From a virus, in IMG/VR virus record IMGVR_UViG_3300008735_000075, positions 1 to 29,199 of that record: a stretch of 29,199 nucleotides of DNA; one strand, given 5' to 3'. A program made the translations under genes and the position numbers. The notes under the pieces are model-generated. The model was not told the origin of the DNA. It did not search any database and was given only the letters and a program-made list of their open reading frames with translations. This document shows, one piece after another, positions 1 through 29,199 of the stretch. Within the stretch, counting starts at the first letter, position 1, and each line of letters opens with the position of its first letter.

Positions 1-654
1 AGAACCGATATACTGTTGTTCAGTAAATCTGTTGATACCCAGCATATCATTAGCTGCGATTGGTGGTACAATCAATGAACGATTGTCCATTGGTACATCA
101 GCATTATCTAGTTTTAGCATTAATGCTCTGATTCCAGCATCAGTAATGTCTGCTGCGTTAGATGAGTTACCAGTATACAATGTAGTACCAGTTGAACCAA
201 TATACGCAGTTTCCCATGATGCTGCATTATCACCACCAACTGTTCCGCCTTGTAAGGCTTCCCATAAAGTACCCAGTTTAGTGTCCACTTGAGTAGCGAG
301 TGCATAGCCCGCATCATCGGTGTAGAACTTCCTCATTGAAGCTAGTGATTGCACTTCTGCAATATCTTCAATCAGTTTTGAATACTCGTAATGTTGGTCA
401 ATAGATACACTAATTACAGTATTTGTTGCTGCCGATAGTGTAACCTGTGTGTTTGCTGCTTTAGCACTAGCTGAACCTCTTGAAGGAACTGGAATGTGAA
501 TCGTATCACCTTTCTTACCTTTGTGAGATAGCTTAGTAACTAGATTAGCAATCACTAAGTTCGACTTATAACTGCCTATAACTTCATCTGACCAGAGTTC
601 TGGGATGAAGTTATTGGCAATCGTAGTCGTAACTTGATTTGTGCCTAAAGCCAT
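1..654 (-). CDS. Major capsid (coat) protein, N-terminal part, cut by left edge
   Basis: This encodes the shell-forming coat protein; 218 codons are visible and the frame is open at position 1. The protein starts MALGTNQVTTTIANNF and has the stretch GKKGDTIHIPVPSRG near residue 50, which I recognise from coat proteins of podovirus-like, mostly marine, phages. The ATG at 654 follows a strong AAGGAGAAG ribosome site and lies 21 bases after the scaffold stop, the usual scaffold-coat order. The C-terminal half must lie beyond the left edge, probably joined to the right edge if the genome is circular. The family call rests on sequence resemblance and context; an HK97-type fold is likely but inferred. 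Confidence 0.82.
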   Translation of the reverse strand, partial: MALGTNQVTTTIANNFIPELWSDEVIGSYKSNLVIANLVTKLSHKGKKGDTIHIPVPSRGSASAKAANTQVTLSAATNTVISVSIDQHYEYSKLIEDIAEVQSLASMRKFYTDDAGYALATQVDTKLGTLWEALQGGTVGGDNAASWETAYIGSTGTTLYTGNSSNAADITDAGIRALMLKLDNADVPMDNRSLIVPPIAANDMLGINRFTEQQYIGS

Positions 655-675
655 TTTACTTCTCCTTTATAAATG

Positions 676-1467
676 TTATTTCACCCTACCCTCCGCATAA
701 GCCGAATGAATTTCATCAGCCAATGAAGCATAACGGTTAGGGTCTGTTACCTGTAGGTTGATTAGATCAGTCCTACGGTAAATTTTCTTCCCACCTACGG
801 AATCTCCCGATGACCGAGTTTCAGAACTTGTTTTCTTTAGGTTTTGCTGAATTTTAGTCTTTTCTTCAGCTTTTGCCTCTTGGGTTTTCTCAGACATTGC
901 TGTCGAAGAATACCAATCAAAGAGTTCAATCGCTAAATCCGACCTATATTCAGTATCAGCCTTACGAAACATTTCTGTCCTCGCTTCACTATCACCGATA
1001 AATTTTTGGAAAGCAGAATCTTGAACAGTTTTTTGCCAATCGGGATAAGCCTTATCTAAGGCATCCAAATTATGCTTTTGCATATTACCCATTCTCTCTT
1101 CCCTCGCCTTTATTACATCTGGGTGGTTTTCTATTGCTTGATTCACAGCCTTAACTGGATCATTAAAGAAGTTATCCTCCTGATGAAAAGGTTCTTCTGG
1201 TGGAGCAGCTTCAGTTGCTTTATTTTTTGCTTCTATCAGGCTTTGAATTAACTTGCGTTGCTCACCGACTTCATTGGATTGCTTACTCATTAACTTTTCA
1301 GACTGTTGATGCATTTCAATAACCTCCTGCATTGATTTACCAGCATACTTTTCAGGAATTTCGTATTCAGGTTGTTGAGTTTCCTCTGCCTGTACTTCTT
1401 GTGTTACTTCCTGATTTTCTGTTATTGGTTTACCTGTTTGAGGTGCTTCATCTACTACTATACTCAT
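676..1467 (-). CDS. Capsid scaffolding protein
   Basis: This 263-residue acidic, helical protein should guide coat assembly into the procapsid and then leave. Near residues 38-52 it has IPEKYAGKSMQEVIEMH, followed by a coiled-coil-like segment with EVGEQRKLI. It ends with KKIYRRTDLINLQVTDPNRYASLADEI and AYAEGRVK; this N-terminal IPEKYAGKS plus C-terminal R-T/A-DLI...DPxRY...AEGRVK layout is typical of podovirus scaffolds. A GTG at 1482 gives five more residues, but the ATG at 1467 has a GGAG site eight or nine bases upstream, so I chose the ATG. It sits between the small portal-side genes and the coat gene. Confidence 0.85.
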   Translation of the reverse strand: MSIVVDEAPQTGKPITENQEVTQEVQAEETQQPEYEIPEKYAGKSMQEVIEMHQQSEKLMSKQSNEVGEQRKLIQSLIEAKNKATEAAPPEEPFHQEDNFFNDPVKAVNQAIENHPDVIKAREERMGNMQKHNLDALDKAYPDWQKTVQDSAFQKFIGDSEARTEMFRKADTEYRSDLAIELFDWYSSTAMSEKTQEAKAEEKTKIQQNLKKTSSETRSSGDSVGGKKIYRRTDLINLQVTDPNRYASLADEIHSAYAEGRVK

Positions 1468-1501
1468 GGTTTCTCCGCCCACTTGGGGTTATGAAGTTAA
1501 A

Positions 1502-1744
1502 TTATGTTGGATTCTGGTCTACAGATTCTTCCAACGCTAGGTTTGTTGCTGACTGTAAACTTAAAACTAAATTTATCATCAACAACTGACCCTTGGCGTG
1601 CCAAAGGTCTTGCTCAGAGGTCATAGTGTCGATATTACTGGCACTATCCTCTAAATTCTTAAAATCTTCTATAAAATCACGCCAACCTTCAGTTTCCATC
1701 ATGGATAGCCTATCTTCTAGGAACTGTATATCGGTTTTTGGCAT
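1502..1744 (-). CDS. Small acidic protein between portal and scaffold
   Basis: This 80-residue protein starts MPKTDIQFLEDRLSMMETEGW. Its ATG follows the TAA of the preceding 79-residue gene with no spacer, so translation is probably coupled. It is predicted all-helical and acidic with no membrane segment. A small helical gene in this place is common in podovirus-type head modules, but I cannot assign a role. It may be a head-assembly or packaging accessory protein. Confidence that it is a real gene is high because of the tight junction and coherent reading frame; the function is unknown. Confidence 0.7.
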   Translation of the reverse strand: MPKTDIQFLEDRLSMMETEGWRDFIEDFKNLEDSASNIDTMTSEQDLWHAKGQLLMINLVLSLQSATNLALEESVDQNPT

Positions 1745-1984
1745 TTATTTCTTTTTTCTATACAATGCTGGATTATGGTTCTCATAAAGAAAGTTCAAAT
1801 TTTGTTTATCCATACTATTTTTAAATAATGGTAGAATATCTTGAAATTTCAATATAGGATTGCCACGATCATTTGTTAAAAGAGTACCAGTTTTTTTATA
1901 ATGATTGATAAATTGTTGTTCTGGACTAAGCTCTTCTTCACCATCTACCCAAGGTAGCCATCCAAACATTCCTTTTAATGACAT
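1745..1984 (-). CDS. Small unknown protein downstream of portal
   Basis: This 79-residue protein begins MSLKGMFGWLPWVDGEEELS and ends in a basic YRKKK tail. Its ATG overlaps the portal stop as TAATG, and the AGGAGG ribosome site is supplied by the last portal codons (Arg-Arg). The stop then abuts the next start. It is soluble by composition, with tryptophans near the N-terminus and an LLTNDRGNPILKF segment in the middle. I do not recognise the family. Position suggests a head-module accessory protein made in amounts tied to the portal. Confidence 0.68.
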   Translation of the reverse strand: MSLKGMFGWLPWVDGEEELSPEQQFINHYKKTGTLLTNDRGNPILKFQDILPLFKNSMDKQNLNFLYENHNPALYRKKK

Positions 1985-3942
1985 TATTGAACCCTCCTAT
2001 TAATCTTCTCTTTACTTCCTGCTGCTCTAGCATTAGCAAGGTTCAATATAGTTTCAGACTTCAAATGTTCTACTTCTGGAATATTTCTAGCCGTTTCAGA
2101 TCGTTTATTTTCAATATCTGCAATAGTTTTCTGAATAGCAACTGAATCTTTTTGAAGTTTAAGTATTTTTTCTTGTATATCAATTTCATTTGGTTGTCCA
2201 TTCATAGCCTCTGATTGCCATTTGATTGCTTTCGCCTCTTCTTCCTTGGCTTCTGCAAGAGTTTTTTGAATGGTAGCCTGTTGCATTTGCATTTGCATTT
2301 CTTGCTGCTGTTGCTCCATTTGCATTTGCTCTTCATTCGGTATATTGCCTTCCATTAAGGCATTAACAATTTGATCTCTATTATGAATAGATGAGTTTTG
2401 GAACATAGCGAGTAAAATAACATTGAAAGCAGGTGAATCTTTAGGTATAGTTTGTAACATACTAACCATTTGTTGTCCTTCTAATTCTTTTGCCATAATA
2501 CCCATTGTAGAATATGGTATAAACTTATAATCACTTACAGGATATCGGTCTACATCGAACTGAATCTTTCTCCACATACATTTATTAATCAAAGGAATGA
2601 GGAAAGTGTTCTGAAAATTCATTAAAGTACGCTTTTGTCGCTTAATTGCAGCACTTTGCATCATACTCATACCACTAGCAGTTTCATTAGCAGCAGCTCC
2701 TCCCCCTGTATCAGCAGAACCAGTTCCCATTTGTATCATATTTTGGAGAGATGCGACCTGATTGAATGTATTTTGATCTGTTGTACCCATGTCTAAAGGC
2801 ATGATTGCCTCTCTTGGAGAACCATTGGTCAGGACAGTTTTACCAGCTCGCACCTCGAACTTTACGCCTCTTGGCAATCTTGTGGCATCTGCTGCCATCA
2901 TTGGTGTTGTTGTGAGTGCCAAAGAGTCAATTCTTGCTCTCATTTCAGCATCTAGTGCCTTTTGAGGGTTATATCCCTTCTCACAGACACCTCTACCCCA
3001 GAATTTATTAGGTACAATGTCATGTTGATAGGAAATAAAGGGTCTATCTTCCATCATAAAGGCATTTTCCTCTACTCTAAGGATATATTGGTCATTACAC
3101 ATGGTAACAACCGCCTCTACTAGCTCATCTTTCTTGGAATACTCAAAATCATCCTTGTCAGCACCTATTTTAAGGAATCTTTTAGGTACTTTACCCCAAT
3201 ATTCGCATATTTTTACTGAATCGGACTCATCTGCCTGTTTTATTTCGGGATCATAGCCGAATTTAACAGTATCATAATCACCATCGAGAGGTACATCACG
3301 ATAAATCCCACTCTGAATACCTTCTACTACATGATAACGAGGCTTTATGACTTCATGTGCAACCCCTAAAGCATCATCTATAGAGTTCGCAGATGGATCA
3401 ATCAGAAATTCTTTGGGGGAAATAGGTTCAACAAGCACATCTATTGCTGGATATTCTGTTACTGTACGAGTAGTTGCCATTGTTCCATCAACATAATCTT
3501 CCGAAGGTGCTCTTTCTATTGTTTCTTTGACAACAATCTTGCCAACACCTGTTCCATAGATAGCACCATTGAGAAAAACCTCACAAATAGCATCTTTTAC
3601 ACCAGTTTTCTCTAAATCCTCCTGAAGTAGGTTGCGTACATACTCTGCATCGCTTGGATCTTGGTCAAGCATATCATCCTTGATGTCGAACCACTTGCCT
3701 CTGCCAAAGGTTGCTTCCTCCAATTCTGCTACAGAGGACTCAACTGCTTGTTGTAGAGCAGGAGCAATAAGTCTGGATCTTTCCATTTGCCTGGTTTTAT
3801 CTTCAGCAGACCATATACCACGCCATAGACGATAGTATTCATCCCACATCGGGATATAGTTTATATTTCTGTGATTTCTCCAGCTTTCAAGTCTGTAAGA
3901 TAACCAGCTTGCTAAAGCCTGATAATTCGTTTCTGAATCCAT
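1984..3942 (-). CDS. Portal protein (head-tail connector ring)
   Basis: At 652 residues this matches the size of P22/T7-type portals, the dodecameric ring through which DNA enters the head. The N-terminus (SYRLESWRNHRNINYIPMWD, then RSRLIAPALQQAVE and a FGRGKWFDI segment) and the middle (ISPKEFLIDPSA, then DDALGVAHEV) are typical of portals of this class. The last 150 residues are a long helix rich in Met and Gln (QMQMEQQQQEMQMQM near residue 545) and then charged coiled coil, like the barrel and tail of P22-type portals. It lies between terminase and scaffold. The ribosome site is weak. Portal identity is well supported by size and order; the subfamily is inferred. Confidence 0.85.
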   Translation of the reverse strand: MDSETNYQALASWLSYRLESWRNHRNINYIPMWDEYYRLWRGIWSAEDKTRQMERSRLIAPALQQAVESSVAELEEATFGRGKWFDIKDDMLDQDPSDAEYVRNLLQEDLEKTGVKDAICEVFLNGAIYGTGVGKIVVKETIERAPSEDYVDGTMATTRTVTEYPAIDVLVEPISPKEFLIDPSANSIDDALGVAHEVIKPRYHVVEGIQSGIYRDVPLDGDYDTVKFGYDPEIKQADESDSVKICEYWGKVPKRFLKIGADKDDFEYSKKDELVEAVVTMCNDQYILRVEENAFMMEDRPFISYQHDIVPNKFWGRGVCEKGYNPQKALDAEMRARIDSLALTTTPMMAADATRLPRGVKFEVRAGKTVLTNGSPREAIMPLDMGTTDQNTFNQVASLQNMIQMGTGSADTGGGAAANETASGMSMMQSAAIKRQKRTLMNFQNTFLIPLINKCMWRKIQFDVDRYPVSDYKFIPYSTMGIMAKELEGQQMVSMLQTIPKDSPAFNVILLAMFQNSSIHNRDQIVNALMEGNIPNEEQMQMEQQQQEMQMQMQQATIQKTLAEAKEEEAKAIKWQSEAMNGQPNEIDIQEKILKLQKDSVAIQKTIADIENKRSETARNIPEVEHLKSETILNLANARAAGSKEKINRRVQ

Positions 3943-3948
3943 ACTATT

Positions 3949-4119
3949 TTATCTTTGCCATCCTTTACCAGCCTTTTTTCTTTTGGCTGCATTTGATATA
4001 CCTACCCTATGCCTACGCATTTGTGTTGGAGTTATTGGTGTAAGAAATTTGGCAACTGCTCTCATTTTACTAGCTGTCGCTGCTCTCCGTTTATGAACTT
4101 TACTTTTATTTTTTTTCAC
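3949..4119 (-). CDS. Tiny basic protein, GTG start
   Basis: This is a 56-residue, strongly basic protein starting with GTG, read as MKKNKSKVHKRRAATASKMR and ending KKAGKGWQR. The start follows a very strong AGGGGGGAAA ribosome site. It fills the gap between the portal start (3942) and the 80-residue gene upstream, and an extended -10 promoter lies just ahead of it. The lysine/arginine content suggests nucleic-acid binding, perhaps DNA packaged in the head or RNA, but no family is recognised. The strong ribosome site and exact gap filling make it a likely gene. Confidence 0.62.
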   Translation of the reverse strand: MKKNKSKVHKRRAATASKMRAVAKFLTPITPTQMRRHRVGISNAAKRKKAGKGWQR

Positions 4120-4157
4120 TTTCCCCCCTATTTTTTCAAAATTGTTAATAAGTGCCG

Positions 4158-4187
4158 ATTATAACATATTTTTTAATATTAATGTAA
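4158..4187 (-). promoter_or_regulatory. Extended -10 promoter inside the head operon
   Basis: On the minus strand TATAAT occupies 4163-4158 and is preceded by TGT, giving an extended -10 (TGnTATAAT). A weak -35, TTACAT, lies 18 bases upstream at 4187-4182. It would start transcripts near 4150, ahead of the 56-residue basic gene and the portal, boosting head genes relative to terminase. It is a prediction from sequence only. Confidence 0.5.
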
Positions 4188-4421
4188 TTTTCTATCTTCT
4201 GGTTCTACTGTTACATCGCCATCCAATAGCATTTTACAAATAGTGAGATCTACTGAATCATCAAAATTTTCTATTCCTTCTTTTATATTTTCTTCTAAAA
4301 GGTTTGATATAATTTGACAAGCAACTATATATCTTTGAGTCAAATTTGTTACATCGTTACTAAAATCAAGAAGTTGTTTAAGTTCTTCTTTTGTTAAACC
4401 ATTAATACCCTGCAATTGCAT
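4179..4421 (-). CDS. Small helical protein downstream of large terminase
   Basis: This 80-residue protein reads MQLQGINGLTKEELKQLLDF and is acidic and mostly helical. An earlier ATG at 4442 has no ribosome site, whereas the ATG at 4421 has GGAGG seven bases upstream, so I use 4421. It overlaps the end of the large terminase gene by about 20 bases, implying coupled translation. No domain is recognised. Its place between terminase and portal suggests a packaging or head role, but that is inference. Confidence 0.6.
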   Translation of the reverse strand: MQLQGINGLTKEELKQLLDFSNDVTNLTQRYIVACQIISNLLEENIKEGIENFDDSVDLTICKMLLDGDVTVEPEDRKLH

Positions 4422-5652
4422 CCATTGGCCTCCATTCATCATCTAATTCTATTGAGTGGGCGAAATCAGCCACGCTAACCTGGTCTATATAAGCCAAAGC
4501 ATCTAGCATGTCATCATGTGCTAAACGATTTGGAAAGTCAATGAGTTGATTAGTAAATTCTCTCCACTCTCTTTTGTCATTAAAGGTTATCTGACCATGT
4601 TCCATTCTTCCTTGTAATGACCAAGTAATTCTATCGTTCTTTTTCTTACCACCATGCCTACATTCAGCAATTGTAACCCATCTTCCTTGAGTTCTCATTT
4701 CATCTTCCAAATAAGGTAAGATTGCGTTCCTTAGAGAGCCAGTTTCAATCCCTACTGTAGAAGATTCAACCTTGATTGCCGATTTAAGAATTTTTTTAGC
4801 AGTTTCCTTTACATTCCACCTGCCATGTAGAATGTCTTTAACCCACCACTTATCTCTGTCTATCTTAACTATCGCAATGGCTGTTTCATCTAATCGTGAT
4901 CGTTTTAAATTCCGTTCTTTCTCTATTGACTCATAACCAGCAGGATCAACAGCAATAACATAACTCCCATCTTTTGGTTCTTCATCCATCTGAAACCACG
5001 CTTCCTTGAAGATACCGCCAGTATTGGTTTCAAAAGAAGCCTCAAACTCTTGTCTAAAAGACATAGAGGACATTGATTTCTTAGAAGCCTCTATTTCATC
5101 AGAAGGTAAAAAAGGGTTATCTCTTGAAGTAAACTGAAAAGCCTCCCACTCATCATCTTCCAAAGCATCTTTATAGAGATCAAAGAAGTGATTCTTACCT
5201 GCTGGCGTTCCTATGAATAAAGCACCACCACGAACATCTGCCAAAGTCGGTCTTATGATCTGTTCCCATACCTGGGGTTTCATATTTGCATACTCATCTA
5301 GCACGCAATAAGCTAATCCTACTCCCCTCAAGGTTTCTGGTCTATCAGAACCTTTAAGATATATCTTCCTGCCGTTAATTAAAGTCAATACAGCAGTATT
5401 CTCATAGGCTTGTACAATCAAATCACTACCCAAATCCTTCAACATCGCCCACATAATGTCTTTAGCTTGCTGAAATGTAGGAGCAATATAGAAAACATCC
5501 TTGCTTTCAGACTGAATCGCATTAATCAACAACAACCAAGCAGAAAGGTAGGACTTTCCAAACCTTCTTCCTGCTGCGACAATCTTGAACCTCTTCTTGG
5601 AATTGAATATCTCTAGCTGTGCTGGATGAAGATCAATGTTTAACTCAGCCAT
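4402..5652 (-). CDS. terL: Large terminase subunit (packaging ATPase and nuclease)
   Basis: This 416-residue motor protein pumps DNA into the procapsid and cuts the concatemer. The ATPase half shows Walker A GRRFGKS (residues 28-34), Walker B YCVLDE (115-120) and the coupling motif GTP (148-150). The RNase H-like nuclease half shows the acidic residues expected for metal binding: D236 in AVDPAG, E303 in GIETG, and D380/D384 in HDDMLDALAY. This is the Terminase_6/Terminase_6C type. An AGAAGG site precedes the ATG, which overlaps the stop of the upstream 40-residue gene. All key residues are present, so it should be active. Confidence 0.95.
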   Translation of the reverse strand: MAELNIDLHPAQLEIFNSKKRFKIVAAGRRFGKSYLSAWLLLINAIQSESKDVFYIAPTFQQAKDIMWAMLKDLGSDLIVQAYENTAVLTLINGRKIYLKGSDRPETLRGVGLAYCVLDEYANMKPQVWEQIIRPTLADVRGGALFIGTPAGKNHFFDLYKDALEDDEWEAFQFTSRDNPFLPSDEIEASKKSMSSMSFRQEFEASFETNTGGIFKEAWFQMDEEPKDGSYVIAVDPAGYESIEKERNLKRSRLDETAIAIVKIDRDKWWVKDILHGRWNVKETAKKILKSAIKVESSTVGIETGSLRNAILPYLEDEMRTQGRWVTIAECRHGGKKKNDRITWSLQGRMEHGQITFNDKREWREFTNQLIDFPNRLAHDDMLDALAYIDQVSVADFAHSIELDDEWRPMDAIAGY

Positions 5653-5767
5653 TTACCTTCTTCTGTTCCTTTTTACGATTTTTTTCCACCCTCATTCTCC
5701 ATATTCTATGATTTCTAACAGAATGTTTTAGTTTATTAACTATAGGGTGTGGTTTCTTATGGCTCAT
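5645..5767 (-). CDS. Tiny basic protein just upstream of terL
   Basis: This 40-residue protein, MSHKKPHPIVNKLKHSVRNH and then RIWRMRVEKNRKKEQKKVNG, is very basic. Its ATG overlaps the TGA of the upstream zinc-protein gene (ATGA) and its own TGA overlaps the start of terL. Both junctions are exactly coupled, which is the main evidence that it is translated. The charge suggests DNA or RNA binding, possibly with the terminase, or a simple coupling leader for terL. No homolog is recognised. Confidence 0.55.
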   Translation of the reverse strand: MSHKKPHPIVNKLKHSVRNHRIWRMRVEKNRKKEQKKVNG

Positions 5768-5949
5768 TCTTTGTCTTTTATTCCTAAATGATATTTAGCC
5801 ATATCCATGACAGAAGAATAACACCATTCACAGAAGGTAACAGGGGAAATTCCAAAATATCCTTGTACTCCACCGCACTCTGGATCATATTCACCACCAC
5901 AAATGCAGCACTCATCGTCTAATTCAGCTTTTTTTTGCTCCGCTGACAT
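5764..5949 (-). CDS. Small zinc-binding protein in the terminase operon
   Basis: This 61-residue protein has cysteine pairs ECCICGGEYDPEC and then TFCEWCY, fitting a small zinc ribbon or knuckle with two CxxC-like sites about 22 residues apart. It overlaps the small-terminase candidate by 26 bases and the next small gene by an ATGA junction, so it belongs to the packaging operon. The role is unknown; zinc proteins of this size often bind nucleic acid or adapt other proteins. Note that 'CCIC(G/N)G' recurs in the 67-residue accessory protein at 10.3 kb. Confidence 0.65.
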   Translation of the reverse strand: MSAEQKKAELDDECCICGGEYDPECGGVQGYFGISPVTFCEWCYSSVMDMAKYHLGIKDKE

Positions 5950-6313
5950 TAACTATTACCTCGTCATCGTCTTTTTCAACTGGTTCAATCAATTCAGCCT
6001 CTTCAAATTCACTCGCTTTTTCTTTTATAGATTCTATAGATGCCACATTAATAATAACTTGAGCATCACTCTTTGTTCGTGTAGAGTCAACAGCCTTATG
6101 TACTGGCAATATTCTATCCAGGCACATTTTAAGGCAATGTACATCGCCTTGCATAGCCTTTGAAATCACCTTTTCCACTATTTCAGGACTCTTATTAGAC
6201 ATCAACTCTCTTGCGAGGGCGGTGTATTTGTTTACAGAGCCTTTAGGCCTACCTGCTGGATTTAATGATACCATTCCTTTTACGAAGGCAGGATTACCCT
6301 TTGATTTGCTCAC
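5924..6313 (-). CDS. Small terminase candidate (DUF5681-type)
   Basis: This 129-residue protein has the motif NPAGRPKGSVNKYT at about residues 18-31, the hallmark of DUF5681 proteins found upstream of large terminases and often proposed as the DNA-recognising small subunit. A helical region follows (ARELMSNKSPEIVEKVISKA) and then an acidic C-terminus ending KDDDEVIVNVSGAKKS. It starts with GTG overlapping the previous stop (GTGA), with GAGG upstream. Position three genes ahead of terL supports a packaging role, and the adjacent repeat-rich noncoding stretch is a natural place for a packaging site. The small-terminase role is inferred from family and context. Confidence 0.65.
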   Translation of the reverse strand: MSKSKGNPAFVKGMVSLNPAGRPKGSVNKYTALARELMSNKSPEIVEKVISKAMQGDVHCLKMCLDRILPVHKAVDSTRTKSDAQVIINVASIESIKEKASEFEEAELIEPVEKDDDEVIVNVSGAKKS

Positions 6314-6528
6314 AATACCTCTACTTCACCATTGGTTTCAATCCAGACCCTAGCACCACATGACAATGGCTTGTCTGGTCTATAGACAACCTTAGAATCA
6401 CCCTTTATTACAACCTCATGTCCATACTTATTATCCTTATAGGTTTTGCAGGTAATAACTGGTTTTCTTTCGCCTGTCTTAGTGTTTCTTTTAATAACAT
6501 GCTGATTAATATGGATGATTTTCTTCAT
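6310..6528 (-). CDS. Conserved small phage protein heading the head operon
   Basis: This is a 72-residue basic, beta-rich protein: MKKIIHINQHVIKRNTKTGE, then PVITCKTYKDN, HEVVIKG and YRPDKPLSCGARVWIET. I recognise the INQH...PVIT.K.YKDN...KPLSCGARVWIE pattern as a conserved phage protein of unknown function. A TTG 48 bases upstream is a poor start with no ribosome site. The ATG at 6528 matches the family start and lies only seven bases after a good -10 box, so its mRNA may be leaderless. It is the first gene of the terminase-head operon and overlaps the next gene as GTGA. Confidence 0.72.
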   Translation of the reverse strand: MKKIIHINQHVIKRNTKTGERKPVITCKTYKDNKYGHEVVIKGDSKVVYRPDKPLSCGARVWIETNGEVEVL

Positions 6529-6535
6529 TGTGGGT

Positions 6536-6544
6536 AGTATACCA
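6536..6544 (-). promoter_or_regulatory. Extended -10 promoter of the terminase-head operon
   Basis: The minus strand reads TGGTATACT, an extended -10 (TGn plus TATACT at 6541-6536). No convincing -35 is seen. Transcription would start at about 6529-6528, on or next to the ATG of the first gene. The same TGGTAT core occurs in the 11.51-kb and 9.71-kb promoters. Confidence 0.55.
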
Positions 6545-6593
6545 CATAAGTAATTGATATTTGGTTTTTTTTTCAAATTTTGTTTTTTGTGCG

Positions 6594-6622
6594 TTGGAGG
6601 TAGCGTTTACAGTTGATATAAG
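6594..6622 (+). promoter_or_regulatory. Weak candidate plus-strand promoter in the island
   Basis: TTGGAG (6594-6599) and TATAAG (6617-6622) are 17 bases apart. A transcript from about 6629 would run to the plus-strand terminator ending near 6700, making a short RNA of about 70 bases with no gene in it. The -35 match is poor, so this is tentative. Confidence 0.25.
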
Positions 6623-6670
6623 CGAAGAGCCTCCCTGGGGGTGTTTGGGGATCTGGTCGGAGCTGCTCTG

Positions 6671-6700
6671 AAAGGCCTATTCTAGAGCCTTTTTTATTTT
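6671..6700 (+). terminator. Rho-independent terminator, plus strand, with no plus-strand gene before it
   Basis: AAAGGC (6671-6676) pairs with GCCTTT (6687-6692), with inner CTA/TAG pairs, and is followed by TTTTTTATTTT. An alternative stem GCTCT/AGAGC overlaps it. The T-run marks the plus strand as the terminated one, although all nearby genes are on the minus strand. It may end a small RNA. Confidence 0.5.
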
Positions 6701-7020
6701 CAGCCGTTTGCTACAATCCAGGAGATGAATCCCTGGGAGAATCAGAGGGAGAATGGCTGACCGATATCCTACTTATTGATTAGTAGTTATCTATTGCCAG
6801 GAGCTGCACCAGGTACTCATACTTAGGAGCTTTACAGCTTCCCTGGCTTTGTGTTCTCTTCCTGGTTGTTCTCTTACTGTTAGAGCTGCTTATTAATCAG
6901 GGTTCAGGCTCTGCCATTGCAGCAGAACAGGAGGCCAGGTAGCAGCTGGAACCCATCACCCAGGCAACCAGTCGACCAGGTGCAGCAGCTGCCAGGTTTT
7001 TTATCTCCCTGGCTGAATGT

Positions 7021-7098
7021 TGGAAGTTAAAAAAGACTTCCTGGAAGTTAAAATAAACTTCCCAGGCTTTGTTGGAAGTTAAAACTAATTTTTGGAAG
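7021..7098. repeat. TGGAAGTTAAAA repeats forming two tandem palindromes
   Basis: TGGAAGTTAAAA occurs at 7021, 7042 and 7073, with a shorter TGGAAG at 7093; the spacings of 21, 31 and 20 bases are close to whole helical turns. The first two copies each form an inverted repeat: GGAAGT/ACTTCC at 7022-7041, and GGAAGTT/AACTTCC at 7043-7062. This looks like a phased protein-binding array in the CCWGG island. Confidence 0.6.
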
Positions 7099-7265
7099 CC
7101 TTGCAGCCGTTGCCTGGCTGAACAGGGCAAAAGGCCAGGAATACGCCTGGAACAGCTCCCCAGGATTCGTTTTAAGCGGCTTTTATTAGGTAGGCCTGGC
7201 GTTGGGTTGTGGGTTATTGGCTGTTTGCTGCCTGGTTGGCTCTGTGTTCCTGGAGGCCAGACACT

Positions 7266-7289
7266 AAAAAGGGAGGCTGTGAACCTCCC
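7266..7289 (-). terminator. Rho-independent terminator of the 7.3-8.7 kb unit
   Basis: Read on the minus strand, GGGAGG (stem), a 7-base loop and CCTCCC are followed by TTTTT. The plus-strand positions are the A-run at 7266-7270, arms at 7271-7276 and 7284-7289. It lies 24 bases after the stop of the 128-residue gene. Confidence 0.82.
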
Positions 7290-7312
7290 TGATTATTTAC
7301 AGCTGCCTGGTT

Positions 7313-7699
7313 TTATTCAGGCGGAGCCTGCCAGGTTTCAGCCTGGAGAGTTTGGCCGAACTTGCCAACCCTTCGCAGGGTTATAACCTGGTTATCATTA
7401 ATATGAGTCAAGACTCGTTCCCTGGTTCCATCCTGGGAAGGCTTACTTATAACCTGATTGCCATCAACCTGGTTGATGGAGAACTCCCAACCGAACACAT
7501 CCATAATAGCATTCAGGCGTTCCCTGGTTGTTGGCGTTGGCCAGCCTGCCAGGGTTATTGCTACTTTTTTGTTGTTCAGCTTCCAGGCTATACGATTGCC
7601 ATGTAGGAATACCTGGTTGCCATCAGTCATAGTATTAGAGATTGATTTTTTACGGCCATCTCTGAAAGCCTGGGCTATATCTTTACTTATTTTTCTCAT
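7313..7699 (-). CDS. Conserved phage protein of unknown function (AGWxTxTTRERLN type)
   Basis: This is a 128-residue protein with the pattern TDGN..FLHGNRIAWK (residues 25-40) and ITLAGWPTPTTRERLNAI (about 48-65), which I recognise from many tailed phages, including cyanophages, as a small protein of unknown role. AAAGGAAAG precedes the ATG. NQV occurs four times, each time because a CCAGG site falls in the gene; the DNA motif thus appears to shape the protein. It is the last gene of its unit and a clear terminator follows. A regulatory or host-takeover role would suit its accessory position, but nothing in the sequence shows it. Confidence 0.75.
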   Translation of the reverse strand: MRKISKDIAQAFRDGRKKSISNTMTDGNQVFLHGNRIAWKLNNKKVAITLAGWPTPTTRERLNAIMDVFGWEFSINQVDGNQVISKPSQDGTRERVLTHINDNQVITLRRVGKFGQTLQAETWQAPPE

Positions 7700-7752
7700 A
7701 ATCTTTCCTTTAAAGGCCTGGTTTTTAAGAAGGGTTCAGGCGTTCCCTGTTA

Positions 7753-7778
7753 GTGTTATTTTAAACGAACATTAACAC
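7753..7778 (-). promoter_or_regulatory. Possible promoter with GTGTTA/TAACAC dyad
   Basis: A TAAAAT -10-like box (7763-7758, minus strand) sits inside a dyad with arms GTGTTA (7753-7758) and TAACAC (7773-7778). It could give the 128-residue gene its own transcript. No -35 is evident, so it is weak. Confidence 0.3.
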
Positions 7779-7853
7779 GCCTATGATTAATATCAAGAAA
7801 AAAAATGATATTACACTTGCAACAAAAATCCAAAAATGAGTTTTAGTTATCAT
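7761..7853 (-). CDS. 30-residue single-span membrane protein
   Basis: The product is MITKTHFWIFVASVISFFFL and then ILIIGVLMFV: a short polar start and one hydrophobic span taking up nearly the whole protein. The ATG overlaps the stop of the upstream zinc-ribbon gene (TAATG), and GAGGAGG lies at the end of that gene as a strong ribosome site. This explains the otherwise empty 150-base gap. It should sit in the inner membrane. Function is unknown; tiny phage membrane proteins often modulate host enzymes, block superinfection or assist lysis. One of several such micro-proteins in the window. Confidence 0.6.
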   Translation of the reverse strand: MITKTHFWIFVASVISFFFLILIIGVLMFV

Positions 7854-8146
7854 TAATCCTCCTCTGCAATGGTTGTCCAATCCCTGACCAGCTCGACTGT
7901 ATATTCCTGGTTGCATTTTATACATACCCAGTATTCATACGGCCAGCAGTTATGGAGTCCAGCTTCGACCAGTTCGCCTTTACACTTTGGACAGGCTTCC
8001 TCCTGGTCTAGCTGTTCTTGTTTTACAGCCTCTGCTTTTTTAACAGCTTCCTCAAGTTTTTCAATAAAGCCAGGATATTCCTCCCTCATATCTTCGCCAT
8101 AGCAAGTTTGCCAGGCGTTTATAAATTGCCATAGTTTAAGTTTCAT
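7853..8146 (-). CDS. Zinc-ribbon protein
   Basis: This 97-residue protein has an N-terminal helical part (MKLKLWQFINAWQTCYGEDM, then a charged helix KLEEAVKKAEAVKQEQ) and a C-terminal zinc ribbon with CPKC near residue 52 and CIKC about 25 residues later, within WPYEYWVCIKCNQEY. AAAGGAGG lies just before the ATG, which overlaps the preceding stop (ATGA). Such helix-plus-ribbon proteins may bind nucleic acid or a protein partner; I do not know the target. It is the second gene of the unit starting at 8688. Confidence 0.72.
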   Translation of the reverse strand: MKLKLWQFINAWQTCYGEDMREEYPGFIEKLEEAVKKAEAVKQEQLDQEEACPKCKGELVEAGLHNCWPYEYWVCIKCNQEYTVELVRDWTTIAEED

Positions 8147-8688
8147 AATACCTCCTTTGGTGCTTCGCCTGACCTGGCCTTTGGTAGATACTTTGCAATA
8201 TAGTATTCGTTGCCGTTGGAGTCATAGGTTGCATCACCTTCATGGGGATTAACTTCATCCTCCAGATACCATTCTGTATAACAATATACATCTGCATCAT
8301 ATAGTATCTGATTGAAGCAGTCCTGGCTGCAAGCTCTCGTATCATCCCAAATTAAAAACCCCTCTGTCATACCCTTACCACAGCACTCACATTGCCTGGG
8401 ATGCTTGGTATCATCTTTTGGGAAGTCTTTCAGGTTTAGGGTTCTTAGCATTTTTTTATCCCTGGTTGGGTTTTCTGCCAGGATGATGTCATAGCCTTCT
8501 GAATCACCACAGGCAATCCACACAGCATCAAGTAATTTTCCATCACCATCAACCCATACTTGAACATAGAAATTATCAGCATCATAGTTTTTACTTTTTT
8601 TAGCAATTGGCAACCAATGTGCCTTTGCTTCTTTTAATGCTTGTAGTTGATTTTTTGTTGGGTTATCAACCCCTTTAATTTTAGACAT
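8143..8688 (-). CDS. Accessory protein with a treble-cleft-like cysteine motif
   Basis: This 181-residue protein starts MSKIKGVDNPTKNQLQALKE. Residues 40-75 look like a beta sheet (FYVQVWVDGDGKLLDAVWIA). A CECCGKGMTEGFLIWDDTRACSQDC segment follows near residue 99, fitting a CxxC...CxxxC zinc site of the kind seen in treble-cleft or 'DUF' phage zinc fingers. The C-terminus is acidic with tyrosines and tryptophans. It is first in its unit, with a TATAAT promoter and an AAGGAAAATA ribosome leader. The family is not recognised. Several CCWGG sites lie in it in different frames. Confidence 0.7.
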   Translation of the reverse strand: MSKIKGVDNPTKNQLQALKEAKAHWLPIAKKSKNYDADNFYVQVWVDGDGKLLDAVWIACGDSEGYDIILAENPTRDKKMLRTLNLKDFPKDDTKHPRQCECCGKGMTEGFLIWDDTRACSQDCFNQILYDADVYCYTEWYLEDEVNPHEGDATYDSNGNEYYIAKYLPKARSGEAPKEVL

Positions 8689-8705
8689 ATTATTTTCCTT
8701 GTTGC

Positions 8706-8758
8706 CTGGCGTTATTGCCAGTAAGAAAATTATAACAAAAATTTTTGCCTGGTCTTAA
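8706..8758 (-). promoter_or_regulatory. Promoter with start-site dyad for the 8688 unit
   Basis: On the minus strand TTAAGA (8758-8753) and TATAAT (8734-8729) are 18 bases apart, and TGT precedes TATAAT (extended -10). A dyad CTGGC (8706-8710)/GCCAG (8717-8721) covers the expected start site near 8722 and could be an operator or 5'-end hairpin. Confidence 0.62.
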
Positions 8759-8767
8759 TTAAAAAAT

Positions 8768-8794
8768 AAAAAAAAAGGAGGCGTTGCAGCCTCC
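8768..8794 (-). terminator. Rho-independent terminator of the 9668 unit
   Basis: GGAGGC (8777-8782) and GCCTCC (8789-8794) form the stem with a 6-base loop, and an A-run at 8768-8776 gives the minus-strand U-tract. It lies 22 bases after the stop at 8816 and 10 bases from the next promoter. Confidence 0.85.
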
Positions 8795-8815
8795 CTGTAT
8801 GGATTTAAAGGATTT

Positions 8816-9142
8816 TTATAATGATCCTGGCAAGGCTCCATTAGTGATCTTATTGTCCGATTTTTTATCCGATATTGTTACCGATTTTTTGGTCATAAAA
8901 TCATCAAGTTGGTCATGCCTTTTTTTGACTTCATCATAAATGAGTTGAAACCTTTTAGCATTGGCATTTGAATGTCGTAGATTATCCAACCAATCCAAGA
9001 TCGCTTCATAATCATAGGTGATGTGATCTTGGATTAAATCAACAAATTCTAATTCAGGTTTTGTACCTAAGTCCAACATGTAGTCAGTATACAAATCCCA
9101 CAAAAGATCCATTCTTACATGGTCGTTACCTTTAATATCCAT
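8816..9142 (-). CDS. Acidic accessory protein of unknown function
   Basis: This 108-residue protein starts MDIKGNDHVRMDLLWDLYTD. It is helical and acidic through residue 60 (ELEFVDLIQDHITYDYEAIL), then has a charged basic stretch and a polar tail ending KSDNKITNGALPGSL. A GGAGG site lies upstream and the ATG overlaps the previous stop. It is the last gene of a three-gene unit, just before a strong terminator. No domain is recognised; acidic small proteins of this kind can be DNA mimics or host-protein inhibitors, but nothing specific shows that here. Confidence 0.6.
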   Translation of the reverse strand: MDIKGNDHVRMDLLWDLYTDYMLDLGTKPELEFVDLIQDHITYDYEAILDWLDNLRHSNANAKRFQLIYDEVKKRHDQLDDFMTKKSVTISDKKSDNKITNGALPGSL

Positions 9143-9405
9143 TATGCAGCCTCCTTGATTGAGTTAATCAGGGCATCCTGATAATGAATTGTTGCAAGCG
9201 TTTCGCTGTTGAGATTTTCCAAAGAAAATCCCATTTCGTGTGCGAGTTGCAATGACTCTGTTAGTGTCCAGTCATTTTCAGATAGATACTCCATTGCTCT
9301 GTTGTAATAAAGTATATCTGACTCCAGGCAAAATTGAACTGCCTCCTCATGGGTATCAAATTTTTCCTTCTCACCATGGTATTTATCATCTACTATATAC
9401 ATCAC
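9142..9405 (-). CDS. Small acidic accessory protein
   Basis: The 87-residue product, MMYIVDDKYHGEKEKFDTHE and onward, is acidic and helical, with an AVQFCLESDILYYNRAMEYL segment and a C-terminal GFSLENLNSETLATIHYQDA. GGAGATTAAGTG precedes the ATG, which overlaps the upstream stop. It is the middle gene of its unit. No family is recognised. The gene is supported by its ribosome site, coupling and coherent codon use. Confidence 0.6.
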   Translation of the reverse strand: MMYIVDDKYHGEKEKFDTHEEAVQFCLESDILYYNRAMEYLSENDWTLTESLQLAHEMGFSLENLNSETLATIHYQDALINSIKEAA

Positions 9406-9668
9406 TTAATCTCCTTAATGGTTACAGACTTAAATGTTAGATTTTTATGATCTTCAGCTCTATCCTGAACATCCTCCCACCAGCCTTTGGTATGATGAAA
9501 ATTATCCATAGCTTTGGCTTCTTCAGGGAATCCTTTGGCCAGGCGTTTGTAGTTTCCTGTATCAGCGATAGACAATAGCTTGGCAAGGCCGTCATGAAAT
9601 GAGCCATGGGTTCTATACTGCCATTCCCATATAAACATTTCACCTTTTGTTAATAGTTTTCTATTCAT
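9402..9668 (-). CDS. Conserved accessory protein (FIWEWQYR type)
   Basis: This 88-residue protein reads MNRKLLTKGEMFIWEWQYRT, then FHDGLAKLLSIAD and RLAKGFPEEAKAM, with a GWWEDVQ segment near residue 62. The FIWEWQYR...G.F...L...I..AD......L..GFP.E......W pattern resembles a small protein I have seen in other phages, function unknown. AAGGAAAAATT precedes the ATG, the same leader as two other first genes of units. It heads a three-gene transcript from the TGGTATTCT promoter. Confidence 0.65.
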   Translation of the reverse strand: MNRKLLTKGEMFIWEWQYRTHGSFHDGLAKLLSIADTGNYKRLAKGFPEEAKAMDNFHHTKGWWEDVQDRAEDHKNLTFKSVTIKEIK

Positions 9669-9683
9669 AATTTTTCCTTATTG

Positions 9684-9712
9684 GTGATCCAATTGATCAC
9701 AATAATAGAATA
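9684..9712 (-). promoter_or_regulatory. Extended -10 promoter with GTGATC/GATCAC operator
   Basis: The minus strand has TGG followed by TATTCT (9712-9707). A perfect dyad, GTGATC (9684-9689), 5-base spacer, GATCAC (9695-9700), covers the expected start site. The half-site GTGAT also occurs in the same place at the 10.9-kb promoter, suggesting one shared regulator. Confidence 0.55.
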
Positions 9713-9716
9713 CCAG

Positions 9717-9742
9717 AAAAAAGGCTCAATTAAGAGCCTTTT
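9717..9742 (-). terminator. Rho-independent terminator of the 10861 unit
   Basis: A 9-base stem AAAAGGCTC (9719-9727)/GAGCCTTTT (9734-9742) with an AATTAA loop is followed by the U-tract from 9722 down to 9717 on the minus strand. It abuts the promoter of the next unit. The symmetric A/T flanks mean it may work in both directions. Confidence 0.75.
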
Positions 9743-9775
9743 ATGTTTATTGCGTTTTGATCCTCAATATTTCAT

Positions 9776-9904
9776 CTAATCCTCCTTTAGGTTGTTAGCA
9801 TTTATTTTGTCGTTTGCATCCAGGAAGAATGAAATAAAAGCACAGGCCATAGCCGATATAAAAGCTACGAATAGTATCAAATGTATTATTAGATTTCTTA
9901 TCAT
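9776..9904 (-). CDS. 42-residue single-span membrane protein
   Basis: The product begins MIRNLIIHLILFVAFISAMA and continues CAFISFFLDANDKINANNLK: one long hydrophobic helix and a polar C-terminal tail. Its ATG overlaps the TGA of the 37-residue gene upstream (ATGA). It is the last gene before the terminator. Together with its neighbour it fills a 338-base gap that otherwise looks empty. The orientation is probably N-in by the single arginine near the start, tail outside, but this is uncertain. Function unknown. Confidence 0.55.
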   Translation of the reverse strand: MIRNLIIHLILFVAFISAMACAFISFFLDANDKINANNLKED

Positions 9905-10014
9905 ACCAACCAGCCTTTGCGAAGTGCCTCCAGGAACATAACAACATAGACCATTGAAGTGGCACAGGTTACGAGCATAAGAAAAACCAACAGGGAAATG
10001 ACTTTATCAAACAT
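9901..10014 (-). CDS. 37-residue single-span membrane protein
   Basis: The product, MFDKVISLLVFLMLVTCATS and then MVYVVMFLEALRKGWLV, is one hydrophobic span with a basic C-terminal end. The ATG lies inside the end of the preceding gene, with a GGGGG ribosome-site-like run upstream, and the stop overlaps the next micro-gene. The tandem, overlapping arrangement of two membrane micro-proteins suggests they act together, as paired holin/antiholin or small regulatory subunits do. That is only an analogy. Confidence 0.55.
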   Translation of the reverse strand: MFDKVISLLVFLMLVTCATSMVYVVMFLEALRKGWLV

Positions 10015-10252
10015 CTATCGCCCCCAGTTGATCTTCTTTAAGTAAAAATGTACCTTCTGGCGTATCAAACTTGCAAGTATAGATAAAATCGCCACTATAC
10101 GCCTTATCAATGGCGATAATTTCACCTAGACAATCATTGACAATATCCAAATCATCTTTAGCGATAATTAAATCTCCAACATTAAATAGACTTCCCAATA
10201 AGTGGGGTGCTCCAAATGGACAGAATGGAGGCTCGCCTGGTAATGTACTCAT
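10007..10252 (-). CDS. Small SH3/KOW-like protein
   Basis: This 81-residue protein contains FNVGDLIIAKDDLDIVNDCL, then GEIIAIDKAYSGDFIYTCKFD, TPEGTFLLKEDQL. The 'xVGDxVixx...xGxIxxI......Y.vkF....g...l.edqL' pattern is that of a small SH3-like beta barrel found in many phage-encoded proteins. The role could be protein or nucleic-acid binding. The N-terminus carries a proline-rich piece (PGEPPFCPFGAP). The ATG overlaps the preceding stop (ATGA). Third gene of the 10861 unit. Confidence 0.6.
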   Translation of the reverse strand: MSTLPGEPPFCPFGAPHLLGSLFNVGDLIIAKDDLDIVNDCLGEIIAIDKAYSGDFIYTCKFDTPEGTFLLKEDQLGAIDV

Positions 10253-10452
10253 GGGTTATCCCTGAATATCAATGTTGATGATAATCTAGCTGGAATAACA
10301 ACATGGTCGTTACATACATCACAACACCTGGCATCAGGTTTATTATTAACAGGCCAGGGATCATTACCATCAGTCCAGTAAATCTCGCCTGTTTCTGTTC
10401 TTTTGACTTCAATATCGCCATTGCAGATACAACATTTTTTAGGTTCACTCAT
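10249..10452 (-). CDS. Small zinc-binding phage protein (VVIPARL type)
   Basis: This 67-residue protein has CCICNGDIEV at the start and ARCCDVCNDHVVIPARL near residues 42-58. CCIC..(I)E........G...W..GN.PWPV......RCC..CN..VVIPARL is a pattern I recall from a short conserved cyanophage protein. Four to six cysteines form one zinc site. The function is unknown in the family. It overlaps both neighbours by a few bases. Confidence 0.72.
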   Translation of the reverse strand: MSEPKKCCICNGDIEVKRTETGEIYWTDGNDPWPVNNKPDARCCDVCNDHVVIPARLSSTLIFRDNP

Positions 10453-10861
10453 CAGATCCCTCCAGCTGTTTTTTAACTTCTTTGAATAATTCAGTTAATT
10501 TATAGCGATGGATCTTGCCACGACCATACCAGGGTAAAGTGGCTTTGGTATCTACATTGAAATAACCACATAGTACAGACACTACTGTTGGACACATAAC
10601 GCCTTTGAGATGTTTGATCTCTTTTCCATCATTGCCAGTTATAGTGAATTTAGGATTTGAGTTGTTAGAGTGATGTGTTTCAGTCATATCATCAATAAAC
10701 TCTTTTGAAAAACCCATATTAATAAAATATTCAGGAGAATAGATAGTTACATAATCTCCCAGGCCAGCAAAATACTCGCCATTACTATGCTCCTGGTTTT
10801 TTTTATATACTTCAAGAAAATTCTCTTTTCTTGTTCTTGCTTTTTCTTCATAAGTTTTCAT
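10445..10861 (-). CDS. Accessory protein of unknown function, first of its unit
   Basis: This 138-residue protein starts MKTYEEKARTRKENFLEVYK, has an aromatic middle (GEYFAGLGDYVTIYSPEYFI) and a C-terminal half with PKFTITGNDGKEIKHLKGVM, VVSVLCGYFNVDTKAT and a basic RGKIHRYKLTELFKEV segment. The C-terminus could be a small DNA-binding region, but I see no clear helix-turn-helix. AAAAGGAAAAATT precedes the ATG and a TATAAT promoter lies upstream. Confidence 0.6.
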   Translation of the reverse strand: MKTYEEKARTRKENFLEVYKKNQEHSNGEYFAGLGDYVTIYSPEYFINMGFSKEFIDDMTETHHSNNSNPKFTITGNDGKEIKHLKGVMCPTVVSVLCGYFNVDTKATLPWYGRGKIHRYKLTELFKEVKKQLEGSDE

Positions 10862-10879
10862 AATTTTTCCTTTTAAGAA

Positions 10880-10910
10880 GTGATCCCATTTGAATCACAG
10901 TTTAATTATA
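10880..10910 (-). promoter_or_regulatory. TATAAT promoter with GTGAT/ATCAC operator
   Basis: TATAAT lies at 10910-10905 on the minus strand. A dyad GTGAT (10880-10884)/ATCAC (10894-10898) covers the expected start site, the same location and half-site as at 9.69 kb. No good -35 is seen because the upstream space is taken by a terminator. Confidence 0.55.
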
Positions 10911-10913
10911 ACG

Positions 10914-10936
10914 AAAAAAAGGCTCCATTAAGAGCC
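10914..10936 (-). terminator. Rho-independent terminator of the 11452 unit
   Basis: GGCTC (10921-10925)/GAGCC (10932-10936) with a 6-base loop, and a run of seven A's at 10914-10920 that becomes a U-tract on the minus strand. It directly abuts the next promoter. Confidence 0.72.
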
Positions 10937-10954
10937 ATTTTATAAAAATATTTA

Positions 10955-11020
10955 GATGCCTTGTTTTTTCGGCACAAGTACAAGGCAGAAAACTTGCATC
11001 CAAAGGGTAGAAGTAACCCT
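10955..11020. other. Structured 3' untranslated stretch
   Basis: Between the stop at 11035 and the terminator there are three possible stems: GCCTTGT (10958-10964)/ACAAGGC (10980-10986), AGGGT (11004-11008)/ACCCT (11016-11020), and a competing GATGC (10955-10959)/GCATC (10996-11000). No gene fits. It may be an RNA 3' element or small RNA; the strand is undecided. Confidence 0.35.
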
Positions 11021-11034
11021 AGCCGAGGAGAAAT

Positions 11035-11331
11035 TCAAAACATCTGTAATTTCGGATATTTTTCACCTAATTTTTTACCTAAATCACCATGCTTTTCTAT
11101 CTTTACATACTTTAACGATCCAACAAAATCACAAACTGTTTGATAATCATCAGGATCAATTCTTTTCGGTTCAAGGCCTTGGACTAAAATATCCATACAG
11201 AGTGTGAAATCTCCGATCAACTTAATTAATTCAGAGTGGGATTCGATTAAGTCATCAAGATCTACTCTGTAATTATGTTTCGATTCGAGCCATTTCGTAG
11301 CCAATCTATGTTCAAAGGGTATCGGGTTCAT
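11035..11331 (-). CDS. Early leftward protein of unknown function
   Basis: This 98-residue helical protein begins MNPIPFEHRLATKWLESKHN, then YRVDLDDLIESHSELIKLIG. The ATG at 11331 has GGAG eight bases upstream; a TTG four codons earlier is unlikely. It overlaps the 46-residue gene upstream by 20 bases. As the second gene leftward from the divergent promoter it occupies the place where lambdoid phages keep early regulators, but no DNA-binding motif is visible. Function unknown. Confidence 0.6.
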   Translation of the reverse strand: MNPIPFEHRLATKWLESKHNYRVDLDDLIESHSELIKLIGDFTLCMDILVQGLEPKRIDPDDYQTVCDFVGSLKYVKIEKHGDLGKKLGEKYPKLQMF

Positions 11332-11452
11332 TTTTTTCTCCAAATATTTCCCAATAAATTGCTTTAACTATTTTTCTATATTCTTTTTGTTCGTATTTTG
11401 ATATGTTTATTTCACTAACTAATTGTGCGAATAGCATTATTTTATTTTTCAT
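11312..11452 (-). CDS. 46-residue leader gene of the leftward unit
   Basis: The product MKNKIMLFAQLVSEINISKY, then EQKEYRKIVKAIYWEIFGEK, is a small helical protein. ACAAGGAGAAAAT precedes the ATG, an excellent ribosome site, and the gene overlaps the next by 20 bases. The helices (FAQLVSEINISKYE...YRKIVKAIYWEI) could form a compact three-helix bundle. It is first off the divergent promoter. A small regulator is possible; nothing proves it. Confidence 0.58.
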   Translation of the reverse strand: MKNKIMLFAQLVSEINISKYEQKEYRKIVKAIYWEIFGEKNEPDTL

Positions 11453-11482
11453 ATTTTCTCCTTGTTTGTTATAAGAAACCAT

Positions 11483-11519
11483 ATTATATACCTAAAATCG
11501 ACAATTTTAGTGGTATAAT
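11483..11519. promoter_or_regulatory. Symmetric divergent promoter around one palindrome
   Basis: Rightward: TGG then TATAAT at 11514-11519. Leftward: TATAAT at 11488-11483. Between them, three bases from each, lies the 19-base palindrome CTAAAATCGACAATTTTAG (7-base arms, 5-base centre, 11492-11510). The palindrome arms fall where each promoter's -35 would be. One bound protein could control both the accessory and replication units. Confidence 0.72.
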
Positions 11520-11547
11520 TTAATTTCTTTATTTAAAAGGAAAAATA

Positions 11548-12162
11548 ATGGCAACAGCTAAAACTAAAACTAAACCAAATATTTATAAAGCATTAATGGA
11601 TTTTCGTTCTCAAGTAGATTCAGTAGAGAGAACCTCTAAGAATGAATTTCTTAATTACCATTATGCTAATATCAATAACATAATCGACACCATCAAACCA
11701 GTTCTTTATGATTTGGGTATGGGTTATGTACAAACTATTCAATATGTTGATGGAATTGATCTATTGAATACAAGGGTTTTCCTGGTCGATCATCCAGAGG
11801 AATACATTGAGTCTAATGTCAGGTTGATTATGGTTAAAGAGGACAGCCAATCGCTAGGCAGTTCAATAACTTACAATCGTAGGTATTCTCTGATCTCAAT
11901 TTTCTCTCTTGAAGTCGAAGATGATGATGGTGAAAGAGCAGTTAAAACCAAACCAAAAACATCAACTCAATCCTGGAACTCACATATTAACGAGATTAAG
12001 GCTAAAATCGACACAGCCAAGAAGGATGGCGATCTTGAAAAAGCTACTAAAATTTGGGAATGGCTAGAAGAAAAAACCATAAATGAACATGGACAATTAA
12101 TGGAAACTTCTAAGTACATTCCTATGGTAGACTATTACGAACAAGTTTTTAATGGGGAGTGA
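11548..12162 (+). CDS. erf: ERF-family single-strand annealing protein
   Basis: This 204-residue protein resembles P22 ERF, a ring-forming recombinase that anneals complementary single strands. Seen: NIYKALMDFRSQVDSV at the start, FLNYHYANINNIIDTIKPVL (34-53), GSSITYNRRYSLISIF (104-119) and the acidic LEVEDDDGER (121-130); the G-S-x-x-TYxRRYxL...xxxDDDG core is diagnostic. The C-terminal 65 residues vary in the family. AAAAGGAAAAATA precedes the ATG. It is the first rightward gene. With RusA and NinB it forms a P22/lambda-type recombination set used for replication restart and concatemer building. Confidence 0.88.
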   Translation: MATAKTKTKPNIYKALMDFRSQVDSVERTSKNEFLNYHYANINNIIDTIKPVLYDLGMGYVQTIQYVDGIDLLNTRVFLVDHPEEYIESNVRLIMVKEDSQSLGSSITYNRRYSLISIFSLEVEDDDGERAVKTKPKTSTQSWNSHINEIKAKIDTAKKDGDLEKATKIWEWLEEKTINEHGQLMETSKYIPMVDYYEQVFNGE

Positions 12163-12309
12163 TGGTACACTTACCATGATTAATGTACTGTTTATCACGC
12201 TTTTAAACAGGGTGGACTCATATACCACTTCCTTACATTAATTATTTAAGTGCGTAGGCTATTTAGACTGGTCGGCCTGGGGGGTTACGATAATACTCCC
12301 ACTTTTTTT
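12162..12309 (+). ncRNA. Candidate structured RNA: hairpin plus two three-way junctions
   Basis: In the 164-base gap after erf: a hairpin ATGGTA/TACCAT (12162-12177); then junction 1 with P1 ATTAATGTA (12179-12187)/TACATTAAT (12234-12242), P2 CTGTTT (12188-12193)/AAACAG (12205-12210) and P3 GGTGG (12211-12215)/CCACT (12225-12229); then junction 2 with P1 AAGTG (12248-12252)/CACTT (12300-12304), P2 AGGCT (12256-12260)/GGCCT (12274-12278) and P3 GGGGT (12281-12285)/ACTCC (12295-12299). Seven T's follow. It could be a riboswitch or attenuator for the SSB-like gene, or a stand-alone RNA with its 3' end at the T-run. It lacks a hammerhead core and is not a tRNA. The class is not recognised. Confidence 0.42.
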
Positions 12310-12326
12310 AATTAATAGGAATAATT

Positions 12327-12602
12327 ATGTCAGAAGATAAAAATAAACCCTCAAGTGGTAATTTGTATAAAAGTAAATACAAGTTAAATGATGGATCGGA
12401 AGAAGATAGAACAAGAGAAGATTACTATGGCACTTACAGAGATGTAGATGGCAAAGTATGGAAACTAACTGGGTATATCAACAAAGGCCAATATGGAACA
12501 TGGCTAAAAATTTATACCAGGGAAATGAACGCTACGGAAAAGTATACTGATTCTAATTCTGCACCACAAAGAGAAGAATTTGAAGATGATGTTCCGTTTT
12601 GA
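12327..12602 (+). CDS. Small SSB-like protein with SSB-type acidic tip
   Basis: The 91-residue protein has a short beta-rich body (YYGTYRDVDGKVWKLTGYIN, then KGQYGTWLKIYTRE) and an unstructured tail ending REEFEDDVPF. The tip matches the DDDIPF end by which bacterial SSB recruits partner enzymes. The 'Y-x-G...DGKxWxLxGxIxxG..GxxLxI' body resembles small OB-like proteins in phage replication modules. It lies between the annealing protein and the initiator. I infer single-strand DNA binding and recruitment of host SSB partners. It is too short for the full bacterial SSB fold. Confidence 0.6.
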   Translation: MSEDKNKPSSGNLYKSKYKLNDGSEEDRTREDYYGTYRDVDGKVWKLTGYINKGQYGTWLKIYTREMNATEKYTDSNSAPQREEFEDDVPF

Positions 12603-12895
12603 TGCGAGAAACAAAAACTAAAGATGGAAAAGTATTAACTAGAACTTCAACAGGCTACTGGACAGAACTCTACACTTTGGATGATGGGAGATATATAACC
12701 GCTGAAGAATTAGCACTAAGGTTAGAAACTACTTCCCATACTGCCAGGGCAAGACTAAATAAGTCATCTGATCCGAATAAGATTTTTCGTAGTGTTAAAC
12801 AAATTAACCGCAGCGGTAATGATAGGGTTGATTCAAACTGGATGGATGGTAAAACCTGGTATAAAGATCCTTTAGTCAAGTTAATGTTAAAGTAA
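12602..12895 (+). CDS. Helix-turn-helix DNA-binding protein
   Basis: This 97-residue protein carries a likely helix-turn-helix at about residues 34-58 (ITAEELALRLETTSHTARARL), resembling AsnC/GntR-like or phage regulator helices. It is basic at the end (DGKTWYKDPLVKLMLK). The ATG at 12602 overlaps the SSB-like stop as TGATG, and its stop overlaps the next start as TAATG. It may be a transcription regulator of the divergent promoter or a replication factor; neither is shown. Confidence 0.62.
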   Translation: MRETKTKDGKVLTRTSTGYWTELYTLDDGRYITAEELALRLETTSHTARARLNKSSDPNKIFRSVKQINRSGNDRVDSNWMDGKTWYKDPLVKLMLK

Positions 12896-13548
12896 TGCCA
12901 ATTCATAAGCTAGAAACCCACCAAAACGATATGCCATACTTTATGTTGAGTAGGGAGATCGTTCAGGCTATTAATAACCCTGATGCTTTGGCTATTTGGT
13001 GTTATCTTCAATCTAAACCTCAAAACTGGGTTGTTTTAGAGGATCAAGTCAGAACACATTTTGATATGGGAAGAACTAAATACCTAAAAGCAATGAAGTG
13101 CTTGAGAGATTCAGGATTGTATAGAGTGGTTAGACTAAAAGATGATAAGCATAGGTTCTCTAGCAATGTATTCCATATATACGCTTTTCCGTACATACGG
13201 CTTTCCGTACATACGGAAACCCATACCGACATTAAAGAGAAAGAGAATACAAATAGAAAGAGAAAGACTCTATCTACTGAAGAACGACAATTATTTGAAG
13301 ATTTCAGACAACGATATAGTGGAAAGAAAAGAGGACTTGATACAGAGCTAAATAATTTTTTAAAAAAAACAAAAGATTGGAAAACTGTTTTACCTATGCT
13401 TTCTACTGTAAACTTAGACTTTGATGTAACTGATAAAAAATATATACCACACTTTCAAACTTTTATGAACCAAAGGAGATGGGAAATGATGACACCAGGA
13501 AAAACCAAGCCACAACCCTATAAAGAATTCGATTGGAGAAAAAAATGA
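12895..13548 (+). CDS. Replication initiator-like protein (O/DnaD-type)
   Basis: This 217-residue protein has an N-terminal winged-helix region (residues 10-95: FMLSREIVQAINNPDALAIW, WVVLEDQVRTHFDMGRTKYL, ECLRDSGLYRV-like turn) like lambda O or phage primosomal initiators. A charged linker follows (KEKENTNRKRK, ~115-128) and then a C-terminal half with LNNFLKKTKDWKTVLPML and PHFQTFMNQRRWEMM, similar to the loader-side domain of DnaD/O-like proteins. The gene contains three 16-base iterons in its middle, as lambda O contains the lambda origin. It overlaps the previous gene by TAATG. Role as initiator that brings the DnaB helicase downstream is inferred. Confidence 0.68.
   Translation: MPIHKLETHQNDMPYFMLSREIVQAINNPDALAIWCYLQSKPQNWVVLEDQVRTHFDMGRTKYLKAMKCLRDSGLYRVVRLKDDKHRFSSNVFHIYAFPYIRLSVHTETHTDIKEKENTNRKRKTLSTEERQLFEDFRQRYSGKKRGLDTELNNFLKKTKDWKTVLPMLSTVNLDFDVTDKKYIPHFQTFMNQRRWEMMTPGKTKPQPYKEFDWRKK
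13171..13217. repeat. Iterons: candidate replication origin inside the initiator gene
   Basis: Three tandem copies of a 14-16-base unit start at 13171 (TTCCATATATACGC, degenerate), 13187 (TTCCGTACATACGG) and 13203 (same), exactly 16 apart. The last extends to the palindrome TTTCCGTACATACGGAAA (13202-13219). A purine-rich, AT-rich stretch follows (13231-13330). Sixteen is not a multiple of three, so the repeat is at DNA rather than protein level. The arrangement copies the lambda ori-in-O plan. Confidence 0.6.
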
Positions 13549-13820
13549 GCCATGAAGGGAATGATGAATTAAAAGAACAGGAATATGAAGATGATCCTAG
13601 AATTGATATTACCTTAATAAATGGACAAACACACCCTATTGGTAATTGGACTTCTGCTGAATGGTTTTATGTTGGCTTTAAGTGTGCTTTAGGTTGGGGG
13701 TTTCCACAACCGATAGAAGAAGATGAAAATGATTTTTTTATTCATCAAGAAAATAATAAAGATGCTTTTTATCATGGCATGGAAATTGGTGAACAATATA
13801 AAGGAGAAGAAGATGAGTAA
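13545..13820 (+). CDS. Small acidic protein of unknown function
   Basis: This 91-residue, very acidic protein begins MSHEGNDELKEQEYEDDPRI and has an aromatic middle (WTSAEWFYVGFKCALGWGFP) with glutamate/aspartate-rich ends. The ATG at 13545 has GGAG eight bases upstream and overlaps the initiator stop (ATGA). The next gene overlaps its end. No domain is recognised. It lies in the early replication unit. Confidence 0.6.
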   Translation: MSHEGNDELKEQEYEDDPRIDITLINGQTHPIGNWTSAEWFYVGFKCALGWGFPQPIEEDENDFFIHQENNKDAFYHGMEIGEQYKGEEDE

Positions 13821-14019
13821 AAATATAGAGAGTGTTGTTTTAAAGAATTTAGTTGTTATGTTACGAGAACAAAAAAATGACGAACAAAGTGTTAAACATA
13901 TAAGAGAAAATGCAGAATTTTGGCTTGATATTATTGGAGTTGCTTTTATTGATGCAATAATTTTTGAAGAGGAAAATATTATTGACTATAAAAACGCTTG
14001 GAGAGTTAATAATGAGTAA
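13813..14019 (+). CDS. Small helical protein of unknown function
   Basis: The 68-residue product MSKNIESVVLKNLVVMLREQ and onward has two helices and an acidic IIFEEENIIDYKNAW end. An in-frame ATG upstream gives a much longer hydrophobic leader, but the ATG at 13813 has an AAGGAGAAGAAG ribosome site and overlaps the previous stop by ATGAGTAA. No domain recognised. Confidence 0.58.
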   Translation: MSKNIESVVLKNLVVMLREQKNDEQSVKHIRENAEFWLDIIGVAFIDAIIFEEENIIDYKNAWRVNNE

Positions 14020-14242
14020 AATGGGCAATATACATTTCCAGGCACAGGAAGATGCTAGAGATGGAATAATGGAGAAAAAATCCTTTTTAGAGGAGTATGG
14101 TGATGGTGCTTTGGATATTTGGGAAGAATTTAATGGTGAAGATCCTGATGAATATAGGAAAAAATCCTATTTTGGTCAATCTTTGGAAGAGCAATCAGAC
14201 TATGAAGTACAAACTGAACATTGGGCAAAGGAAAGAGCTTGA
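14012..14242 (+). CDS. Small acidic protein upstream of DnaB
   Basis: This 76-residue protein, MSKMGNIHFQAQEDARDGIM and onward, is acidic with YGDGALDIWEEFNGEDPDEY in the middle. The ATG at 14012 has GGAGAG upstream and overlaps the preceding stop; the same ATGAGTAA junction recurs at 13813. Its stop overlaps the TTG start of the helicase (TTGA). No family recognised. Confidence 0.58.
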   Translation: MSKMGNIHFQAQEDARDGIMEKKSFLEEYGDGALDIWEEFNGEDPDEYRKKSYFGQSLEEQSDYEVQTEHWAKERA

Positions 14243-15564
14243 AAAATAACAAAAAAACCATCTACAGAGAATTAAAAAATAAATCTGATTCACTAGATTC
14301 AGAAAGATCAGTTGTAGGAGGCCTACTCTTAGATCCCTGCTTAGATCGTGTCCTGGGTACTGGCCTGGTATCAGATGACTTTAGTAATGACAAATTAAGG
14401 TATATCTTTGATTGCATTATAGAGTTAGTTGATGCAAAAAAACCTGTTGATATACTAACTGTCAGGGATTATATTGAATTACAGGAACAGCCTAAAAGTA
14501 GATCCTGGGCGGTAGACTTTCAAGATCTTGCTTTTTTGACTGAAAATTGTGTAGTTGTTGATCATATAGATGTTTATGCAGAACATATTCGCACCTGTAG
14601 AATTAAAAACGATATTGAAATGTGGAAATTCAATATTGAATATGATAACTACCAGGAAACTGTTGATGAAATTCAGAAATTGGAAAATGAATTGCTGGAT
14701 CGTGATGAAAATTCAATGAAAAGCATTGTTGGAAAGACTATAGACTATCTTGATGATGTTAGTAAGAATGGTACTGGTCTATCTAGTGGGTTTGAGTCAT
14801 TAGATGCTCTTACTTCAGGATTTAGGCCAGGATCTCTTAATGTTTTAGCAGGCAGACCATCTATGGGTAAAACTACACTCGCTTTAAACATAGCAAACCA
14901 CCTAAGTAGCACAAAAAATGTCTTATTTTTCTCATTAGAGATGAGCCAGGTGCAATTAATGATGAAAATGGTTTCATGTGATAGCTATTTACCTCTAGGT
15001 AGGGTTGAAAGAGGTGATTTAAGCGAAAATGAACAGACCAAATTTTATGAAAGTCTTGCTAAAGCAGGCAATAAAAATATGAACATTATTGACAAATCAG
15101 GATTAACTGTAAAAAGCATCTTTTCTACTGCAAAAAAACTCAATTCAGATAGAAAAATTGATATAATACTCATAGATTATTTACAGATCATTCGTTACGA
15201 TAAAGGGCGTGAAGTAAGCGAGCTTGGCAACATAACAAGAGAGTTAAAGTACCTCTCTAAAGACCTTGAGATACCCATAATTCTACTTTCTCAGTTAAGC
15301 AGGGGGGTAGAGAGCCGAGAAAATAAAAGGCCTTATATGAGTGATTTACGAGCTTCAGGAGAAATCGAGCAAGATGCTGATATTGTTATGTTTGTTTATC
15401 GAGATGACTATTATCATGAGGATTCACCTGATCGAGGATTGGCTGAATTCATTGTTGCCAAGAATAGAATGGGAAAAAGTGGCTTTGTTAAGTGTAATTT
15501 TGATGGTAATTATTCTAAATTCTCTGATATAGAGATTAATATCTATGACAAAGACCAAGAATAA
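14239..15564 (+). CDS. dnaB: Replicative DNA helicase, DnaB family
   Basis: This 441-residue hexameric helicase unwinds the replication fork. N-terminal DnaB domain at about 20-125 (DSERSVVGGLLLDPCLDRVL; the YAEHIRTC region). The C-terminal ATPase has Walker A GRPSMGKTT (205-213), FFSLEMS (230-236), the IILIDYLQII Walker B region, LLSQLSRGVESR and SGEIEQDADIVMFVYRDDYY. The start is TTG at 14239, overlapping the previous TGA, with AAAGGAAAG just upstream; a TTG six codons earlier lacks one. No primase or polymerase is in the window, so it presumably recruits host DnaG and polymerase III. Confidence 0.93.
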   Translation: MKNNKKTIYRELKNKSDSLDSERSVVGGLLLDPCLDRVLGTGLVSDDFSNDKLRYIFDCIIELVDAKKPVDILTVRDYIELQEQPKSRSWAVDFQDLAFLTENCVVVDHIDVYAEHIRTCRIKNDIEMWKFNIEYDNYQETVDEIQKLENELLDRDENSMKSIVGKTIDYLDDVSKNGTGLSSGFESLDALTSGFRPGSLNVLAGRPSMGKTTLALNIANHLSSTKNVLFFSLEMSQVQLMMKMVSCDSYLPLGRVERGDLSENEQTKFYESLAKAGNKNMNIIDKSGLTVKSIFSTAKKLNSDRKIDIILIDYLQIIRYDKGREVSELGNITRELKYLSKDLEIPIILLSQLSRGVESRENKRPYMSDLRASGEIEQDADIVMFVYRDDYYHEDSPDRGLAEFIVAKNRMGKSGFVKCNFDGNYSKFSDIEINIYDKDQE

Positions 15565-15841
15565 AAAAATAAGAAATTCAGCGAGGGGGAAACCCTGCCA
15601 AATGAGATTAGAGGGTTGTATGCCTGACAACGAAACAGTTGTTTTGGCACACCTCAATGGGGCAGGTTTGGGTTTAAAATCTTTAGACATACATGGTGCT
15701 TACTTATGTTTAAACTGCCACGATATATATGATGGTAGAAAACAAACAAACCCTCCCTTTGATCCTGATTTACTGGAGCTGGAAATGTTAAGAGCAATTA
15801 TTAACACTCAAAAGATCCTGGATCAGGAAGGTTTATTATAG
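15545..15841 (+). CDS. DUF1364 putative nuclease (YbcO-like)
   Basis: A 98-residue zinc-binding nuclease-like protein of the lambdoid nin-region type. Seen: KIRNSARGKPCQMRLEGC (C18, C25), VVLAHLNGAG (H36), DIHGAYLCLNCHDIYDG (H50, C55, C58, H59). The 'SARG..C..R..G.C...ETVVLAHLN..GxGxK..D.h..Y.C..CHD..DGR' pattern is diagnostic of DUF1364. In lambda-like phages it lies beside NinB and RusA, as here. It may cut recombination intermediates. It starts within the end of dnaB. Confidence 0.85.
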   Translation: MTKTKNKKIRNSARGKPCQMRLEGCMPDNETVVLAHLNGAGLGLKSLDIHGAYLCLNCHDIYDGRKQTNPPFDPDLLELEMLRAIINTQKILDQEGLL

Positions 15842-15849
15842 TTGTAATC

Positions 15850-15906
15850 GAATAGGGCATAACGATCAAGAGCCATGGGCATGGTGGGGCAAGTTATGTC
15901 CTATTC
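15850..15906 (+). other. Long stem-loop between DUF1364 gene and membrane genes
   Basis: GAATAGGGCATAAC (15850-15863) pairs with GTTATGTCCTATTC (15893-15906), 14 base pairs with one G-U. The 29-base loop can form an inner hairpin GCCAT/ATGGT around GGGC (15872-15885). No T-run follows, so it is not an intrinsic terminator. It lies 28 bases before the ATG of the next gene. RNase III processing, translational control, or a protein-binding dyad are possible. Confidence 0.62.
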
Positions 15907-15934
15907 CGTTATAACTAGAGGAAGGAGAGTAATA

Positions 15935-16177
15935 ATGATGGAAAGAATAACGAAAGTTGCCGATCTAGCAATCAACCTTGGGGTGAAATTGATAAGTTTG
16001 GCAATCGTCTTACAGGTGGTATTTGGCCATTCAGTACCATTTTTGGGAGGCAATGTCATTGGCACAATTATTGGAATAATCCATGAACTTGGTGCTGCTG
16101 GACTTGTCGGTTTAATCGCAACCTTGATCATTTGGAGATTGCTTGATGATGACATCCGAAAGGAGTTGTCTGAATGA
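15935..16177 (+). CDS. Small two-span membrane protein
   Basis: The 80-residue product has two hydrophobic spans (about residues 9-32, VADLAINLGVKLISLAIVLQ; and 43-70, IGIIHELGAAGLVGLIATLI) and a charged C-terminus WRLLDDDIRKELSE. AAGGAGAG precedes the ATG at 15935; earlier in-frame starts would read through the stem-loop. Size and topology fit small holins, but a lysis role is unproven. Its stop overlaps the start of the next micro-protein. Confidence 0.62.
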   Translation: MMERITKVADLAINLGVKLISLAIVLQVVFGHSVPFLGGNVIGTIIGIIHELGAAGLVGLIATLIIWRLLDDDIRKELSE

Positions 16178-16272
16178 AAGATTTAATTGATCTAGTGTTA
16201 AAGAAAAAGTCATTAGCCATTTTTATTGGCATAGTCGTTCTGGCTCTGTTATTTGGATGGATTGGTGGCTAA
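16174..16272 (+). CDS. 32-residue single-span membrane protein
   Basis: MKDLIDLVLKKKSLAIFIGI, then VVLALLFGWIGG: a short amphipathic basic start followed by one hydrophobic span. AAAGGAGTTG precedes the ATG, which overlaps the previous stop (ATGA). Overlapping two-span and one-span membrane genes suggest partners. Function unknown; a holin pair or host-membrane modulator are options. Confidence 0.6.
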   Translation: MKDLIDLVLKKKSLAIFIGIVVLALLFGWIGG

Positions 16273-16480
16273 TGAGAATCAAGGGGTTGATGATCCCATC
16301 AATCCCTCTCATTATAAACAAGGTAAGATTGAGGTAATAGATTTTATAATAGATCAAGACTTACCATACCTAGAATCCAACATTCTAAAATATGTTTGCA
16401 GGCATAGATTTAAAAATGGAGTGGAGGATTTAAAAAAAGCAAAATTCTATTTGGAAAGACTAATTAATATGTTACAATAA
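16265..16480 (+). CDS. DUF3310 protein
   Basis: This 71-residue protein has the DUF3310 pattern DDPINPSHYKQGKIEVIDFI, then YLESNILKYVCRHRFKNG and EDLKKAKFYLERLI. Such proteins are widespread in phages, sometimes annotated as nucleotide-kinase-like, but the true biochemistry is unknown to me. The start is uncertain: GTG at 16265 has GGATGG upstream; TTG at 16253 is the alternative. It overlaps the 32-residue gene. Confidence 0.85.
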   Translation: MANENQGVDDPINPSHYKQGKIEVIDFIIDQDLPYLESNILKYVCRHRFKNGVEDLKKAKFYLERLINMLQ

Positions 16481-16482
16481 CT

Positions 16483-16833
16483 ATGTACAGGATCATTTAT
16501 AGAGATAAACCCAAAGAAGAAATTTTCAGATCCTTGAGTAGAAAGTTCTTTAATAAAAATCCTGACTGTGAAGTAGCTACAGTATCAATTAGTAAAGACA
16601 AACCCAAAAGAAGTGATGCTCAAAACAGGCTTTATCATGCCTGGGTAGAGATATTAAGAAAAGAGTTTGGAGAAACTAAACAAGATTGTAAAGAAAATCT
16701 TGCCTTTGAATTTTTAGGAGATAAAGATAAATCTACTAAAGATCTAACTGTTCCAGAATTTGATCAATTTTTACAAGATATTGACAGGTATTTCTCAATT
16801 GAATGGGGTATTAAACTACCTAAAGAAGATTAA
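16483..16833 (+). CDS. ninB: NinB/Orf-like recombination mediator
   Basis: This 116-residue protein shows KPKRSDAQNRLYHAWVEILR (about 41-60), TKQDCKENLAFEFLG and STKDLTVPEFDQFL...IEWGIKLPKED. 'R(S/T)xxQNRLxHxW...FG......K..........S.kdlt..E...fl......' is the pattern of NinB (lambda Orf), which binds single-stranded DNA and SSB and helps load recombinases. It sits one gene upstream of RusA, as in nin-type modules. Pairing with the ERF protein is expected. Confidence 0.75.
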   Translation: MYRIIYRDKPKEEIFRSLSRKFFNKNPDCEVATVSISKDKPKRSDAQNRLYHAWVEILRKEFGETKQDCKENLAFEFLGDKDKSTKDLTVPEFDQFLQDIDRYFSIEWGIKLPKED

Positions 16834-16843
16834 AACATGGAAA

Positions 16844-17029
16844 ATGAGCAGATTACATAAAGAACAGCGATTAGATAAACTAGATGCAATTGCAGAAAAT
16901 GTTAAAGATGCTTTAGAGTTAGCAAGGGAGGAAGATACTGAAGCAAATATTGAAATTAGACTGCATTTGGCTCTTGCTGTACAAGATATAGATTATTTAA
17001 GAAGCGAAAACTATGAGGATTACATTTAA
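16844..17029 (+). CDS. Small helical charged protein
   Basis: This 61-residue protein, MSRLHKEQRLDKLDAIAENV then KDALELAREEDTEANIEIRL, is a charged helical protein ending YLRSENYEDYI. The ATG at 16844 has GGA five bases upstream; a longer in-frame start lies inside ninB and is less likely. It overlaps the start of rusA by 17 bases. Function unknown. Confidence 0.6.
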   Translation: MSRLHKEQRLDKLDAIAENVKDALELAREEDTEANIEIRLHLALAVQDIDYLRSENYEDYI

Positions 17030-17435
17030 AGTAGATCCTGTTCCTGCTGCAAGACCAAGGGTAAGTAGATTTTCTACTTACTATCCCAAGAAGTACACAA
17101 AGTTCAAAAAAGATATGGAAGCACTTACAAGTGAGTTAGATGTAACTCCCTGTAAAAATCTAGTCTGTGTTTCCTTGAGATTTAAGATCAAGATACCCCA
17201 ATCCTGGTCAAAAAAGAAAAGACTAGAAAGAGAGAACACCTATTGTAATAATAATTCTGATATTGATAATTATATCAAAGCAATATTAGACTCATTGAAT
17301 GGTGTTTATTTTGTAGATGATAGACAAGTAGTTGAGGTTTTTGCTAGTAAAAAATATAGCAATAAACCAAGAATCTTGTTTACAATGATAGAGATAGGAG
17401 AACAGAATGACTGTAGAGAAATTGGAAATGTGTGA
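17013..17435 (+). CDS. rusA: RusA-type Holliday junction resolvase
   Basis: This 140-residue, probably dimeric endonuclease resolves branched DNA made in replication and recombination. Seen: the N-terminal PVPAARPRVSRF (residues 9-20), and SDIDNYIKAILDSLNGVYFVDDRQV (82-106) with D83, D85, K89 and D102/D103, matching the spacing of RusA D70, D72, K76 and D90/D91. The site appears intact. In phages it trims junctions before packaging. It overlaps both neighbours. Confidence 0.9.
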   Translation: MRITFKVDPVPAARPRVSRFSTYYPKKYTKFKKDMEALTSELDVTPCKNLVCVSLRFKIKIPQSWSKKKRLERENTYCNNNSDIDNYIKAILDSLNGVYFVDDRQVVEVFASKKYSNKPRILFTMIEIGEQNDCREIGNV

Positions 17436-17661
17436 GTTTTTGTCAGAAGATTATGCCCAGAGAGCATCTAACAGGGGAATGGACTACAAGAAGTCTTATG
17501 ATAGTTATATGAAACGAACGCAGAAAAGAAGTTTCCAGGATCTACTACAGCATTTTTCAACAGTAAAAAAAATTCCTACTGTTAGTAAACCTAATAGAGC
17601 AGAAGAGTATATAATAACAACTAATGATGATGATTGTGAGGATGGGGTATGCAAACTATAG
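17407..17661 (+). CDS. Small protein of unknown function
   Basis: This 84-residue protein, MTVEKLEMCEFLSEDYAQRA then SNRGMDYKKSYDSYMKRTQK, is basic in the middle and ends in an acidic, cysteine-bearing tail (DDDCEDGVCKL). AGGAG precedes the ATG, which lies within the end of rusA. No family recognised. Confidence 0.6.
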   Translation: MTVEKLEMCEFLSEDYAQRASNRGMDYKKSYDSYMKRTQKRSFQDLLQHFSTVKKIPTVSKPNRAEEYIITTNDDDCEDGVCKL

Positions 17662-17786
17662 TATTGATTCTAATACTGCTACTAGCAGGATGTGCTGAAT
17701 TTGAAACTAAGATGGATATGATGAAAAGCGAACAACTGACTTGCTCGGCAGAAGAAGAGTCTTTATGTGCTGGATGGAAAGTATGA
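17649..17786 (+). CDS. Small lipoprotein, possibly frameshifted into the next gene
   Basis: The product begins MQTIVLILILLLAGCAEFET: a hydrophobic signal and lipobox LAGC, so the mature protein should carry lipid on C15. It ends after 45 residues. GAGGATGGGGT precedes the ATG. The remaining text (LTCSAEEESLCAGWKV) is short and odd, while the next frame continues with MCWMESMTDSAFDTP and cysteines, so the two could be one gene joined by a -1 shift near TCTTTA (17758-17763). Phage lipoproteins often give superinfection exclusion or act as Rz1-type spanins; it lacks Rz1 proline richness. Confidence 0.65.
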   Translation: MQTIVLILILLLAGCAEFETKMDMMKSEQLTCSAEEESLCAGWKV

Positions 17787-18154
17787 CAGACTCAGCCTTC
17801 GATACTCCACAATATAAGAGAGTAATGGCAGCGTGTAAGGAACGAGATCAGTTTCCCACACAGGCTTGGATTCCAGATGAGGAGAAATGTGTACACGCAA
17901 AGTTACATGATGCACAAGATGAATTGATTAATTTTGAAGAGGACTCTGAATATAAGAGAATGTTCGATCAGCATACTGATGCTATGAAACAACAGTCAGA
18001 GCTTATAGAACGATGGGTAGAAAAAGAGGAAAAAAAAATTCCCTTTTCTGTTCGTATGGAAAGTTTTAAAGCAAAGTGTGTCAAGGCTGGTGTTTTGCTA
18101 GAGGAAAAAAAAAGGCCTCCACCGAAGCCTCCTATGACACCTTTTGAGGATTAA
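17783..18154 (+). CDS. Protein with proline-rich end, last rightward gene
   Basis: This 123-residue protein begins MTDSAFDTPQYKRVMAACKE, has an acidic, helical middle and ends EEKKRPPPKPPMTPFED. The ATG at 17783 overlaps the lipoprotein stop (ATGA); 17765 (MCWMESM) is an in-frame alternative with a GAAGAAGAG site. It may be the second half of the lipoprotein. Its last codons overlap the minus-strand terminator of the tail unit. Function unknown. Confidence 0.6.
   Translation: MTDSAFDTPQYKRVMAACKERDQFPTQAWIPDEEKCVHAKLHDAQDELINFEEDSEYKRMFDQHTDAMKQQSELIERWVEKEEKKIPFSVRMESFKAKCVKAGVLLEEKKRPPPKPPMTPFED
18105..18130 (-). terminator. Rho-independent terminator of the tail operon, inside a plus-strand gene
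   Basis: On the minus strand AGGCTTC/GGAGGCCT (one wobble; 18130-18124 with 18119-18113) is followed by a U-tract from the nine A's at 18105-18113. It ends the leftward tail transcript 38 bases after its last stop (18168), while lying in the RPPPKP coding part of the rightward gene. Confidence 0.68.
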
Positions 18155-18167
18155 TATACTGGGTACA

Positions 18168-18698
18168 TTATTCTAATTTACCTAGATTTATATGGAAAGG
18201 TGTTCCCTGGCCTTTTTTCGTTCCGCCATGTTCATAAGCGAATTTACCGAACATATTTAAAAAATCTTTATCTTCACCAATATAATCCATGTCTTTGTAT
18301 TCATCAGTCCAATCATAAGTATCGGTAACGACATACTCGCCTTGGTTGTTCTGGACTACATCAAAAGCACCCAGGGTATTCTTTAATTGACCAAAGGGTT
18401 GGACTAAATGGTCTAAGCCACCCTCAAAATTTGGTGCATATTTTTTCATCATCCCTTCATCATGCAAATCAACTCGCCTAGTGCCATGAGGAGCATTAAC
18501 ACCCTCGCCTTTGATTATATCCTTTAATAAAGATAATGCAGCAGTAGAGAAATCATCTCCCTCTAAAGATGTATCGCCAGTTACAACATTATGAGCATAT
18601 TTTTCTACTGGTAATAACATCCCCTCTAATTTAGTTAAGGGATGTTTGTCCATAACATTACTAAACATTCCTCCCCAATCAATTTTGGCATGCGACAT
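18168..18698 (-). CDS. Virion-module protein with VVTDTYDW motif
   Basis: This 176-residue protein is the last gene of the tail unit. Seen: MSHAKIDWGGMFSNVMDKHP, NAPHGTRRVDLHDEGMMKKY, EYVVTDTYDWTDEYKD (about 120-135), and a C-terminal AYEHGGTKKGQGTPFHINLG. A 'VVxDxYDW/F' motif and 'P.I.LG' end are found in some phage proteins; it weakly recalls the D-x-Y-D(F/W) part of colicin M-type lipid II hydrolases, but the downstream H-R pair is not seen at the usual distance. It may be a virion protein or lysis factor. Start TAATG-overlaps the previous stop. Confidence 0.6.
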   Translation of the reverse strand: MSHAKIDWGGMFSNVMDKHPLTKLEGMLLPVEKYAHNVVTGDTSLEGDDFSTAALSLLKDIIKGEGVNAPHGTRRVDLHDEGMMKKYAPNFEGGLDHLVQPFGQLKNTLGAFDVVQNNQGEYVVTDTYDWTDEYKDMDYIGEDKDFLNMFGKFAYEHGGTKKGQGTPFHINLGKLE

Positions 18699-21600
18699 TA
18701 TATATTCCCCTCTCTTACCCTTTGATTTGATTCTTCCTGTAACTCTTGAAGGAAGAAGCCTTCTGTTGATCCATGTATATAGGTTGGAATCATCTCTCCA
18801 ATAATATTTTTAAGTGCATTGAAACTACCTGCACTTAATTTCCAATCGTTTGTTTTTCCCCAAACATTTAATTTTTCTATATCTTTATGAAGTATTAATT
18901 GTTGAATTCCTCTATCCAGCTTACTTGCTAATTTTGCTTCGTTAATATGTGTTAATATTCTTATAACTTTCATTCCTATACTAGAAACCCTATCCCTGAT
19001 TTGAGCTGCACCATATTGCGTGGTAACGCCTGGTACATGTTTTGCAACTGGATCAACTATTTGGGCGGTGGCCTTATTATTTAATTCCACTATATCAATT
19101 TTTTTCAATTGATCCGATAAGGTTGATAGATTTCTTAGTGCTGTTACTTGTTCAGGTTCAAATATTGCGTTCACCATTTTGGAATTTGTAGGATCTAATA
19201 TATATTTCATTCCACCATCCTTGCTATTAAAAACCTGAGTTACATACTCTCTTTTAATATTATCATTTACAATACGAGCAGAACTTGTGTCCAATTTCTC
19301 TAAATCCTTTTGAATTTTCTGATAAAAGGCCATATCTCCTTTATATAGTCTAGTTGCCAATGCTGGATAATTTGGACTTAATGCAGATGAAATTAAAAAA
19401 TGATTGGCTATTTCCATTTCAAAATCTTTCGAGGCATTATTAATAGCATCTCTTCTAAGCATGAGTTCACCTTGATCCACAAGTGATTTTTCAAGCATTG
19501 TTCTGACTTCTGGTAACTGATCTAATAATCTTCTATCTTTTCTCATTAGAATTTGTACTTTCTTAGGATTGAACACACCATCTTTCATTACTTTATCATA
19601 CATATTCAGTATGTAGGCGTTTTGTGCAACCTCTTTACCTTCTTTTCCAGAAACACTAAGGAAATGATTCAACGATTCGCTATTTTTAAATAAAACAGGG
19701 TAAATTTCAGTTGCGTATTTTTTACTATTAATTTGAACAATACCCTCTGCACTATATGGTATTCCAATCTTTTCATAATACAAAACATCTGCTGCATCTA
19801 ATCTTGCATTAAGTTCCATTGCTTTCGTATTATCAAATGCAAGACCAGTTTCTTTTTCAAGTGCTACTAAACTTAATCTTTGTTCATTAAAATATGTTTT
19901 AAATTGTGCTAATTTTCTTCTTTCAGTAGAGTTTAGATTTTCTCTACTAAAGGCATTTATTGCTCTTTTTAAAGAATCCATTTGTGCCCAAGTCAAAGGC
20001 TTGGATTCTGGTGGTATATACATTTTATGATCTGGGTTTAATTCACCCCTCATTCTTTCTACTTGTATTGTTGTTCCATCAGCTCGAACCTGGTCTACAA
20101 GAACTTTTTCTGTATTCATCTGTGGTTTAAGAAATGCTTGAATCTTATTATCTATAGGAGTTCTTTTACCAAATAAATCTCTAAGATTATTTGCTGTTAC
20201 AAAATCATACAATGCAGTAGTAGCTTCTGGTGGTAACATTATATTTGCTGCTGCTGCTTCATCATCTATTGCTTGATAGATAGGCTTCATTTCCTTTCTA
20301 GCAATAGCCTCTCTTTTCTCAACAATCTGTCTAATTTGATTACCAATTTCATCAGCCTTACCAGGAACAAAACTAAGATCAAGTGCTTCAATTTTTCTAT
20401 CTAGTTCCATTCTTAATGCTATAAGCCTCTCTCCCTGATTTCTTAATTGTGCTGGTAATTCTTCTAAATTAACAGGAGAATATCGAGTACCAAAGATAGC
20501 ATCTGCTCTTTCGTCAATTAATAGTCCAAGTTTATAGACTTCCTCTTCTACTTTTTTCCTGAAAAGAGGATCAGATTGCATTAATCTTTTAAGTTGTCCT
20601 TGCATTGTTGGAGAATCTGCTGCCATAATCATAAGAGGTATATTACCTGCATCGAGAGTATGTCCAACTTTCTTAAATTCTGTAACAAGTGCTTGAAATT
20701 TTTCAGGAGTTAATTCCCCCTCCATTAATTCATATATTTTTTTAACACCACCAGTAACATATTGTTCTGCGACTATATCGGGGTTTGCTTTATTCCAGGT
20801 TCTTTTCTTCCATAAATCTTTTGTTTTGGCAGCTACAAATTTTGAACTTACTGTAATAGGATTAAAAACTGCTACACCACCACCTATAATTGATCCAAGC
20901 AACCTGCCTGTTCCTGTTTCTTCATCGTCAGTAATCTTTTGTTCAACTTGTCCACCTGCCTCTCCTCCGAACATAGATGCCACACCTATAACAAAAGTAT
21001 TTGCTGAATTTTTGAAAAAATTGTTACTTCTTTGTATAAGTTGGAGAGATTGAAGGGCTGATGAATCAGCAGATTTAGCTGCCAGAGTTACGCCACTTCC
21101 AATTCTAAATGAAGGATCAGACATAAACCTTACACCCATTCCTGTTGCTTCTTGCCAAAGTTTGCCATCAGGTGAACGCAAGTGTGGATTTGTGTTGTTA
21201 AAATCTGCCATATACTCTTGCTCATCCAGTACATTATTCATAAAAGTTTCAAAATATGTTGCTTTTTCAGTAAATGGAATATCAGGCCAAGTTATAGCAT
21301 CAACCATCTCTTGCCAATACCAGCCTGGTGATCCACCCTTTACTTGAATAGCTTTTATTGTTGATTCTATATCATTAATCGCTTTAACATCTCCTGATTT
21401 TGCTCTTGCTAATAATTGTTCATATTCATCTGAATTCTTATAATTTCTAAATTCACTCATCATACTTTCTTGATTTTTTTGATATTGATCAAATCCACCC
21501 GAACCAAAGAACAAATGTCCAAAAACATGTTGAAATGGTGTTGTAACTGAATCCAGAAAAGCCTTACCTGTAGTTAGAGGATCGGCAAATCCCATTTTTG

Positions 21601-21862
21601 CATTATTCCATAGGTATTCTTTCATACCAGATGCTCTTTGTTCCATAATATTGTCATTACCCTGGGATATTTTAAGATAATCTAGCAAATTATCATCAGA
21701 CATCTGTTCTAAAGAAACATTAGAACCAATTAATGCACCATCTTTGGCTGAACCATCAGCAGAAACATTCATAGTTTCATTTACTAAAGATTCAGAATCT
21801 TGCTCATTAAGCAAAAGCATTAATTCTTCGTCAGATAATTGACTTATATTTACATTACTCAT
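18698..21862 (-). CDS. Large internal virion / DNA-ejection protein
   Basis: This 1054-residue protein starts MSNVNISQLSDEELMLLLNE. It is mainly helical and polar, with hydrophobic glycine-rich stretches at about 290-340 (FVIGVASMFGGEAGG, LLGSIIGGGVAVF). The length, position after the tail proteins and helical build fit internal ejection proteins of podoviruses (T7 gp16/P22 gp16-like roles). No transglycosylase motif is seen. The ATG at 21862 overlaps the previous stop (ATGAGTAA) with GTGGA seven bases ahead; a start at 21898 is less likely. Role is inferred. Confidence 0.68.
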   Translation of the reverse strand: MSNVNISQLSDEELMLLLNEQDSESLVNETMNVSADGSAKDGALIGSNVSLEQMSDDNLLDYLKISQGNDNIMEQRASGMKEYLWNNAKMGFADPLTTGKAFLDSVTTPFQHVFGHLFFGSGGFDQYQKNQESMMSEFRNYKNSDEYEQLLARAKSGDVKAINDIESTIKAIQVKGGSPGWYWQEMVDAITWPDIPFTEKATYFETFMNNVLDEQEYMADFNNTNPHLRSPDGKLWQEATGMGVRFMSDPSFRIGSGVTLAAKSADSSALQSLQLIQRSNNFFKNSANTFVIGVASMFGGEAGGQVEQKITDDEETGTGRLLGSIIGGGVAVFNPITVSSKFVAAKTKDLWKKRTWNKANPDIVAEQYVTGGVKKIYELMEGELTPEKFQALVTEFKKVGHTLDAGNIPLMIMAADSPTMQGQLKRLMQSDPLFRKKVEEEVYKLGLLIDERADAIFGTRYSPVNLEELPAQLRNQGERLIALRMELDRKIEALDLSFVPGKADEIGNQIRQIVEKREAIARKEMKPIYQAIDDEAAAANIMLPPEATTALYDFVTANNLRDLFGKRTPIDNKIQAFLKPQMNTEKVLVDQVRADGTTIQVERMRGELNPDHKMYIPPESKPLTWAQMDSLKRAINAFSRENLNSTERRKLAQFKTYFNEQRLSLVALEKETGLAFDNTKAMELNARLDAADVLYYEKIGIPYSAEGIVQINSKKYATEIYPVLFKNSESLNHFLSVSGKEGKEVAQNAYILNMYDKVMKDGVFNPKKVQILMRKDRRLLDQLPEVRTMLEKSLVDQGELMLRRDAINNASKDFEMEIANHFLISSALSPNYPALATRLYKGDMAFYQKIQKDLEKLDTSSARIVNDNIKREYVTQVFNSKDGGMKYILDPTNSKMVNAIFEPEQVTALRNLSTLSDQLKKIDIVELNNKATAQIVDPVAKHVPGVTTQYGAAQIRDRVSSIGMKVIRILTHINEAKLASKLDRGIQQLILHKDIEKLNVWGKTNDWKLSAGSFNALKNIIGEMIPTYIHGSTEGFFLQELQEESNQRVREGNI

Positions 21863-23948
21863 AAGGTAATCCACTCTCTGTCCAATAAAGTACACCATCT
21901 CTCATTTCTAACATATTCCTGTCAATCATTTGCTGTATTATCAATTCGGTACTAGCTAGACGAGCAGGTAAATCTTGGGTTAGTGGATCTCCAGTAATTG
22001 ACTGTAATAATTCAGGTGATGATCCTGCACCATCAATACCAAAAGCAGAATTAAAACTTGCGTGATCTGCATTGTATCTATTAATTAAGACTCTCTCTAA
22101 TCCTATTGCAATTTGCTCAAAATCATCAATTGTAGCATTACTCGCAACACCCTCAATCATGTTATTAACAAAGTTAGCAATTTTTGTTGGAACACTACCT
22201 GCTTTTGATATAGTTTGTACTTCTGCTAAACTAAGATTTGAATCTTTTGTTAAAGCAACTATACTTCTTGTGGCCTGTGCCCATGCAGGAGCATTTGGTG
22301 ATCTATCTCCAGTACCCCTTGCCATTTCTATTTGGTCTTTGAGGTTTTCCATCTGATCTAAACTATTCCTGGAAGGTGTAGATAGATCTTTCCATAACTT
22401 GTATTGTCCTAATACATCACTAACACTTGTGTTACCACCAGCAGCAGCAACTTGTTTTGCTAAAGTATTTTTCCAATCAAAAAATGCAAGATTTCCTTTG
22501 GTTGTTCCTTCAGTCATAAAGTTTTCATTGCCATCGGCTTTGAGTTGAGCCTGTGCTGTTCTAATAAAGTCTGCATTAATATCTCTATATGCTGCCTGAA
22601 TTGCACTTTCAGTAGTAGGAATGGTAATACCTTCTTTGGCTGATTTAAGTAATGCTGCTTTTTCATTAGTATCTAGCTTATTATATCCTGGAGTATTAAT
22701 AACAGATTGCACTATAGCTGATTCAAAACTATTTGGAGAAGTTGATTTGTCTGTTTTTGCAACTTGGACATATTTAGAACCATCCCATTCTTCAGTTATT
22801 TCCCATGTTTTACCATCTATATCTGAAAGATAACTTCTTGTTGTAAGTGCTTTCATGTCGTGATCAACACTTGACAATTGAATCCATTTATTAGTTTTAG
22901 GATCTAATTGTTTCCATACATCCCTGGTTCTTGTATTACCAGCCTCATCTACATAGTTTTCAGTAAACTTTTCAACTTGTACAGTAGTAGGATCTGGCGT
23001 ACCTGCTGCAACTAACTGTTTCTTGACATTAAGTATCATGTTTGTTTGTGTTTCAGTATCATTAGTTTCAACTGCCCTTATATAATCAGGATCTTTGTCT
23101 AATAGAGCCATCATTCTTGCTTCCATATCTTTATCACCTGCAAGATAAGTAGCCATCTGAGCTGCGGTAGCTTCAGGATTTTCTGCATGCCATTTATTAA
23201 ATGCTATTTTTTCAGGATCTCTCTCAACATAATCTTTTTCTGCTTCACTTGTAAGTTGTTCACCCAACATTGTTGTTTTCACACCATTAACAAATTGCCA
23301 GGTTTGAGTATAACGCTTACCATTTTTCATTACACCGATTTTTACAGTTGAATAGATTGGTGTATCTACTGTTGGTTCACTTGTAAGCTGCTCACCCAGC
23401 ATTTTTATCATATTACCATTATTATCTACTTGCCAAGTTTGAGTATAACGCTTGCCATCTTTCATTATCCCAACTTTTTCAGTTTTATAGGTTGTTTCAT
23501 CAGTTTTAGTAACTCCTGGCAAAACTCTTTCACCAGTATCTACATAGTAATTATAACCATCAGCACCTTTGATTGTTTTTCTTTCTGGCATAGATGATCT
23601 AATCTCATTAGCCATATCCATTGCTTTGTTTGCCTCGGTGTATAGACCTATACCTTGTAACCCATTGGCAATTTCTATGAAATCTTCAGGGGTTTCTGGA
23701 TTAGGGAATCTTTGCATGATTTCATCAAGTGCTTGTTGTTTGCCTATTCTTGGGTCAGGCTCACCTCCAAGCATACCTGCAACTCCCATTAAACCTTGTC
23801 TGTAACGATCACCTGCTAAAGATGCACCATAATACATACCATACCTTCCACCATACCCTGCTGTACCTGCTGCATGAGCATCAGTTACCATTTGTCGGTT
23901 TATAGCTGCTTTAGTATCGAACATACTTGGAATGTTAAAATCTGCCAT
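21855..23948 (-). CDS. Large virion protein with internal repeats
   Basis: This 697-residue protein starts MADFNIPSMFDTKAAINRQM. After a glycine-tyrosine-rich part (AGYGGRYGMYYGA) come repeat units built on KxGxMKxGKRYTQTWQ...MLGEQLTSE, twice at a 45-residue period, then two looser beta repeats (TRDVWKQLD..., TWEITEEWDGSKYVQV). The C-terminal half is helical. Position between the 306-residue and 1054-residue proteins fits a second internal/ejection protein. GGAGAG precedes the ATG. Family not recognised. Confidence 0.66.
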   Translation of the reverse strand: MADFNIPSMFDTKAAINRQMVTDAHAAGTAGYGGRYGMYYGASLAGDRYRQGLMGVAGMLGGEPDPRIGKQQALDEIMQRFPNPETPEDFIEIANGLQGIGLYTEANKAMDMANEIRSSMPERKTIKGADGYNYYVDTGERVLPGVTKTDETTYKTEKVGIMKDGKRYTQTWQVDNNGNMIKMLGEQLTSEPTVDTPIYSTVKIGVMKNGKRYTQTWQFVNGVKTTMLGEQLTSEAEKDYVERDPEKIAFNKWHAENPEATAAQMATYLAGDKDMEARMMALLDKDPDYIRAVETNDTETQTNMILNVKKQLVAAGTPDPTTVQVEKFTENYVDEAGNTRTRDVWKQLDPKTNKWIQLSSVDHDMKALTTRSYLSDIDGKTWEITEEWDGSKYVQVAKTDKSTSPNSFESAIVQSVINTPGYNKLDTNEKAALLKSAKEGITIPTTESAIQAAYRDINADFIRTAQAQLKADGNENFMTEGTTKGNLAFFDWKNTLAKQVAAAGGNTSVSDVLGQYKLWKDLSTPSRNSLDQMENLKDQIEMARGTGDRSPNAPAWAQATRSIVALTKDSNLSLAEVQTISKAGSVPTKIANFVNNMIEGVASNATIDDFEQIAIGLERVLINRYNADHASFNSAFGIDGAGSSPELLQSITGDPLTQDLPARLASTELIIQQMIDRNMLEMRDGVLYWTESGLPYE
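23244..23486 (-). repeat. 135-base tandem duplication inside the 697-residue gene
   Basis: Two similar copies of about 100-110 bases (23244-23350 and 23376-23486) encode GKRYTQTWQ...MLGEQLTSE. The copies differ at many positions, so the duplication is not recent. Confidence 0.7.
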
Positions 23949-23956
23949 AATCTCTC

Positions 23957-24877
23957 CTATTTAAAAAGGCTGCCTAATATAGAACCCCACGCATCACTTC
24001 TGGCTTGTTGTCGTTTTGCTGACTCAAAGGCTTGTACATCTGCCCAAGCTGTAGAACCCTGACTCATACCAGATAAATTAGCTAATGGTTGAGGTGTTGG
24101 CATCTTGACCATAGTGTTCGCAATATTACCCAAGTTACTCATCATGCCTACAGCACCATATTGTCTACCTAAATTAGAATCAATGAGTTGTTGAGATTCA
24201 GCAAAGGCTTGATTTTGTAATGCTAGATTTCTTTGATTTATTGCATCTTGTTCTGCTCTTGAACCCCAATATCTTCCAGTTGAAGATGCACCAGTAGCCT
24301 GTTCTCTTTCTAATCTTCGTTGTTCGGCTAGTGCATCACTATCTTTATACATCGCTCTCATCTGGTCGAATCTTTGTTGTTGTGCATCTTGCCAACCACC
24401 ACCTGCTAGAGCATCTGCTTGACCACCAAACATCTTCTGTCTTTCAATCATGGCATCGTATATAGCTTGGTTCTCTGGAGATAGGGTAGAAGTAACCATA
24501 TTCTTATCACGATCCCAACGGACAGTACCACCTACACCAGTTACATCTGGAGTAGACCTTTCCCAAATTAATCGGTCTAGTTCTTTCTGGCGTTCAAAGT
24601 CCTGTTCTGCAAATTCAGCACTCCTACTTCTACCACCAAGTAGTCCACCTAAACTGCCTAGATTAAAGCCACCACCCCTCCTAGTAGGTGTTTGTGTTCC
24701 TCTATATGGTCGCATACCACCAGCAGTTCTAAACCTATCATCTGCCGAGTAATCACCTAATTTATATTTATTAGTATTGGCTCGATTCCTTATTAAGGCA
24801 GGCGTTGTTCTTCTTTGGGGTTTATCTGTATTTGTTCCTCCAAATCTATCAAAGCCAAAGTTTGTTGGTCTTGCCAT
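23957..24877 (-). CDS. Virion protein with basic, glycine-rich start
   Basis: This 306-residue protein begins MARPTNFGFDRFGGTNTDKP, then a basic region and GGGFNLGSLGGLLGG; the middle is rich in R/Q/E helices (ERQKMFGG, RRLEREQATG). The C-terminus has MSNLGNIANTMVKMPTPQ. It resembles the first of the internal virion proteins (gp14-like position) in podoviruses: gene order tail fibre, this, then two large proteins, mirrors T7 gp14-15-16. GGAGATAGAGAG precedes the ATG. Function inferred. Confidence 0.62.
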   Translation of the reverse strand: MARPTNFGFDRFGGTNTDKPQRRTTPALIRNRANTNKYKLGDYSADDRFRTAGGMRPYRGTQTPTRRGGGFNLGSLGGLLGGRSRSAEFAEQDFERQKELDRLIWERSTPDVTGVGGTVRWDRDKNMVTSTLSPENQAIYDAMIERQKMFGGQADALAGGGWQDAQQQRFDQMRAMYKDSDALAEQRRLEREQATGASSTGRYWGSRAEQDAINQRNLALQNQAFAESQQLIDSNLGRQYGAVGMMSNLGNIANTMVKMPTPQPLANLSGMSQGSTAWADVQAFESAKRQQARSDAWGSILGSLFK

Positions 24878-24895
24878 CTCTCTATCTCCTAATTA

Positions 24896-25528
24896 TTATG
24901 CTGTGCGTTTCCAAAAATATACTACTATGTATGGTTGTACGATGTCGTGTGTATGTGCTCCACCACCACCTGTTGAACTTGTAGTATGCAATTCTGACCC
25001 CCCACCTGTTGATTCAGCATAATCACTTCCTGTACCAGTAGAAGCCAGTTGTAAAGTGTGAGTATGTGCTGGTATCTCAGCAGTTGTTAGTGTATGAGCA
25101 TCAGTCTTAGAACCACCTGTTTCCTCTACAGTATCAAAGTCTGTATCACCAGAATCTAAACCTACAAGCACCTTACCTGCTCCAAAGGCTACCCAAGTCG
25201 TTCCACCTATTGCTGTTACAACTGCTGCTGAATTAGCGTAAGCTGTAACTGTAGTAAATATAGCACCTACAGGATAAACTCTATCAGCTATCTCTGCTCT
25301 CACAAAGGCTGTAGTAGCAATCTGTGTCGTATTTGTACCAGATGCAGCTGTTGGTGCTAGTGGTGTTCCTGTCAGAGTTTCTGAAGCTATATCTGCTTTT
25401 GAGTTAATTGCTGTCTGTACCGCAGTAAATTCCGTATTGAAATCGCCTCCAGATATTACCTTGTTTGCATCTGAGTCAGCTAGTGCATCCTTTCCAGACC
25501 AAGAAACTGCTATCGTATAATCACTCAT
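24896..25528 (-). CDS. Short tail fibre with collar-type C-terminus
   Basis: This 210-residue receptor-binding type protein starts MSDYTIAVSWSGKDALADSD. Residues 53-76 (TGTPLAPTAASGTNTTQIAT) are typical of fibre shafts; RVYPVGAIFTT at 83-93 starts a collar-like domain. Two HxH motifs (AHTHT near 154-158 and AHTHD near 191-195) suggest metal-binding along a trimer axis as in T4 gp12-like fibres; it ends IVQPYIVVYFWKRTA. Its ATG overlaps the previous stop (ATGA). The short length suggests the fibre may work with another protein. Confidence 0.8.
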   Translation of the reverse strand: MSDYTIAVSWSGKDALADSDANKVISGGDFNTEFTAVQTAINSKADIASETLTGTPLAPTAASGTNTTQIATTAFVRAEIADRVYPVGAIFTTVTAYANSAAVVTAIGGTTWVAFGAGKVLVGLDSGDTDFDTVEETGGSKTDAHTLTTAEIPAHTHTLQLASTGTGSDYAESTGGGSELHTTSSTGGGGAHTHDIVQPYIVVYFWKRTA

Positions 25529-27162
25529 CGTATCTTCCCTTGTTTATGTAATAAAGTTAAAGTTTGTAGAGAGGCATCATATCCAGTACTCTCTATATCC
25601 ATTGCTATTTTTAAATTCTTAGCACTACCTGTAAGTGGTGTCCTATATTCTCTTAATCCAAATACAGGTGCATAAGTAGAATTAGCTGGATGTACCGCAG
25701 CATCGTGTGTATGTGTTGCTGTTGTTGCTCCATATAAAGATGTAGACGCACCCCATAAAGATGTAGAACCAGTTGTTACAGGATTAAGAACTATAGAGGT
25801 TGTTGTAGATGGTGTGCCACTAAAATCCTTGTACCACTTTATACCCATTGTCGCACCTGAACCGCCCTCTAGCACCATAAATAATCTCTTCAATAATGAT
25901 GCTGCTACAGTTTCGCCTAAATTTACCCATGTTGTTTCAAGACTCCATGTATAAGAAGAATCTGTATAAGTAGAAGCACCTGCTAAATCTGTATCATAAT
26001 AATTCTCATATCCAGCGATACTTCCATCTTTCTGTCCTACAAGTAGACCACTATATAAATCTGTATATATCATAGATGCAGGTTCTCTATCATTGTCAAA
26101 AGTCCAAGTAGTTATTCTTGGTGCTTCATTCGGTGTTATATGCTTGAAGTCAAACACATAATTTATATTCTTGTCTACAAAGGACATAATATATATGCCC
26201 TCATTCTCAACATACACACTCTTGACATTTGTGCTATTACCTATATTTCTTATAAGCCTGTCCTTGATATTGACACTTAGATCAGTTAAAGGAAGTTTGT
26301 CTTTCTCAGTTGTTCTTCCCAAAGAGCGTAATCCTGTATTTGAAAGGAATACTAAATCATCACCAATAGCCTGTACACTATCTCTTGAAACCAGACCTAC
26401 ACCTCTAATTACTTCATTAAGTGCTAAAGAACCAACAGTTTCAGGTGAGTCATAAATGACAATATTGTTCTTGCCGAATATCACTAGCTTGCCATAAAAG
26501 GGTGCTAGTGCGACAATTTCGTCAGTACCCCATACTTTTGCCAAATCTATTAAGCCAGTATCACCACCTGTCCAATCATCACCATCAAGCAAATTTGAAT
26601 AGTAGACAACATCTTTTGCTTCTGCTACACCACCTGCCCAGATTCTTCCGTAATAACCCATACCACAACTAGGGTCAAACAGAGAGGTTATAGATGCAGG
26701 GTCAGTTGCGTGTGCTGTCCACTTTGAACCTGAACCTAAAGAACCATCATATCTCTGGGGTATAACACCAGCATGGAAACAATGTAATCTATCATTGAAA
26801 TTTACAAACTGCCAAGCACCTGTCGTACTTCCTACTGTATGTTTGACATCATCACCACTACTAGGAAATGCAGAGGCAGGCGAAGTAAAATCTACTGTAT
26901 ATATAGAAGTTCCATAACTAGCAAATATCTTGTTTGTTCCTTGGTCATTATGTTCAACCATAGAAACTATTGCTGCATCTGAACCATTGGGAGCGACTTT
27001 CTGTTTCAAGCCCTTCCTAAAAGTAATACGACCAGACTCTCTTAGAACTATATTCTCTGCTTTAGTTAGCCATGAATGGTCTAAGGTTGCAGGGTTACTT
27101 TGAGTGTTCAGTCCATTCAAACCTAAATCTTGTAGTGGTTGATATGTTAAAGGCTTTGCCAT
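25525..27162 (-). CDS. Tail hub/nozzle-like protein (beta-propeller type)
   Basis: This 545-residue protein begins MAKPLTYQPLQDLGLNGLNT and has ENIVLRESGRITFRKGLKQK near residues 38-58, the start typical of tail hub, nozzle or stabilisation proteins (T7 gp12 or P22 gp10-like roles). Repeated beta strands follow (GKLVIFGKNNIVIYDSPE, DLVFLSNTGLRSLGR), consistent with a propeller. It lies directly after the connector adaptor, as expected for tail-tube closure. Its start overlaps the adaptor stop (TAATG). Functional call is by family resemblance and place. Confidence 0.75.
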   Translation of the reverse strand: MAKPLTYQPLQDLGLNGLNTQSNPATLDHSWLTKAENIVLRESGRITFRKGLKQKVAPNGSDAAIVSMVEHNDQGTNKIFASYGTSIYTVDFTSPASAFPSSGDDVKHTVGSTTGAWQFVNFNDRLHCFHAGVIPQRYDGSLGSGSKWTAHATDPASITSLFDPSCGMGYYGRIWAGGVAEAKDVVYYSNLLDGDDWTGGDTGLIDLAKVWGTDEIVALAPFYGKLVIFGKNNIVIYDSPETVGSLALNEVIRGVGLVSRDSVQAIGDDLVFLSNTGLRSLGRTTEKDKLPLTDLSVNIKDRLIRNIGNSTNVKSVYVENEGIYIMSFVDKNINYVFDFKHITPNEAPRITTWTFDNDREPASMIYTDLYSGLLVGQKDGSIAGYENYYDTDLAGASTYTDSSYTWSLETTWVNLGETVAASLLKRLFMVLEGGSGATMGIKWYKDFSGTPSTTTSIVLNPVTTGSTSLWGASTSLYGATTATHTHDAAVHPANSTYAPVFGLREYRTPLTGSAKNLKIAMDIESTGYDASLQTLTLLHKQGKIR

Positions 27163-27830
27163 TAGTTAATATACCAATCAGTTTCATATCGTGTATTACC
27201 ACTATCCAACATAATCGCTTGTTTTAAAGCCTCACTAGCCTCTTGAGCCATTAAACTAGACTGTGTGCCTCCATCTTCACCTCTTTCTGCAATTGCTCTT
27301 GCCCAAGCACCTAATATAACAGGTCTTTCTGGAACGCTTATTACTGTAGCAGCTTCAGCTAAGTCATCTTGATACTTAATAATATCAAATGAGATTGTAT
27401 GAGCCTCTGTAGGAACTGGTGAGAGGTCTACTTTCAAGTTATTAGAGGCATCACTACCATTAAATCCGTAATACAATGGTTCTCCTGTATTCTGTGAGGG
27501 ATATGTAACTGTATTAATATATGTTTTACCAACCTGTCTAAGGTGCATACCAGTAGTATTGTTGATCGCATCTAGGATTTTGATCTCTTGACCAGAACTA
27601 AGATTGTAGTTTTTAGTGCCATTTACAGTTGTAATATCAACTGTTGATCTAAGATTAAGCCAATCATGCCTTCCTTCAACATGGCGTTTCGCATCATTTA
27701 CCAAAGAACCTATTACTTTTTGATAAGCAGATATAGTTGAACTGTCATTAATATCACCAGACCAATCGCTACTGATTGTATCTTCTCTTAGTCTTATTAA
27801 TACTTCATTGATTAAGCCTCTAAATGTCAT
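27162..27830 (-). CDS. Head-tail connector adaptor (tail tubular protein A-like)
   Basis: This 222-residue protein starts MTFRGLINEVLIRLREDTIS. IGSLVNDAKRHVEGRHDWLN (about 41-60) and the middle beta strands (KNYNLSSGQEIKILDAI, AHTISFDIIKYQDDL) followed by a helix-rich end (RAIAERGEDGG...EALKQAI) match gp11-like adaptors (tail tubular protein A), which sit under the portal ring. AAGGATAGGATT precedes the ATG. It is the first tail gene after the metallophosphoesterase. Confidence 0.78.
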   Translation of the reverse strand: MTFRGLINEVLIRLREDTISSDWSGDINDSSTISAYQKVIGSLVNDAKRHVEGRHDWLNLRSTVDITTVNGTKNYNLSSGQEIKILDAINNTTGMHLRQVGKTYINTVTYPSQNTGEPLYYGFNGSDASNNLKVDLSPVPTEAHTISFDIIKYQDDLAEAATVISVPERPVILGAWARAIAERGEDGGTQSSLMAQEASEALKQAIMLDSGNTRYETDWYIN

Positions 27831-27834
27831 AATC

Positions 27835-28590
27835 CTATCCTTTAATTATTTTTCCCCATACGGAGCATTTACCTTTAACAATCTCTATGGTTTCTAGTTG
27901 AAATAAATCATCATCAAACCAGGTTACAATTCCAAAAGCGTGATTCCAGTTGTGTAGTCTACCTTTAAGCCATCTATTTTTCTCGGCAGACATATCCTTT
28001 AAACAACCCATAGACCATGCAGCTATACCATCATCATCTAATTTAGTGTGTGAATATCGTTGTATGTCGTGTACATGACCATAAACAATATTTGCACCAT
28101 ACTTATCTAAATGTGTTTTAGCATGATTAACTGTAGTATATGCACCATGAATAAAATTCAACTTACCTAGTTTTAGAACTTCATTCCATACTTTATACTC
28201 ATATCCTCTTTCATCCCACTTACAAGCATTTCTGAATGTATATTGATCTAAATAAGGATTCTCTTCTACAAACGAGTCTAGCCATTCATCGTGATTACCA
28301 GCTAGTATATGTCGTTCTTTACACTTAATCTTGTCTAAGACTTTATCAAATCTATCAATACACTTATTGACTTCCTTGATTTCCTTGACCATCTCTTTGA
28401 GTTGGTATTCAAGTGGTGGTCGTTTTCGTCTTTTATATCTCCAAGCAGATACAGACTCCCATTCTCCAACATCACCTAAATTGATAAAAATGTCTGGTTT
28501 AACAAATTCTATCGCCTTTAATACTACTTTGACTGCACTCTCATCATGTATCGGAAAGTGCTGGTCGGGTACGACAATCGCCCTCTTCAT
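27835..28590 (-). CDS. Calcineurin-like metallophosphoesterase
   Basis: This 251-residue two-metal enzyme has all core motifs: DQH (D9, H11), GDVGE (G39, D40), GNHDE (G98-D101), HGA (H148) and GHVHD (G171, H172, H174). It could act as a nuclease (Mre11/SbcD fold) or phosphatase on nucleotides or proteins. It sits unusually between holin-like genes and the tail adaptor, so it is made late. The target is unknown; options include DNA-end processing or host nucleotide signalling. Confidence 0.85.
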   Translation of the reverse strand: MKRAIVVPDQHFPIHDESAVKVVLKAIEFVKPDIFINLGDVGEWESVSAWRYKRRKRPPLEYQLKEMVKEIKEVNKCIDRFDKVLDKIKCKERHILAGNHDEWLDSFVEENPYLDQYTFRNACKWDERGYEYKVWNEVLKLGKLNFIHGAYTTVNHAKTHLDKYGANIVYGHVHDIQRYSHTKLDDDGIAAWSMGCLKDMSAEKNRWLKGRLHNWNHAFGIVTWFDDDLFQLETIEIVKGKCSVWGKIIKG

Positions 28591-28592
28591 AT

Positions 28593-29024
28593 TTACCTAC
28601 CTTTTGCTAGTTGTGCTCCAAAGTAGAATTCAATTATCATTGTTGCCCATGAGAAAACCTCACTTAGCTTCAACATCCCTTCTACAGTAACATATTCTAC
28701 CACATCTGGAGTTAGTTGGAAGCCTAAAATGCTTGCTCCTTTAACTACAGTAGGTATTACTGTTGGTACATCAAAAAACACAGGTGCTACTTGAGTGAAT
28801 ATAACCAAGCCTAATATAACAAATATAATTACTCGTCTATTTAAAGCAGCCATAGGTGATTCCTTGTCTGCTCTATCTCTAGCTTGATTGATAGACTCAT
28901 TTCTTACTTGTAGTGATTGAATCATCAGCTTCTGATTCTCTGCTGCTGCTTGGCTCTTTAAGGCAAATAACTTGCCAATAAATCCAAGCATTATAGGTGC
29001 TATATTTGTTAGAAATACCATCAT
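28593..29024 (-). CDS. Holin-like membrane protein
   Basis: This 143-residue protein has an N-terminal hydrophobic segment (MMVFLTNIAPIMLGFIGKLF), a charged helix (AAENQKLMIQSLQVRNESIN to ADKESPMAALNRR), a clear span IIFVILGLVIFTQVAPVFF and a C-terminal EVFSWATMIIEFYFGAQL. The pattern recalls a holin-type protein of marine podoviruses. It lies beside the small membrane protein at the right edge. The lysis role is inferred; no endolysin is in the window. Confidence 0.65.
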   Translation of the reverse strand: MMVFLTNIAPIMLGFIGKLFALKSQAAAENQKLMIQSLQVRNESINQARDRADKESPMAALNRRVIIFVILGLVIFTQVAPVFFDVPTVIPTVVKGASILGFQLTPDVVEYVTVEGMLKLSEVFSWATMIIEFYFGAQLAKGR

Positions 29025-29028
29025 AATC

Positions 29029-29199
29029 TTAACTCATTATTTTTAATGCTTTAAATATTCCAATTTCTGTGGCTACGAAAAAGGCAAAACCACCATACAA
29101 AAAATATCGAATCTGATTTAATGTATTCATAATCTTTTGAATATTGGCTTTTGTTTCATCTATCAAAGAAAAGAGTTTTGATATTTGTCTGGCTTGATG
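29029..29199 (-). CDS. Partial small membrane protein, XhlA-like, cut by right edge
   Basis: Open at the right edge; 56 residues are visible, ending ...QARQISKLFSLIDETKANIQ, KIMNTLNQIRYFLYGGFAFF, VATEIGIFKALKIMS. An amphipathic coiled helix followed by one C-terminal span is the layout of XhlA-type lysis accessory proteins. An internal ATG (29130) could give a 33-residue form, but the longer frame is open and coherent. It precedes the holin-like gene by four bases. Confidence 0.55.
   Translation of the reverse strand, partial: HQARQISKLFSLIDETKANIQKIMNTLNQIRYFLYGGFAFFVATEIGIFKALKIMS

Follow-up and report, generated by a model that had tools for sequence, protein, structure and literature searches.

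A dense island of CCWGG sites lies beside the terminase operon of a marine podovirus-like phage, and at the same place some of its close relatives carry islands of GATC instead. CCWGG is the Dcm-type site and GATC the Dam-type site, both of them classic targets of bacterial DNA methylation. We think it probable that the island is an array of methyltransferase-type sites held under selection on a swappable cassette, and the exchange of motifs suggests that host DNA methylation is put to use in cis, be it in counter-defence or in the control of packaging or replication. The DNA analysed, here called the window, is an IMG/VR record of 29,199 bases with a GC content of 36.7%. Its minus strand encodes scaffold, portal, terL and terS from 0.7 to 6.3 kb; beyond terS are small early genes at 7.3-11.5 kb and a rightward block at 11.5-18.2 kb with Erf, a putative replication protein, DnaB, YbcO and RusA, and internal virion and tail genes reach to 29 kb, the structural names being in part inferred from position and size. 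The relative G011 (35.6 kb) has the same gene order with about 7 kb extra between the tail and capsid genes, and it is without this segment, from the tail-fibre region up to the capsid gene, that the window ends. GC skew in the window merely tracks the coding strand, and a host search via genome contigs returned no relative of the phage among 84,980 genomes. The features in and around the island are the following.

4402 to 5652, minus strand: terL, terminase large subunit, about 85-91% identical to the compared relatives
5924 to 6313, minus strand: terS-like gene (DUF5681), its product 78% identical to that of a GATC-island relative
6310 to 6576, minus strand: 88-aa open reading frame (phrog_8676) between the island and terS, with a probable start at about 6528 as judged from conserved residues 17-85
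6529 to 7312, no strand: tract without a recognisable gene, from the small early genes to the terminase operon, its lower bound assuming the start at about 6528
6634 to 7721, no strand: core of the CCWGG island, 34 sites in 1.09 kb or about 1 per 32 bases, with no CCSGG and with GATC nearly absent
7313 to 7699, minus strand: gp128, a phrog_554 / Kyano_Gp96-like small early protein
7722 to 9000, no strand: weaker shoulder of the island through the small early genes, 12 sites against 2.0 expected in 7741-9000
7853 to 8146, minus strand: gp97, zinc-ribbon-like small protein
8143 to 8688, minus strand: gp181, cysteine-rich small protein

The initial annotation had put about 34 sites in about 1.1 kb, and the exact count is indeed 34 (21 CCTGG and 13 CCAGG, with site starts spanning 6634-7717). 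Among 2000 dinucleotide-preserving shuffles of 6634-7721 the mean was 4.58 (sd 1.97; rounded, 4.6 +/- 2.0) and the maximum 12, which rules out a density produced by chance or composition. The AT-rich context that had been described applies to the window (GC 37%), yet the island itself has a GC content of 47%. In the full window there are 92 CCWGG against 34.5 expected, half of which (46 of the 92) fall within 6600-8850; the dense core does occupy the 1.1 kb first assigned to the island, but a weaker enrichment extends into 7741-15564. As had been noted, the sites centre on a gene-free stretch (6577-7312 is without a recognisable gene) and run on through genes (7313-8688). CCSGG is missing from the whole window because CCGG is totally avoided, and GATC occurs once in 6600-7740. 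Sites at 6960, 6976, 6992, 7008 and 7040 were found where they had been placed. The 16-base spacing is real for four of them and isolated: neither a general 16-bp nor a helical periodicity was upheld (vector strength at 10.5 bp only 0.18), and visual inspection of the relatives' GATC islands revealed no obvious one. A known RNA element was rejected as an explanation, there being no Rfam match, and so was a long repeat family or tandem array, since only short repeats are present.

Enrichment stops abruptly on the terminase side of the island. On the other side it continues beyond the shoulder into 9001-11548 (10 CCWGG against 2.6 expected) and 11549-15564 (14 against 3.5), and tail and head genes hold 4 against 11.2 expected. 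This one-sided enrichment, declining along the early-to-late gene order, is common to both motif classes. Within coding sequence the gp128 gene has 11 CCWGG against 0.7 expected from background codons or 3.7 from synonymous shuffles within the gene, the gp181 gene has 5 (0.2 and 1.0 expected, respectively) and the DnaB gene 6 (1.5 and 1.7); terL, portal and tail tube showed no clear CCWGG excess over codon expectation. The codon-level excess is DNA-driven, and the positive selection for the pentamer that had been proposed is supported, since sites exceed the codon-matched expectation. Words one step away from the motif are underrepresented, above all those reached by a transition. The Markov expectation here is inflated by the islands themselves, and this depletion, which fits the gain of sites by point mutation under selection, serves as supporting evidence only.

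Relatives were collected by TerL and TerS scans, which gave about 140 loci with terS; query scans with gp128 or gp181 returned none, and the gp87 alignment added no new contigs. Six loci (L004, L005, L046, L048, L049 and L051), whose TerL is 90-91% identical, have no CCWGG in the same region and carry a GATC island instead, such islands holding 42-56 sites in 1.7 kb against 8-12 expected. When all palindromes of 4-7 bp were scanned blind across 86 distinct terS-upstream regions, the only strong islands were of GATC and CCWGG. Strong CCWGG islands are those of the window, L180/L070 and L227, with weak ones in L006-L012 and L182; GATC islands are found in L004, L005, L018, L022, L037, L046, L048, L049/L051, L073, L209 and L215, and also in L281. 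Most other relatives are without either island, many of them shunning GATC entirely (e.g., 0 against 30), and longer records with a GATC island shun CCWGG (0 against 12.6 expected in 15.9 kb of G006). Island z-scores, which rest on a first-order Markov expectation in metagenomic fragments, reach 11-15 in the densest islands against a maximum palindrome z of 9 in a background set of 48 loci with the short element only and without the terS signature; the sparser islands (z 7.6-8.6) do not rise above that maximum by z alone. In several comparisons of GATC-type phages, divergence at the GATC sites is roughly half that of the remaining sequence. Compared with other 4-mers their conservation is moderate (rank 2-14 of 42-44), and strict conservation of each single site was accordingly not retained. 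As a separate observation, L117/L118, an unrelated phage otherwise GATC-poor and CCWGG-free, is GATC-rich at about 4750-8000 (peaks of 12 and 7 per 500 b), possibly another island. By the test set in the initial annotation, relatives that share the genes but show no enrichment would refute the island. Many relatives do have the same terS and terL and no island, so that packaging in this family can do without the array, yet the islands that exist all lie at the same place.

Could the islands be a mutational or technical artefact, made by biased repair (for instance by Vsr, which makes CCWGG) or by chimeric libraries built with restriction enzymes? The core contains none of the Vsr substrate CTWGG, with 8.4 expected on both strands, as such a bias would have it. 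Vsr is unable to make GATC islands, however, and the depleted neighbours of the latter include both transition types; the islands moreover cross intact conserved genes with the codon-level excess described above, and near-identical GATC islands were found again in separate metagenomes (L046, L049 and L051). We consider an artefact largely refuted and give it almost no weight.

In the TerL tree every island with a full TerL falls into one 17-row clade in which the motifs are mixed (100/99 support), which requires the GATC label to have changed at least 3 times; the terS DNA tree gives a count of 9 label changes. The tree of terS-region DNA also contains a second clade that includes L209 and L215 (GATC) and L227 (CCWGG), and there L215 and L227 are sisters (98% SH-aLRT). 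From a point 94 bp upstream of terS through the terminase side these two share 92% identity; on the island side they are unrelated save for short patches. In other GATC/CCWGG pairs the break falls at nearly the same position, about 65-116 bp upstream of terS, with homology returning in the early genes some 3 kb away (e.g., L049/L012). The motif is thus borne by a swappable cassette about 1-3 kb in size.

A palindromic word of 4-5 bp that has a W centre and no clear strand preference, as CCWGG has here, is the usual kind of target for methyltransferases and restriction enzymes; among readers of CCWGG and GATC, Dcm and Dam are the best known. Both words being methylation targets, the phages seem to adapt the stretch to whichever methylating enzyme they encounter, and the exchange of CCWGG for another methyltransferase target in sister phages supports the methylation-linked role that was among the first suggestions. 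Among 20 records, mostly fragments, and with this phage represented by a window about 7 kb short of G011, no Dam-, Dcm- or N6/N4-type methyltransferase gene scored above the curated cut-off, which makes a host enzyme the simplest assumption. TerS was rejected as the reader, and with it the TerS version of the binding array proposed initially, which is now disfavoured: CCWGG and GATC phages share a TerS 78% identical with a near-invariant N-terminus, and L215 and L227, so alike across the terS region, carry different motifs, so that TerS does not co-vary with the motif. A protein encoded by the cassette itself, with CCWGG (or GATC) specificity and indifferent to methylation, is a further candidate, for example the zinc-ribbon protein gp97. 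Motif class does go with cassette lineage, and homologues of gp97 (in CCWGG-type cassettes) and of gp181 (in weak CCWGG-type relatives) are not found in GATC-type cassettes. The two proteins, both small and cysteine-rich, nonetheless follow the CCWGG-type cassettes imperfectly: the island-less L014 carries both genes, and L227 has a strong CCWGG island with no detectable gp181. It would also be a coincidence for two such words to match both Dam and Dcm, and a short palindrome with a degenerate centre is, as said, what methyltransferases and restriction enzymes typically recognise, for which reasons we rate a cassette-encoded binding protein as quite improbable. Solved structures gave nothing useful on relatives of gp181 or gp97, and PADLOC returned no credible defence-gene match on the cassette (one weak Csf1 match, E 0.009).

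Two further features bear on what the island might do.

6572 to 6640, minus strand: conserved two-part element at the sharp island edge, in minus-strand reading GAGGCTC (6627-6633) and CACAAAAAAC (6582-6591) with the adjoining TTTGAA
7020 to 7083, plus strand: three direct repeats TGGAAGTTAAA inside the island, at 7020, 7041 and 7072, with spacings of 21 and 31 bp

The element is present in most relatives, with or without islands, its parts about 42-45 bp apart (GAGGCTC, about 44 bp, then CACAAAAAACAnAATTTnAA), and homology between cassette types breaks off at it. Seen at 6572-6640 of the window and across 86 relatives, it comprises a GC-rich block, GGGAGGCTC, and an AT-rich block, CACAAAAAACAGAATTT, at fixed spacing upstream of terS. 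It is a candidate cos-, pac- or promoter-like element. Contig ends are in excess within 100-500 bp upstream of terS with no single position favoured, and a sharp end at the element was not seen. Repeats of GGAAGTTAAA, two to four in number and spaced by 21/31/41-43 bp, occur in both CCWGG- and GATC-type relatives; being direct repeats at helical spacing they resemble iterons, and the set is a candidate iteron- or operator-like protein-binding array. They were observed upstream of terS in L005, L049, L006, L014, L182 and L227, in opposite orientations in GATC-type and CCWGG-type cassettes. Several island-less loci (L184, L205, L206 and others) have Fur-box-like inverted repeats, GATAATCATTATC and GAGAATCATTCTC, near the start of terS, which could indicate iron-responsive control or a gammaproteobacterial host.

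This setting invites comparison with a methylation-gated packaging or replication region, in which the methylation state of the array would time the terminase cut or the start of replication in the manner of P1 pac or of GATC-rich origins. The array adjoins the terminase operon and the conserved element, iteron-like repeats at helical spacing lie inside islands of both motif classes, and packaging of P1 requires Dam methylation at pac (reviewed in PMC12707154). Some relatives that share terS, terL and the element nevertheless do without an island, so that neither packaging nor replication needs one in general; the motif is not tracked by TerS, and an enrichment that runs over kilobases into the replication genes is wider than a local gate requires. 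Such a gate therefore seems to us unlikely, if still deserving of some weight. A P1-type pac site in the narrow sense fits poorly, the window having CCWGG with its single GATC in 6600-7740, the GATC cluster occurring in relatives only, and no cluster being conserved throughout the family.

The explanation that we place first, tentatively and at a little short of an even call, is that the island is a cis-acting array of sites for a host methyltransferase (or restriction-modification enzyme) on a swappable cassette. The cassette flanks the terminase operon on the side of the early genes, with CCWGG here and GATC in the sister phages, and its sites would be methylated by the current host. If the packaged DNA has its end at the conserved element beside terS, the island would enter the cell first, followed by early, replication and structural genes as in lambda-like phages, and site density, which falls in that same order, would match the order of entry. 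A methylated array at the first-entering end may then act as a cis counter-defence or self-mark that protects the incoming DNA. That the mechanism is a self-mark in particular, the array making incoming DNA count as self for host defence, is a narrower proposal and a rather doubtful one. That terS and the element also occur in relatives without an island gives the array the look of an accessory that depends on the host, not of a core part of packaging or replication, and this leads us to favour, with low confidence, a counter-defence or self-mark over a P1-pac-like gate or a decoy.

In the last of these the clustered sites on the first-entering DNA would occupy the restriction or modification enzyme of the host while the remaining genome escapes. 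It is the loss of restriction-modification words, and not their accumulation, for which phages are known, and the window phage conforms to this for CCGG (0 against 17.5 expected), GCGC (0 against 16.4) and GGWCC (0 against 23.1), an avoidance that marks it as shaped by restriction-modification. For CCWGG in the window and GATC in relatives the opposite holds, with strong local enrichment. More widely, many palindromes (CCGG, GCGC, GGNCC, CASTG, ACGT) are fully or nearly absent from the whole window, G005, G006 and G011, with regional differences, and in G011 the last 12 kb are without GATC, the remainder having a normal number. The strong avoidance of other restriction words, the one-sided gradient and the density of about one site per 32 bases would all suit a decoy. 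CCWGG is above expectation outside the island too, however, so that cutting there would still be lethal if the host restricted CCWGG, and a few dozen sites would compete with the thousands to be expected per host genome; we hold a decoy to be improbable. The same gradient, with density peaking beside the presumed end and falling inwards, is what might be seen if the sites were Chi-like and halted an end-loading nuclease of the RecBCD type near the entering end. Chi sequences as known are not palindromes, and related bacteria conserve them. The two island words, by contrast, are palindromes that replace one another between phages of close similarity, which makes Chi-like sites very unlikely, and the recombination hot-spot signal of the initial annotation is likewise disfavoured.

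Of the systems already described, the nearest precedent for such a host-methylation array is P1 pac, also a cluster of methyltransferase sites at a phage packaging locus. P1 pac is short, with seven hexamers in about 160 bp. It is GATC-only and needed for packaging, whereas the family studied here has island-less relatives, and the strong islands comprise about 30-60 sites over 1-2 kb, alternate between CCWGG and GATC and involve no repeated hexamer. E. coli oriC and P1 oriR contain GATC clusters read by Dam and SeqA, and like the island they set dense methylation sites beside iteron-like repeats; they have fewer sites, of GATC only, and the likeness is one of sequence. We know of no CCWGG reader comparable to SeqA. 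The Dam-controlled mom promoter of phage Mu, with only a few GATC sites at one promoter, likewise places host methylation sites in a phage regulatory region, without either a kilobase array or a motif swap. In the open-access literature, to which our search was confined, no description of motif-swapped islands was found; the novelty lies in the motif-swapped island as a feature, and a P1-like gate role, if proven, would tie it to a known kind. If our preferred reading is true, the locus is a natural readout of host methylation, and, should the self-mark hold, it would represent exchangeable methylation-site cassettes at the leading genome end, a counter-defence built solely of short sites. A candidate host counterpart, and no more than that as DISARM genes were not seen, is the DISARM defence, in which self DNA is marked at CCWGG (reviewed in PMC12926258). 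A phage end dense in CCWGG could imitate the DISARM self mark; the GATC islands would require a different system.
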